Source of the DNA: Bacteroidota bacterium
Lineage (GTDB): Bacteria; Bacteroidota; Bacteroidia; Bacteroidales; JAADJA01
Assembly (NCBI GenBank): GCA_020444515.1
Contig: JAHLKX010000005.1
Coordinates: forward strand, 186,001 to 250,000
Length of the DNA stretch: 64,000 nucleotides
Direction of reading: 5' to 3'
The notes under the pieces are model-generated. The model saw only the letters and a program-made list of their open reading frames with translations. It was not told where the DNA came from and searched no databases. The position numbers were made by a program, and so were the translations under genes. Below are positions 1 through 64,000 of the stretch, in pieces (position 1 is the first letter of the stretch; each line of letters starts with the position of its first letter).

Positions 1-561
1 TAGAACACCCGATTGAATGGAGGATGTGGTTGTATTTCCTATTAAGGCCGGGTTTTTTATTTGATTAACTAACGGAAGTTTACTTGTAAAAGTATTCACT
101 GCCTTAAATCGCATGGAAATACCGGGTGATATTGCTCCTCCCAAGTATTCTTTGTTTCGATTTATAAAATCATAGGTAATGCATGTGCCGGCATCTATTA
201 CCAGTATATCCTGCTCAGGTAATTGACTTGCCGCACCTGTGGCCAGCGCAATGCGATCATTACCCAGTGTTTCAGGGGTCTTGTATAGGAGCGTTATAGG
301 GAGTGGTAAATTCGGTGATAAAATGTATACATGCATAAGGTCGGAGAGGATGCTTATTAAATCATCGGAGGTAGCTGTTACCGTGGAAAAAATACACCGA
401 TCAACGGATCCTGACTGTGAATATTGATCACGCATCGTCTGAATAACGGCTGTCAGATCATTGGCAGAAAGGTTTTCATACGATTGAAGTTCTAATAATT
501 TGTCACCATGAAACAGTGCCAGTTTCAACAATGTATTACCCTGGTCTAAAATTAATTCCAT
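1..561 (-). CDS. coaX: Type III pantothenate kinase (partial; C-terminus runs off the window start)
   Basis: Reverse-strand translation begins MELILDQGNTLLKLALFHGDKLLELQSYENLS... and contains DILVIDAGTCITYDFI and GGAISPGISMRF, typical of CoaX. Not in the ORF track because it has no stop within the window. Confidence 0.85.
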   Translation of the reverse strand, partial: MELILDQGNTLLKLALFHGDKLLELQSYENLSANDLTAVIQTMRDQYSQSGSVDRCIFSTVTATSDDLISILSDLMHVYILSPNLPLPITLLYKTPETLGNDRIALATGAASQLPEQDILVIDAGTCITYDFINRNKEYLGGAISPGISMRFKAVNTFTSKLPLVNQIKNPALIGNTTTSSIQSGVL

Positions 562-689
562 TTGTTTTGAGCTCAAGTCATTCGTATTTGCAAAAGTAAT
601 ATATTATCAGGTTCTCAATGATTTAAAGGAATTAAGATCAATATCATGAATTTTTTTAATAAAATTTTCATAATTAAAAATAATGTATT

Positions 690-697
690 TACTTTTG
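690..697 (+). promoter_or_regulatory. Bacteroidetes-type -7 element (TACTTTTG) upstream of tRNA-Phe
   Basis: Matches TAnnTTTG about 43 nt upstream of the tRNA 5' end. Confidence 0.45.
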
Positions 698-739
698 CAG
701 CCCTTCAAAATTCAAACAAGAAGGAAGGTTCTTGAACAT

Positions 740-815
<76 letters not shown>

Positions 816-823
816 TTACAGAG

Positions 824-849
824 CCCGGTTATCCTAACCGGGTTTTTTT
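824..849 (+). terminator. Rho-independent terminator after tRNA-Phe
   Basis: cccggttatcctaaccggg hairpin followed by a T run. Confidence 0.8.
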
Positions 850-966
850 ATGGCCTCCTGGGATTTTGTTTCATATTTTCTTGCAAATGGTTCAGGTTTC
901 ATATATATTTGAGATTGTTTAAAAATTAACACATTGCTCAATGAAATGCCATTAAAAAATATTGTC

Positions 967-1458
967 ATGAAACAAATTCTGTTAGCTATAGTATTTTTCG
1001 CATTGATTTCTGGATGCAATCAACAATCCACCAAATTAAACAATGTGGATCTTAACGCAGAAAGAGAAAACGTTGCACTCGTTTTGGAAAAATATGTTAT
1101 TGCCAATGAAAAGGAGGACATTGATCTAGTCCATGAAATTTGGGCTGCGTCTCCTGATATTGTTGTTTTTGGGACCAATAGCGATGAAAAAATAGTTGGT
1201 TGGGAAGCGATCAAAGAAGCTCTGGAAAGACAATACAGCGCTTTCGAGGATACGTATATTTCGGTACGTGACCAGGTTATCCATATTGACCCAACCGGAA
1301 ATTTTGCATGGTTCTCTGAAATGATGAATTATAATTACATATATCAGGGCGAGGCCAAACAATTTGAGGGATTGCGTTTTACGGGTGTATTGCAAAAAAT
1401 TGATGGCGTATGGTACATTGTCCAAAGCCACATTTCAATACCTGGCGAAGCGGATTAA
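967..1458 (+). CDS. SnoaL/DUF4440-like (NTF2-fold) putative lipoprotein
   Basis: MKQILLAIVFFALISGC lipobox; VLEKYVIANEKEDIDLVHEIWAASPDIVVFGTNSDEKIVGWEAIKEAL pattern of SnoaL-like proteins. Start at 967 preferred over 934. Confidence 0.7.
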   Translation: MKQILLAIVFFALISGCNQQSTKLNNVDLNAERENVALVLEKYVIANEKEDIDLVHEIWAASPDIVVFGTNSDEKIVGWEAIKEALERQYSAFEDTYISVRDQVIHIDPTGNFAWFSEMMNYNYIYQGEAKQFEGLRFTGVLQKIDGVWYIVQSHISIPGEAD

Positions 1459-1487
1459 TCACGATCATCTTTGAATTGCGATTTATT

Positions 1488-2135
1488 TCAATGAGATAAT
1501 TTGATTTTCAGCCCGGTATTAACTTTCCGATGAATGATATCGGTAAATAAGAATTCCTGAGAAACAAAAGATCGATCCTCGGATAAGAGGGTACTACTTC
1601 CTTTGACTTTTTTAATGGGCTGAGGAACTGTAACAATGGATTTAAAGGTTAGCATCCGGGACAGAAATTGATCCGGAATTTCTATTTGCTCCCTTTTTAA
1701 ATACATTGACAAGTACCCTGAAAAATTTATTTTTTTGACTTTACAGCGGTTTATGCGTAAATATCCCGGCGTAAAAATGGTTTTTTTCGCACCGCCCAAC
1801 GCATATAGTGCGTTATTAAAATTTTTAGCCCGATTGAAGTCAAAACTCACTTGATAATTCCGATCAGCTGATTGAATATTGTAATTTACATTTTTAATTC
1901 CGGGTTGTTCCTTTAATTTTTGAATAAGCTTTTCTGCTTCGGATCTTAATTGTTTTTCAATATTTTTATCCAATAACCCTGAGAGGCCTGACAAAAATGA
2001 TCCCAATTCTGAAGTATTGATGGAGTAACGAACATGTCCTGTCTGATCTTCATTGATCTGTATCTTTTCCTCGATTTCGATGCATCCGCTAAAGAGAAGA
2101 ATAACCAGTAAAAAAAGCAATAGTCGTTGTATCAT
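1488..2135 (-). CDS. Hypothetical lipoprotein
   Basis: MIQRLLLFLLVILLFSGCIEIEEKIQINEDQTGHVRYSI: signal peptide with lipobox. Start at 2135 preferred over the track's 2225. Confidence 0.65.
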   Translation of the reverse strand: MIQRLLLFLLVILLFSGCIEIEEKIQINEDQTGHVRYSINTSELGSFLSGLSGLLDKNIEKQLRSEAEKLIQKLKEQPGIKNVNYNIQSADRNYQVSFDFNRAKNFNNALYALGGAKKTIFTPGYLRINRCKVKKINFSGYLSMYLKREQIEIPDQFLSRMLTFKSIVTVPQPIKKVKGSSTLLSEDRSFVSQEFLFTDIIHRKVNTGLKIKLSH

Positions 2136-2264
2136 TATGGGACGATTTGTATCAATCTTGAACGGACGATAAAAATACTTATTATTCCTGCAGGAATGGC
2201 AGTCTAGTAAGTTATACACATCCAATGGTTTATAAAAAAAATAATTGGATGGTATAGATTTTGT

Positions 2265-2272
2265 TAGTTTTG
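2265..2272 (+). promoter_or_regulatory. Bacteroidetes-type promoter (-7 TAGTTTTG, -33 TTG at 2245-2247)
   Basis: TTG-N17-TAnnTTTG about 46 nt upstream of the small ORF at 2319. Confidence 0.55.
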
Positions 2273-2318
2273 CAGCCGTTAACGCTGCGCTTATTAAGCA
2301 CAGATAAAATCAACCAAT

Positions 2319-2486
2319 ATGAAACGTATTGAAAACATTGCAGATTACAATGCTGAATTGTTTATCAAAAAACACTTTTCAAACTTAAGTGAAAACGACA
2401 AAATGGTAAGGGTCATGCGGAGCAGTATTAAGGATACTATTAAACGTGCTTTGGAGACCTATGACGTAGGAAGATTCAAACAATAG
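2319..2486 (+). CDS. Small conserved-looking protein, 55 aa
   Basis: ATG...TAG translates to MKRIENIADYNAELFIKKHFSNLSENDKMVRVMRSSIKDTIKRALETYDVGRFKQ. Below the 60-aa cutoff of the track, but with a promoter and a terminator. Confidence 0.65.
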   Translation: MKRIENIADYNAELFIKKHFSNLSENDKMVRVMRSSIKDTIKRALETYDVGRFKQ

Positions 2487-2501
2487 GATATCAATAACAA
2501 T

Positions 2502-2530
2502 AAAAAAGGCGCCTGTAGGCGCCTTTTTTA
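2502..2530. terminator. Bidirectional terminator between the small ORF and atpC
   Basis: aaaaaaggcgcctgtaggcgccttttttt: GC stem flanked by A and T runs. Confidence 0.85.
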
Positions 2531-2764
2531 TTCTGCAAGTATTAATACTTTATTTTTAACGACCTCAATAACCCCACCATTAATTTCAAAAAACTCCGTT
2601 TTCTTATCCGGATCCACTATTTTAATTTTCCCTTTTCTCAGCACTGAAATAATGGGTGCATGGTTGTTTAATATCTCAAATGATCCGTCTTTACCGGGTA
2701 ATTGAACAACATCGGCTTCACCGCTGAAAACGGTTTGATCTGGATTTATGATTTCAACTTTCAT
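2528..2764 (-). CDS. atpC: F0F1 ATP synthase epsilon subunit
   Basis: MKVEIINPDQTVFSGEADVVQLPGKDGSFEILNNHAPIISVL. Confidence 0.95.
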   Translation of the reverse strand: MKVEIINPDQTVFSGEADVVQLPGKDGSFEILNNHAPIISVLRKGKIKIVDPDKKTEFFEINGGVIEVVKNKVLILAE

Positions 2765-2773
2765 AGGATAATT

Positions 2774-4294
<1,521 letters not shown>

Positions 4295-4393
4295 TTAAAA
4301 TTTGCGCAAATATATAATAAATCTTTATTTTTCAACTCCTTTACTTCCTAAAAATACGTATCCACTAGCTCCATTGATCAGGTAATTTCTCAT

Positions 4394-4996
4394 CTATTTT
4401 TTGAAAAATTTTCTTTGAAAAATTATCAGGATAAATACCCCGACTGTAATGGCTGAGTCGGCGATGTTAAAAACCGGTCTGAAGAAAATAAATTCACGGC
4501 CTTTCCAAAAGGGGAACCAATCGGGATAATAACCTTTGATAATCGGGAAATAGAGCATGTCCACCACCTTTCCATGTAAAAAACTACTGTAACCACCTTC
4601 CTGAGGGAAAAGTGTAGCTGTGTTATGAAAAGTGCTTTCAGAAAATATCATACCATAAAATGCACTGTCGATGATGTTGCCCAATGCTCCTGCAAAAATG
4701 AGCGAAATGCTTAGAATCAGTCCAAAAGGTTGTTTGTCCCGAGTAATTTTTAATAAATACCATCCAATGGCAATCACGGCGATGATTCGGAAAATACTGA
4801 GGGTTATTTTACCAAATTCACCCCCAAATTTCATCCCAAATGCCATTCCTTCATTTTCGGTAAAATGCAAAATAAACCAATCACCCCACATGGCAATTTC
4901 ACCGCGCGTGCCAATCAACATGCTCGTTTTAACCCAAATCTTCAATACCTGATCGGCAATCAGGATAAGAACAATAATAATAACTGCTTTTTTCAA
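4394..4996 (-). CDS. lspA: Lipoprotein signal peptidase (signal peptidase II)
   Basis: DQVLKIWVKT, FTENEGMAFGM, GALGNIIDSAFYG, KVVDMLYFPI and FNIADSAITVG motifs. Confidence 0.93.
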   Translation of the reverse strand: MKKAVIIIVLILIADQVLKIWVKTSMLIGTRGEIAMWGDWFILHFTENEGMAFGMKFGGEFGKITLSIFRIIAVIAIGWYLLKITRDKQPFGLILSISLIFAGALGNIIDSAFYGMIFSESTFHNTATLFPQEGGYSSFLHGKVVDMLYFPIIKGYYPDWFPFWKGREFIFFRPVFNIADSAITVGVFILIIFQRKFFKK

Positions 4997-5026
4997 TTTT
5001 GGGATGAAAGTTTATAAGGAAGTGGG

Positions 5027-5443
5027 TTATTTCTTTTGTGGTTGATTTAATTTCGCATCAATGCTTAGGGTCGCATGAGGCACACTCCTGAGGCGCTCCT
5101 TTGCAATTAATTTACCGGTAACCCTGCAAATCCCATATGATTTATTTTCAATACGGATCAAAGCATTCTCCAATGAATTAATAAATTTTTGTTGCCTTGC
5201 TGCTAAGCGGCTGTTCTCTTCTTTACTGAGAACCTGGTATCCTTCCTCCAATACTTTGAAGGTCGGTGATGTATCATTGGTATCGTGTTCATTGGCATGT
5301 GAATAGGCATCCGTTAACATTTTTAAATCTTCACGAGCCTTGTTCAGTTTCTCAAGAATGATTTGACGAAATTCTTCCAATTCTTCATCAGAGTATCGCT
5401 TCTTTTCGACGCCTTCGTTATTTTCTTCCTTTGCCATAGCCAT
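5027..5443 (-). CDS. DksA/TraR-type (zinc-finger-like) transcriptional regulator
   Basis: ...LIRIENKSYGICRVTGKLIAKERLRSVPHATLSIDAK: DksA/TraR C-terminal signature with a degenerate Cys set. Confidence 0.8.
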   Translation of the reverse strand: MAMAKEENNEGVEKKRYSDEELEEFRQIILEKLNKAREDLKMLTDAYSHANEHDTNDTSPTFKVLEEGYQVLSKEENSRLAARQQKFINSLENALIRIENKSYGICRVTGKLIAKERLRSVPHATLSIDAKLNQPQKK

Positions 5444-5480
5444 TATTTTTAATCATTAAAATCTAATATACGTTCCTTTT

Positions 5481-8400
5481 TTAATTTAGTTTATTGACAA
5501 TCAGGTATGTTTCCATATTGTCAACAAGGTCAATTTTTACCTTTGTACTGTCCTGAATGTCCGCTTTGAAGAAAAGTTCTTTCGCCAGCGTTTCCGAACA
5601 AATATAATTAAAATTCCTGTTAACCGCTTCTTCCAGTTCTTCGTTTTTTTCAATGGTTACAGAAATGGTATCTGTAACCTCAAAGTCTTTGTCTTTACGG
5701 ATGTTCTGGATCCGATTTACCAGTTCACGAGCGATACCTTCATACCTGAGTTCGTCAGTTATCGTGATATCTAACGCAACGGTAAGTTTACCTATTGTGG
5801 TTAAAAGCCATCCTGGAATATCCTGCGTGAGGATTTCAACATCGGAAAGTTCAATAACAATTGCTTCTCCTCCTATGTTCAATTCCAAACGCCCCTCATT
5901 TTCAAGTTTTGCGATTGAAGATTTTTCCAGTAAAGCAACCTCGGCAGCGATAGACTTCATCATTTTGCCATATTTAGGTCCCAGTTTTTTGAAGTTGGGT
6001 TTTACCTGTTTTACGAGAATGCTATCATCCTTGAGGTATTCAATTTCCTTGACGTTTACCTCAGACAGGATGAGTTGTTTTACTGCATCGATTTTCTCTT
6101 TCAACCCAGTTTCCGTAAGCGGTATCATGATTTTGTTCAAGGGTTGGCGCACCCGGATGTTTGTTTTTTTCCTCAAAGAAAGGATCATGGATGAAATGGT
6201 CTGAGCCAGTTCCATTCGTTCTTCAAGATCTTTATCAATCAATGAAACATCCGCCGTCGGGAAATCGGTTAAATGCACAGAATCATTCTTATCCCTGCCT
6301 GTTACGCTGTTCAGGTCGGTGAAGAGTTTTTCCATAAAGAAAGGGGCAATGGGGGCTGCCAGTTGAGCAATCACTTCTAAACAGCGATATAGGGTTTGGT
6401 AGGCCGATATTTTATCTTTGGAATAATCTCCTTTCCAGAATCTTCGGCGGCTTAAACGCACGTACCAGTTGCTGAGATGTTGATCCAGGAAATCGCTGAT
6501 GGCGCGACCGGCTCGGGTAGGCTCATAATCATCATAACTGGCATCCACAATTTTGATCAATGAATTTAATTCTGAAAGGATCCACCGGTCAAGTTCAGGG
6601 CGATCATGAAAGGGAACTTCCTCCTCATCAAAGGTAAATCCATCAATGTTGGCATACAGGGCAAAAAAGGAATAGGTGTTGTACAAGGTGCCAAAGAATT
6701 TACGCCTAGTTTCATCAATGCCTTCCTGGTCAAATTTCAGGTTATCCCAGGGCTGTGCATTGGTGATCATATACCAGCGTGTTGCATCCGGTCCATAAGT
6801 TTCGATCATCTCAAAAGGATCTACCGCATTGCCTAATCGTTTCGACATTTTATTTCCATTGGCATCGAGCACCAGTCCATTGGAGACACACGTTTTAAAT
6901 GAGACCGAATCGAATACCATAGTAGCAATGGCATGCAGGGTAAAGAACCAACCACGTGTCTGGTCAACACCTTCAGCAATAAAATCAGCTGGGAAGAAAG
7001 ATTCAAAGTTCTCCTTATTTTCGAATGGGTAGTGGAATTGTGCATAGGGCATTGAACCAGAATCAAACCATACATCAATCAGCATGGGCTCTCGGTACAT
7101 TTTTTTTCCGGAAGGTGAAACCAAAATGATTTCATCCACATAAGGTTTGTGGAAATCAAAACTTTCATAATTGTCTTTACTGAAATCACCTGGGTTGAAG
7201 TTTTCCAGTGGATTGGTTTTCATAAAACCTGCTTCGATGGAATGGATAATCTCCTCCTTTAATTCTTCGGCAGACCCCAGACATTTTTGTTCTTTCCCAT
7301 CCTCAGTCATCCACACGGGCAGAGGTACACCCCAGAACCGGGAACGGGAAAGATTCCAGTCCACCAGATTTTCGAGCCAGTTTCCGAACCGCCCGATTCC
7401 GGTAGCTTTGGGTTTCCAGTTAATGGTGTCATTCAATTCGATTAGGCGATCGCGATAAGCCGTTGTTTTAATAAACCATGAATCCAGTGGATAATATAAA
7501 ATGGGTTTATCAGTCCTCCAACAATGCGGATAGGAGTGAACATATTTTTCTGTTTTAAAAGCTTTATTTTCCTTTTTCAGTTTTACGATGATGTCAATAT
7601 CAACGGAATTATCTTTTTCAGGAACATAATTGGGATCGTATTCTGCTTTTACATACCGGCCAGCAAATTCACCCATTTCTGGTGTAAATTTTCCCTGCTT
7701 GCTCACCAACGTTAATGAACCAATTCCATTTTCTTTAGCGATCTTGAAGTCATCAGCACCAAAACTGGGTGCAATGTGAACGATTCCTGTACCTTCGTCA
7801 GTGGTTACAAAATCACCAACCAGCACCCGGAAAGCATCTCCATCTTTGGGCTGAGCAAAAGGCAATAATTGCTCGAAACGGATACCCTCCAGTTTTTTCC
7901 CTTTCATCTCCTCAATTACACTGAAAGGAATCTTTTTCTGACCCGGTTCATACTCTTCCAGTTTCAAATGGGAATTTTCCTCCGGGAAATATTTTGACAC
8001 TAAGTCCTTTCCCAAAACAACTGTAATCGGCTTATGCGTATAGGGATTGAAGGTTTTAACCTTCACATAATCGATTTTACCACCAACAGCAAGTGCCGTA
8101 TTGCTGGGCAACGTCCAGGGTGTAGTTGTCCAGGCTAGTAAAAACAAATCACCGAAAAGATCATCAAACAGGAATTCCGACTTTCCATCTCGAACGACCT
8201 TAAATTGCGCTACGACTGTATTATCCTTAACATCCTTGTAGCATCCTGGCAGATTGAGCTCATGCGAACTTAATCCTGTTCCTGCTGCTGGAGAATAGGG
8301 TTGGATGGTATGACCCTTGTAGAGCAGGCCTTTGTTATACAATTGTTTAAGCAGCCACCAAACCGTTTCGATATACTTATTGTCAAAGGTTATATAAGGA

Positions 8401-8843
8401 TCACTCAAATCAACCCAATAACCCATTTTACGGGTCAGTTCATCCCACATATCCTTGTATTTCATTACCTCTCTTCGGCATGCTTTATTGTATTCTTCGA
8501 CAGATATTTTAGTGCCAATATCCTCTTTGGTTATGCCCAGTGATTTTTCAACACTGATTTCTACAGGCAGTCCATGGGTGTCCCAGCCGGCCTTGCGTTC
8601 AACCAGGTATCCTTTCATGGTTTTATAACGACAAAAAATATCTTTGATCGCCCGGGACATTACATGATGGATGCCCGGCTGCCCATTGGCGGAAGGAGGC
8701 CCTTCATAAAAAACAAAAGACTGATGTCCCATTCGGGTTTCAACACTTTTTTCAAAGGTCTTATGTTCCATCCAGTAAGTTCCGATTTCCTTACCAATCG
8801 CCGTTAAATCAAGCTTCTTATATTCCCTGTATTGCTTCGTCAT
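5481..8843 (-). CDS. ileS: Isoleucyl-tRNA synthetase
   Basis: FYEGPPSANGQPGIHHVMSR (HIGH region), GNKMSKRLGNAVDPF (KMSKS). Confidence 0.98.
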   Translation of the reverse strand: MTKQYREYKKLDLTAIGKEIGTYWMEHKTFEKSVETRMGHQSFVFYEGPPSANGQPGIHHVMSRAIKDIFCRYKTMKGYLVERKAGWDTHGLPVEISVEKSLGITKEDIGTKISVEEYNKACRREVMKYKDMWDELTRKMGYWVDLSDPYITFDNKYIETVWWLLKQLYNKGLLYKGHTIQPYSPAAGTGLSSHELNLPGCYKDVKDNTVVAQFKVVRDGKSEFLFDDLFGDLFLLAWTTTPWTLPSNTALAVGGKIDYVKVKTFNPYTHKPITVVLGKDLVSKYFPEENSHLKLEEYEPGQKKIPFSVIEEMKGKKLEGIRFEQLLPFAQPKDGDAFRVLVGDFVTTDEGTGIVHIAPSFGADDFKIAKENGIGSLTLVSKQGKFTPEMGEFAGRYVKAEYDPNYVPEKDNSVDIDIIVKLKKENKAFKTEKYVHSYPHCWRTDKPILYYPLDSWFIKTTAYRDRLIELNDTINWKPKATGIGRFGNWLENLVDWNLSRSRFWGVPLPVWMTEDGKEQKCLGSAEELKEEIIHSIEAGFMKTNPLENFNPGDFSKDNYESFDFHKPYVDEIILVSPSGKKMYREPMLIDVWFDSGSMPYAQFHYPFENKENFESFFPADFIAEGVDQTRGWFFTLHAIATMVFDSVSFKTCVSNGLVLDANGNKMSKRLGNAVDPFEMIETYGPDATRWYMITNAQPWDNLKFDQEGIDETRRKFFGTLYNTYSFFALYANIDGFTFDEEEVPFHDRPELDRWILSELNSLIKIVDASYDDYEPTRAGRAISDFLDQHLSNWYVRLSRRRFWKGDYSKDKISAYQTLYRCLEVIAQLAAPIAPFFMEKLFTDLNSVTGRDKNDSVHLTDFPTADVSLIDKDLEERMELAQTISSMILSLRKKTNIRVRQPLNKIMIPLTETGLKEKIDAVKQLILSEVNVKEIEYLKDDSILVKQVKPNFKKLGPKYGKMMKSIAAEVALLEKSSIAKLENEGRLELNIGGEAIVIELSDVEILTQDIPGWLLTTIGKLTVALDITITDELRYEGIARELVNRIQNIRKDKDFEVTDTISVTIEKNEELEEAVNRNFNYICSETLAKELFFKADIQDSTKVKIDLVDNMETYLIVNKLN

Positions 8844-8950
8844 TAAGCCTGTAGTTTCTGTTCAAACTTAAAAGGGTGCAAAGATATAAAAATATATCAT
8901 TGTTTTTTTATTGATTCATTCCTAGATAATTGAGCTTTTCTAAAATAAAA

Positions 8951-8980
8951 AAGGCTGGCCCGCACGGGCCAGCCTTTCCG
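8951..8980 (-). terminator. Rho-independent terminator of the T9SS protein gene
   Basis: aaaaaaggctggcccgcacgggccagccttt hairpin; T run on the minus strand. Confidence 0.85.
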
Positions 8981-8998
8981 AGCTAAATTATCATTATT

Positions 8999-11900
8999 TT
9001 ATTCGATAATAATGCGTTTGGATATCATCCCTTCTTCTGTATCAATCTGGAAGAAATAGATACCCGTATGGAAATCACTGGTGTTAAACTGGTATTCAGT
9101 TTTGTTCACTTTTTCTGATTGCATCATTTGTCCGGCGTAATTGTAGACTGTAATTGTGTTGATGATGAAATCTGATTTGATATTGACAATCTCAGTTGCC
9201 GGGTTTGGATAAATCCGGGTAGAAAGATCAAGTAATTCATCAACACCGGTGATAACATCCACTGTCCATGTATTGGAGGGATCTGATTCGCCTTCATCAT
9301 AAACAGCTGTCACAAAATATTCATAAATCCCTGTCACAGATATATTATCCGTATATTCTGTTTCGGTCACATAATCGATTTGTGTACCATCGCGATAAAC
9401 ATTATAACCCATTAATTCTTTCGATCCCATAATCTTATCAATGGGTTTAACCGTTTGAACCGCTGCATAATCTGTTGGATGAGTTGAAAGATTCGATGTA
9501 GATCCTGGGGTAATTATTGTACCAGTTGGCATGCCAACTCCGATCTCGGCTTTACTTCCATCAGTATACTCAACAATGGCGCGGATCAGGTATGCCTCGT
9601 TCCAGCTCGCCCATGATGGACTTGCATTGTTGAAATCCCATGAACGGCCATTGTTCAGGTCACCGTCAAATCCCAGGTATGTTGTTCCGTTAACAGAACC
9701 AAATCCCACCACAAAGTCACCATCGAATGTAATTTCTTCATCAGATACATCCACTTCCATCCAGTCATCAGGTGCTGCCATTACACTTTCTTCGTAAATA
9801 ATATCCAATCCGGGTTGAGTTCCATCCCATCCAAATACCGTGGCATTAAAATCATTGTCGCCGGCATCAGTAGTTGTGTAATATTTGAGGGTAAGCACTT
9901 TACAGGGACCAGCTGGCGACATGTGTGTAGACATGGTATATCCTTCGTAACTGTATCCACCAGTGGTAACACCATTGTCATAAATCAGCTCTTCAATGCT
10001 TCCTCCGCCTGGTGCGTCCCAAGTAAGATTGATATCTTCTCCCTGGTAAACAGCATCGGGTCCTGTAAGATTCAATGGAGGATCGAGAACCGGAGGCTCT
10101 TCTCCAGAAAGGCAATAATTATCAAAATGATAGAGCGGATCCTGGGTGTCAGAACCTGCAAAGAAGTTATTGCCTCCGAGTTGATTCAATGTACCCGTGC
10201 CAAATGTTCCTGAACTCCAAACCCAGCCATGAATCAATTCACCATCCAGGTAGAATTCTGCCCAGTCATTATCAAGGTCAACATCAACCTGCATGGCCAT
10301 CCATGTATCATAGGGGAAATCGAAAGTTGCGGCTGCAGCTCCACCGGCATCAATTGATCCACCGGCTTCATAGAAATAAACCTGCATGCCCCATTCGCTG
10401 GTAGCACCTGCAAATTGCTGCAGGGTATTGAAATAACCGTCATAACCATCCGGAATATACATGTCGAAAGTGATGGTATAAAATCCGGAGGTAAAGTTCG
10501 GTATTACATAAACCAGATCGTTGGTTCCAGTAATTTCCACTACCTGACTGCCATTGTCAACAATAAAGGGATCTTCAGCACTTCCGGGATCATTACTCCA
10601 GGTTGTCCAGTCATCAGGATTCTGAAAAACAAGCTGCTCACCGGTATTGTAAGACTCAAAGTCATCGTCAAAAAGGCATCCGCCTGAGCCAGTTATAGTA
10701 ACTTCATCAGCACATTCAGCAACAGACTGTCCTTCATCATAAACAGCTTTAACACAATACTCGTATGTTCCGGGAATAAGACCCGTATCATCATAACTGG
10801 TGGTGGTCGTGCTTCCGATCATATTCCCGTTTTTATAAACGTCATATCCAATCAGTTCATCGCTCTCATCAGGACTTAACCAGCCAACAGCAGCCGCAAA
10901 AAAGTCGATGGCATCATCCGGGTCAACAATGGCACCTATGGAAGCAGTGGTGAATGCCGATTTAAATGTGCCGCCATCAAATTGAACAGCTGCGGTACCT
11001 ATTGGTGAGGGGTTGGTAATTTCCAGAAGATCTTGATCCAGAGATACCAGTTCATCAATATACAGTCCTTCTTTACCAGAGGTATAAATGTCTGAAATAG
11101 TAAAACTCAATCCATCAGCAAATGAACCGGAGATACCAGAAACATCAGCTACAGCCGGAGAGAAAATACTCCAGTTATCCTGGTTAGCCGAACCGACACC
11201 CAGGTAATCATAGGGGAAGTCACCGGCTGAGAAACTACCTGCTGAAGGGAACCTGTCCCATAGGTAGTCATGACCTGATAACAACAAATTACCACCGCCA
11301 TCAAGATAAGCAGCAAGATTTGATTCATCAGTATCCGTCATGGTCTGGTTATTTTGCCAGCCCTCACCACAGAACCATATTACAATGTCATATTGTTCTA
11401 ATGTTGCCAAATCCGGGCCATTTTCCGTTGTAACATCTTCAACTTCATAATAGTCATAGGAAAATCCGTTGGCATCCAGAGCAGGTTGTATATACTGCCA
11501 GTCATCAGTGAAATCCAGGGCACCTGCAGGATTGCTTCCATCGCGGTCAACACAAAGAATGGTCCCAGATGTTGATCCACCGGGTGCATCCCATTCAACC
11601 AAGACATTGTTATCGTCGTAGACTTCAGCCGTTACATTTTGGGGTGGGTCAAAATTTACGCCTTCACCGCACAATTCAAGGCCCCAAATATTCACATTTT
11701 GAGCTGTTCCCAGGATGGTCCAGGTATCCGCAAAAAATGCATTTGAAACTGCCAATCCGCCAGCTATTCCTGTTCCTACTCCCGCAACTGATCCGACATC
11801 AAAATAAACACCTGTTTCGGTTCCTGAAGGAAGCTCGATCTGTACCAGTTCATTTTGAGTTGCACCTACTTGAGCATAGCCCCAAAGGAAAGGGCCATCT

Positions 11901-12484
11901 CCACAATAGGTATTACTTTGATAGGCCATACCATAGTAGCTGTCGCCGGTAGGTCCAACTGGAAATGATCCCAGGTTTGCTCCTGCCAAATCAAATTTGG
12001 TAATGGCCGAGCCCCAGTTATTGGCATAAAAAGCACCATCATCTTCGTTGTAGGCAATGGCTCTGACATCCGTTGGAGCCGTAAATGTGCTGACCATGGC
12101 AGCAGCGTCAAAATCCATCTGGAAAACGGTAGAAGAAGCAGCTCCTCCATAAAAGTAGGTCCCATCGTATGCAATGTCACGGCAACCGGTTGAACCGGCT
12201 ACGGTAAATGTTTCTATCCAGGTGCCATTCAATTCGTATTTTTGGAATTCACCGGCACCATTCCACATCGATGTATATATATAGGATCCATCGGTTTCAA
12301 TACCGGCTTCACCACCACCCACTCCGACTGGCCAGTCGAATTGCAGATCAAAAATATCATCCGTTACAATGGGTGTATTGGATGCTTTTGGGCTCACTTC
12401 ATTAAATGAAGTTTGGCCCATAATTAGTCCTGATGTCAGTATCAACATCAAGGTTGCTCTTGCTAATTTTGTAAAGAATTTCAT
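8999..12484 (-). CDS. Large secreted multidomain protein with Fn3-like repeats and a type IX secretion C-terminal sorting domain
   Basis: Signal peptide; Fn3-like segments (ELIGYDVYKNG...TYEYCVKAVYDEGQS and ELMGYNVYRDG...IYEYFVTAVYDEGES); C-terminal STRIYPNPATEIVNI...GIYFFQIDTEEGMISKRIIIE. Confidence 0.88.
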   Translation of the reverse strand: MKFFTKLARATLMLILTSGLIMGQTSFNEVSPKASNTPIVTDDIFDLQFDWPVGVGGGEAGIETDGSYIYTSMWNGAGEFQKYELNGTWIETFTVAGSTGCRDIAYDGTYFYGGAASSTVFQMDFDAAAMVSTFTAPTDVRAIAYNEDDGAFYANNWGSAITKFDLAGANLGSFPVGPTGDSYYGMAYQSNTYCGDGPFLWGYAQVGATQNELVQIELPSGTETGVYFDVGSVAGVGTGIAGGLAVSNAFFADTWTILGTAQNVNIWGLELCGEGVNFDPPQNVTAEVYDDNNVLVEWDAPGGSTSGTILCVDRDGSNPAGALDFTDDWQYIQPALDANGFSYDYYEVEDVTTENGPDLATLEQYDIVIWFCGEGWQNNQTMTDTDESNLAAYLDGGGNLLLSGHDYLWDRFPSAGSFSAGDFPYDYLGVGSANQDNWSIFSPAVADVSGISGSFADGLSFTISDIYTSGKEGLYIDELVSLDQDLLEITNPSPIGTAAVQFDGGTFKSAFTTASIGAIVDPDDAIDFFAAAVGWLSPDESDELIGYDVYKNGNMIGSTTTTSYDDTGLIPGTYEYCVKAVYDEGQSVAECADEVTITGSGGCLFDDDFESYNTGEQLVFQNPDDWTTWSNDPGSAEDPFIVDNGSQVVEITGTNDLVYVIPNFTSGFYTITFDMYIPDGYDGYFNTLQQFAGATSEWGMQVYFYEAGGSIDAGGAAAATFDFPYDTWMAMQVDVDLDNDWAEFYLDGELIHGWVWSSGTFGTGTLNQLGGNNFFAGSDTQDPLYHFDNYCLSGEEPPVLDPPLNLTGPDAVYQGEDINLTWDAPGGGSIEELIYDNGVTTGGYSYEGYTMSTHMSPAGPCKVLTLKYYTTTDAGDNDFNATVFGWDGTQPGLDIIYEESVMAAPDDWMEVDVSDEEITFDGDFVVGFGSVNGTTYLGFDGDLNNGRSWDFNNASPSWASWNEAYLIRAIVEYTDGSKAEIGVGMPTGTIITPGSTSNLSTHPTDYAAVQTVKPIDKIMGSKELMGYNVYRDGTQIDYVTETEYTDNISVTGIYEYFVTAVYDEGESDPSNTWTVDVITGVDELLDLSTRIYPNPATEIVNIKSDFIINTITVYNYAGQMMQSEKVNKTEYQFNTSDFHTGIYFFQIDTEEGMISKRIIIE

Positions 12485-12693
12485 GTTAAAAAATTTAATT
12501 ATTCGTTATTGAATGATTTAATCTGTATACTCTAACTCTCGCAGCGCAGCTATATATTTCTTTAACAGTTTTTTGGAACCATCACAATGGGATGGGTTTT
12601 TGTAAGTCCAAAGGTAGTTATTAGGTATGACAGGTTTTTATTGGTTTTGGTTGCTCAGTTAGGGATTATTATTGCGTAGATGAGCAAATGTAA

Positions 12694-13641
12694 TTAATAC
12701 CTATCAAAAAGTCGACCCTGCCATGTATTGAGTTCTTCCATTTTTTTTTCAATTTTTAAATTGACCTGGTCATTGCGGATCACTCCCCAATTAGGCCCCG
12801 CATGGAAACGAGGAGGAACCTCCCCGGTGAATCGCTCAATGATAAATTCGGGATTGAGTTTTTCTGCAAATTGAACTATAAAATCGATGTATTCTCCCAT
12901 TTCAAAAAGATCATAGTTTTCCGGGTTCTTCTCAAAATCTTCAGCCATGTGTGTACCTTTCACAATCTGAAGTTGATGGAATTTAATGGTGGTTAAAGGC
13001 AATTTATTGATCTTCTCCACAGATTTCAACATTTCGGTCCTCAATTCGCCGGGCAAACCAAAAATAAAATGGGCACCGGTATTGATTCCCCGTTTTGCTG
13101 TATCCGTAATCGCTTTCTTGGATTGAGCCCAACTGTGCTTGCGATTGATCCTTTTCAATGTTTCGTCATAAATTGATTCAACACCATATTCGATCAAAAG
13201 GTAGCAATGGCTTGCCAATTCAGCGAACCAATTTAGTTTTTCATCATCCACACAATCGGGTCGTGTGCCGATAACCAATCCAATGACTCCAGGAAAATCC
13301 AGCGCTTCCTGATAAATTGATTTTAACTTATCAATAGGTGCATAGGTATTGGAGTAGGTTTGAAAATAGGCCAGGTATTGATTCGCTCTCCGGTACCTGA
13401 CTTTATGAAACCCTATCCCTTCCCTTAGTTGCTGTGATATGGATTTATCAGGGGAACAATAAGAAGGATTAAAAGCATCATTGTTGCAATAAGTGCAGCC
13501 TCCCCTGGCCAATCGACCATCTCGGTTGGGACAAGTAAATCCTGCATCAATGGATACCTTTTGTACCCGTTCACCGAATTCTTTTTTAAAGTACTCGGAA
13601 TAGGTATTAAACCGCCTGTTATGTCCCCAAGGATTTGTCAT
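12694..13641 (-). CDS. TIGR01212-family radical SAM protein (YhcC-like)
   Basis: VSIDAGFTCPNRDGRLARGGCTYCNNDAFNPSYC: elongated radical SAM Cys motif; GARTRPDC-type motif (VIGTRPDCVDDE). Confidence 0.9.
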   Translation of the reverse strand: MTNPWGHNRRFNTYSEYFKKEFGERVQKVSIDAGFTCPNRDGRLARGGCTYCNNDAFNPSYCSPDKSISQQLREGIGFHKVRYRRANQYLAYFQTYSNTYAPIDKLKSIYQEALDFPGVIGLVIGTRPDCVDDEKLNWFAELASHCYLLIEYGVESIYDETLKRINRKHSWAQSKKAITDTAKRGINTGAHFIFGLPGELRTEMLKSVEKINKLPLTTIKFHQLQIVKGTHMAEDFEKNPENYDLFEMGEYIDFIVQFAEKLNPEFIIERFTGEVPPRFHAGPNWGVIRNDQVNLKIEKKMEELNTWQGRLFDRY

Positions 13642-13650
13642 CTGCAGATA

Positions 13651-13692
13651 AAGACAGGGCGCACCGCAGGTGCGCCCCGTCTTTTATTTTTA
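13651..13692. terminator. Terminator-like hairpin between the radical SAM gene and the POT transporter gene
   Basis: aaagacagggcgcaccgcaggtgcgccccgtcttttattttt. Confidence 0.7.
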
Positions 13693-13704
13693 AAACAGTA
13701 TATA

Positions 13705-15537
13705 TTACATAGAATCTTTGGTTACCCTTTCGAGTCGTTTCATGATTGTGAAGATAAAAACAGCTGAGAGTAAACAAACAAAAATAAAGATGGCCCATAA
13801 TTGCCATAACTCCAGTTTACCCCAGAAGAAACTTCCAACAACCAGTAATTTGTTTCCAACGGCAGTAGCCAGTAACCATCCACCCTGCATCAGTCCCTGG
13901 AACCTGGCAGGTGCTACTTTCGAAACAAATGACAATCCCATCGGGCTCAGGAATAATTCGGCAATGGTTAATACAAGGTAACTATTGATTAACCAGTAGG
14001 GCATGATCCTCGAAGAATCAGGAACCGGATTGTATTGCAGTTTACCGGCCTCATCAACATATTGCAATGAGTGAGGAGAAATCAGATTGAGGGAGCCTAT
14101 CAAAATAATTACAAATCCAACTGCAGCGATGATCATACCAATACCTATCTTCTTTGGTGTTGAGGGTTCACTGTTCCTGTTTCTGAGCCAGGTGAAGAAG
14201 CCCATGATTGGAAAGGTCAATGCTACAATAAACAATGGATTAAAAGATTGGAATACTTCCGGTTCAATCGGATTAAGGGAGTCGTAACCGGATACAAAAT
14301 AATACGTCAGATACCCCAGCCCGATCAGCATAGCGGCACCTATGGCTTTTTCAATGGGTTTCTTGCGAAGAATTAAAATAAAGAAGCCTGCCACCGTACC
14401 AATAAAGGCGAGTATCGACTCAAGATTGAAGAAAATATTGGTGAATGGATCCACTGCCTTCAGGGTATAATCACGTGCGAAAAGGGTGAGCGTCAATCCA
14501 TTTTGATGGAAAGACATCCAGAAAAAGATTACCACCAGAAATACCAGCAGCAGTGCTGAAATCCGGGGTCGTTCTTCTTTGGTAGCAATTTGTACAATCC
14601 AGGCCACAAATGCTGCGAACAGTCCGAAAGCAAAAGCAATATCAAAGTTCATTGCTGATATAAAATAAACAGCAAAAAAGACAACGACACCGGTCAATAA
14701 AGCAAGGGGAATAGCCATCGGCTTGCCAGACATCTTAACTGTTTGACTACCATCATTGGTTTCAGCATGGCTTCTTTCTTTTTTCGGCAGGTATTTATTA
14801 AAGATCACATACACAAGCAAGGAAATAACCATTGCCACGGCGGCGATACCAAAAGCATAATTATAGCCTACAGAAAATGCATTAATATAATCATTGGCAA
14901 AAGGGGTTAAATCGGTAACTTCTGTTCCACTTACTTTCGTCGCCAATGCCTGAAAGGTATCCACATCGGCCAGTTCGCCTTTTAAATATGCATGACACAT
15001 GGCTGGCAAACTGCCATCGTGTTCAAATCCTTTTGAACGCAAAAACCAATTACGCATACTTGTGGCAGCAAAAGGTGCAAAGAAAGCACCAATATTGATC
15101 CCCATATAAAAAATCATAAATGCTGAATCACGCACTTTTGCGTATTTTTCATTGTCATACATTTGCCCCACAACTGCCTGAAGATTTCCCTTAAACAATC
15201 CATTTCCAAAGGCAATGGTAAAGAGTCCTATTAACGTAATGGTCAGAGACAATCCCGGGACGGCCATGATAATATAGCCTGAGAACATGATGATGATCCC
15301 CAACAATATAACCAACTTATATTTGTTGGTGGCGTCTGCCAGGATGCCACCCAGCAGGGCTAAACCATAAATTCCAAAATAAAACCAGCTATAATAAGTC
15401 CCTGCCTGTTCCTCTGTAAGTCCATACTTGGCCTGCAAAAACAATACAAGGATCGCCATCATGGTATAAAAGCCGAACCGCTCACCCATGTTGGAAAAGA
15501 AGGCGACCAAAAGTCCTTTAGGATGTCCTTTTAACAT
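13705..15537 (-). CDS. Proton-dependent oligopeptide (POT) family MFS transporter
   Basis: FFSNMGERFGFYTMMAILVLFLQ, GGILADA, NGLFKGNLQAVVGQMY, MGINIGAFFAPF. Confidence 0.92.
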   Translation of the reverse strand: MLKGHPKGLLVAFFSNMGERFGFYTMMAILVLFLQAKYGLTEEQAGTYYSWFYFGIYGLALLGGILADATNKYKLVILLGIIIMFSGYIIMAVPGLSLTITLIGLFTIAFGNGLFKGNLQAVVGQMYDNEKYAKVRDSAFMIFYMGINIGAFFAPFAATSMRNWFLRSKGFEHDGSLPAMCHAYLKGELADVDTFQALATKVSGTEVTDLTPFANDYINAFSVGYNYAFGIAAVAMVISLLVYVIFNKYLPKKERSHAETNDGSQTVKMSGKPMAIPLALLTGVVVFFAVYFISAMNFDIAFAFGLFAAFVAWIVQIATKEERPRISALLLVFLVVIFFWMSFHQNGLTLTLFARDYTLKAVDPFTNIFFNLESILAFIGTVAGFFILILRKKPIEKAIGAAMLIGLGYLTYYFVSGYDSLNPIEPEVFQSFNPLFIVALTFPIMGFFTWLRNRNSEPSTPKKIGIGMIIAAVGFVIILIGSLNLISPHSLQYVDEAGKLQYNPVPDSSRIMPYWLINSYLVLTIAELFLSPMGLSFVSKVAPARFQGLMQGGWLLATAVGNKLLVVGSFFWGKLELWQLWAIFIFVCLLSAVFIFTIMKRLERVTKDSM

Positions 15538-15728
15538 AATCGGTAATTTTTAATTAATATTTGTTTGATTGAATTGAATATCATTTTTGATTGAAAGCCT
15601 ACAAAAATAGTTAATTTTACAAGTCCTCCAAATTTACTTTGTGCCAATAAATCAAGTATTTACATGCTTAAATAAAAAATTCAGAAATTTGATGTAATAA
15701 ATATACAACCCCTTCGTCTCTCCATTGA

Positions 15729-16244
15729 ATGACGCCCGAAACATTTAAAATAGAAATTCTGCCGATGAAACATAAATTGTTCCGGTTTGCCAGCAGGTTA
15801 TTGCAGAATATACCGGAAGCAGAAGATGTCATTCAGGAAGTTTTTATCAGACTGTGGAATCGAAGAGATGGATTACATCAATATCGAAATTTGGAAGCTT
15901 TTGCAATGACGATCACCAAAAACCTATGTCTCGATCGGCTCAAATCAAAACGCAATAAATCGGATGAGTTCACAGAAAAGCATGAAAAAACAGATTCGAT
16001 TACACCTTATGATCATTTGGAAATGACAGACAGTTATAAAAAAATAAATTTTATTATCGGGCAATTGCCTGATCAGCAAAGGATGATCATTCAGCTAAGA
16101 GATGTGGAGGGCTATGAATATAAAGAAATTGAAGAAATAACAGGAATGAATCAAAATGCAATCCGTGTGAATCTCTCAAGAGCAAGAAAGCAAGTAAGAG
16201 AGACGATGAAAAACAACTATGACTATGAAATTACAAAAAATTGA
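15729..16244 (+). CDS. ECF-subfamily RNA polymerase sigma factor
   Basis: AEDVIQEVFIRLWNRRDGL (region 2), EYKEIEEITGMNQNAIRVNLSRARKQVRE (region 4). Confidence 0.93.
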   Translation: MTPETFKIEILPMKHKLFRFASRLLQNIPEAEDVIQEVFIRLWNRRDGLHQYRNLEAFAMTITKNLCLDRLKSKRNKSDEFTEKHEKTDSITPYDHLEMTDSYKKINFIIGQLPDQQRMIIQLRDVEGYEYKEIEEITGMNQNAIRVNLSRARKQVRETMKNNYDYEITKN

Positions 16245-16782
16245 TGAACTGATCTTGAAATTCGAACAAGGTGAAACATCCCTGGCAGAAGAACAGGAAT
16301 TAAAGATCTTTTTTAGACAGGGGATTGTGCCTGAAAAATATAGGGTTTACAAAGACATGTTCGAATTTTATACGTTGGCCGTTCAAGAGGAGTATCCTGA
16401 TCCTGGTTTTGATGACCGGTTCTTTGAAAATTTGGGCGTTCACACCGGAACCAAAACAAGGAAATTAACTCCTTACGGCCGATATACCTGGTGGGGTGTA
16501 GCTGCCAGTATGATTATTCTGATGGGTTTGTACCTCACCCTTTTCAATCAACAGAAAAGTATCGATACTTATGAAAATCCGGAATTTGCATATGCAAAGA
16601 CCAAAAAAGTACTGATGATGGTTTCCGGTAACCTTAATACCGGAATGGACGAACTGTCCAATATAAAAGAATTAGAATCGGGTATGAGTGAATTGAAAAA
16701 TATTGAAGCTTTTAACGATGGTTTGAAGTCAATGAGAAAAATTTCAACCCTGGATAAAACAACAAATTTTATAAAACAATAA
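16219..16782 (+). CDS. Putative membrane-anchored anti-sigma factor / hypothetical protein co-encoded with the ECF sigma
   Basis: Overlaps the sigma gene; single central TM (WWGVAASMIILMGLYLTLF). Confidence 0.65.
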   Translation: MTMKLQKIDELILKFEQGETSLAEEQELKIFFRQGIVPEKYRVYKDMFEFYTLAVQEEYPDPGFDDRFFENLGVHTGTKTRKLTPYGRYTWWGVAASMIILMGLYLTLFNQQKSIDTYENPEFAYAKTKKVLMMVSGNLNTGMDELSNIKELESGMSELKNIEAFNDGLKSMRKISTLDKTTNFIKQ

Positions 16783-16793
16783 ATCTGAAAACA

Positions 16794-17324
16794 ATGAAAA
16801 CAATGCTTAAATTTTTAATCGCTGCTTTGATGCTGTTTCCTTTTACAGTGCATAGCCAAAGTCCTGCCGATGCACTTTTCGATAAGTACTCCGGTCAGGA
16901 CGGTTTTACTTCGGTGTATATTACCCAGCACATGTTCAGTTTATTTGCCGATATTGAAACCGAAGAAGATGAATCCGGGTTTTTAGAACTGGTTAAAAAT
17001 CTGAATTCCATTAAAATCCTTTCGGTGGACCATGATTCCACTGCTGTAGCACCCATGGTCAATTTCTATGATGAGATCATGAAAAATTTCCCGAAAGGGA
17101 AATATGAAGAGCTCATGGTAGTTAAGAAAAAAGACCAGGATGTTACTTTTTATATTCGGAAAGAAGGGAATAAGATAGCTGAATTACTTATGGTGGTTGG
17201 AGGGAAAGATGACAATGCCCTCATCAGTATCCAGGGGGATATTGATCTGAAAACCATTTCCAAACTTTCCAAAACAATGAACATTGATGGAATGGAAAAT
17301 CTGGAAGAAATAGAAAAGAAATAA
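16794..17324 (+). CDS. DUF4252 domain protein, copy 1
   Basis: Signal peptide; DALFDKYSGQDGFTSVYITQHMFSLF...KYEELMVVKKKDQDVTFYIRKEGNKIAELLMVVGGKDDNALISIQGDIDLKTISKL. Confidence 0.8.
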   Translation: MKTMLKFLIAALMLFPFTVHSQSPADALFDKYSGQDGFTSVYITQHMFSLFADIETEEDESGFLELVKNLNSIKILSVDHDSTAVAPMVNFYDEIMKNFPKGKYEELMVVKKKDQDVTFYIRKEGNKIAELLMVVGGKDDNALISIQGDIDLKTISKLSKTMNIDGMENLEEIEKK

Positions 17325-17360
17325 TCATAAAATCAAATATCAACACTAAAATTTTAAACC

Positions 17361-17906
17361 ATGAAACGTACACACATGAATGCCATATTAATAGCACTTT
17401 TTCTGGTGCCGGTTTGGAGCATGGCTCAGAATAGCACAGCTGATAAGATCTTTGATGAATACTCAGGCAAAGATGGCTATACATCGATTGATATCAGCAA
17501 AGGATTGTTCGAATTGTTTTCAGAAATTGAAGCTGATGATCCTGAATTTGATGAATTCCAGAAAGCCATTAATGGCCTTGAATCAATGCGACTGTTGGCC
17601 TATTCTGTCGAAAAAGAGAAAGGGACCCTGGCGGAGAAGAATAATTTCATGAAAGCCGTAAAAAATGGTGTTTCATTGAAAGACTTTAAAGAACTGATGG
17701 TGGTCAGGGATAAAGATGCCAAGATCGATTTTTATGCAAAAAGCGAAGGACAAATCATTACTGAAATGATTATGATTGTCGATGGAAAGGATGATGCTGT
17801 TTTGCTCAGCCTTTATGGTGATATCGATCTGAACCATATTGCCAAATTAGGTGCAGCCATGAATATGGGTGGTATGGACTATCTTGGTAAAATGCAAAGT
17901 GAATAA
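17361..17906 (+). CDS. DUF4252 domain protein, copy 2
   Basis: KIFDEYSGKDGYTSIDISKGLFELF...FKELMVVRDKDAKIDFYAKSEGQIITEMIMIVDGKDDAVLLSLYGDIDLNHIAKL; paralogous to the upstream gene. Confidence 0.8.
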   Translation: MKRTHMNAILIALFLVPVWSMAQNSTADKIFDEYSGKDGYTSIDISKGLFELFSEIEADDPEFDEFQKAINGLESMRLLAYSVEKEKGTLAEKNNFMKAVKNGVSLKDFKELMVVRDKDAKIDFYAKSEGQIITEMIMIVDGKDDAVLLSLYGDIDLNHIAKLGAAMNMGGMDYLGKMQSE

Positions 17907-17915
17907 CCCTTAAAA

Positions 17916-18434
17916 ATGAATGTGATGAAAAACAAAACACTTTTATTGCTTATGATTTTCGTAAGCCTGCCCTTCTTTTTGCCGGCCCAGACGAATCCGT
18001 TGGATGACATGATAAAACTATACAAGGGTCAGGAAGGCTTTTATTTTCTCGACCTCAAAACCAATATGATGAATGCCGGTGATAAGGGGCAAACCGGGGT
18101 TAGTGATGCAGTGGTTAACTTAGTGATCATTTCTTTCGACGAAAAGAAAAACACTTCTTTTAAGGCGGAAAATCTTTATAACCAATTCTTTAGTACAGTG
18201 GATAAGGCACAATACAAAGGCCTCATTGACATTAAAAGCTCTGGCGATAATGTAGAAATGATGATAAAAAATGAGGGTGAACGTTTGACAGAAGTCATCA
18301 TTGCTGTGCAGGAGGAAGATGAGATGACCATCATTGTGGCTACAGGTAATTTTGACCTGAAAGACCTGGCGCGCTTCAAAAATATGCAGCAATGTCACGG
18401 ACTGCAAGTGCTTGAGCAGCTTTGCGAAGAATAG
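17916..18434 (+). CDS. DUF4252-like protein, copy 3 (divergent)
   Basis: LYKGQEGFYFLDLKTNMM...YKGLIDIKSSGDNVEMMIKNEGERLTEVIIAVQEEDEMTIIVATGNFDLKDLARF aligns with copies 1 and 2. Confidence 0.7.
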   Translation: MNVMKNKTLLLLMIFVSLPFFLPAQTNPLDDMIKLYKGQEGFYFLDLKTNMMNAGDKGQTGVSDAVVNLVIISFDEKKNTSFKAENLYNQFFSTVDKAQYKGLIDIKSSGDNVEMMIKNEGERLTEVIIAVQEEDEMTIIVATGNFDLKDLARFKNMQQCHGLQVLEQLCEE

Positions 18435-18456
18435 ACAGATTCCCATAAGATCTTTG

Positions 18457-18492
18457 AAGGCTTCCTGATAATCGGGTCAGGAAGCCTTTTTT
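18457..18492 (+). terminator. Terminator at the end of the sigma/DUF4252 operon
   Basis: aaggcttcctga-taatcggg-tcaggaagcctttttt. Confidence 0.88.
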
Positions 18493-18523
18493 AATTGCTA
18501 TTTTTGCGGAAGAAGATGTGCTT

Positions 18524-19771
18524 ATGAAAACGCCTGTAAAAAGTTTCACCAGAAATGCACAGTTTTACAAATTTTGTTTCTATGGATTTTTAAAAAATCT
18601 CCGGTTTTATGAACCTTTTCTATTTTTATTTTTCCTGGAACAGGGATTGTCTTTTTTGCAGATAGGGGTTCTTATAAGCATACGTGAAATCGGACGAAAT
18701 CTATTGGAAATCCCGGCGGGTGTTGTGGCCGATGCCATTGGCCGAAAGAAGACACTTGTCTCCTCCTTTTTATTTTATATCACTGCTTTTTTTATCTATT
18801 TTTTTGCCATAAATTATGGTTGGTTTATTGCTGCCATGATTTTTTATTCCCTTGGTGATTCATTCCGGACGGGTACCCATAAAGCCATGATTTTCGACTA
18901 CCTGCGGCTGCATAACTGGAAGGATCAAAAGGTTTATTACTATGGGCATACACGTTCCTATTCTCAACTGGGATCGGCCCTGTCATCGCTCGTAGCTGCA
19001 TTATTGGTGTTTGTTTCAGGAGAATACCGAATGATTTTTTTGTACACCATCATTCCTTATATTCTCGATCTTTTTCTCATTTTATCCTACCCTGATAAGC
19101 TCAATGGGCAGGTGGATGAATTTAAAAAGGATAAGATTTTGATCCGGTTTAAGAGGGTATTGGGTGATTTTTGGGTGTCATTTCGTAAGCGGAGGACCTT
19201 GCGAATTTTAGCAAATACTTCGTTATATACAGGCTATTATCAGGCATTGAAGGACTATTTGCAACCGGTTATCAAAACACTGGTTTTATCCCTACCTTTT
19301 TTCCTGGCCTTCAGCGACCAGCAACGAACAGCGATTTTGATCGGAGTCATTTACTTCTTTATTTATATTTTAACATCCATATCCGCCAGGTATGCAGGCA
19401 AGTTTGTCCGGCTTTTCGATAATCTTCATATCCCCATGAATTTGACTTTGTTGATTGGTTTGACAGTAGGATTGCTATCTGGTCTGTTTTTCGAATTTGA
19501 TTGGCTGGTGATGTCGGTAGTGTTTTTTGTCGTGATCTACATCATTGAAAATCTCAGGAAACCCATTGGCGTTTCTTATATCAGTGAAACCATTGACAAA
19601 GATGTTCTTGCCACCGTACTTTCTGCTGAATCACAGTCCCATACTCTGGTTGCAGCGCTGCTGGCACCTTTGATCGGGTTTTTAGCGGATAGTTTCGGGC
19701 CCGGTATCGCAATTATTGTAGCTGCATCCATCCCACTGGCTTTGATGCCTGTATACTGGCTGAGAAAATAG
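18524..19771 (+). CDS. MFS transporter
   Basis: GVLISIREIGRNLLEIPAGVVADAIGRKKTL motif; about 10-12 hydrophobic segments. Confidence 0.82.
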   Translation: MKTPVKSFTRNAQFYKFCFYGFLKNLRFYEPFLFLFFLEQGLSFLQIGVLISIREIGRNLLEIPAGVVADAIGRKKTLVSSFLFYITAFFIYFFAINYGWFIAAMIFYSLGDSFRTGTHKAMIFDYLRLHNWKDQKVYYYGHTRSYSQLGSALSSLVAALLVFVSGEYRMIFLYTIIPYILDLFLILSYPDKLNGQVDEFKKDKILIRFKRVLGDFWVSFRKRRTLRILANTSLYTGYYQALKDYLQPVIKTLVLSLPFFLAFSDQQRTAILIGVIYFFIYILTSISARYAGKFVRLFDNLHIPMNLTLLIGLTVGLLSGLFFEFDWLVMSVVFFVVIYIIENLRKPIGVSYISETIDKDVLATVLSAESQSHTLVAALLAPLIGFLADSFGPGIAIIVAASIPLALMPVYWLRK

Positions 19772-19781
19772 TTTTGTAATA

Positions 19782-21023
19782 TTATTCGTAACGCAATGAT
19801 TCGATGGGATCAAGGCGAGAGGCTTTGGTTGCAGGTAAGTAGCCAGATGCAATGGCAACGACAAAACACAATGCAAATCCGGTAAAAATCCAGATCCATG
19901 GAATGATAAAACTGCTGCCTATTAACATGGATACTATGTTCCCGATGACAATCCCAAATATAATACCCAAAATACCTCCGAGTTGAGCAATTACAATAGC
20001 TTCAGCAAGAAACTGATTTTTGATGGTCCGTCGGGTTGCTCCTGTTGTTTTTCGAACTCCGATCTCACGGGTTCGTTCCGTAACTGAAACCAGCATGATG
20101 TTCATCAATCCTATGGCCGCACCTAAAAGCGTAATGGCACCTATAAAAATAGCTGCATACCGGATATATTTGAGATTATCAAGCATCATGCTCACCAACC
20201 GGTCACTTTTCCCAATCTCAAAATCATTTTCCTCACCCAGTGGAGTTTTGCGGATTACGCGAAAAAGACCTGTGGCTTCACCGATTGCTGATTCGAGATG
20301 TTCAGGGTTAAGAGCCATAACATTGATGGTATAGGATCGGTTGGGTTGCGAGAAATATTGACGGACATTATTTAACGGCAAAAAACAATTGTTGTCTCCT
20401 GAAAACCCTAAACTCGATCCCTTTAACTTCAGCACGCCAATAACTTTGTACTTACCTGGTCCAATGGATACGATCTTTCCGATGGGGTCCTCGTTGTTCA
20501 GAAAAAGTTTTTTCTCCAACTCTTGTCCAAGAATGACCACATGTGAACCGTAGTAAACTTCATTGGGTGTAAAATTACGTCCCTTTTCAAGTTCGTTTCC
20601 GGAAGTATACATGTAACTTTCATCTGTACCAAGAACCGGTACATTGGGGTTTGTTTTTTCAGATTTGTATTTTAATGTTGCCGTGTGGGTTGCAAATGCA
20701 TGCACAGAAACATATGCCGGAAAATCGAAATTTTGCTTAAAGGACATGGCTTCATCGTATGAAATGCGTTCGAAATAGCGTGCATTTTTCACCCGACTCC
20801 CAATCTGGATTCTCATGGATCTGTTTTTGATGGAGAATGTATTGGCCCCCATCATGGTAAAGTTTTCGGTCAGGAAATATTTCAAACTGTCGATAGACGT
20901 TAGAATTCCCACCAGCGCCATCAGTCCGAAAGCGATGATCAATACCGTGAGAATTGTCCGCAGCCAGTGTGAACGAATGGATGCCAGAGAGATCTTTATA
21001 TTTTCAGTGACCAGGTTTGCCAT
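19782..21023 (-). CDS. ABC transporter permease (MacB/FtsX family)
   Basis: MacB-PCD N-terminus; IMLVSVTERTREIGVRKTTGATRRTIKNQFLAEAIVIAQLGGILGI; C-terminal GYLPATKASRLDPIESLRYE. Confidence 0.93.
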   Translation of the reverse strand: MANLVTENIKISLASIRSHWLRTILTVLIIAFGLMALVGILTSIDSLKYFLTENFTMMGANTFSIKNRSMRIQIGSRVKNARYFERISYDEAMSFKQNFDFPAYVSVHAFATHTATLKYKSEKTNPNVPVLGTDESYMYTSGNELEKGRNFTPNEVYYGSHVVILGQELEKKLFLNNEDPIGKIVSIGPGKYKVIGVLKLKGSSLGFSGDNNCFLPLNNVRQYFSQPNRSYTINVMALNPEHLESAIGEATGLFRVIRKTPLGEENDFEIGKSDRLVSMMLDNLKYIRYAAIFIGAITLLGAAIGLMNIMLVSVTERTREIGVRKTTGATRRTIKNQFLAEAIVIAQLGGILGIIFGIVIGNIVSMLIGSSFIIPWIWIFTGFALCFVVAIASGYLPATKASRLDPIESLRYE

Positions 21024-21123
21024 GACATTAATGTTACAACAAAAATAAGGATAAAAGTGATAGCACCGCGTATTAGAAATAATTGAAATATGCTAAATGC
21101 CCAATCGGTATATATGGGTAAGA

Positions 21124-21630
21124 TTATTTCAAAAAGAAGAATCCTGACAAAAACAAGGACCATAACACCACAGACAGGCTCATATAAAAGAGGATGTTCG
21201 ATTTTTTTGAGTAATACTTTTGCGCGAGGAAAGCACCTATGGGAATGGAAAGCAAAATAGGCGTAAATAGCACTATGCCGAGCAATCCATATTTCTTCCG
21301 GATATTGATGATCAATTTATTTTTGCGGGTAAAAACCTTTCGGTTCTGTTTTTTGCATTGATTGGCTTCAAGCCAGCGAACCGTTGCTTCCTTTCCGCCA
21401 AAATATCCAACAATGCGGGGACAGTATTTCTGGTATTGCCGGATAAGCCATTTGCTGAAATAATAAAAGAACAGGATACCCAGGATCCCTCCAATAGCAG
21501 TAAAACCAACCGTTTGAATATAACTGAAACCATAACCTATGGCCAGAATAGGGGCAAATAAAAATTTAATGCCACTGATGAGCAACACCTGGATGAGTTT
21601 TATAACCGATAGGGTAGAGAAGAAGGCCAC
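21124..21630 (-). CDS. Hypothetical membrane protein
   Basis: Multiple hydrophobic helices; KYGLLGIVLFTPILLSIPIGAFLA segment typical of small integral membrane proteins in Bacteroidetes. Confidence 0.6.
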   Translation of the reverse strand: MAFFSTLSVIKLIQVLLISGIKFLFAPILAIGYGFSYIQTVGFTAIGGILGILFFYYFSKWLIRQYQKYCPRIVGYFGGKEATVRWLEANQCKKQNRKVFTRKNKLIINIRKKYGLLGIVLFTPILLSIPIGAFLAQKYYSKKSNILFYMSLSVVLWSLFLSGFFFLK

Positions 21631-21782
21631 TTAGTAATGCGGTTAAATTTTAAAAAAGATTAATTAAACGGGGATAAATGCAATTTGTTTTCTGATTCTA
21701 TTTTAGAACCATTTCCAGGTGCAATTTATTTTAATAAAGATAAAAAATAAAGGATTATGAAAACAACAAAAACTGATTTTGA

Positions 21783-22442
21783 TCAATGAAAATCGGGTTT
21801 ATTGCCGTAGGCCAAATCACCGGCATCACCCAATCCCGGTACAATATAAGCTTTGGCAGTCAGTTCATCATCAATCGCACCTGTCCAGAGGGTTATTTTT
21901 TTCATAGGTAATTGTTTTTTAATAAAGTTGATCCCTTCCATACTGGCTATCACTGATGCTATATGGGTTTGTGCTGGCTTCCCAAAGTTCTGCAGGGCCC
22001 GATATGCTTCAACTATGGAAGCCCCTGTGGCCAGCATTGGATCACAGATTACAATGATTTTGCCATCCAGGTCGGGGCAGGAGATATATTCTATCTTTAT
22101 TGTAAACTCCTCATTTTTTTCCACTTTTCGATAAGCAGAAATAAATCCGCTCGCCGAACGATCGAAAATATTCAGCATTCCATTGTGCAGGGGGACTCCA
22201 GCTCGTAAAATGGGAATCAAGATCGGGTATTCTTTCAATACTGGAATCGTACTTGATCCCAGTGTAGTAAACACTTCTATCGGTTCATAGGTGAATGATT
22301 TACTCATCTCATAAGCTATTATCTCTCCGACACGTTCAAGGTTTCTTCTGAAACGAAGACTGTCTTGTTGAATTTCAGCATCCCTGAGTTCGGCGATGAT
22401 ATTGTTAAAAATGGAATTGGTTTTCCCCAGATTCTTTATCAT
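21783..22442 (-). CDS. upp: Uracil phosphoribosyltransferase
   Basis: PILRAGVPLHNGML, VICDPMLATGASIVEAYRAL, GLGDAGDLAYGNKPDFH. Ends in TGA, showing that TGA is a normal stop here. Confidence 0.93.
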   Translation of the reverse strand: MIKNLGKTNSIFNNIIAELRDAEIQQDSLRFRRNLERVGEIIAYEMSKSFTYEPIEVFTTLGSSTIPVLKEYPILIPILRAGVPLHNGMLNIFDRSASGFISAYRKVEKNEEFTIKIEYISCPDLDGKIIVICDPMLATGASIVEAYRALQNFGKPAQTHIASVIASMEGINFIKKQLPMKKITLWTGAIDDELTAKAYIVPGLGDAGDLAYGNKPDFH

Positions 22443-22544
22443 AAAAAGTGTTTTGGATGGTTGACGAATGTTATAGTGCGAAAATACAAATATTTTAAAT
22501 AAGGTTCATTCGCAATAAAACTCCACCTGCCATTTGACAATGGA

Positions 22545-23477
22545 TTAACGAAGTGCTTTGATCATCTTTACCCCCGTCGACAAAAGCCAGGGTAATCTGT
22601 TGATCTTAAGATGTGGATAGGTAATTTCTTTGGATCCGAATCCTTTATAAAACCTGGCCAGGTCGGGATCATTGGACCCTTCAAAATCCAGAGTGAGGTG
22701 TTTTTGGCTATTATCACGGATGAAATGATCTATAAGCCAGGGCATGGCATGTAAATCTTTTCCGATTTCCGTCAGACCAGAAAACAGGAAAACAACCTTT
22801 TTTTTGCTTCTGAGGAATATGGCACCGGCACAAAGTTCATTCATGGGGGAGAAAACCCCATAAGTTGAAATCAATCCTTTATATATGGCAGCGTAAACCA
22901 GTCGGGTGAACATTGCATACTGTTCATCCTTTAAATTGGTGATGGTTTGACCGCGGTTTTCTCTGAATATCCGTATGATCTCTTCAGGTTTTGAATTTTT
23001 AATGAGACTCAGGTTATGGCTCTCAGATTTTTTTAGGTTCCGTTTCAGATTACCTGAATAATTTCTGGCGATGTTTTCATAGGATTTAATCAGGTCGAGT
23101 TCATGGGTTTTCCACATAAAGGTTTCGACATCCAGTGCAGTAAACTTATTAAAGGTATTCAGGTTGATCTCTGCAAATTTAAACTTGCGGGGAATGGCCT
23201 GAATAAATTCACCGACCAGATGCTCAGAGAGAACATTTTTAGAAAATAATCCAAGTTGTTGTGTAAAAGGCGGTTGATACAAATAATAAATGCCCCACTT
23301 TCGACCATGGACCAGTGGAAAAACACTTTGATAGTTATCTTCAATAAGAGCATCCCAATTGGGAGCGACCAGGTCGAGGTACCAGGATTTGGCATAAATC
23401 ATTCCATTGAAAGATTCTTCAATGCAGGTATCCCACTTATTTCGTTCAATTTCATTATGTGTTACATACTTGATCAT
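22545..23477 (-). CDS. GNAT/FemAB-like acyltransferase family protein
   Basis: KSWYLDLVAPNWDALIEDNYQSVFPL ... LCAGAIFLRSKKKVVFLFSG ... LTLDFEGSNDPDLARFYKGFGS. Confidence 0.65.
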   Translation of the reverse strand: MIKYVTHNEIERNKWDTCIEESFNGMIYAKSWYLDLVAPNWDALIEDNYQSVFPLVHGRKWGIYYLYQPPFTQQLGLFSKNVLSEHLVGEFIQAIPRKFKFAEINLNTFNKFTALDVETFMWKTHELDLIKSYENIARNYSGNLKRNLKKSESHNLSLIKNSKPEEIIRIFRENRGQTITNLKDEQYAMFTRLVYAAIYKGLISTYGVFSPMNELCAGAIFLRSKKKVVFLFSGLTEIGKDLHAMPWLIDHFIRDNSQKHLTLDFEGSNDPDLARFYKGFGSKEITYPHLKINRLPWLLSTGVKMIKALR

Positions 23478-23486
23478 CGTTGCTTT

Positions 23487-24746
23487 TTATGGTAATGCTT
23501 CCTGGATCATATCTTCATAAACCTGTTGCCAGCCCTGCCACCTCCTGGTATCGCTCAGTGATTCGTTGTGCCATATGGAGATAAAAGTGCCATTAACATC
23601 TTTCACCTCACGGATCAAAGGTTTGATGACCTTTCGGGCCTCGTCAGCTGATAAGTGCAGGTAATCTTTTAAGGTCCCTTCCATATAAGTGAATGGATGA
23701 ATCCGGAGTTTGGTTTCTGTATCCAGATCAAGATCATAAAACCGATAGGTTGTGCAAATACCTGCCCTGAACCCGGGCTGCGCTGCAAAGCCCATGGAAT
23801 AGTCATCGGTGATATCGAGATTGATCAAATTGCGATAAGTCGTTGGAAGCTGAATGACAAGAAAATGCTGTCGACTTTTTGTTATTTCCCGGTTCAAAAC
23901 CCTTGATAAGCGCTCGACTTCCATCTTCAATCTTTTGAAATCATTATTGGAATTAAAAGAAGGATGAATGCCAATCCGGGCATGGTCAGCAAGCGATTTG
24001 ATCAGTGTTTGGAATTTCCGGTTGCGAAAGGGAATGTTCTTATCATTGAGTCCATATTCTGCAAAAAGTATAAAATAAACGGGATTAAGCTTATACTTGC
24101 GGTGAATTTTTAATTGAAAATCATAGGTATCAAACGGATCCGTTTGAATCCCGGCCAAAACCCTTGTTCTTTCCATCATCTCTCTGAAATCAAGATGGTA
24201 CAGTGCATTCAAATAACCACCTGTGGTCCTGAATAATCCTTTTTGCCTGTAGGCCCAGGCTGCATCAATGTCGATGGTAGGAATAAACCGGTATTTGGGC
24301 GGATCAAATGCGAGGGTCGGATATCTTTCCTTTAATAGCCGCATGATCTCCCGTGCCCAGATATTGACCACCGGTTTGTGCAGAAAGTTTTTCTGGAAAG
24401 CGATACTCTCTTTGGCACTGAAACGTCCGTATTCATCCTTTTTGTAAGGCAAATACTCTTCATAACGTGAAACCATGTAAAAGCCTGCGGCAAATGGATC
24501 AAAAGGCAGAGCCGATAATTTGTTGTAAACCGGGAAAAAAGCAGCGATACCCAGGTATTCAATAAAGTTGAGGTCGATGTGATTGATCTTCCGTTCGAAT
24601 AACAAGTGCTCAGCAGCCAGAAAAAATTCATTATCAACCGGGTTCTTACCATAGCTCATTTTGGGTCCGTCATATGATTCGAATTCTTGGAGATCGCTGA
24701 TCAAATCATATTCAACCTGGAGGATATCACGGAAGAACAAACCCAT
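23487..24746 (-). CDS. Polysaccharide deacetylase-family protein
   Basis: PTIDIDAAWAYRQKG, IGIHPSFNSN, RQHFLVIQLPTTYRNL, GISTTYRFYDLDLDTETKLRIHPFTYMEGTLKDYL; Bacteroidetes NodB-like family. Start MGLFFRD preferred. Confidence 0.75.
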   Translation of the reverse strand: MGLFFRDILQVEYDLISDLQEFESYDGPKMSYGKNPVDNEFFLAAEHLLFERKINHIDLNFIEYLGIAAFFPVYNKLSALPFDPFAAGFYMVSRYEEYLPYKKDEYGRFSAKESIAFQKNFLHKPVVNIWAREIMRLLKERYPTLAFDPPKYRFIPTIDIDAAWAYRQKGLFRTTGGYLNALYHLDFREMMERTRVLAGIQTDPFDTYDFQLKIHRKYKLNPVYFILFAEYGLNDKNIPFRNRKFQTLIKSLADHARIGIHPSFNSNNDFKRLKMEVERLSRVLNREITKSRQHFLVIQLPTTYRNLINLDITDDYSMGFAAQPGFRAGICTTYRFYDLDLDTETKLRIHPFTYMEGTLKDYLHLSADEARKVIKPLIREVKDVNGTFISIWHNESLSDTRRWQGWQQVYEDMIQEALP

Positions 24747-24813
24747 AATATACTTTACCCGGTTGGTTATTTTGTAGGTGTAAATCAGCAGCATCTTCCG
24801 TTGTTTGGTCTGT

Positions 24814-25344
24814 TTATTTGGTCAGTTCGTGATTATCGTACCAACTGGCATACATATTATAACTGTTGGCAATGCGGTTTATTTCTCCTTCAATTAATTC
24901 TGTGTCAACCGTTTTTATCTTTTTTGCAGGGACTCCTGCATACACAGATCCGGATTCAACAATCGTACCTTTCGAAACAACAGCGCCTGCAGCAATGATG
25001 GAGTTGCTTTCAATCACAACATGGTCCATAATAATTGACCCCATTCCAATTAGTACATTATCATGAATGGTGCATCCGTGAACAATGGCATTGTGGGCAA
25101 TGGAGACCTTGTTACCGATGTGTACCGGTGCTTTCTGATAGGTGCAATGGATGATCACCCCATCCTGAATATTCACCTTGTTGCCGATCCTGATTGAATG
25201 AACATCACCCCTTATCACAGCATTAAACCAAACGCTGCAATGATCCCCCATGATAACATCCCCGGTGATGGTGGCATTATCTGCCAGGAAGCAATCTTTC
25301 CCAAAATTTGGGGCAATACCTTTTACTTTTTTAATGAGTGCCAT
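24814..25344 (-). CDS. Gamma carbonic anhydrase / hexapeptide-repeat acyltransferase family protein
   Basis: DCSLADNATITGDVIMGDHCSVWFNAVIRGDVHSIRIGNKVNIQDGVIIHC-type left-handed beta-helix. Confidence 0.88.
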   Translation of the reverse strand: MALIKKVKGIAPNFGKDCFLADNATITGDVIMGDHCSVWFNAVIRGDVHSIRIGNKVNIQDGVIIHCTYQKAPVHIGNKVSIAHNAIVHGCTIHDNVLIGMGSIIMDHVVIESNSIIAAGAVVSKGTIVESGSVYAGVPAKKIKTVDTELIEGEINRIANSYNMYASWYDNHELTK

Positions 25345-25594
25345 AAAGTTGTAGTCGTTAATAGCGGTTACAAATTTAGTTTATCTCGATGAGATAAGAA
25401 TGAAGAAATATGAAGCATGTAACTTACCATTTAAATTATAATAGCTGTCGAACAGCTTCTTCAATTTCCCCGGGTAAAAATAGTATACTGGCTTTAAAGT
25501 CCTTTGTATGTTAAATAAGGCTGATTTTAAATTGCATGCAGAGGTGTTAAACGAAATAGAATTTCCGTTATATTAGCAACACCAAAAACATGAC

Positions 25595-25714
25595 ATGAGG
25601 AGAAACGCCAAAACAATTAAAAAAGATATATTGAGTAAAAAATCCATCTTTCGCCGAAGGCTTAAAGATGACGAAGAAAAAACATCACGTTACCATTCCG
25701 TTTATGGAAATTAG
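25595..25714 (+). CDS. Small basic ORF (39 aa), hypothetical
   Basis: MRRNAKTIKKDILSKKSIFRRRLKDDEEKTSRYHSVYGN, preceded by a purine-poor leader; weak evidence. Confidence 0.25.
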   Translation: MRRNAKTIKKDILSKKSIFRRRLKDDEEKTSRYHSVYGN

Positions 25715-25771
25715 TGTGATAAAAGTTGTTGATAATACCAAATAACCCATCATTTTTAACTAAAGAAAAAA

Positions 25772-25810
25772 TTTGCCAAATAAAATAAATGTATTAACTT
25801 TGTAATTACA
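25772..25810 (+). promoter_or_regulatory. mazEF promoter with adjacent palindromic operator-like site
   Basis: TTTG (25772) - N19 - TAACTTTG (25795-25802), overlapping the perfect palindrome TGTAATTACA (25801-25810). Confidence 0.6.
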
Positions 25811-25826
25811 ACTGATAAATGTAATC

Positions 25827-26072
25827 ATGGAAGTATCAATCATAAAAATCGGAAATTCGAAGGGATTCAGACTTAGCAAAACATTGCTGGAAAAATACAA
25901 TATTAAAGACAAGGTCGAATTAATCCTTGAAAAAGGCAGAATCATCATAAAACCTATTGACACTCCGAGAAAAGGTTGGGAAAATGCTTTTAAAGAAATG
26001 CATGAGAATGGAGATGATAAGTTGCTATTTAATGATGTTTTTGAAGATGAAAACCTGGAAGAATGGAATTAA
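25827..26072 (+). CDS. AbrB/MazE-family antitoxin
   Basis: MEVSIIKIGNSKGFRLSKTLLEKYNIKDKVELILEKGRIIIKPI: SpoVT/AbrB-type swapped-hairpin domain. Confidence 0.88.
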   Translation: MEVSIIKIGNSKGFRLSKTLLEKYNIKDKVELILEKGRIIIKPIDTPRKGWENAFKEMHENGDDKLLFNDVFEDENLEEWN

Positions 26073-26386
26073 AACAATATCAGATTGTTCTTGTCAATCT
26101 TGACCCAACAATTGGTAGTGAAATTAAGAAAACAAGACCTTGTGTAATAATTTCACCTGACGAAATGAATAAACACCTTCGTAAAATCATTGTCGCACCC
26201 ATGACAACCACCTCCCGAAAATATCCATCAAGAATTGAAGTAAAACATGAACAGAAAATTGGATGGATTGTCATTGACCAAATCAGAACAATTGACAAAC
26301 AACGAATAATAAAAGTATTGGGAAGACTTTCACAACCAGAAATTAAAGAAGTTAAATCGGTGATAAAAGAGGCTTTTGTTGACTAA
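26063..26386 (+). CDS. MazF/PemK-family toxin (endoribonuclease)
   Basis: QYQIVLVNLDPTIGSEIKKTRPCVIISPDEMN...IVAPMTTTSRKYPSRIEV...IVIDQIRTIDKQRI; overlaps the antitoxin gene by 10 nt. Confidence 0.93.
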   Translation: MELKQYQIVLVNLDPTIGSEIKKTRPCVIISPDEMNKHLRKIIVAPMTTTSRKYPSRIEVKHEQKIGWIVIDQIRTIDKQRIIKVLGRLSQPEIKEVKSVIKEAFVD

Positions 26387-26404
26387 AAGGAAAAAGAAAA
26401 CGAT

Positions 26405-26531
26405 GGGTAACACAGGATAAATGCAATACCGGCCATAGTGGAATTAAATGAAATTAAAAAATATCCTACCCAGGCAACAGAGAGACAGGTAACCAAGCCG
26501 GTACAGCACTTATCGTGGGAACGTTGCGTGT
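26405..26531. other. attC-like imperfect hairpin downstream of mazF
   Basis: GATAAATGC-AA-TACCGGC (26416-26433) pairs with GCCGGTA-CA-GCACTTATC (26497-26514): 7 perfect bp plus 8 of 9 bp. The flanks are ..GTAACAC and GGGAACGTTGCGTG.. Confidence 0.45.
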
Positions 26532-26690
26532 AATCTGAGAAACTTACTTTAACAAATCAAAATGAACCAAGTCTTACTATCCATTTTATTTCCCCCACCA
26601 GCGCGAGTCTGAAGCCAGGGCCTTGTTTGCAGCGACTCGTTCTCCTTATTAACATTTTAAGTAGTTGGCTGAATTGACCTGTGTTTTATC

Positions 26691-28280
26691 TTACCGCCGT
26701 GTATTCATCCTGATGGAAGCCTTATCGGGATAATCGATGGAAAAATGCAGTCCGCGGCTTTCTTTGCGCTGCTGCGCCATTTTGATGATCAAAAATGCAA
26801 CATTGATGAGGTTCCTGAGTTCACAGATTGGCAGGCTAATAATGGACTTATTGTACAGCTCTTCAGTTTCACGATAAATAATTTCCAACCTGTCGAGGGC
26901 CCGCTGCAAGCGAAGATCTGAACGAACGATTCCCACATAATACGACATGATAAATTGTAATTCCCTGGTTGTTTGTGTAATGAGTACCATCTCTTCGTTC
27001 ATTCTCAAGCCCTCTGCATTCCAGTCGGGGATCTCTTCGCAGTGTGGTTCATTTTTATAGGTTTGAATTGCATCCATTGCGGCACGGTGCGAAAATACCG
27101 CAGATTCAAGCAGAGAATTTGAAGCAAGCCGGTTGGCACCATGCAATCCGGTGCAACTGGTTTCCCCTGTGGCATAAAGGTTTTCGATCGAAGTCAATCC
27201 GTATTCATTTACTTTGACACCACCGGTTAAATAATGGGCAGCCGGCACAACGGGGATCATTTCTTTAGAAATATCGATGCCAATACTAAGGCATTTGGCA
27301 TAAATGGTCGGGAATTTTTCAATCAGGTCATTGCGATTTAAATGAGTCGCATCAAGGTATACATACTCATCACCGCTGTGTTTCATTTCGGTATCAATGG
27401 CCCGGGCCACAATATCGCGAGAGGCCAGTGAACCCCGTTCATCATATTTATGCATGAATTCTTTACCACCAACGGTTTTCAATACAGCGCCAAATCCCCG
27501 CAAGGCCTCGGTGATCAGGAAGGAAGGCTTTTCTTTTGGATTGTATAATGATGTAGGATGAAATTGAACGAATTCCATATTCTCAATTATGGCCTTGGCC
27601 CTGTAAGCCATTGCTACACCATCGCCTGTAGCTATCGGCGGATTGGTGGTGGTATGATAAACATTCCCGGCTCCACCGGTAGCAAGCAATGTTTTGCGTG
27701 CAAGGATCGTGGTTACTTCTGTTGAATCAGGCGATAATACATAAGCCCCATAACATTTTATCTCGGGCATTCCCCGTGAAACCCCCACCCCCAATTGGTG
27801 TTGCGTCAATAAGTCAATGGCAAAATGGCTTTCGAGTATCTCAATATTGGGATGATTCCTGGCATTGATGAGTAAAGCACGAATGATTTCCGCACCTGTA
27901 GCATCTTTGTGATGTAAAACCCTTGACTCAGAGTGGCCGCCCTCTCTCCCCAACTCGAATTTGCCGCTTTCAGTTTTATCAAAATTGGCTCCCCATTCGA
28001 TCAACTCCTTGATCCTTTCCGTGGATTCAGTAATGGTGATCCTGACAATATTGGGATTGCAAAGTTCATCTCCCGCCCGCAGGGTGTCGGCAATATGCTT
28101 CTCATAAGTATCCGGGGAATACATGACCGCGGCAATGCCTCCCTGTGCATATTTGGTAGCGGTCTCATCAGCCCGGTCTTTGGTAACTATACAGACCTTT
28201 CCGTGTTCAGCAACTTTTAAGGCAAAACTTAGTCCGGCAATACCAGACCCAACAACTAAAAAGTCGACTTTTTTACGCAT
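26691..28280 (-). CDS. nadB: L-aspartate oxidase
   Basis: FLVVGSGIAGLSFALKVAEHG, ATKYAQGGIAAV, LARKTLLATGGAGNVYHTTTNPPIATGDGVAMAYRAKA, GETSCTGLHGANRLASNSLLE. Confidence 0.96.
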   Translation of the reverse strand: MRKKVDFLVVGSGIAGLSFALKVAEHGKVCIVTKDRADETATKYAQGGIAAVMYSPDTYEKHIADTLRAGDELCNPNIVRITITESTERIKELIEWGANFDKTESGKFELGREGGHSESRVLHHKDATGAEIIRALLINARNHPNIEILESHFAIDLLTQHQLGVGVSRGMPEIKCYGAYVLSPDSTEVTTILARKTLLATGGAGNVYHTTTNPPIATGDGVAMAYRAKAIIENMEFVQFHPTSLYNPKEKPSFLITEALRGFGAVLKTVGGKEFMHKYDERGSLASRDIVARAIDTEMKHSGDEYVYLDATHLNRNDLIEKFPTIYAKCLSIGIDISKEMIPVVPAAHYLTGGVKVNEYGLTSIENLYATGETSCTGLHGANRLASNSLLESAVFSHRAAMDAIQTYKNEPHCEEIPDWNAEGLRMNEEMVLITQTTRELQFIMSYYVGIVRSDLRLQRALDRLEIIYRETEELYNKSIISLPICELRNLINVAFLIIKMAQQRKESRGLHFSIDYPDKASIRMNTRR

Positions 28281-28285
28281 CCATT

Positions 28286-29581
28286 TTATAACTGAAGCAA
28301 TGTTTTATCCGGGTCCTGTCCGCCAAACAACATTTTGACAGGATTTTCGAGCATTTGTTTTACATTCACCAGGAAGGTTACCGATTCTCTTCCATCGATA
28401 ATCCGGTGATCATAAGATAGAGCAAGGTACATAACAGGATGGATTTCTACCTTTCCATTTATTGCAACAGGTCGTTCTACTATGTTGTGCATCCCGAGAA
28501 TGGCGCTCTGTGGTGGATTGAGGATTGGTGTGGAAAGCATGGAACCAAACACACCACCGTTCGTGATGGTAAACGTACCACCTGTCATTTCGTCAATGGA
28601 GATCTTATTGGTTCGGGCTTTATTGGCCAGTTCTTTGATGTTTCGTTCAATATCGGCCAACGACATCTGTTCAGCGTTTCGGAGCACCGGAACCATTAAT
28701 CCTTTTGGTGAACTTACCGCAATCCCGATGTCTGCATAATTGTGATATACAATCTCGTTGCCATTGAGTTGCGCGTTGACTTCAGGAACAATATTGAGAG
28801 CTTCGGTAACAGCTTTTGTGAAAAATGACATAAACCCCAGTGAAACCCCATGTTTTTCTTTGAATTGCTCTTTGTATTTATTGCGCAAATTCATGATGGG
28901 TGTCATGTTAACCTCGTTGAAGGTGGTTAGCATCGCGGTCTCATTTTTTACTGATACCAGTCGCTCAGCCACCTTTAGTCGGAGCATGCTCATTTTTTTC
29001 CGACTGGTACTCCGATCACCCCCCCAGGAACTCTTCACTTGAAGGGTTGTCAAATCTTCCTTTTTCGAAAGGTAATATTCTACATCCTGTTTCCCAACTC
29101 TGTGTTTTTTGAAAAATTCCATCAGATCGGCATCAGAAATGTTCTTTTCTTTCATCAACTTCCTGGCCAGGGGAGAAAGATTGAGATCCGATTCAGTAAC
29201 CTGTTCTTCTTTGTCTATTTGTGTTGCATCATCAGCTTCTTTTTTCTCCTCTCCCTTTTCTTGTTGTGGTTTTTTGTCACTGGTCTTTTTTTCTTCTCCA
29301 TCAGTTTGTGCAGTCTCCTTTTTCTCCTTTTTGGGTGTTCCTTTTGCCTCTGTGTCGATGATTGCGATGACGGAACCTACCTCCAGGGTATCACCTTCCT
29401 GGGCTTTGAATGATATTTTGCCGTCTTCTTCTGCTGCAATACTAAGGGTGGCCTTATCGCTGTCGATCTCTGCAATTTCCTGATCCTTTTCAACGAAATC
29501 ACCATCGCTTACGAGCCATGATGCCAGTTGAACCTCATTGATGGATTCGCCGGGGCTCGGTACCTTTATTTCTATGCTCAT
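28286..29581 (-). CDS. sucB: Dihydrolipoamide succinyltransferase (2-oxoglutarate dehydrogenase E2)
   Basis: Lipoyl domain [12 protein letters not shown]2 catalytic [20 protein letters not shown]. Confidence 0.95.
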
Positions 29582-29619
29582 AGTTTAAACTTCTGTTATC
29601 GCTAGTATTTGTAAATAAA

Positions 29620-32475
29620 TTACAGTTCCTTCAATTTATGATCACCACTGATCTCTTTGCTTTCTATTTCCTTGCCATTGAGCGCCTGCAGTTCCTCCTC
29701 AAAAGATTTCCAACGGTTTCCGATGCAGACCATTTTGCATTCTTTTTCCAGGTTGGGACAAATACATTCCATGAATGTTTTTTCAATGATTTTCCGTTGC
29801 CTGATGTGGTGGAATTTACTGGAACCTGTCGCAGGACTGCCACTGGCCGGTCGGGCAATGACCTTAAGCGGGATCTCATTCAGTTCCATATGTATAAATG
29901 GCCAGGCACCCATGTTATAAGGCTCCTCCTGCACCCAGAGGAAAGTCTGGGCATGTTTATATTTCCCAACAATTTCCATCAATTGTTTTTTGGGCAACGG
30001 ATACAATTGTTCAATCCGAACCAAAGCAATCGAATCATTCTTCAATTTATCTTTTTCTTCAAAAAGGTCATAATAGACTTTACCGGTACAAAATACAACT
30101 TTATCAATTTTTTTGGGATCCGCCTGATGATCATCAATTACCTCTTTAAATCCTCCTTTTGACAGATCTTCAATGGGTGAAACACACAACGGATGACGCA
30201 GTAGGCTTTTCGGGGTGAAAATGATCAGAGGTTTACGGAATGGCCGGTAAAACTGCCTGCGGAGCACATGAAAAAAACTAGCCGGTGTTGTGCAATTCAC
30301 TACTTGCATATTGTATTCGGCACTCAGGGTAAGAAATCGTTCGACCCTGGCACTGGAATGCTCAGGCCCCTGTCCCTCATAGCCATGGGGCAAATAAACC
30401 ACCAGGTCATTCATAACATTCCACTTGTCTTCGGCACTGCTGATAAATTGATCAAAAATTACCTGCCCCCCGTTCATGAAGTCACCAAACTGGGCCTCCC
30501 ATATAGACAGACTGTCGGGTGTGAGGCATGAGTAACCATATTCAAAACCCAGTACACCATATTCTGAAAGAGGAGAGTTGAACACTTCGAAAACAGCCTG
30601 ATCTTTACTCAGGTTATTGAGGGGTACATATTCTTCTTCTGAATCTTCAATTTTTAAAACGGAATGACGGTGCGAAAAAGTTCCACGTGCACTGTCCTGT
30701 CCGCTCAAACGAACCGCACGACCTTCCTGGAGCAAAGTGCCATATGCCAGTAACTCTCCCATGGCCCAGTCGAGTTTTCCGGTTTTTTCGATCATTTCAC
30801 GACGATCGTCCTGTAATTTGCTTATTTTCCTGAAAAGTTTAATGTCTTTTGGTACCTCGGTCAGTTTTTTGCCAATATCCTTAAGCTTTTTTAGTTCCAC
30901 TCCTGTTTCTGGCGAAGATTCAAAATCTTCAGGCCTTGCTTTCCGGAGTTTTTTCCATTTATGCTGAATGAAAGCGATATCGAGTTTTTCGGAAGATTTG
31001 GCCTTATTGAAGCTCTCCTCAAAAACATCATTGAAGTGTTGAATCATCTTTCTGGCCTCTTCTTCCGTGAGATTGCCCGATTTAATCAGTTTTTCTTTAT
31101 AGATCGACATGGGATCGGGATGCTTCTCAATAACTTTGTATAGAATGGGTTGGGTAAACCGTGGTTCATCTCCTTCGTTATGACCGTACTTTCTATAACA
31201 AAGAATGTCAATAAAAACATCACGGTTAAAACGCTCCCTGTATTCCATTGCCAATTGAATGGTATAAACAACCGCTTCCACGTCATCACCATTAACGTGA
31301 AAGACTGGAGCCAATACCGTTTTGCCAACATCGGTGCAATATGTACTGGTCCTCCCATCAAGATAATCTGTTGTAAATCCTACCTGGTTATTCACTACCA
31401 AATGGATGGTTCCGCCGGTTTTATATCCGCTCAAACCCGACATTTGCACCACCTCATAAACAACACCCTGGCCAGCAACAGAAGCATCACCATGAATAAG
31501 GATAGGCACAACTTTGTCAAAATCGTGATCATAATCCTTGTCGATCTTGGCCCGGGCTATTCCCTGAGCAACCGGATCAACAGCTTCAAGGTGAGAAGGG
31601 TTGGGTGAGAGGGTTAATGTCACTTTCTTTTTACTGGTAGTTTCCCGCTCAGCAACATAACCCAAATGGTATTTCACATCCCCGAGCAAGGCCTCATCTT
31701 CATATTCCAGTCCTTCAAATTCGCTGAAAATATCTTCATAAGGCTTCTTCATAATATTGGCCAGAACATTCAACCGACCCCTGTGGGACATGCCAATTAC
31801 AAATTCCCTTGTGCCCAGTTCAGCTCCTTTTTCCATGATCGCATCCAATGCCGGGATCAATGCTTCGGCACCCTCAAGAGAAAATCGTTTTTGTCCAGGA
31901 AACCGTTTATGGATAAATTTTTCAAACAATACAGCCCGGCTCATGTGTTTGAATATATATTTTTTATCCTCATCCGTAAAATCATAGGTGTTTTTAGAGC
32001 GCTCCATTTTATCTTTGAGCCATCCATAGATCTCCGGTTTGCGGATGTACATATACTCAGCACCAACGGATTGGCAATAGGTGCTCTCCAGGTGTGCAAT
32101 GATATCTTTGAGTTTGGCTTTACCAATGCCTATCTCATTACCAGCCTGGAATTCTTTTTCCAGATCTGATTCGGAAAGACCGAAATTTTCGAGAGCCAGT
32201 GTTGGCGTATACGTCCTTCTTTTCCTGACCGGGTTGGTTTTTGTGAATAAATGACCCCTTTGGCGATACCCATTGATCAGGTTGATCACTTTGAACTCAG
32301 AGGGGTAAATTAATTTATCTTCAGTAAGTTGGGGGTAGTCGGTCCGGGCAAATTCAAAACCTTCGAAAAATTTATGCCAGCTTTCATCAATTGAATTGGG
32401 GTCTTCTTTATAGAGTCGGTATAATTCATCGATTTGTTCGGGATCACTGCCAGTCAGCCATGAGAATCTATCCAT
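29620..32475 (-). CDS. sucA: 2-oxoglutarate dehydrogenase E1
   Basis: RFSLEGAEALIPALDAI, IGMSHRGRLNVLAN, ILIHGDASVAGQGVVYE, HRHSVL, LPHGYEGQGPEHSSARVERFL. Confidence 0.97.
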   Translation of the reverse strand: MDRFSWLTGSDPEQIDELYRLYKEDPNSIDESWHKFFEGFEFARTDYPQLTEDKLIYPSEFKVINLINGYRQRGHLFTKTNPVRKRRTYTPTLALENFGLSESDLEKEFQAGNEIGIGKAKLKDIIAHLESTYCQSVGAEYMYIRKPEIYGWLKDKMERSKNTYDFTDEDKKYIFKHMSRAVLFEKFIHKRFPGQKRFSLEGAEALIPALDAIMEKGAELGTREFVIGMSHRGRLNVLANIMKKPYEDIFSEFEGLEYEDEALLGDVKYHLGYVAERETTSKKKVTLTLSPNPSHLEAVDPVAQGIARAKIDKDYDHDFDKVVPILIHGDASVAGQGVVYEVVQMSGLSGYKTGGTIHLVVNNQVGFTTDYLDGRTSTYCTDVGKTVLAPVFHVNGDDVEAVVYTIQLAMEYRERFNRDVFIDILCYRKYGHNEGDEPRFTQPILYKVIEKHPDPMSIYKEKLIKSGNLTEEEARKMIQHFNDVFEESFNKAKSSEKLDIAFIQHKWKKLRKARPEDFESSPETGVELKKLKDIGKKLTEVPKDIKLFRKISKLQDDRREMIEKTGKLDWAMGELLAYGTLLQEGRAVRLSGQDSARGTFSHRHSVLKIEDSEEEYVPLNNLSKDQAVFEVFNSPLSEYGVLGFEYGYSCLTPDSLSIWEAQFGDFMNGGQVIFDQFISSAEDKWNVMNDLVVYLPHGYEGQGPEHSSARVERFLTLSAEYNMQVVNCTTPASFFHVLRRQFYRPFRKPLIIFTPKSLLRHPLCVSPIEDLSKGGFKEVIDDHQADPKKIDKVVFCTGKVYYDLFEEKDKLKNDSIALVRIEQLYPLPKKQLMEIVGKYKHAQTFLWVQEEPYNMGAWPFIHMELNEIPLKVIARPASGSPATGSSKFHHIRQRKIIEKTFMECICPNLEKECKMVCIGNRWKSFEEELQALNGKEIESKEISGDHKLKEL

Positions 32476-32630
32476 AAATACGAGCTTAGCGATTGTTGTG
32501 CAAAATTACGAATTTATATTTACGATCTTATTCTAACAAAGAATCTTACATTTAAGTAATTACGATGCTTTTTGTTCACCCAAAATACCATAATAATTGA
32601 AAATGCAGGATCCCATTGAAAAACTCCAGG

Positions 32631-33899
32631 TTAATGAACAATGAATTTCCTGGTACTGGAAAATGCGTTTTCACGGATCAGGCTGATGAAGTAAACACCT
32701 TGTTTTAGACCCTCTAATGGTAAGTTGATTTTATTTACCCCAGGAGGGATTGATGCTTCAGATACAGGTCGTCCTAATAGATCGGAAATATGAACCTGAT
32801 AGCTAGCGAAATTCGGATCTTGAATATTGATTTCCAAGACTTCCTTAACAGGGTTGTTAATGGTAAAATCAAATGTAGCAGAATAATTATGTTGAATGAA
32901 AAGATTGTGATCCACCACAATGTCAATCACTACAGGCAGATGATCCGACATGTTGTACAGGGCATTCAATACATTTCCAGGCACGGATGTATTGGTTGGG
33001 GAAGAAGTGAGTGAGTTGTTGAAATGTTCTCCATCCTGCCCAACAGCAAAATAGGAATTTTCCAGGTATTTTATTTTGTTCGATCCTTCAAGGATTTCTT
33101 GAGAAACCAGGAAAAAATCAAAACGGTCGTCCATTCCGCCCCCTGAAAAACAATCTCCGTTTTCATGGGTTGACTGGGTGTGGATGTTGGCATAAAAACC
33201 ATTGTTATTCCAGTTTCCGATCTGATTGATGGGGTCGAAAAAACGAATGTCGGGATTGGCATAGTTCAGTAGATTTTGTAGTGCCAGTTCTGAACCCGAA
33301 TAGAGATTAAAATCCCCGGAAAACGTAAAATTCCCATCTGCTCCCGAGTTGTTGAGATAATTCATGAGTTTATTGGTTTCGTAAGCCCTTTCCTGAACAT
33401 TTTCAAAATCACTTCCCGCTTTTAGATGAGCCACTGCGCAATTGATTTCAATAGGTTCCGGCAGGTTTGATTTATCAGATGGGAGGATATTAAACCCGAA
33501 AATATCAATGTCACGCACATTGGTCTGAACCGCCACATAATTCGTTAATTCAAACTTCTGGTTTTTATAATACACCTGGTTAACAATAAATGAATTGGCC
33601 AGGTTATTAACATTCCCACGACTCCAATCGGAATTATTTACATTGAATACACTGTTGAGAATCAGATCATGGAAGGACTCCTCTTCTGATAGCTCATTCA
33701 CAAATACGATATCCGGCTTAACATACTCCACAATGGTTTTGAAGTAACCGTTTTTATTATTCACATTGTTATTGCCGGAAGTACAGCCTCCAAAGTTATT
33801 CCCATACATCAACAAATTATATTGCATCATTCGAATGGTGTCTTGTGAAGAGAGAACCAGACCTGATAAAATGAAAATGATAAATAAAAATGCCCTCAT
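32631..33899 (-). CDS. Secreted endonuclease/exonuclease/phosphatase-family protein with T9SS sorting domain
   Basis: MMQYNLLMYGN...DIVFVNELSEEE...FSGDFNLYSGSE...SDHLPVVIDI; C-terminal ...GLKQGVYFISLIRENAFSSTRKFIVH. Confidence 0.85.
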   Translation of the reverse strand: MRAFLFIIFILSGLVLSSQDTIRMMQYNLLMYGNNFGGCTSGNNNVNNKNGYFKTIVEYVKPDIVFVNELSEEESFHDLILNSVFNVNNSDWSRGNVNNLANSFIVNQVYYKNQKFELTNYVAVQTNVRDIDIFGFNILPSDKSNLPEPIEINCAVAHLKAGSDFENVQERAYETNKLMNYLNNSGADGNFTFSGDFNLYSGSELALQNLLNYANPDIRFFDPINQIGNWNNNGFYANIHTQSTHENGDCFSGGGMDDRFDFFLVSQEILEGSNKIKYLENSYFAVGQDGEHFNNSLTSSPTNTSVPGNVLNALYNMSDHLPVVIDIVVDHNLFIQHNYSATFDFTINNPVKEVLEINIQDPNFASYQVHISDLLGRPVSEASIPPGVNKINLPLEGLKQGVYFISLIRENAFSSTRKFIVH

Positions 33900-34057
33900 T
33901 TCAATTTTTTTGGCAAAAATAATAAAGCTCTTTAATTACCGGGTCGAATTACACGATATAGTTCAAAGATAGTGGATAAAAAATGTTTTGAACGGCCTGC
34001 AAGGTATCAATTTATTTATAATTTTGGCCGTCATTGGAAAAACAGGATAATTAAAAC

Positions 34058-36856
34058 ATGAGCGAACTGGACGAACAAAATGAATTGGAACCGACAGGCG
34101 ATGAATCGGAAAATTCTGAAGAAATTTCCGGTATTCCGGCAGATGAAGAAGGCAGTGGGGCTCATAAAACCATTCATTTGTCGGGGATGTATAAAAACTG
34201 GTTCCTCGACTATGCATCATATGTCATACTTGAGCGGGCCGTTCCTAACGTACAGGACGGATTGAAACCTGTTCAGCGAAGGATTCTTCATGCCATGAAA
34301 GACCTGGATGATGGTCGGTTTAACAAGGTGGCAAATATCATTGGTCATACGATGCAATATCACCCTCATGGAGATGCTTCCATCGGTGATGCATTGGTTC
34401 AGCTCGGGCAAAAAGATCTGCTCATCGATACCCAGGGAAACTGGGGAAATATCATGACCGGCGACAGTGCTGCAGCTTCACGTTACATCGAAGCGAGATT
34501 GTCAAAATTTGCCAGTGAAGTTGTTTTTAATACCAAAACCACTACCTGGAAACTTTCTTATGATGGCCGGAAAAAGGAGCCAGTGGTGTTGCCTGTAAAA
34601 TTCCCTTTGTTACTGGCCCAAGGTGTTGAAGGTATTGCCGTCGGCCTGGCTTCCAAGATCCTGCCGCATAATTTCAATGAATTGATTGATGGATCTATTT
34701 GTATCCTCAAAGATAAGGAGTATGAACTGGTCCCTGATTTTCCTACAGGGGGATTGGCCGATGTTTCGAAATACAATGATGGTAATCGGGGTGGTCGGGT
34801 ACGTGTGCGGGCAAAGATCCATCAGCAGGACAAGAAAACACTGGTGATCACCGAAATACCCTATGGTACAACCACCACCAGCCTCATCGATTCCATCATC
34901 TCTGCCAACGACAAAGGCAAGATCAAAATCAAAAAAATTGATGATAATACTGCAGAGAATGTGGAAATTATCGTTCACCTGTCACCCAACGTCTCGCCCG
35001 ATCAAACCATTGATGCACTCTATGCATTCACCAATTGTGAAATAAGTCTCTCGCCCAATACCTGTGTTATTGATGATGGCAGACCAAGATTTATTGGGGT
35101 AAAAGAAGTACTGGAAATTTCTACCCGGAATACGGTTGATCTTTTGCAAAAAGAGTTGGAAATTCGACGCGATGAGCTGATGGAGCAGTGGCATTTTGCC
35201 TCCCTAGAAAAGATTTTCATCGAAAAGCGAATTTACCGGAAGATTGAGGAATGTGAAACATGGGAAGCTGTTATTGAAGCCATTGATAAAGGATTGAAAC
35301 CCTATAAGAAACTTTTTAAAAGGGAAATTACCGAAGATGATATCATCAGGCTTACGGAGATAAAGATCAAGCGAATCTCTAAATACAATGCCTTCAAAGC
35401 AGATGAACAGATCAAACAGATTGAACTGGAGACGGATGAAGTTAACAATCACCTGCAACATCTAATTGAATTTGCCATCAATTATTTCCGTCAAATCAAA
35501 AAGAAATACGGAACCGGACGGGAACGAAAAACCGAGCTCCGTAGCTTTGATACCATTGAAGCAACCCGTGTGGCGGCTGCATCCCAAAAATTATATGTCA
35601 ATCGTGAGGAAGGATTTGCCGGTACATCTCTCCGTCGCGATGAATATGTGTGTGATTGTTCGGATATTGATGATATCATTGTTTTCAGGGGCGACGGAAC
35701 CTATTTGGTCACCAGGGTCTCCAATAAAACTTTTGTTGGGAAAGATATCCTGCATATCGATGTTTTTAAAAAGAATGATGATCGTACGATTTATAATGTT
35801 GTTTACCGCGATGGAAGGCGGGGTCCTTTCCGTGTAAAACGGTTTGCTGTAACCAGTATCACACGTGATAAGGAATATGACCTCACCAAAGGTGCCAAAG
35901 ATTCAAAAGTGATCTATTTTACAGCCAATCCAAACGGTGAAGCGGAGGTGATCAAAGTATTTCTGACCCCCAAGCCACGCATGAAAAAGACTGCCTTTGA
36001 ATTTGATTTCAGTGAACTGGATATCAAGGGGCGGGGAGCTCAGGGAAATATACTTTCAAAACATCCGGTCAGAAAGATATTGAAAAGAGAAGAAGGTGTT
36101 TCCACCCTGGGCGCAATTGATGTATGGTATGACGACACCGTGAAACGATTAAATACGGAAGAGCGCGGCAAATATCTCGGAGCTTTTAAATCCGATGATA
36201 AAATTCTGACTATCCAAAAATCGGGCAATTATAAAATGATGAGCTACGATTTGTCAAATCATTTTGATGAGGATATGTTTATCATTGAAAAGTTCAACCC
36301 CCATAAAATCCTTTCTGTTATCTACTGGGATGCATCCATTGAAAAGCACTATATCAAACGCTTCATCATTGAAGATGAAAATGGGATCAACAAGCGGGTA
36401 GACTTTATCGGCGATGAAAGTGGAAATGTATTACACGATATTAGCCTGGATTACCGACCTCAGGTAGAAGTGAAATTTGAAAATGATGCCCGCGGTAATC
36501 CTGTTGAAGACGAATGGATTAATGTGGAAGAATTTATAGGAGTCAAAAGCAATAAGGCCAAGGGGAAAAGAATTACCAATAAAAAAACGCGGAGCATTCG
36601 TTTCACTGATCCGCTTCCTTATGAAGAAGCGGTAGCCGATGAAGAAAAAGAAACTGTTGCAGAGCCGGAAACAACGCCTGAGGAAACCGCGGATAAGGTT
36701 GATGAAAGCCCGGAGCCAAAGGAGATAAGTGAATCGGAGAAAAAAAAGCCTGAGATCCTTAAAAAGAAAAAGACCTCGCCTCAAGTGAAGATCGTTGGTA
36801 AACATGAAAAAGATAAGGATGATACTGCTTCACAGATGCAAATTGATTTTGAATAA
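34058..36856 (+). CDS. DNA gyrase/topoisomerase IV subunit A
   Basis: YASYVILERAVPNVQDGLKPVQRRILHAM, HPHGDASIGDALVQLGQ, GNWGNIMTGDSAAASRYIEARL (catalytic Tyr). Confidence 0.95.
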   Translation: MSELDEQNELEPTGDESENSEEISGIPADEEGSGAHKTIHLSGMYKNWFLDYASYVILERAVPNVQDGLKPVQRRILHAMKDLDDGRFNKVANIIGHTMQYHPHGDASIGDALVQLGQKDLLIDTQGNWGNIMTGDSAAASRYIEARLSKFASEVVFNTKTTTWKLSYDGRKKEPVVLPVKFPLLLAQGVEGIAVGLASKILPHNFNELIDGSICILKDKEYELVPDFPTGGLADVSKYNDGNRGGRVRVRAKIHQQDKKTLVITEIPYGTTTTSLIDSIISANDKGKIKIKKIDDNTAENVEIIVHLSPNVSPDQTIDALYAFTNCEISLSPNTCVIDDGRPRFIGVKEVLEISTRNTVDLLQKELEIRRDELMEQWHFASLEKIFIEKRIYRKIEECETWEAVIEAIDKGLKPYKKLFKREITEDDIIRLTEIKIKRISKYNAFKADEQIKQIELETDEVNNHLQHLIEFAINYFRQIKKKYGTGRERKTELRSFDTIEATRVAAASQKLYVNREEGFAGTSLRRDEYVCDCSDIDDIIVFRGDGTYLVTRVSNKTFVGKDILHIDVFKKNDDRTIYNVVYRDGRRGPFRVKRFAVTSITRDKEYDLTKGAKDSKVIYFTANPNGEAEVIKVFLTPKPRMKKTAFEFDFSELDIKGRGAQGNILSKHPVRKILKREEGVSTLGAIDVWYDDTVKRLNTEERGKYLGAFKSDDKILTIQKSGNYKMMSYDLSNHFDEDMFIIEKFNPHKILSVIYWDASIEKHYIKRFIIEDENGINKRVDFIGDESGNVLHDISLDYRPQVEVKFENDARGNPVEDEWINVEEFIGVKSNKAKGKRITNKKTRSIRFTDPLPYEEAVADEEKETVAEPETTPEETADKVDESPEPKEISESEKKKPEILKKKKTSPQVKIVGKHEKDKDDTASQMQIDFE

Positions 36857-36885
36857 AATAATTTAAGGAACCTAAAACCGGGAAA

Positions 36886-38112
36886 ATGAAAAATAAAGAT
36901 ATTTTAGCTGTCTCCAATAGTGTGCAATGGATAGGTGTGTTGGATTATGACATCGTTACGTTTGATGTGGTCATGGAAACAAAGTATGGCACCACCTACA
37001 ATTCTTTTTTCATCGATGCCGAAAAAAAGACCATTGTTGAAACTTGTAAAGAAAAATTCTGGGATCAATACCTCGCCAAGATCAAAGCAGTTGTCGACCC
37101 GGAAGAAATTGAATACATCGTTATCAATCATACCGAACCCGACCATTCCGGAAATATTCGAAACTTATTGAACATTGCCCCCAATGCGCGGGTGGTAGGA
37201 AGTGGAAATGCGATTCGCTATCTCAAAGATATGATCGGTCCTGATTTCCCACATTTGATTGTGAAGCATGGTCAAAGCCTCAGCCTGGGAGACAAAAACC
37301 TTCAGTTTATTGGTGCGCCAAATCTTCACTGGCCTGATTCCATGTACACGTATCTTAAAGAAGAAAAAGTTCTTTTCACCTGCGATTCCTTTGGTTGTCA
37401 TTTTTGTCACGAAGACATGTTTGACGATAAAGTTGGAGACTTTGAAAATGCATTTAAATATTACTATGATGTCATACTGAAGCCCTTCAGCAAATTCATG
37501 CTAAAAGCCATTGATAAGATCCGCCCTCTTGATATTCAAGTCATTTGCCCCGGACATGGTCCTATTTTAAGAAGTAAATGGCAGCACTATGTTGATGTTT
37601 CGGAACAGTATGCCCGTGAATCTGTAGAATACCCTGAAAATCACCGGGTTTATATTCCTTATGTTTCAGCTTATCACAAAACCGGGATCATCGCCGAAAA
37701 AATAGCCGAAGGTATCCAACAATCCGGAGATGTTGAAGTGGTTATTCAGGACATAGAAACCATTTCAATGGGTGATCTGGATGAACAAATTACCCGCAGC
37801 TCGGCTATTATTGTAGGATCTCCTACCATCAATCAGAATATTTTACTTCCCATTTATAAACTATTTGCACTCATCAATCCGTTAAGGGATAAAGGTAAAC
37901 TGGCCGGTGCATTTGGATCATATGGTTGGAGCGGTGAAAACAAACAAATGATCGAATCCAATCTCAGAAATCTGAAACTGAATGTTTATGACGAAGGCGT
38001 CTTTGTGAAATTCACGCCTGATGAGGAGGAGGAAAAACAATGTATCGACTGGGGTCGGTCATTCGGAGAGGCGCTTCTGAAACAAAAAGCCAATAGTACA
38101 CCAGCCAGTTAG
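36886..38112 (+). CDS. FprA-family A-type flavoprotein (flavodiiron protein)
   Basis: NHTEPDHSGNIRNLL, FTCDSFGCHFC, CPGHGPILRSKW, flavodoxin domain GSPTINQNILLPIY, AFGSYGWSGE. Confidence 0.94.
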   Translation: MKNKDILAVSNSVQWIGVLDYDIVTFDVVMETKYGTTYNSFFIDAEKKTIVETCKEKFWDQYLAKIKAVVDPEEIEYIVINHTEPDHSGNIRNLLNIAPNARVVGSGNAIRYLKDMIGPDFPHLIVKHGQSLSLGDKNLQFIGAPNLHWPDSMYTYLKEEKVLFTCDSFGCHFCHEDMFDDKVGDFENAFKYYYDVILKPFSKFMLKAIDKIRPLDIQVICPGHGPILRSKWQHYVDVSEQYARESVEYPENHRVYIPYVSAYHKTGIIAEKIAEGIQQSGDVEVVIQDIETISMGDLDEQITRSSAIIVGSPTINQNILLPIYKLFALINPLRDKGKLAGAFGSYGWSGENKQMIESNLRNLKLNVYDEGVFVKFTPDEEEEKQCIDWGRSFGEALLKQKANSTPAS

Positions 38113-38153
38113 TAATGATGGGCTGCTGGGTGGCCATGACTTTGTTGCAAACT

Positions 38154-38984
38154 ATGCGAAAATTTTTTAATTCAATTCTTTTTATTTCGGTATTGGTATT
38201 ACTAGCGGCATGCTTTCCCGAGTATAAACTGGCCCGATCATTTATCAAAGCAGAAAAGGATATTTCCATTTTGGTTTTACCCACAAATTATGTTTTTAAG
38301 GAAAACCTGAAAAGGAGTGAGGCTGGCGATACCTCTGGAATGACAGGTGCCCAGGTTGACTCACTGTTGATGGCCAAATCGATCTTATTAAAAGATATTT
38401 CCGATTCGATATTTCTCGAAACCTTTATCAACAGCATGATGATAGAGTTTGAAAAGCTCGGTTTTAAAGTTTATAATCAATCCTATGCAGATAGTATTTT
38501 ATTTATTAAGTCACCGGCATATATACTCAATATCGGACAAATCCTCATTGAGGAACATTATAACAAATACAAGGATCAGGAAGAGATAGGTGATTATGAA
38601 TATTTTAAAACCATCGATCAGAATGCACTCACCTTCAATTTTTGGTTTGAATTGGGAGAACTGAATGATGAGCAGCAGGATCCAAAACTGTTTTTTGCCA
38701 GTGAAACAATCAATGATCTGGTGACCGGATATTTTCTGGAAAACCCATTCACAGGCAATGTAAAATATAAATACAACGTCAGCGAAATTGATTTGGACCT
38801 CGTTTATAAATATTGCGCTATCCTGGGAGAGCGTTATGCCGGATATACATACGATTATCTTATGAATAAATATATTCAGGAGAACTGGGATTTATATCGG
38901 GAACCCTATTTCTACATGCATTATAAAAGATACAATAAATCCCTGGATTCGACTGAAGAAGAACGTTTTATTGAAATGGAGTGA
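38154..38984 (+). CDS. Hypothetical lipoprotein
   Basis: MRKFFNSILFISVLVLLAACFPEYKLARSF lipobox. Start at 38154 preferred over 38115. Confidence 0.7.
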   Translation: MRKFFNSILFISVLVLLAACFPEYKLARSFIKAEKDISILVLPTNYVFKENLKRSEAGDTSGMTGAQVDSLLMAKSILLKDISDSIFLETFINSMMIEFEKLGFKVYNQSYADSILFIKSPAYILNIGQILIEEHYNKYKDQEEIGDYEYFKTIDQNALTFNFWFELGELNDEQQDPKLFFASETINDLVTGYFLENPFTGNVKYKYNVSEIDLDLVYKYCAILGERYAGYTYDYLMNKYIQENWDLYREPYFYMHYKRYNKSLDSTEEERFIEME

Positions 38985-38991
38985 GCGGATT

Positions 38992-39948
38992 TTATGCCGG
39001 ATCAGTTTGTTGGGTTGTTGATCCTTTACAAAAAGCAATATTTCTTTTCAATCCCTTATATTTTGTTCTCTTGACAGCTGATCCTTTGAATACTGTTTTG
39101 AATTCATTTTCCGACAATTGTTCCCAATCGTTTTTGCGCATTGCCCATAACCTTTCATTTGGCTTAAGAGTCGGTTCATTATGGGCTTCCGATAACCGGT
39201 TCCAGGGGCATACGTCCTGGCAGATATCACAACCAAAGATCCAGTCCTGAAACTTTTCCTTATCTACTTCCGGGATGTGATCGCCCCGGTATTCTATGGT
39301 TTGGTATGAAATGCATTTGCGGGAGTCGAGTCCGAGCAGATCCAGGGCATGGGTAGGACATGCATCGATGCAGCGGGTACATCCACCGCAGTGATTTGGA
39401 ACTGATTCTTCATCATATACCAACTCAAGGTCGGTAATGATCTCACCAATGAAGAAGTATGATCCCTGTTCTTTGTTGATGAGACAGGTGTTTTTTCCAA
39501 TCCAGCCCAGGCCGGCTTTGGATGCCCAGCTTCTTTCCAGCACCGGGGCCGAATCTACAAAAGGTCGGGCGTGTAGCTCACCAGCTTTGGATTTGATTTT
39601 TTTGATCAGGGTTTTCAATTTATCTTTGATGACATAGTGGTAATCAATTCCATAAGCGTATTTTGAGATTTTATAATTATCCTTTGCAGGAATTTCCTTT
39701 TCAGGGTAATAATTAAATAAAACGACAATGACTGACCGGGCTCCTTCGAGCAATTTTCGGGGATCCGTTCTTTTGTCGAAATGATTTTCCATCCATGCCA
39801 TCTCTCCATGCCAGCTCTTTTGCAACCACTTTTTAAGCCTTTGGGATTCTTCTGGCATAGCCTCTGCTTTCGCAATACCACATTTAGTAAAGCCCAGATT
39901 TATCGCTTCTGATTTAATATAGTCGGTGAGTTGCTTATTCATTGGCAA
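38992..39948 (-). CDS. queG: Epoxyqueuosine reductase
   Basis: WHGEMAWMENHFDKRTDPRKLLEGARSVIVVLFNYY, CGGCTRCIDACPTHAL, FGCDICQDVCPWNR. Confidence 0.95.
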   Translation of the reverse strand: MPMNKQLTDYIKSEAINLGFTKCGIAKAEAMPEESQRLKKWLQKSWHGEMAWMENHFDKRTDPRKLLEGARSVIVVLFNYYPEKEIPAKDNYKISKYAYGIDYHYVIKDKLKTLIKKIKSKAGELHARPFVDSAPVLERSWASKAGLGWIGKNTCLINKEQGSYFFIGEIITDLELVYDEESVPNHCGGCTRCIDACPTHALDLLGLDSRKCISYQTIEYRGDHIPEVDKEKFQDWIFGCDICQDVCPWNRLSEAHNEPTLKPNERLWAMRKNDWEQLSENEFKTVFKGSAVKRTKYKGLKRNIAFCKGSTTQQTDPA

Positions 39949-41621
39949 AGGGTGTTTAAAAGGTCAACCACTTCTGTCCGATTTTGTTTTTTCAATCCCA
40001 ATTCCAGGGACTTTTTAAAATCTTTACAGGCTTTATCTGCCCGATCCATTTGCAAAAATACTTTTCCCCGGTTATAATAGACTTCAGGATTTTGGGGCTC
40101 AAGCTGCTCTGCTTTATCCAGATGGTCCAATGCAATTTCAGGTTGGTTGATGTGACGATATGCAAAACCAAGTCCGAGTTGTGCATAAAACCCTTCCGGG
40201 TTGATTGTCAATGATTTATTGAAATCAATGATTGCAGTTGAGTAATTCCCATTTATAAGGTATACAAATCCTCTCCGATCATAGGTTTTATAATAATTTG
40301 GATTCATTGCTATGGAAGCAGAATAATCAGCCAAAGCTTCTTCATAATCTCGATTTTCTCGCAGCGCATTTCCACGTTGAAGCAATGCAAGGAACGATTC
40401 ACCCCGGACTTGTATTACATGATCCCACAGTGTAAAGCTGTTTTTCCAGACTTTGGTGTGATGATAAGTTGTAACACCCAGAAATCCAATCCAGCCAATA
40501 AGGATAATGGTTGCCCCGATTTTAATTTCCATTTTGTCAATTTGAACCGTAAGATATGTGAATAATTGTGCAATTATGATAAATAATCCAATGGAAGAAA
40601 TGTAACTGTATCGTTCTGATGCAATGACAGGCTCGCCGGGAGGGACCAGAAATAATCCAATTGTCAATAAAAAAAAGAGTGCTCCGAAGGTAATTTCCCG
40701 TTGTTTCATTCTATAAATTGCAAGGGCGATGATCAGGAAAAGTAGGTAATAAAGCAAACATTCTACAATCAGACCAGTCGACAATGTCATGGGAAGGGGA
40801 TTGTATACGGACAAAGATCCCGGCCAGAATGTTTTCTCAAGATAATACATCAATCCTTTTGATGCAAGTAAAAATCTATTAGGAAATGACAGGTTTGAAT
40901 AATTATCAAGTGTGCCGGAAATATAATTTGGAACTAAGACCAGTATGCCAAAACCTAGAGCAAGAAGAAAAAAAGGTAATTTTTCAACAATTACTTTTCG
41001 GGAAAAGGTTTTTCTTCCGGTATAAAAATCGATGAGAACCAGCACAAGGGGAAGGGTGACTGCGGCTGCTTTTGCAAGAAGAGATAATATGAAGAAGATA
41101 GCCGTTAACCAATAATAAGGTAGTTTTTGTCGGTAGCAGTATTGTATATAAAAGTTTATTGACAACAGGAAGAAAAAACTATACAGCACATCCTTTCGCT
41201 CGGTAACCCAGGCCACAGATTCAACATGCAGCGGGTGCAATCCGAACAGCAGCATAACAATGAACGCCATCCAGTCGCTATGGATCAATCTCCGGATAAA
41301 ATAAAAAACCAACACGGTATTTGCCAGATGTAGCATTAGATTGGTAAAATGAAACCAAAACGGATTCAATCCATTAATGGAAAAATCCAGTGCCAATGAC
41401 ATCAATACAAGTGGCTGGTATAACCCCTGAAAAGGTTGAGTAAACCATTGAACAATATTTTGCCAGTTAAGCGAACGGATTAATGGATTTTCAGTAATGT
41501 AAAGATTGTCATCCCAATTGGTAAATCCATTCTGAAGAGCGGGTAGATAGGCCAGGAATGTGACCAGTAAACCAAATAGAACCAGGTATGCCGGTTTAAT
41601 ATTTTTTCCAGTGAAATTCAT
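39939..41621 (-). CDS. Multi-TM protein with C-terminal TPR repeats (PMT/TMTC-like)
   Basis: N-terminal LVTFLAYLPALQNGFTNWDDNLYI and HPLHVESVAWVTERKDVLYSFFFLLS; C-terminal TPRs. Confidence 0.85.
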   Translation of the reverse strand: MNFTGKNIKPAYLVLFGLLVTFLAYLPALQNGFTNWDDNLYITENPLIRSLNWQNIVQWFTQPFQGLYQPLVLMSLALDFSINGLNPFWFHFTNLMLHLANTVLVFYFIRRLIHSDWMAFIVMLLFGLHPLHVESVAWVTERKDVLYSFFFLLSINFYIQYCYRQKLPYYWLTAIFFILSLLAKAAAVTLPLVLVLIDFYTGRKTFSRKVIVEKLPFFLLALGFGILVLVPNYISGTLDNYSNLSFPNRFLLASKGLMYYLEKTFWPGSLSVYNPLPMTLSTGLIVECLLYYLLFLIIALAIYRMKQREITFGALFFLLTIGLFLVPPGEPVIASERYSYISSIGLFIIIAQLFTYLTVQIDKMEIKIGATIILIGWIGFLGVTTYHHTKVWKNSFTLWDHVIQVRGESFLALLQRGNALRENRDYEEALADYSASIAMNPNYYKTYDRRGFVYLINGNYSTAIIDFNKSLTINPEGFYAQLGLGFAYRHINQPEIALDHLDKAEQLEPQNPEVYYNRGKVFLQMDRADKACKDFKKSLELGLKKQNRTEVVDLLNTLCQ

Positions 41622-41643
41622 CCAAAACGGTTATCCGACATTG

Positions 41644-42666
41644 TTAAAATAAGTTGCCCTGGTCCCTGGATTTGAATTTGCCGAGGTGTTTATAGGCGGT
41701 TTCAGTTGCCTCCCTGCCACGTGGTGTTCGCATCAGGTATCCCTCTTGAATCAGAAAGGGTTCATAAACTTCCTCAATGGTGCCTGCATCTTCACCCACA
41801 GCAGTGGCAATGGTGGTAAGACCAACAGGCCCTCCCTTGAATTTTTCGATGATGGTCTCAAGGATTTTCAGGTCCATTTCATCCAGGCCGTTTTTGTCTA
41901 CGTTGAGTGCTGTAAGACCATGTAATGAAATGGCCATATTGATGGTGCCGTCGCCTCTGATTTGTGCAAAATCGCGCACCCGTCTAAGCAAAAGATTGGC
42001 TATCCGGGGTGTACCCCGGCTGCGTCGAGCGATTTCGGAGGCAGCTTCTTCATCAATGTTGACCCTTAAAATACCGGCCGACCGTTTTACAATGTGTTCA
42101 AGGGTTGGTCCGTCATAATATGAAAGACGTGAATTGATGCCAAATCGTGAACGTAAAGGAGCTGTAAGCAATCCACTGCGTGTTGTGGCTCCAATAAGGG
42201 TAAATGGATTTAGTGTAATCTGCACACTGCGGGCGTTTGGTCCTGTTTCGATCATGATGTCGATCTTATAATCCTCCATGGCCGAATAAAGGTATTCTTC
42301 CACAACCGGGCTCAGCCTGTGAATCTCATCAATGAAGAGGACATCATTCTCCTCCAGGTTCGTGAGCAATCCGGCCAGGTCGCCGGGTTTGTCCAGCACC
42401 GGTCCGGATGAAACCCTGATATTAACACCCAGTTCATTGGCGATGATATAGGACAGGGTTGTTTTTCCAAGTCCCGGAGGCCCGTGCAATAAAACATGAT
42501 CCAGGGATTCGCCTCGCATTTTTGCCGCTTCTACAAAAACCCTTAGATTGGAAACCACTTTATGTTGTCCGGCAAAGTCATCAAATCCGGCGGGCCGAAG
42601 TACTTTTTCGATTTCCAGTTCTGTTTTACTAAGATGTTTACCAGTTGCATCCAGATTCTCGTTCAT
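41644..42666 (-). CDS. ruvB: Holliday junction branch migration DNA helicase RuvB
   Basis: [64 protein letters not shown]. Confidence 0.98.
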
Positions 42667-42746
42667 GCATTTATCGCTTTAATGGCATGGCAAATTTAGC
42701 AAATAAAAAATTCGTATCTTAGCTGTTGTAAATTAAAGTCAAAACC

Positions 42747-43595
42747 ATGAAGCAAATACTTGTTGCCATCGACTTTTCCAGGTGCTCTATCCATGCCCTG
42801 GAATATGCAATTTTACTTGCCAATCGTATCAAAGCAAACATCACCATGGTATGGGTTGATAATACGCAGATTGATGAATCAGTATATTTGCAGTCCATTG
42901 AGAGTAGTCGTAAAGAGATCGTTTCCAACTTCGAGGAACTTATTTCCAAATATGGTTCAGGTCTGGAAAAAGGTGAGATAACTTACAAGATCAGAAAAGG
43001 GAAAGTGCACATTGAAGTTGCCAACCAGGCCAAATACAGTGATGCGATGCTTGTCATTGCTGGTACCCATGGCGTTACTGGTTTTGAAGAGTTTTGGATT
43101 GGTAGTAATGCATACCGGATTGTTACCTATGCACCTTGTCCGGTCGTTACTATACGAACAGGATATGAGTTTAATAAAGAAATTAATAAGATTGTTGTTC
43201 CCATTGACAGCACCATGGAAACTCGGCAGAAATTGCCATTTTCAGCCAAAATAGCCCTGTATTTTGATGCTGAGATTCACATCGTATCCTTGTATTCAAC
43301 AAGTATTAAAGCAGTCAGATATAAAGTAGATAACTATTCAAAACAAGTTAAAAAATACCTGGAGGAAGAAAACGTTAAATACACGATGGCAACATTGGAT
43401 GCGGAAAATATTACCAATTCAACCATCAATTATGCGACGGAAAACGATGCAGATATGATTGCCATCATGACGGAACAGGAAACCACAACAGCCAATCTTT
43501 TCCTGGGTGCTTATGCCCAGCAAATGGTGAACCATTCACCTGTTCCGGTGTTGAGCATTCATGCGAAGGAATATATCAGGATTGCGTCAAGATAA
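42747..43595 (+). CDS. Universal stress protein (tandem UspA domains)
   Basis: MKQILVAIDFSRCSIHALEYAILLAN...LVIAGTHGVTGFEEFWIGSNAYRIVTYAPCPVVTIR. Confidence 0.92.
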   Translation: MKQILVAIDFSRCSIHALEYAILLANRIKANITMVWVDNTQIDESVYLQSIESSRKEIVSNFEELISKYGSGLEKGEITYKIRKGKVHIEVANQAKYSDAMLVIAGTHGVTGFEEFWIGSNAYRIVTYAPCPVVTIRTGYEFNKEINKIVVPIDSTMETRQKLPFSAKIALYFDAEIHIVSLYSTSIKAVRYKVDNYSKQVKKYLEEENVKYTMATLDAENITNSTINYATENDADMIAIMTEQETTTANLFLGAYAQQMVNHSPVPVLSIHAKEYIRIASR

Positions 43596-43598
43596 ATT

Positions 43599-44006
43599 AT
43601 GAAAAGATTATTTTTAGTTGTGCTGGTATTAGTGAGCCTGATCGGCTCTGCTCAGCAAATACAAACCGGAAATGTAAGGGTTATACAGGATGAAAGGGTC
43701 GATACGCTGATGAAGGCCTTTATCGACTATAACGAAACACATCATCGCATTGACGGCTGGCGGGTCGAAATCTTTTTTGAGGCGGGGAATTATTCTAAAA
43801 AACTAGCCATGGAAGCCAAAGCTGAGTTTGTGGAAAAATATCCTGAAGTGCCCTGTTATGTGCTCTTTCAGCAGCCCTATTACAAAGTTAGGATTGGCGA
43901 TTTGCGAACCAAGATGGAAGCGGAAAAATTATTAAAAGATATTGAACGTGACTATCCCAATGCATTTGTAGTGACCGATGATATCAATTACCCAGATCTG
44001 AATTAA
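43599..44006 (+). CDS. SPOR-domain protein
   Basis: Signal peptide; GWRVEIFFEAGNYSKKLAMEAKAEFVEKYPEVPCYVLFQQPYYKVRIGDLRTKMEAEKLL. Confidence 0.75.
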   Translation: MKRLFLVVLVLVSLIGSAQQIQTGNVRVIQDERVDTLMKAFIDYNETHHRIDGWRVEIFFEAGNYSKKLAMEAKAEFVEKYPEVPCYVLFQQPYYKVRIGDLRTKMEAEKLLKDIERDYPNAFVVTDDINYPDLN

Positions 44007-44138
44007 TCCGGGTTCAGAAATTCAGATTTATTTGTTTGAAGATAGGAAGTTAAACGGAAGGTTAATTAGCCGTTATGTTTTTGTTAAGTCCTGTTTAAAA
44101 AGGGATAATAATTATTTTTGAATAAAAAAAAAGACCAT

Positions 44139-44657
44139 ATGAAGTTACTATATATTGTCAGACATGCCAAATCTTCCTGGGACCATCCAGGATTGGAGGA
44201 CTATCAGCGTCCACTCCTTGAAAAAGGGGAAAAACGAACCAAATATGTAGTTGATTATTTGCTGCAGAATCATACGCATGTCGATCTTATTTTATCGAGT
44301 CATGCGACCCGTGCACTTGAAACAGCAAAAATTATTGCCAGTGCGATTGCCTATCCCGAGAATCGGATCATGATTTCTAAAAATATCTATCATGGAGATT
44401 CGGAAAGTCTTTTTAATCATTTTTATGACCTTTCTGATGAGGTGACCTCACTAATGATGGTAGGTCACAATCCAGCATTTACCTATGCCGCAAATTATTT
44501 TCTGGACAAACCCATTGATAATTTACCTACATCAGGTGTCGTTTGTATTGAATTCCAGACCACACAATGGCAGCATTTTCTGGAAGCACCTCGTAAGACG
44601 AAATTTGTTGTTTCACCCCGCAGCTTGAAAGACCATATTTCCAGAAAAAGAAAATAG
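44139..44657 (+). CDS. SixA-type histidine phosphatase
   Basis: MKLLYIVRHAKSSWDHPGLEDYQRPLLEKGEKRT, LSSHATRALETAKI, MMVGHNPAFT. Start at 44139 preferred. Confidence 0.9.
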   Translation: MKLLYIVRHAKSSWDHPGLEDYQRPLLEKGEKRTKYVVDYLLQNHTHVDLILSSHATRALETAKIIASAIAYPENRIMISKNIYHGDSESLFNHFYDLSDEVTSLMMVGHNPAFTYAANYFLDKPIDNLPTSGVVCIEFQTTQWQHFLEAPRKTKFVVSPRSLKDHISRKRK

Positions 44658-44680
44658 AACAATTTCAAATATTAATCTAT

Positions 44681-46768
44681 ATGACCTCCCAATCGCCTCG
44701 CATCAATCTTTCACAATATATCATCAATCGTGAAATAAGTTGGCTTCATTTCAATGAACGGGTTTTGCAGGAGGCCATTGATCCGGCAACACCATTGATA
44801 GAACGGATCAAATTTCTGGGTATTTTTTCTAATAACAGGGATGAATTCTTCAGGGTTCGGGTTGCAAGCCTCAACCGGATGTTAAAAATTTCTGACAGGA
44901 TTTACAGTAAGGAAGATAATCCCCGCGATGTTTTGAATCAGATCAAAGAAATTGTAGCCCAACAGGAACGCATATTCACCAAAACCTATCACAATATCGT
45001 GAAAGAACTGGCTCAACATGATATCCATATCATTAGGGAAAATCAGTTGGACCAGGAACAGATCGACTTTATTACCCATTTTTATCAGGACGAACTGCGA
45101 CAATACCTCTTTCCGATCATGCTCGATAATTTTCAAAATCTGACTTCCATTAAAGATGGTAGTATTTATTTGGCAATTGAACTGAAGGCCTCTGACGGAT
45201 CTATTGAAGAAACCTTTGCTTTTATCAAGGTTCCCAAAAAATCACTTTCGCGATTCGTTATTTTACCCAACCAGGGGAAAAAGCACTTCATTATGCTTCT
45301 GGATGATGTCATCCGGTTTTGTTTGCGATTTATTTTTACCAAATTTGGTTTTGATCAGTTCAACGCCTATACCATTAAAATTACACGTGATGCAGAACTG
45401 GATATAGATGATGATGTTTCAAAAAGTTTCCTGGAGAAGATGAGTGATAGCCTTAAGCAGCGAAAAAGAGGAATTCCGGTAAGGTTTGTGTATGATGCGG
45501 ATATTCCCAAAAAATTGCTTAAGAAGATCACAAAAAAGCTAAAAATTTCTGATGAGGACAATATGAGAAGCGGTGGGCGATATCATAATTTCAAAGATTT
45601 CATGTCGTTCCCCGTGATTGGATCCCCTGATCTTTTTTATCCCCCCTTTCCACGACTCAATCATAAAGACATCCATCGGTATCAAAGCATCATTGCCTTG
45701 TTGAAGGAGAAGGACCTGATGTTGCATTTTCCATACCAGTCATTTCATTATATCATCGACTTTTTGCGAGAGTCATCCATTGATCCCCAGGTGCAGGAAA
45801 TCAAAATGACCTTTTACCGGGCGGCAAAATATTCCAATGTTGTCAATGCCCTGGTGAACGCAGCCCGCAATGGGAAAAAGGTGACGGTATTTTTGGAAAT
45901 ACAGGCGCGTTTCGATGAAGAGGCCAATATCACACTGGCTGGGAAACTGCACGACGAAGGTGTCAAAATTGTGCCTACGATTCCCGGATACAAAGTTCAT
46001 TGTAAATTGATTTCGGTTAAGCGTCGCGAAAACGATAAGGATGTATTTTATGCTAATATCAGTACCGGCAACTTCAATGAGTCTACGGCCAATGTTTACT
46101 CCGATGATAGCTTGCTCACAGCCAATCAGGAAATAACTACAGAAGTGGACAAAGTTTTTCAGTTGTTTGAAGCACGATTTCTGCCCCCAACTTTTAAACA
46201 CTTAGTTGTATCTCCCTTTCAAACCCGAAACTTTTTTACCCGGATGCTCGACAATGAGATTCAGAATGCGAAAGCGGGTAAAGATGCCTGGGCCATTATT
46301 AAGATCAACAGTTTGGTCGATAAAAAAATGGTTAAAAAATTATACCAGGCCAGTCAGGCAGGTGTCAATCTTAAAATGATCATTCGGGGTATTTGCGTGT
46401 TGATCCCAGGCATCAAAGGCATAAGCGACAATATTGAAGTGATTAGCATTGTAGATCGTTACCTTGAACATTCAAGGGTATTCATATTTTGCAATGACAA
46501 TGACAACCTTTATTATACAGGATCAGCAGATTGGATGCCGCGCAACCTGGATCATCGAATAGAAGTCCTGACGCCGATTTATGACAAGGAAATCCAAAAG
46601 GAATTGTGGGATATTGTTCAAATTCAATTGAGTGATAACACCAAGGCCCGTAGTATGGGTCAAGATTTTATTAACCACTATCGAAAAACCGATTCTTCAA
46701 AACCTGTGAGAGCGCAGTTTGAAATATATAATTATTTAAAATCCCTTCTGGAAGAATCCGGTGGATAA
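44681..46768 (+). CDS. ppk1: Polyphosphate kinase 1
   Basis: REISWLHFNERVLQEA, GIFSNNRDEFFRVRVASL, YHNFKDFMSFP, KVHCKLISVKRR, STGNFNESTANVYSD. Confidence 0.96.
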   Translation: MTSQSPRINLSQYIINREISWLHFNERVLQEAIDPATPLIERIKFLGIFSNNRDEFFRVRVASLNRMLKISDRIYSKEDNPRDVLNQIKEIVAQQERIFTKTYHNIVKELAQHDIHIIRENQLDQEQIDFITHFYQDELRQYLFPIMLDNFQNLTSIKDGSIYLAIELKASDGSIEETFAFIKVPKKSLSRFVILPNQGKKHFIMLLDDVIRFCLRFIFTKFGFDQFNAYTIKITRDAELDIDDDVSKSFLEKMSDSLKQRKRGIPVRFVYDADIPKKLLKKITKKLKISDEDNMRSGGRYHNFKDFMSFPVIGSPDLFYPPFPRLNHKDIHRYQSIIALLKEKDLMLHFPYQSFHYIIDFLRESSIDPQVQEIKMTFYRAAKYSNVVNALVNAARNGKKVTVFLEIQARFDEEANITLAGKLHDEGVKIVPTIPGYKVHCKLISVKRRENDKDVFYANISTGNFNESTANVYSDDSLLTANQEITTEVDKVFQLFEARFLPPTFKHLVVSPFQTRNFFTRMLDNEIQNAKAGKDAWAIIKINSLVDKKMVKKLYQASQAGVNLKMIIRGICVLIPGIKGISDNIEVISIVDRYLEHSRVFIFCNDNDNLYYTGSADWMPRNLDHRIEVLTPIYDKEIQKELWDIVQIQLSDNTKARSMGQDFINHYRKTDSSKPVRAQFEIYNYLKSLLEESGG

Positions 46769-46848
46769 CATCCTGCTGAGCGTATCTTTAAGAGAAATAT
46801 TTTTTATTATTTTGGTCATCTGTTAAATATTATAATCCCACTGGACTC

Positions 46849-47745
46849 ATGATATATGCTGCTGTAGATATTGGATCCAATGCTGCCCGCTTAATGTTTG
46901 CCAATGTTTTTGAACTGGATGATGAAGTATTGGTTGAAAAGGCAACACTCGTTAGAATTCCCACCCGTCTGGGCGAAGATGTGTATACGAACAACCGAAT
47001 CACTGAAGAAAAGGTAGATCGGCTTATTAAAACCTTAAAAGCATATCGGTTGCTAATTGAAGCTTATAATCCAGTTGGTTATGATGCATGCGCTACAGCA
47101 GCCATGCGTGAAGCAACCAATGGACACGAGGTATTGGATCGCATCAAAACGGAGGCAGGTTTTGATGTGAGGTTGATTGATGGCATTGAAGAGGCCAATA
47201 TAATCAGAAAAACCAATAAAATAGGATTTCGCCATCCCGATAAGATCACCATGTACATTGATGTTGGGGGTGGGAGTACTGACATTTCCATCATGGAAAA
47301 TAACCGGATACTGGGAGTAAAATCCTTTAAGATCGGTACCCTGCGATTGTTAAAGAAAAAGGTGAAAAAAAAGGAATGGGATCGTTTGGAGAGTTGGCTG
47401 AAAGAATACAAACCTTATTTCGGAACCTTAAATGTTGTCGGCTCAGGCGGTAATATCAACAAAATTAACAAGCTTTATGGAGACACCACTAAATTTTTAT
47501 TGACCCTAAAAAAATTAAGGCAGGGATATGACCATCTAAAAGGTTTTACATTGGAACAAAGAATTGATAAATTGGGCCTTCGTCCTGATCGTGCCGATGT
47601 AATCGTACCGGCCGCAAGGATCTTTCTTTTTATCATGGAACTGGTCAAGGCAAAATCAATCCTGGTACCGAAGATTGGTTTAGCCGATGGACTCATTTAT
47701 CAGTTATATCAGAATCAGAAGTCCGATAAATCTCAGGATACATAG
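46849..47745 (+). CDS. Ppx/GppA-family exopolyphosphatase
   Basis: YAAVDIGSNAARLMFANV, ATAAMREATNG, MYIDVGGGSTDISIM. Confidence 0.92.
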   Translation: MIYAAVDIGSNAARLMFANVFELDDEVLVEKATLVRIPTRLGEDVYTNNRITEEKVDRLIKTLKAYRLLIEAYNPVGYDACATAAMREATNGHEVLDRIKTEAGFDVRLIDGIEEANIIRKTNKIGFRHPDKITMYIDVGGGSTDISIMENNRILGVKSFKIGTLRLLKKKVKKKEWDRLESWLKEYKPYFGTLNVVGSGGNINKINKLYGDTTKFLLTLKKLRQGYDHLKGFTLEQRIDKLGLRPDRADVIVPAARIFLFIMELVKAKSILVPKIGLADGLIYQLYQNQKSDKSQDT

Positions 47746-47751
47746 AGCCAT

Positions 47752-48147
47752 CTATAAAAACCATTCCGGGTCCACAAACTTGCTGACGGATTCTCCATAA
47801 GATTTAATCTTTTTCTTATCATCGATTTGAAAGGTGCAACGCTCTCCGTATATCCGGGAAATGACAATATTTGACTCTTCATTGTTTTCGATCCGGATAA
47901 AACTTGCAAGGGAATCACCTTTGGGCGAATTGAGACTGGAGTGACAAATAGGACAACTGAAGTCTACTTCATCTCCAGAATCGACCTTGAGCGTTGAACT
48001 TATTGCAACGGCATAGTTGCCTATTTCTTCATGAAGCAATACCAATCCTTTGTTATCCTTTTCTTTAACACTTCGAGCAGCCAGGATAATATTTCTTTTT
48101 GCATTGATTGCACCTTTGCAATGGGGGCAGATGTATGTTAATTCCAT
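47752..48147 (-). CDS. Hypothetical zinc-ribbon-like protein
   Basis: MELTYICPHCKGAINAKRNI...VDFSCPICHSSLNSPKG: paired CPxC motifs. Confidence 0.65.
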   Translation of the reverse strand: MELTYICPHCKGAINAKRNIILAARSVKEKDNKGLVLLHEEIGNYAVAISSTLKVDSGDEVDFSCPICHSSLNSPKGDSLASFIRIENNEESNIVISRIYGERCTFQIDDKKKIKSYGESVSKFVDPEWFL

Positions 48148-48210
48148 GATGCTGATTTTTTGGATAAATGTAAAGTTTTTCTGGATATTTTCAAAACGGC
48201 AATAAAAAAA

Positions 48211-48229
48211 ACCCCGCCGGGCGGGGTTC
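48211..48229 (-). terminator. Rho-independent terminator of the candidate selenoprotein gene
   Basis: aaccccgccgggcggggtt hairpin; long T run on the minus strand, 20 nt after the stop. Confidence 0.85.
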
Positions 48230-48248
48230 TTAATCATGCTTTAAAATT

Positions 48249-49544
48249 TTATCGAATCAAATGGACCTTTTTTACAAATTTTTCAGTGGGAGTCTGAATC
48301 GCTATGAAATATAAACCTTGCTCATGACCTGTAAGGTCTAATTTATATTTCCATTCACCACTAATTGTTTTATTCATGTTCATAATTCTCATCCCCAATG
48401 CATTAAAAACATCAATATGGATGTTTCCATTCTGAACAATGTGCAATTCTACCATGCCGTTGGTTGGGTTAGGATAGATGCGAAATTTTTCACTAAGTAG
48501 TTCATCGGTTCCTGTACAGGGATCGACCAGAATGGTATTTTCAGCTGTATTGTCACAACCGTTGGAAGCTGTGTATGTATAATAAATAGTATGGGTTCCC
48601 AATCCTGCAATGGCCGGGTCAAACCAGCCATTGTCGACTCCCGGTCCTGAGTATACACCACCAGTGGGAGAACCCCCGGTAAGTTCAAATGCGGGCCAGC
48701 CCTGGCAAACATCTTCGAAAGGCTGCAACATGGCGGGCGGGGTCATCAGTACATTTACATAATCTTCAATCAATAAACTTTTTGAATTGCTTCCATCACT
48801 AACGATCAATTCAACATCGAATGTTCCCACTGATTGATAAGAAACACTGGGATTTTGTTCCGTGGAAGTTGCCGGATCTCCGCCTTCAAATGTCCAATTC
48901 CAGCTTGTGATACTGCCGGATGATAGATCCGTGAAATTCACCATATCGTACTGGCAGATTTCATCAAAATCACTGGTGAAATTTGCAGAGATACTGACAA
49001 AACCACAATCAGCAATAACATCATCAAAACAAGAAACTGTGGGAGGATAACATGCATCGAAATACATTGATTTATCTGGACAAACGACACAATAAGTCGG
49101 ATAACCGAGAAAATTCTGTCCTTCAATTACAATATCAATGGCATCTGGTCCTCCACCTTCGGTGCCGGCGCAAGGATTGGTAATATTGTAGGCAGCTTTG
49201 TAAGCATTGATTTGCGCATTGTTGTCTGAAGGCGACAGGCCCCACATCAGGAGATTCCCTGTACCGGAGCCGTAGTTTTCATATACCTCTTCTATAATTG
49301 GGGCATATGAGATACAAAAACTTCAAGTGGAAAAAAACAGATCCAGGAAAACCGTTTTACCAAGGTCGAGTTGTTCATAGAGATTCCATGTATTTCCATC
49401 GGAATCCGTTATGGTGAAGTCACCCACCTGGTTGGTTACTTTGACCATTCCATCGGTCAATGCTCTTTCCTGGGGCATGCGGTCCTGGGCCGTCACTGCC
49501 AACATCATCAGAAAAGTAGCGAAAAGCAATAAACTTTTTCTCAT
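48249..49544 (-). CDS. Candidate selenocysteine-containing secreted thioredoxin-like (redoxin) T9SS protein; in-frame TGA at 49323-49325 read as Sec (UxxC). Alternatively a gene with a nonsense mutation.
   Basis: Track ORFs 49323..49544 and 48249..49247 share a frame (297-nt offset) and read through TGA as ...GDFTITDSDGNTWNLYEQLDLGKTVFLDLFFST-[TGA]-SFCISYAPIIEEVYENYGSGTGNLLMWGLSPSDNNAQINAYKAAYNI... followed by a PKD domain and a T9SS sorting domain. Confidence 0.6.
49279..49310 (-). promoter_or_regulatory. SECIS-like stem-loop just downstream of the in-frame TGA
   Basis: Minus strand: TCATATGCC-[CCAATTATAGAAGA]-GGTATATGA. 9 bp with one G-U, 14-nt loop, beginning 12 nt after the TGA. Confidence 0.45.
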
Positions 49545-49641
49545 GTTAGAACGTTTTGTTTGGTACTATGATTTCGCAAATATAAATAAACAAATGAAAG
49601 ACATTCCTCAGGAGTTTAGGGTTGTCTGGACTTATAATTTA

Positions 49642-49649
49642 TAACTTTG
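49642..49649 (+). promoter_or_regulatory. Bacteroidetes-type promoter (-7 TAACTTTG, -33 TTG at 49622-49624) for lipA
   Basis: TTG-N17-TAnnTTTG 17 nt upstream of the preferred lipA start. Confidence 0.55.
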
Positions 49650-49666
49650 CAACAAAATTTTGTGGA

Positions 49667-50518
49667 ATGGGTGAGGTTAGTATACGAAAGCCATCATGGC
49701 TAAAAACGAAAGTCCCTATCGGGAAGCAATACATTGGTGTCAGGGATATTGTTGAGAAAAATAAATTACATACCATATGCACCAGCGGTCATTGTCCGAA
49801 TATGGCCGAATGCTGGGGAGCCGGCACTGCAACCTTGATGATACTGGGAGATATTTGTACCAGGGCTTGTAAATTTTGCAATGTGAAAACCGGAAGGCCT
49901 TTGCCTGCCGACTGGAAAGAGCCCGAGAGGGTTGCAGAGTCAGTCAGGAAAATGGGTGTGAAACATGTGGTGATCACTTCTGTCGACCGGGATGACCTGG
50001 ATGATGGAGGAGCTGAGATATGGGCTATGACCATTCGCCAGGTGAAAAAATTGAATCCCAATACGACCATTGAAACACTTATTCCCGATTTTGATGGAAA
50101 GAAAAATCTCATCCAAAAAGTGATCGATGCCCGACCGGAAGTCATATCGCACAACCTGGAAACAGTCAGGAGGATCACGCCCATTATCCGAAGCAAAGCC
50201 CGGTATGAACTTAGCCTGGATGTACTGGATTATATTGTGAAATCCGGAATACGTTCTAAAACCGGCGTTATGGTTGGTCTGGGGGAAACTGCAACGGAGG
50301 TCCTGGAAGTCATGGATGATGTTCGGAAGATCGGAGTGGAGGTTTTCACCATTGGTCAGTACTTGCAACCGACAAAACATCACCTGGCTGTTAAGGAATT
50401 CATTGCACCGGAACAATTCGCAGAATATCGCATGGAAGGTATCCGTAAAGGTTTTAGACATATTGAAAGCGGACCATTGGTTCGTTCATCTTACCATGCT
50501 GAAAGGCATATTAAATAA
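49667..50518 (+). CDS. lipA: Lipoyl synthase
   Basis: CTSGHCPNMAECWGAGTATLMILGDICTRACKFCNVKTGRP. Start MGEVSIRKPSWLK preferred over 49622. Confidence 0.97.
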   Translation: MGEVSIRKPSWLKTKVPIGKQYIGVRDIVEKNKLHTICTSGHCPNMAECWGAGTATLMILGDICTRACKFCNVKTGRPLPADWKEPERVAESVRKMGVKHVVITSVDRDDLDDGGAEIWAMTIRQVKKLNPNTTIETLIPDFDGKKNLIQKVIDARPEVISHNLETVRRITPIIRSKARYELSLDVLDYIVKSGIRSKTGVMVGLGETATEVLEVMDDVRKIGVEVFTIGQYLQPTKHHLAVKEFIAPEQFAEYRMEGIRKGFRHIESGPLVRSSYHAERHIK

Positions 50519-50523
50519 TATCG

Positions 50524-51264
50524 ATGGAGCAAATTGAAGATGCCGGGATAAAAAAAATGGTCATATATAAGGACCTTGGTATCATGGATTATTCCGATGC
50601 ATGGGATTTTCAAAAAAAACTTCTGAGTCAGGTTCAGGAAATCAAATTATTTAACCAGCAACTTCCCTATTGCGAGCAAACATCGAATTATAATTTCCTT
50701 TTGTTTGTCGAACATCCCCACGTTTATACACTCGGGAAAAGCGGCAAAGAACATAACCTCCTGGTAAACGAAGCCTTTCTCCGAGAAAAAGGAGCTCAGT
50801 TCTACAAGATTGATCGGGGCGGAGACATTACCTACCATGGTCCAGGTCAGATTGTAGGATACCCGATCTTTGATCTCGAAGCTTTTAATCTCGGTGTTAA
50901 ACAATATGTTCATCTTATTGAGCAAGCGATCATTCAAACCCTTGAAAAATATAACATTTTGGGTAATCGCCTTAAGGGCGCGACAGGTGTATGGCTCGAT
51001 ACGGATATTCCGGGTAAAACCAGGAAGATTTGTGCCATTGGCGTGAAAGTGAGCCGGTATGTAACCATGCATGGATTTGCTTTTAATGTCAATACGGATC
51101 TGGATTATTACCATTATATCAATCCATGTGGATTTGTGGATAAAGGGGTCACCAGCATGGAAAAAGAACTGAAAAGCAAAGTAGATATCGAGGAGGTAAA
51201 AAACGTTTTACATGATCAGCTGGCGAAGGTTTTTGGCTTTGAATTTTCCGATATTCCGGCTTAG
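50524..51264 (+). CDS. lipB: Lipoyl(octanoyl) transferase
   Basis: EHPHVYTLGKSGKEHNLL, KIDRGGDITYHGPGQIVGYPIFDL, KICAIGVKVSRYVTMHGFAFNV. Confidence 0.95.
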   Translation: MEQIEDAGIKKMVIYKDLGIMDYSDAWDFQKKLLSQVQEIKLFNQQLPYCEQTSNYNFLLFVEHPHVYTLGKSGKEHNLLVNEAFLREKGAQFYKIDRGGDITYHGPGQIVGYPIFDLEAFNLGVKQYVHLIEQAIIQTLEKYNILGNRLKGATGVWLDTDIPGKTRKICAIGVKVSRYVTMHGFAFNVNTDLDYYHYINPCGFVDKGVTSMEKELKSKVDIEEVKNVLHDQLAKVFGFEFSDIPA

Positions 51265-51272
51265 TCATATCA

Positions 51273-52001
51273 TCATGGAGCCAGCACCTGCTGTAATATC
51301 CGATGTGATTTGAACTCCTTTAAGCCGGGGATATGATGACGATAAAAGGTCAAAATAATTTCGAGTAACTTATGACGGTTTCGCGGGTCTATGTCCAGCT
51401 GTTGTGAATCTATCACGGATGTCTGGATGAGTAGGGCGAGGTATCGGCCATAGGGTTCCTGGGTGACCAATGATTCAGGCCCTTCCATGGCACTGAATAT
51501 ACCTTCGGTTAATTCGAAGTTTGGAGTTTTATCGGTGTGATTATTTCTGGGGAAAAAGCCCAGATATTGTGTAAGCTGTATCAAGAACACCTGGTGAAAG
51601 AAAGCAATGTTTTTTTTCATGGTATCCAAATGGATAATCGACTCAAATAAAAATGAGAACAAGGCTGGATTGGGTTCTTCTTCGCGCATAACCTGGTAAA
51701 GTACCTCATTGATAAACAACAATTGTGTACTCTTTCGAATATCAAAGGGAATGGTTGTAAATGGATAGGCGATCTTTATCTCCTTCAGATTTTGGATCTC
51801 TTTGTTTTCGCGATGATACGCAACGATATCCAAAAGATTGAGGGGTTGAAAAAGTGCTTGTTTCAGGTTTGATTTTTTACTGCGAAAACCCCGAACCATG
51901 TAAGATTGTATACCGAATGCTTCGGTATAGATTTTAGCTATAATGCTGGATTCGGAATATTTAACCGTTCGTAAAACAATGCCGCGCGTAGTTTGCAACA
52001 T
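51273..52001 (-). CDS. recO: DNA repair protein RecO
   Basis: TTRGIVLRTVKYSESSIIAKIYTEAFGIQSYMVRGFRSKKS. Confidence 0.92.
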   Translation of the reverse strand: MLQTTRGIVLRTVKYSESSIIAKIYTEAFGIQSYMVRGFRSKKSNLKQALFQPLNLLDIVAYHRENKEIQNLKEIKIAYPFTTIPFDIRKSTQLLFINEVLYQVMREEEPNPALFSFLFESIIHLDTMKKNIAFFHQVFLIQLTQYLGFFPRNNHTDKTPNFELTEGIFSAMEGPESLVTQEPYGRYLALLIQTSVIDSQQLDIDPRNRHKLLEIILTFYRHHIPGLKEFKSHRILQQVLAP

Positions 52002-52005
52002 TGGT

Positions 52006-54432
52006 TTAGTTTATGAACAGGATTTTTGTTACCATCTTTTCAGTCCCTGCATCATCTGTAACGAACACCAGATACACACCCGACTGAGCTCTTCTTCCGC
52101 TAAAATTTGTTCCTGGCCAAATGGCCTGGCCACCTTCTGCACGGCCACTAAAAATAAGAGCACCACTGATATCTGTAACTTTAAAATTGGCATTGTTCAC
52201 CAGTCCTTTTATGGCAATGGGCCCACTGTAACCGGGTCTAACCGGATTGGGATAAGCATATACATCGCTATTGGTGGTACCTCCCCCGGTTGAAGTACTT
52301 TTGTATGATATGATACCATTGGCTGTCCCGAAAAATACTTCGCCCGTTTCATCATTGATGGCAATATCAGTAATATTATTGGACAGCAATGGACTGTTAT
52401 CGGTTGTGAAGTGTTGCTTTTCAACAAGGCCATCAGGAGAGACCTGGTAAACACCTGAGCGGTCGGTACCTATCCATTTATTGTTGTCACCATCCACAGC
52501 AATGGCTGTAATGGTTTCGAACTCAAGTAAAATGTCAGCCAGGCCGGTTCCATCATTTCGCGGGATGAGAATGCGTTGGGCATCAAAGCTGTATGGTGAG
52601 AATACATTTTCAGGTGAGTAGATCACGGCAATGCCTTCATCCGTTCCCACCCACATTTCGCCGTCCAGGTCCTGTGCTAAACTATACACCCTGCTACCCG
52701 GAATGGATCCATTCCCCTGGGCACTGGTTAAATGCTTAACCGCATCATCTGCCGGGTTTTTAGGGGTTCCATTATCATCAAAAACAATGATGTATCCCTG
52801 TCTCCATAAAATCCACTTTTGTCCGTAGGTATCGATGAGCAGTTCCCCAATGTCCTTGCCACTGGATTGAGAACCCAGATAAAATGAACGCCAATCAGTG
52901 TTACTCCCTTCGTTGATCATGACTGAAAGGATGTTGTTGGCTCCGGAATTGGTAATCCATAAGTTACCAGCATTATCAAATGCAAGGCCGCCAACTTTAC
53001 ATACCGGGGCTCCCTGATTCGTTTTATACTCCAATGAACTGTTTTCAGGATTGTAAAGCGTTTTGTAAGTGTTCCTGTCAAATTCGGCCAGTCCTAAATG
53101 CCATGAGCCAGCGAATATCTTATTTTTATTGTAAGGATTCGCGGCAATGGTGACCATATCATAAATACTGTCGAGCGCAGCAGAACCCTCAGAAGCACTA
53201 TTGATGGTATTCCAGAAGCCATCAACCAGTGAAGACACGCTTCCTTTTTTCCATAAGTTACCCCAGCTCAGATTTCGTCCGCCACTGGCCACCCACAGAT
53301 CCTGATCAACAATATCCATGTTAAATACATCCGCCGATGTGGGACCATTGGGATAATACATGATGAACTTACCGTAACTTTCTTCATAGACTAAGCCATT
53401 TCTTTCATCAGCAATCCAGATTCCAGAATTATCGACATCTACATCCCGGGGACTGCTTCCGTCAGTAAAGTATGTGTAGATCAGTTTCTGAACTTCAAGG
53501 TCTTTATCCACTGCTGTTACGGTATACCGCTGTACAATATAGGTCAGGTTGTCGATTAATTTAATTCCGTATACATCGTTATGGTTGCTTATATTTTCAT
53601 TTGTTCCCCATGATCCGTTTTGATTAACCAGCAGGGTATCACTTCCCCACGCTTCTGAAAACTTATTAACGATCAATGTACCATCGTTCCATTTAATGTG
53701 GTTATAAACAGCATCGGGATGTGGAAGGGTTTCATCTTTGGTCCATGCTCCAAAATAAGCCAGGTTAGGATCATTGATATCAGCATGATAAATGCCCATT
53801 GCAGTAGCGGCAATAAAATGTTCATTGCTTACAGTAAGATCGTTTACACGCAAATGGGATCCATTGGGCCCAATATACCAGGTGTCTTTTACTTCTTCTT
53901 TGTCCAGGTCTATTACAACAATTCCGAATCCACATGATAAATAGGCCAGATTTTCAATAAACATGAGGTTGTTAATGGTCCGTTCTTCGGGTGTGATGGC
54001 ACTGCTCGACAAAATATCCGGCATGTTAATGATCACATTGCCTTTGATGAGATCGATATTGGTATTGTTATATGCAATCAGTAGGGTATTGTTTTGTTTG
54101 TTGTAACCGATCCGCGCAATTCCGATATCGTTCAGACCTTCAATGCGATTGAGACGGTTCAAACTGTTATCGTTTTTATTGTAATAAAAAATACCATATT
54201 CCGTGGCACAATAGACCTTTAAATCATCCGAGGCAACGGAATGCGTCTTCCGGTAAGGAAGATGATCACGCCATTCACCAATGGCGATTTCCTGAGCAAA
54301 CGTCAGGTTGAACATAAGTCCGATATTCAGCAATATAAGGGTAAGCTTAAACTTTGTGGTCATATTTACAGCGATGAAAAAAATGTATAGGTAAAACTCG
54401 TTTTTGTATGATTTATTATATCTGAAAATCAA
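52006..54432 (-). CDS. porZ: PorZ-like beta-propeller protein (type IX secretion-associated) with T9SS-type C-terminus
   Basis: IAIGEWRDHLPYRKTHSVASDDLKVYCATEYGIFYYNKNDNSLNRLNRIEGLNDIGI N-terminal propeller; VYAYPNPVRPGYSGPIAIKGL C-terminal region; directly upstream of recO. Confidence 0.8.
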   Translation of the reverse strand: MIFRYNKSYKNEFYLYIFFIAVNMTTKFKLTLILLNIGLMFNLTFAQEIAIGEWRDHLPYRKTHSVASDDLKVYCATEYGIFYYNKNDNSLNRLNRIEGLNDIGIARIGYNKQNNTLLIAYNNTNIDLIKGNVIINMPDILSSSAITPEERTINNLMFIENLAYLSCGFGIVVIDLDKEEVKDTWYIGPNGSHLRVNDLTVSNEHFIAATAMGIYHADINDPNLAYFGAWTKDETLPHPDAVYNHIKWNDGTLIVNKFSEAWGSDTLLVNQNGSWGTNENISNHNDVYGIKLIDNLTYIVQRYTVTAVDKDLEVQKLIYTYFTDGSSPRDVDVDNSGIWIADERNGLVYEESYGKFIMYYPNGPTSADVFNMDIVDQDLWVASGGRNLSWGNLWKKGSVSSLVDGFWNTINSASEGSAALDSIYDMVTIAANPYNKNKIFAGSWHLGLAEFDRNTYKTLYNPENSSLEYKTNQGAPVCKVGGLAFDNAGNLWITNSGANNILSVMINEGSNTDWRSFYLGSQSSGKDIGELLIDTYGQKWILWRQGYIIVFDDNGTPKNPADDAVKHLTSAQGNGSIPGSRVYSLAQDLDGEMWVGTDEGIAVIYSPENVFSPYSFDAQRILIPRNDGTGLADILLEFETITAIAVDGDNNKWIGTDRSGVYQVSPDGLVEKQHFTTDNSPLLSNNITDIAINDETGEVFFGTANGIISYKSTSTGGGTTNSDVYAYPNPVRPGYSGPIAIKGLVNNANFKVTDISGALIFSGRAEGGQAIWPGTNFSGRRAQSGVYLVFVTDDAGTEKMVTKILFIN

Positions 54433-54450
54433 TCGGTAAAAATAGGAAAA

Positions 54451-56166
54451 TCATTCTTTCCAGTCACCATTATCCCGAATCAAATCCACCAGCGCTTCGA
54501 CGGCTTTATCCTCAGGAATACCAATTTTCATGATCTTTTTTCCTTTATAAAGGGTAATCTTTCCCCTGCCGGCACCTACATATCCATAATCTGCATCGGC
54601 CATTTCGCCGGGACCGTTCACGCAACAGCCCATCACGCCAATTCTAAGCCCCTTCAGATGATTCGTCTTTTTTTTGATATCCTGTAAAGTCGATTGGATA
54701 TTGAACAGGGTTCGGCCACAAGAGGGACAGGCAATGTATTCGGTTTTTGATATTCGTGAGCGGGTGGCTTGCAAAATACCGAAACTTATCTCAGCCAGTT
54801 TTTGATCCGTTGTCATTTTGGAACTGAGCCAGATACCATCTGCTAAACCATCTATCAAAAAGTATCCCAGGTCGGCAGAGGCTTTAATTAACATATCATC
54901 CGTTTCGTTATATCCAAAGCCCTTTTTCAGGATGACGGGTGCCTGATGATTTGCCTCTTTCAGCATGTTAAACCAGGAATATATTGTGTTCAGCAGACTC
55001 ACTTTCTCAAGGTTTAAAATCAGTGGTTCATGGCCCGGATCCATAGCCAGGTATTTCTTTAGTGATATTGGGGAATCGATGAAAACCGGCTGGATTTTAA
55101 AGTTATCTGCAGTGGATTCCAGCAGGCCTGTTTTAAGGTTGAAAAGATAATCAGGAGGATAATTATCGTTGAAAGTTATATCATCTGTCTTATTCAAAAC
55201 AACAACTGGTGGCTGTTCTTCGCCCATCCGATCGATCTTATGGGTTGCTCTCCTCTGGTAGTTCAGAGGGTTAAAGGGTAAGGCAATATCTTCCAGATCA
55301 CTGGTTTTCCCACGCCTCAAGTTGGCTTTTTTCACCAGTTTGAGTGCAACGGGAATTTCAAACTCAGGATCTTCGGTGAGCGAAACTCGCACGGTATCAC
55401 CAATCCCATCCTCTAGCAAGGGTGCAATTCCGGCAGCCGATTTCAACCGACCGTCTTCGGCATCGCCCGCTTCGGTAACGCCTAAATGAATCGGGTAGTT
55501 CATATTTTCTTCCTTCATCCTCTTGACCAAAAGTCGGTTGGCTTGAACCATCACCCGAACATTGCTTGCTTTCATGCTCAGGATGATGTCTTTAAAATCG
55601 AGCTCCTCACACATTTGAATAAATTCCATGGCTGATTCCACCATGCCTTCAGGTGTATCACCATATTTCAAAAGGATACGTTCCGACAGGCTGCCATGAT
55701 TGCTGCCGATTCGCATGGCTACCTTGTTTTGTTTGCATTTATCGATCAGGGGTTTGAGTTTATCACGGATATTATCCAGTTCTGCCTGGTAGTCTTCGTC
55801 GCTGAATTGCATGCGTCCCTTTTTTCGGTCGGTATAGTTACCAGGATTGATCCGAACCTTCTCAACATAGTTGGCAGCTATTTCCGCTGCCTGGGGTTTA
55901 TAGTGAATATCGGCAATAATGGGAACATGGTATCCTTTTTTAGCAAGTTCATCCTTGATCACTTTCAAGTGTTCCGCCTCCTTACCTCCCGGAGCGGTAA
56001 TGCGCACCAGTTCACAACCCGCTTCGATCATTCGGATGGATTGAGACACAGTGGCTTCTGTATCCAGCGTGTTGGTGGAGGTCATCGATTGCACCCTTAC
56101 CGGGTTATCTCCTCCGATAGCTACTTCACCAACATGAACAATTTTCGATTTATAATTGCCGATCAT
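54451..56166 (-). CDS. ispG: (E)-4-hydroxy-3-methylbut-2-enyl-diphosphate synthase
   Basis: GDNPVRVQSMTSTNTLDTEATVSQ, VPIIADIHYKPQAAE, RIGSNHGSLSERIL, EYIACPSCGRTLFN, GVMGCCVNGPGEMADADYGYVG. Confidence 0.96.
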   Translation of the reverse strand: MIGNYKSKIVHVGEVAIGGDNPVRVQSMTSTNTLDTEATVSQSIRMIEAGCELVRITAPGGKEAEHLKVIKDELAKKGYHVPIIADIHYKPQAAEIAANYVEKVRINPGNYTDRKKGRMQFSDEDYQAELDNIRDKLKPLIDKCKQNKVAMRIGSNHGSLSERILLKYGDTPEGMVESAMEFIQMCEELDFKDIILSMKASNVRVMVQANRLLVKRMKEENMNYPIHLGVTEAGDAEDGRLKSAAGIAPLLEDGIGDTVRVSLTEDPEFEIPVALKLVKKANLRRGKTSDLEDIALPFNPLNYQRRATHKIDRMGEEQPPVVVLNKTDDITFNDNYPPDYLFNLKTGLLESTADNFKIQPVFIDSPISLKKYLAMDPGHEPLILNLEKVSLLNTIYSWFNMLKEANHQAPVILKKGFGYNETDDMLIKASADLGYFLIDGLADGIWLSSKMTTDQKLAEISFGILQATRSRISKTEYIACPSCGRTLFNIQSTLQDIKKKTNHLKGLRIGVMGCCVNGPGEMADADYGYVGAGRGKITLYKGKKIMKIGIPEDKAVEALVDLIRDNGDWKE

Positions 56167-56186
56167 GATTTTAAAATTATACCAAC

Positions 56187-56220
56187 AAAAACAGTCCTAA
56201 AATAGATCAAGACTGTTTTT
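56187..56220 (-). terminator. Terminator of the S9 peptidase gene
   Basis: aaaacagtc...gactgttttt; T run on the minus strand. Confidence 0.6.
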
Positions 56221-56296
56221 AATTTACAGGAATCCTGCATTATTTTCAGAAAATCTTTAGGTTCTTCTGCATCGATCTTGATCATGTTTTGGATGA

Positions 56297-58720
56297 TCAA
56301 TCTTTTTTCACATATTTTTCCAGCCAATGATTCATTTCCCAGAGCATATGCAGGATGGATTCTTCAGCACGGTATCCGTGGCTTTCATGCGGTAGCATCA
56401 CCAGACGAGCTGTTCCGCCGAGTCCTTTCATGGCTGCATACATTCTTTCGCTCTGCATGGGGAATGTTCCTGAATTGTTGTCAGCTTCGCCATGGATCAT
56501 CAATAAGGGTTCATTGATTTTATCGGCATGCATAAAGGGTGACATTTCATAATAAATCTCCGGGGCATCCCAGTAGGTCCTTTCCTCAGACTGGAAGCCG
56601 AACGGTGTTAATGTTCTGTTATAAGCTCCGCTTCGTGCAATTCCTGCTGCAAACAGATCGGAGTGCGCCAAAAGGTTGGCCGTCATAAATGCTCCGTAAC
56701 TGTGCCCTCCAATGGCAACCCTTTCGGGATCACCAACCCCCATTTCAGCCAGCTTATCAATGGCTGCTTTGGCATTCATAACCAATTGCTTCCGGAAGGT
56801 GTCGTTGGGTTCTTCGTCGCCTTCACCCACTACCGGCATGCTGGGATCATCGAATACGGCGTAACCTTGTGTAACAAAATAGAGTGGCGACCACCATCCC
56901 AAACGAATAAATTCATATGGAGATCCTTGCACCTGACCAGCTGCATCTGAACTTTTGAATTCAGAGGGATATGCCCACATGATCACAGGAAGAGGTCCAT
57001 CTGCTTTTTTATAATCTGCAGGCATATACAAATCACCTTTGAGGTCAAGACCGTCCTCCCGTTTATATTGAACAACTTGCTTTTCTACTCCCTTGAGTGC
57101 AGGATATGGATCTTTAAAAGCAGTCAATTGGATGAGTTTGTCTTTTTTCAAATCTCTCAAATAATAATTAGGCGGTTGTTCTATAGATTCCCTGCGGGTT
57201 AAAACGAGCATATCCTTCATGTCGATGATCTGGTAGGGGTATTCATAATAAGGTGCTTCGGAACGCCAGAGCTCTTTGGTTTTGCCGTTTTTGAGATTAA
57301 ATTCACGGACAAATGGCCGGTTCCCTTCCGGAGAGGCACCCGTACCTGTTAAATAAAGGGTATTACCTGATTTATCCATCAGCAATACTTCTTCTCCGTA
57401 TTCATTCTGTCGTGTTTGGAAGTTGCCCGGGTCATTGTAACGGTCTTCATAGGAGCGCTCCCAGATAACCGATTTGCTTTCCCGATTTCCAGGTACAAAC
57501 ATACTGGTGATCAATTGCCGGGTGCTCCACCACCACTCATAAGCAATGGCCAGTTCATTATTTCCCCAGGTCATACCGCCTGCTCTGAGTTTGAAGGTAA
57601 TGTCTTCGTTTTTCTCACCATCGAAAGGCGCTTCCAAGAAAAATGCCTGGTCACGAATGTCTACTTCCTTATTCGGATCTCCTTCATCCTGTGCCTCTAT
57701 CCAATAAAGTGTAGCAGGTTTGTCGGCTCGCCAGGTAAAATTGCGGGGGCCGGTGCGGACAGCTCCAAAACCTTTGGGGATATTTTCAGCGACCGGAATT
57801 TCAGCAATTGTTTTTACCGGATTTCCACTCATATCTAAAATGGCGGCTTCCTGCGCAAACCGGCTGTAAGGTACCATATAGGAGTAGGGCCGTACAATTT
57901 GAGTAATAAAAACATATTCACCCGAAGGGGAGGGTGACACCTGGCTATAAATTCCAGGTTCTCCAAAGGGTGTATGTGATTGGTTTTCCAGGTCGATCAG
58001 GAAAAGTTGAGCGGTGGTGTAATAGTCGAACAACGTTTCGTCGTATTGGTTCTGGAGGAGATCCTGGTAAGTCCTGACCGGTGCTTTTTCCCCAGCGCTC
58101 TCCTGTATAACTGGTCCTTTAGGTGCCAGTGGTTCCTGGGGTGCATCACCGCGGTTGGACAATACTGATTTATATAAAATGGTTTCGCTGTTGATCCAAC
58201 GGTAGGGGCGACCGCCCATGGCATCATTGACAACGGCCTCGGTAAGCTTTTTGGCCTCCCCATCATTGATGGATACCATCCACATTTCAATGCCATCGAT
58301 TTTATTGATGGTGAAAACAATCTTTTCTCCGTTCGGAGACCAACTGACATTTTCGATCTGTGGATTCTCAGGCAATCCCGAAACAACAATGTCACGTCCA
58401 TTCAAAACGCTTTTAAAGGATAGTCCGGTATAATTGGAGGAGCGGCTGGATCCATTGGTCCTGGGATTGATCCGTAACCCAGCGATCCTCAGTTCGGGTT
58501 GCGAAAGTTCTTCGATGGATGGGTAACCTGACCTGTCCATGAGGACCATCCAGGTGCCTTCAGGATTAATCGAGACGGCAGGTGTCTGAGGTGCTTTTAC
58601 CAGGTCGGCAATGGCTTTTGGTGGCTCCTGGTAAATGAGATCCGACTGGCAAAATGTTTGGTTCGAAAAGATAAGGAATACAGTAATTGTAAAAAGGATT
58701 ATACGTTTCATTATTCTCAT
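56297..58720 (-). CDS. S9 family (prolyl oligopeptidase-like) peptidase
   Basis: RVAIGGHSYGAFMTANLLAHSDLFAAGIARSGAYNRTLTPFGFQSEERTYWDAPEIY catalytic region; SWSPNGEKIVF propeller. Confidence 0.93.
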   Translation of the reverse strand: MRIMKRIILFTITVFLIFSNQTFCQSDLIYQEPPKAIADLVKAPQTPAVSINPEGTWMVLMDRSGYPSIEELSQPELRIAGLRINPRTNGSSRSSNYTGLSFKSVLNGRDIVVSGLPENPQIENVSWSPNGEKIVFTINKIDGIEMWMVSINDGEAKKLTEAVVNDAMGGRPYRWINSETILYKSVLSNRGDAPQEPLAPKGPVIQESAGEKAPVRTYQDLLQNQYDETLFDYYTTAQLFLIDLENQSHTPFGEPGIYSQVSPSPSGEYVFITQIVRPYSYMVPYSRFAQEAAILDMSGNPVKTIAEIPVAENIPKGFGAVRTGPRNFTWRADKPATLYWIEAQDEGDPNKEVDIRDQAFFLEAPFDGEKNEDITFKLRAGGMTWGNNELAIAYEWWWSTRQLITSMFVPGNRESKSVIWERSYEDRYNDPGNFQTRQNEYGEEVLLMDKSGNTLYLTGTGASPEGNRPFVREFNLKNGKTKELWRSEAPYYEYPYQIIDMKDMLVLTRRESIEQPPNYYLRDLKKDKLIQLTAFKDPYPALKGVEKQVVQYKREDGLDLKGDLYMPADYKKADGPLPVIMWAYPSEFKSSDAAGQVQGSPYEFIRLGWWSPLYFVTQGYAVFDDPSMPVVGEGDEEPNDTFRKQLVMNAKAAIDKLAEMGVGDPERVAIGGHSYGAFMTANLLAHSDLFAAGIARSGAYNRTLTPFGFQSEERTYWDAPEIYYEMSPFMHADKINEPLLMIHGEADNNSGTFPMQSERMYAAMKGLGGTARLVMLPHESHGYRAEESILHMLWEMNHWLEKYVKKD

Positions 58721-58816
58721 TTTTATTTTGAATAGGTAAAAATAGGAAAATTCAGCTTATTCTTCTCCAATCAATATCCTTAATCTAATTATAAATATTG
58801 ATGCCGTTGATGAACA

Positions 58817-59068
58817 ATGAAGTTCAATAGCAATTTATTAATTCTTTCACAATGTGACTTTAAAAAATTGAATGATAATCTTGCAAAAACTCCATCCATG
58901 AAAACCTATATTCGGCTGACATTCATCATTCATCTTTTGGTAGCCATATCTCTAATTTCGTTTAACCGTCAGACTGAAATGCATCTTTCTTTTTTGGAAA
59001 GGACGAGTTTGTCAATAAATTCTAATTTGCTTATTTTTACAGATCAAATCAATGCTTATCCTATTTGA
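58817..59068 (+). CDS. Small ORF, possibly a spurious or orphan membrane protein
   Basis: 83 aa with one hydrophobic stretch (LTFIIHLLVAISLISF); no recognised family. Confidence 0.25.
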   Translation: MKFNSNLLILSQCDFKKLNDNLAKTPSMKTYIRLTFIIHLLVAISLISFNRQTEMHLSFLERTSLSINSNLLIFTDQINAYPI

Positions 59069-59141
59069 AACAAATTAGGGTAAAAGTAAGACCAATACGT
59101 TATTTTTAAAACATTTGGGGGCTTTCTTCGTAATGTAAAAA

Positions 59142-60242
59142 TTGTTTGATATCCCTAAGCAAAGGAATTATTGTAAAATACATCGCCCGTTGAAAGAGAA
59201 AATCGATTTACTCAAGGCTATTTACAGGCCTGATCCCAATCATCGAGGTAAGATTAGGATTACACTGGATCTGTTATCCTGGTTATGGCAAAATCGCGGT
59301 AAGTTTTATTATTTCTATGCCCTTGGGCTGAACAAGCAGGAGAGCCGGATGCAGGATTTTCTTTATCATCCTGAATTTGTTAAACTCCAGAAACAATTTG
59401 ATGTCTCCTACTATGATCCCCTCCTTGAGGATAAGTTTTTATTCGATAGTTTTTTAAAGGGATTGAAAATTCCAACTCCACCGGTTGCAGGGATCATCGA
59501 AAATAAAATGATCCTGTGGCATGGTGCCGGGGAAAAAGTCCCATTGGAAGCGATCCTCAATCGTAACCTGGATGTTTATTGTAAATTGGTATTCTCATGG
59601 GGTGGTAAAAATGTGTTTCGTTTGCAAGTTACAAATGGCCAATTGTTAATCAATGGCGAAGAAACGACTGTGGATGATTTGAAGCTGCAAATCACAGGTG
59701 GTAAATATATCTTGCAGGAAACTGTCAAACAACATCCTGAACTGAATAAATTGAATCCATGGTGTGCAAATACCTTGAGGGTGATTACACTGTCCGATGG
59801 GATTGAACCTGGAATATTGGTGGCGATTTTAAGGGTTGGGATCAATAAAAACTATGTCGATAATGCTTCCAGTGGTAATTTACAGTCGGGCATCGGTTTG
59901 GATAACAGGTTGGCTTTTCCGGGCTCTCAATGGGGCTATCCTCCGAAGTATTTCACCCATCATCCGGATACAGGAGTTGAATTTAAAGGGTTTGAAGTTC
60001 CATACATGAATGAAGTTCGTCAAATGTGCATTGATATTCATCGCTATTTGTCCTATTTTTTTATTATTTCGTGGGATATTGCAATATCCGAAAAAGGACC
60101 TTTGGTTATTGAGGGTAATCCGGTTCCTGATCTGATGCCTATGCAGATGCAAAGTGCAGGTTTCAGAAAAATGGTGCTGGAGTACGCGGAACGATATAAG
60201 AAATTCAGAGCTTCATCCGATCCTGATCGAAAAGAAAAGTAA
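59142..60242 (+). CDS. Sugar-transfer-associated ATP-grasp family protein
   Basis: YCKLVFSWGGKNVFRL...NTLRVITLSDG...ASSGNLQSGIG...ISWDIAISEKGPLVIEGNPVPDL. Confidence 0.8.
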   Translation: MFDIPKQRNYCKIHRPLKEKIDLLKAIYRPDPNHRGKIRITLDLLSWLWQNRGKFYYFYALGLNKQESRMQDFLYHPEFVKLQKQFDVSYYDPLLEDKFLFDSFLKGLKIPTPPVAGIIENKMILWHGAGEKVPLEAILNRNLDVYCKLVFSWGGKNVFRLQVTNGQLLINGEETTVDDLKLQITGGKYILQETVKQHPELNKLNPWCANTLRVITLSDGIEPGILVAILRVGINKNYVDNASSGNLQSGIGLDNRLAFPGSQWGYPPKYFTHHPDTGVEFKGFEVPYMNEVRQMCIDIHRYLSYFFIISWDIAISEKGPLVIEGNPVPDLMPMQMQSAGFRKMVLEYAERYKKFRASSDPDRKEK

Positions 60243-60271
60243 TAAATGATTAAAGATTAATACATTAGCAA

Positions 60272-60943
60272 ATGACCCTATACGATTTCGTATATTCGCT
60301 TGGTTATTTTAATCATAAAAGCATCTATTTCAATTTTAAATATTTGCCTTTCCGACAGGCAATCCGCTTTCCACTTTTTGTAAGCTTTCGCACCAAGCTG
60401 ATTGCCACCAAAGGTTCGATCAGAATTAACGGTCCTCTGCATACCGGGATGATCAGGATCGGATTTGGTGAAGTGGGTATCTTTGATAAAAAATATAACC
60501 GTGTTATTTGGGAGGTCAAAGGCGACATTGTTTTTGAGGGCCGGGCATTGTTTAAGTTTGGTTCAAGGATAAGTGTCGGTAAAAATGCACAATTGCAACT
60601 TGGTGAAGGATTTCGTATCTCACCCGACAGTTCGCTGGTGTGTTTCAAAAAAATGAAATTCGGTAATAATGTCCGGATCTCCTGGGAGGTGATCATCATG
60701 GATAATGACTTTCATAAAATCAAAACACTGGATGGAGAATTGCTGAATGAACCGAAAGAAATTATCATCGGAAACAATGTATGGATCGGTATGCGAACAA
60801 CCATTTTAAAAGGAACCCAAATTGGTAACGATGTCATTGTGGGTTCTGGCTCTTTGCTCCACAAGCCTATCAATGGCAATCATCTGATCATTGCCGGAAA
60901 TCCTGCAAAAGTCATTAAAGAAGGTGTCCGCTGGGAGCCATGA
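60272..60943 (+). CDS. Hexapeptide-repeat acyltransferase
   Basis: ISVGKNAQLQLGEGFRISPDS...IIIGNNVWIGMRTTILKGTQIGNDVIVGSGSLLHKPINGNHLIIAGNPAKVIKEGVRW. Confidence 0.88.
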   Translation: MTLYDFVYSLGYFNHKSIYFNFKYLPFRQAIRFPLFVSFRTKLIATKGSIRINGPLHTGMIRIGFGEVGIFDKKYNRVIWEVKGDIVFEGRALFKFGSRISVGKNAQLQLGEGFRISPDSSLVCFKKMKFGNNVRISWEVIIMDNDFHKIKTLDGELLNEPKEIIIGNNVWIGMRTTILKGTQIGNDVIVGSGSLLHKPINGNHLIIAGNPAKVIKEGVRWEP

Positions 60944-60960
60944 TCAATTCCATTCATCTG

Positions 60961-61584
60961 TTAATCAATGGAATTTAATCCTTCCATTGCCGAAGAGTCA
61001 TTGGGCTTGTACATTAAAACTTTGTTGAAAAGCACCTCGGCCTCACGCAATTTGCCAAGCTTCAGGTTTGTCCAGGCATACATGATCAACCCATCATAAT
61101 CAAAAGGATAGAGATTTACCACCTTTTCAAAATATTTAAGTGCAGAGGTGTAATCTTCATTGCCATAAAATATGGAACCCAACCTATAATTGGCTTTCGT
61201 GTTTTGTGGATCTATTTTGAGAATGTCATTGTATTGCTTTTTAACCTGTTCCCAGTTTCCCATTGCCGATGCCGGGTATACATATCCGAATTTAGCTTCC
61301 AGGGAAAGGGGCTTCAGATCGATGCATCGCTGATAATAGGCGATGGATTCGGTAAAATAACCACCCATGTAATTTAACCATCCCAGTCGAAGGTTGATTT
61401 CGTATGAGTCTTCACTGTATACTTTTTTCATCGATTCTATGGCTTTGGTATATTCACCTGTATATTCCTGAGCGTAACTGTCACTGAATGCCTCCTGGAT
61501 GGCCTTGTAATCTTGCGATTGTATAGTTGAAGTGATCATAAATATACCCAGTAGCAGGGCCATTGATTTCTTTAAATTTTCCAT
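60961..61584 (-). CDS. Secreted TPR protein
   Basis: Signal peptide; INLRLGWLNYMGGYFTESIAYYQRCIDLKPLSLEAKFG and TKANYRLGSIFYGNEDYTSALKYFEKVVNLYP repeats. Confidence 0.8.
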   Translation of the reverse strand: MENLKKSMALLLGIFMITSTIQSQDYKAIQEAFSDSYAQEYTGEYTKAIESMKKVYSEDSYEINLRLGWLNYMGGYFTESIAYYQRCIDLKPLSLEAKFGYVYPASAMGNWEQVKKQYNDILKIDPQNTKANYRLGSIFYGNEDYTSALKYFEKVVNLYPFDYDGLIMYAWTNLKLGKLREAEVLFNKVLMYKPNDSSAMEGLNSID

Positions 61585-63062
61585 GTTATTCCTCCTATAA
61601 ATGATTGATTTTCATAATGAATTGATATAAAAGAAACCGGTTCTGGTTCAAAACCCCTTACCAGCCAACTTTCATACGATAAAAAATGGTATCTGAAAGA
61701 AAATTGTAATTGATCCGACAAAGGTATGATGAAATTTGCTCCGGCTCTGAATTTGATTAAATCACCAGAATTATATACGATGTAACCGTTTGACTCATTG
61801 AGGTTGGTCATTTCGCCGAAGGAAGCAAAGGCTTCCAGCCAAAAATGATCAGTTAGACGGAAACCAACCAATTGATGAACCATATACCTGAATTTCTCCG
61901 ATTGTTTTTCCAAGGCAACTGTAAAACGTGAAATACCATAAAAATTGAGGTTGCCTTTCGGAAACCAGCTAAGCCTCAGATCTCCCTGGTATTGCGTCAA
62001 CCCGTTGAGGTTAGAATAGGATCCTGTAAGTCCAAGGTTGTAAATTAAAAAAGATCTACTCAGGTTCAGGGATGCTATATAGTTGTTGAAAGACGTATCC
62101 CTTTCAGTAATCTCATAAACCATTTTGCTGGATACTGTCTCATGCCATGGTTGCGCCAGATAGGCTTCCTGATAGGCCTGTGTAACAAGATTTTGATAGT
62201 TAATCTGCAGAAAGCTGGCTGCCGGTGTTATGGTAAAACCCCTACCTGCTGCGAATGAAACTGCCCCATAAAGGCTGTTTTGCTTCATATTGTAGCGGTA
62301 ATCGTATCGTTTGAATTGGTGAACATAGATATTTCCCTGGTAAACACCCGGTGGAATAACTTCGGTATAGTGACCTGTTACAACCAGCTCCGGTACCTGT
62401 ATTTGCTGAAGTTTTTGGGTGGTAAGATTCATATAACTCAAAAACACACTGATCCTTTTAGTGAGGTTTAAATCAAAATCTGCCTGAAAAAAGTACTTAT
62501 CATCATTTAAATTTTGTGATGCCCAGACAGTATCCCATCCTGCCAATAAATTCCTCCTTTGGTTGGATTTAATGTTATTGCTTAATGTATAACCTCCTCC
62601 CAAATTAAGCTGGTCAAGGATTTTGAGTTTTTCAGTGCCCAATTTTTCCGATAATTCACCCGGGAAATACCGGCTAACAGCCAGGGCTTCTTTCTGACGA
62701 TTGGAAAAATGATAAGCCAGGTAAAGGTATTCAAGAAGAACCGGGTCGTTTTGGTTCATGGTGAGGGCTTTTTCAAGATGGTGAATAGCCCATAAATAAT
62801 TGGTTTTATTGAACCAGGCGATCCCCATCCTAAGCCTGAGGTAATAGTAATCATGGCCCTGCCGGATTGCTTTTTGTCCCAGCTCTATCAGTTGATCCCA
62901 CTGGCCATTATTGTAGTATTCCAGGGTAGATGTTTCGACGGTCCTGAAGTCCAGCTTCAATTCCTGACTGATGACTGTATTCGAAAGCAATGACATGATC
63001 ATAATCAGGAGGAGGCCCCGACTTGTAAATTCAAATAACCTGTATTTTCTCTTGATCATCAT
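61572..63062 (-). CDS. TPR protein with C-terminal outer-membrane beta-barrel-like region
   Basis: N-terminal TPRs (QLIELGQKAIRQGHDYYYLRLRMGIAWFNKTNYLWAIHHLEKAL), then alternating amphipathic strands ending ...YENQSFIGGITWKI. Confidence 0.7.
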   Translation of the reverse strand: MMIKRKYRLFEFTSRGLLLIMIMSLLSNTVISQELKLDFRTVETSTLEYYNNGQWDQLIELGQKAIRQGHDYYYLRLRMGIAWFNKTNYLWAIHHLEKALTMNQNDPVLLEYLYLAYHFSNRQKEALAVSRYFPGELSEKLGTEKLKILDQLNLGGGYTLSNNIKSNQRRNLLAGWDTVWASQNLNDDKYFFQADFDLNLTKRISVFLSYMNLTTQKLQQIQVPELVVTGHYTEVIPPGVYQGNIYVHQFKRYDYRYNMKQNSLYGAVSFAAGRGFTITPAASFLQINYQNLVTQAYQEAYLAQPWHETVSSKMVYEITERDTSFNNYIASLNLSRSFLIYNLGLTGSYSNLNGLTQYQGDLRLSWFPKGNLNFYGISRFTVALEKQSEKFRYMVHQLVGFRLTDHFWLEAFASFGEMTNLNESNGYIVYNSGDLIKFRAGANFIIPLSDQLQFSFRYHFLSYESWLVRGFEPEPVSFISIHYENQSFIGGITWKI

Positions 63063-63065
63063 GTT

Positions 63066-64000
63066 TTATCCATCCTTTTCCGTTGATATTTCGGATGCTT
63101 CGGTGGTTTTGTTTCCATCCACCACGACAAATTTCTTTATCCTGTTTGATTCAATTTCAAATTCAAAGTCAATTTCCCTCCCGGCTTTTTGCCCATGTTT
63201 TACGATCGCTGAACTGATAAACCGAATGTTACTATCAGTCAAATGATCAGTTAGTTTGGTGAACTCCATTTTATACTCGGATCGGATAAACAAATAAAAC
63301 GGTGCAATAAAATCCTGGAAAAAGATCCATAGTTTGCGATGGAGCAGATGAATGGGATAAGCATCATTTACCTGAAGGCCCTTATAAAACCCACCCGGAA
63401 CTTTATAGGCTCCCAGGTAAAATTTGAATAACAGTGATTTCCGGTCACCTTCGAAGTGGGTAAAATAATGAATGTTCCCTTCGTTTTTGAATGAAGCAAC
63501 CGATCCTGTAGCCTCATCTTTTAAAAAACTATGATTATATATATCGGTATGAACCTGCCAGGTTTCTGTATGTACAGCACCCCTGTCATCTTTCACCTTA
63601 AATTGTAACTCCTGACCTGGAATAAAATGAAATGCTTTATAAAGTGAGTTGTTCTTTTCGATGTTCGATATGATATCCCCTTTTTGGGGTTTGGCATATG
63701 ACTTAAATTCAAATTCCGTTTCCCGATGAAGGATATAATGGCTGATGGGATGATTCAGTGTTTTAGATCCGATAAAAGGTGTTGATTGTATCTGGAAATG
63801 GAGATGGGGTTCCGGTGATCGGCCGGAATTACCACAATAGGCCAGAATATCCCCGCGCCTGACTGAATCTCCTTTGCTTACTTTGAATGATCCGGGTTTA
63901 AGGTGGCACAATTTCATATACAGCTTTTCGCTGTGTTTGACAATAACGGTGTTGCCCCAGTTGTACTCCAGGTTCATGTCGCCCACATCGTTGTCTTCAA
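63066..64000 (-). CDS. M23-family peptidase-like protein (partial; N-terminus off the window)
   Basis: NTVIVKHSEKLYMKLCHLKPGSFKVSKGDSVRRGDILAYCGNSGRSPEPHLHFQ; frame remains open to the window end. Confidence 0.85.
   Translation of the reverse strand, partial: EDNDVGDMNLEYNWGNTVIVKHSEKLYMKLCHLKPGSFKVSKGDSVRRGDILAYCGNSGRSPEPHLHFQIQSTPFIGSKTLNHPISHYILHRETEFEFKSYAKPQKGDIISNIEKNNSLYKAFHFIPGQELQFKVKDDRGAVHTETWQVHTDIYNHSFLKDEATGSVASFKNEGNIHYFTHFEGDRKSLLFKFYLGAYKVPGGFYKGLQVNDAYPIHLLHRKLWIFFQDFIAPFYLFIRSEYKMEFTKLTDHLTDSNIRFISSAIVKHGQKAGREIDFEFEIESNRIKKFVVVDGNKTTEASEISTEKDG

Follow-up and report, generated by a model that had tools for sequence, protein, structure and literature searches.

A solitary mazEF cassette in a Bacteroidota genome and a putative integron-like system whose integrase lacks the IntI-specific insertion

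Introduction

Integrons (IntI, attI and attC), among them chromosomal integrons and CALINs (PMC9024848, PMC9668308), are the closest described counterparts of the system reported here. Both have a tyrosine recombinase beside attI and head-to-tail cassettes, and in both the attC shows R''/R' complementarity, a G/TT core (the slash marking the presumed cut), spacers of 1 nt and 5 nt and a more stable bottom strand. The IntI-specific domain is regarded as defining and as needed (PMC9668308, citing Messier and Roy 2001; PMC4792948), its I2 helix being found in no other tyrosine recombinases (PMC9668308, PMC4792948). A study of tyrosine recombinases notes incomplete conservation of the insertion within its integron-like subgroup (PMC8138268), and the relevant sections of that study do not link the insertion-less members to cassette arrays. 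In Bacteroidetes proper, IntegronFinder 2 gave one complete integron, that of Salinibacter ruber (PMC9024848). We found no description of arrays served by I2-less integrases in the open-access literature searched, subscription papers and preprints being outside the scope.

The present system differs from IntI integrons in that its integrase lacks the I2 insertion of about 42 residues and has an extra N-terminal domain, its attC arms are mostly without fixed extrahelical bases, and its attI is dispersed in some genomes. It probably works like an integron, its activity being inferred, but we do not class it as an IntI integron because the defining I2 feature was tested and not met. Treponema integrons (PMC3607928) have the integrase orientation in common with it but are reported as intI integrons, whereas I2 is absent from the integrases described here. 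The closest enzymes, judged by sequence score and by Foldseek E-value, are XerA/Xer (NF040815; PDB 5hxy, 4a8e), which likewise have a short distance between boxes I and II; unlike these, the present integrases have attI and cassette arrays downstream and carry the N-terminal domain. Delta-attI-type cassettes of class 1 and 2 integrons (PMC12901181) also have attI-derived sequence away from its usual place. There, however, attI fragments downstream of the gene replace attC, whereas here solo cassettes at many loci are preceded by a full-length attI.

Results

The hairpin after mazEF is an attC-type site

Positions 26405-26531 of the window (the whole 64,000-nucleotide stretch that was analysed) had been described in the original prediction as a long attC-like hairpin directly after a mazEF pair, perhaps ending a solitary cassette, with no integrase in the window. 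The pairing and its coordinates held when checked against the sequence: the stem arms 26416-26433 and 26497-26514 pair, and the core G26523/T26524 falls within GGGAACGTTGCGTG (Table 1). Taken alone the fold is weak, with z = -1.3 for the RNA (18 of 200 shuffles equally or more stable) and z = -1.8 for the DNA bottom strand (9/200). The hairpin nevertheless stands above chance because the element recurs. Four further copies of this 117-134 bp element were found in the host genome (an assembly of 16 contigs), with identities of 73-92% and adjoining different genes: C11:165525 (92%), C11:261205 (89%) and the more diverged C12:9666 (73%) and C11:166497 (half length, 74%). Across six copies of the element 94.4% of the arm cells are paired, a value that falls to 27-43% once the partner is slid by 1-3 columns, and two pairs in the arms are compensated. 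The attC body of the window scores 143.9 bits against the model.

An Rfam scan of the window returned one tRNA only, with no match at the hairpin, and the hairpin has no T-run. A search by exact pattern gave no second copy of the right core elsewhere, as is expected since the bases after G/TT belong to the neighbour; no downstream R'' fitting TTGCGTGTAA, as a next cassette would have, exists within the window. The hairpin is real and is an attC-type site; that it recombines is inferred, without an assay. The prediction would have failed had the sequence been unique, without attC-type relatives and conserved in the absence of mazEF, which is not the case, and its attC-like reading held, since the element is repeated beside different genes and forms part of a true cassette array.

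Table 1. Features of the mazEF cassette and its borders, in window coordinates
Feature	Position	Strand	Description
attI-like site, type B	25684-25742	+	cassette inserted here; no integrase gene adjoining
mazEF cassette, integrated form	25743-26523	+	from left core to G of right core
MazE-like antitoxin gene, 81 aa	25827-26072	+	ORF; weak matches to addiction-module antidote and MazE models
MazF/PemK toxin gene, 107 aa	26063-26386	+	PF02452, 105.9 bits (cut-off 23.1)
R'' box GATGGGTAAC	26402-26411	+	closes gene part of cassette; complement of cassette start
attC body	26412-26523	+	arms of ~20 bp (26413-26433, 26497-26517) flanking a long terminal region; 5-nt spacer; core G at 26523
TTGCGTGTAA	26524-26533	+	3' of core; part of sequence right of the insertion, outside the mazEF cassette

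The mazEF pair stands alone behind an attI-like site

The two genes meet the layout of a MazEF type II toxin-antitoxin system, with a small antitoxin gene upstream of, and overlapping, a MazF/PemK toxin gene. The attI-like site in front of them is 82% identical to G005:C66:127528-127583 in a related genome (local alignment score 96; maximum of 70 in 300 shuffles), where it heads at least two cassettes (TTGGCAAAC with GTTTGCCAAC, then TTGTGCCCC with GGGGCACAA). No integrase lies within about 8 kb of that site, and neither in the host nor in G005 does a type B attI adjoin a known integrase.

In the window cassette the left core has decayed, reading A/TA in place of G/TT, and with two substitutions the copy is perhaps no longer mobile. 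Positions 25742-25756 match the reverse complement of R'' at 12 of 15 bases, which is the best value in the 1.1 kb 5' of mazE but was equalled in 44 of 2000 shuffles, so that this single comparison is no more than suggestive. In the relative G010 a mazEF pair that is 80% identical has cassette ends complementary at 10/10 positions. Its attC body differs from that of the window, and the attI at which it stands resembles the one beside the integrase of genome G001. We conclude, from sequence alone, that the mazEF pair is very probably a solo cassette at an attI without an integrase, its left core slightly decayed, and to this extent the predicted solitary cassette held.

An array with the same attC type is headed by a recombinase elsewhere in the host genome

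The window has indeed no integrase, but one with an array of the same attC type is found on host contig C11. Here a tyrosine recombinase (388-392 aa) heads about seven cassettes, and the first attC of the array is a copy of the window type (~92% identical). The attI core lies 38 nt past the start of the int stop codon, with similar placement in relatives. The order is recombinase, ...GATATAACGAG/TTGGCGATA, a 217-aa gene, TATCGCCAAC, hairpin, then ...GGGAACG/TTAGGCAAC, an FRG-domain gene, GTTGCCTAAC and the next hairpin. Over 10 nt, the bases that follow each G/TT are the exact inverted complement of the last ones preceding the hairpin, which would fit excision and integration of circles in which R'' and R' pair and the cut falls between G and TT. 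Given that the C11 array uses the same attC type, its integrase could possibly serve the window cassette in trans, recombination again being inferred.

Further along, the array holds a block of ABM, MarR-like and SDR-like genes and then a gene resembling alpha/beta hydrolases (the MarR, SDR and hydrolase genes being named by eye). The fifth cassette (L059:11542-12221) carries a second toxin-antitoxin-like pair, of DUF6364 and PIN domain (VapBC-like), and a methyltransferase (GTTAGAGTGC/GCACTCTAAC) and an S41 protease come after it. Except for the methyltransferase cassette these later cassettes have less perfect ends. Within the second attC lies a transposase, which we take to be of the IS1182 type (family assigned by eye). 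The S41 cassette is present twice (1852 bp, 99.7% identical; L059:13090-14941 and L013:3834-5685), once within the C11 array and once alone behind attI on C12. Identity between the copies breaks directly after R'' and their attC bodies differ; an exchange of attC may have been caught here, or the assembly may be mixed and contain both variants.

The integrase lacks the I2 insertion

The C11 enzyme is without the insertion that bears the IntI-specific I2 helix. Against TIGR02249 (integron integrase) it scores below the cut-off and matches in two pieces that leave positions 179-239 unmatched, and its alignment with the solved IntI4 has a gap at the same place. The distance between boxes I and II is 92-98 aa in 38 of 39 relatives (the remaining row was mis-measured by the pattern), compared with 100 in Xer and 135-136 in IntI. 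An AlphaFold model (pLDDT 81, pTM 0.54) predicts no helix at the place of I2, and the solved structures nearest to this model are XerA and IntI4. The catalytic residues are invariant. The search for intI in the host genome gave no integrase over the IntI cut-off.

The extra N-terminal domain (~75 residues, with a WS...KxWY(I/V) signature) is present in about 29 of the 39 relatives and in none of 13 IntI/Xer proteins. Its similarity to HARP is sub-threshold (E 0.001-0.1) and that to DUF5710 passes the Pfam cut-off in one protein only (L042); we regard this likeness as a possible lead and not as membership. In a phylogenetic tree the XerC/D proteins of the genus form their own 100/100 clade apart from the I2-less integrases, and IntI and Xer are clades, while the deep order and the status of the I2-less integrases as a single clade remain unresolved.

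Some arrangements in other genomes may be recorded here. In the genus a single integrase exceeds the IntI cut-off (381 bits); it is at L058:5500-7500 (G002:C40:50507), on a contig that also has an I2-less integrase. In G004:C87 an integrase of 592-597 aa with three perfect cassettes occurs twice, inverted, on one contig (L060:600-4240 and L060:15750-17550), and this integrase has two or three copies of the N-terminal domain.

The attC sites differ in step with the protein

Folding of the circular form gives a bottom strand with an R stem, 1-nt and 5-nt spacers and an arm of ~20 bp, and the bottom strand is more stable than the top in 26 of 29 attCs. In a canonical control all 36 attCs have extrahelical bases (mean 2.94, most often in column 7), whereas 12 of 27 I2-less attCs have none (mean 0.81, no fixed column). 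The usual spacers are equal in both. The control attCs come from five Bacteroidota genomes with canonical IntI and are not independent, and both sets were picked by stem score. As I2 is described as accommodating extrahelical bases (PMC4792948), protein and site differ in step.

The attI site is dispersed in two genomes

An attI of ~83 bp (type A) is found at five loci in the host (G000; one copy, on C12, came from local alignment) and at six in G015, whose integrase is 64% identical to that of the host. The remaining 15 genomes of the genus gave no copy. The repeat has a sharp left edge and covers the 3' end of the integrase gene, and several copies bear one cassette and an attC. The attI of the C11 integrase is of type A. 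One copy of type A is at L059:4769-4850, the ten further loci being in G000 and G015.

I2-less integrases with cassettes are found across Bacteroidota

Relatives of the I2-less integrase occur in 46 of 396 Bacteroidota genomes (E <= 1e-65). Where enough downstream sequence was available, a first cassette was sought within 1.5 kb; one with 9/9 complementary ends and a strong hairpin followed 14 of 31 integrases, and none did so in 30 rounds of shuffling. Longer stretches of relatives contain chains of 3-4 perfect cassettes, and in intact cassettes the starts and the R'' boxes are perfectly complementary over 9-10 nt. A scan 3' of intI gave a single match for the IntI proteins that were parsed, which would be expected of canonical arrays that diverge from intI. 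Of 248 genomes of the phylum, 70 have an IntI over the cut-off, and hardly any of these belong to the class of the host.

Loose scans of raw DNA that allow one mismatch were noisy and matched both strands, because cassette ends are palindromic, and we therefore used linked or perfect cases. On plasmids of Chryseobacterium oryzae, Chryseobacterium sp. SNU WT5 and Rufibacter tibetensis, small genes in the same orientation follow the homologues and have cassette ends that fit; these arrays are from the loose scan and were interpreted along with gene order. In a metagenome-assembled genome, Candidatus Cloacimonadota bacterium isolate RS_16_45, there is an integrase of 42% identity together with an array whose cores are A/TT or G/TT. 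This array was read by eye and is missed by the strict scan, and misbinning is not excluded. An integron-like system with an I2-less integrase is very probably widespread in Bacteroidota, its activity being inferred.

Discussion

Our data are best explained if 26402-26533 is the attC of a single mazEF cassette at an integrase-less attI, within an integron-like system that includes the C11 integrase. We put the probability of this reading at about 0.85, with recombination inferred and none observed. The anatomy of attI, cassette and attC, the complementary ends, the arrays adjoining integrases and the absence both of the IntI insertion and of fixed extrahelical bases are shown by the sequence. 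The mechanism is inferred: the bottom strand of an excised cassette would fold into the R stem, the two spacers and the arm, and the integrase would bind the folded attC, cut between G and TT of R' and join it to attI, with the C11 integrase recombining the window attC with attI in trans. More tentatively, without I2 the enzyme may read the nearly perfect duplex arm in place of extrahelical bases, and the N-terminal HARP/DUF5710-like domain perhaps helps in reading the arm. A bolder reading, which tempts us without quite persuading us, is that of a second integron lineage in which I2 was never present or was lost, the near-perfect duplex arm being recognised with the HARP/DUF5710-like domain and one integrase serving many scattered attI pads.

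The locus could instead be the leftover of an ordinary IntI integron, a CALIN with a single attC whose canonical integrase has been lost, with the C11 recombinase a bystander. The R''/R' logic and the spacer lengths do match canonical attCs, and elsewhere in the genus one genome, G002, has a true IntI. However, an attC of the window type comes first after the C11 integrase, no integrase of the host reaches the IntI cut-off, and the arms are without the fixed extrahelical bases of canonical sites; we hold this account to be very unlikely. We also consider it highly improbable that attI, gene and attC move together as a transposon-like unit, with the ~83-bp attI as left end and attC as right end, whether moved by the integrase or by another enzyme. 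Such a block would suit the scattering of type A attI over five loci in G000 and six in G015 with one sharp left edge, and those attI copies that bear exactly one cassette and attC; but from the multi-cassette arrays, and from complementary ends particular to each cassette, it follows that cassettes move separately from attI, and the attI of the window is of the other type, B.

That the hairpin is an ordinary dispersed one, a REP-like repeat or a transcription terminator after mazEF, can be practically ruled out. Its fold stability is unexceptional for a single hairpin, and ~60 bp downstream is a sequence that also occurs in a RAYT-linked repeat of G009, but the hairpin has neither a T-run nor an Rfam match, its borders are cassette cores, and it alternates with genes in integrase-headed arrays.

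If the integron-like reading is correct, a natural cassette system without I2, its attCs changed to match, makes the origin of integrons from Xer-like enzymes directly testable. Surveys that require an IntI-specific profile would miss I2-less integrases, and because these would not be counted, cassette capture in Bacteroidota, including on Chryseobacterium and Rufibacter plasmids, is probably underestimated.

Further observations concern the sequences flanking the mazEF cassette. A leader 5' of the type B attI is conserved in both genomes that have this site (window 25555-25640 and L081:8430-8540) and has a short reading frame (MRRNAKTIKKDILSKK / MKKTTKSIIHNSLLSKK); it may be a promoter or a leader peptide for cassettes. 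Some 60 bp 3' of the hairpin, window positions 26586-26643 hold a hairpin-bearing sequence (GCGCGAGTCTGAAGCCA...CGACTCG) with 78% identity to G009:C43:47507-47563, a copy followed by a gene which, read by eye, we take to encode a RAYT-type transposase. The window sequence is likely to be a REP-like element downstream of the cassette.
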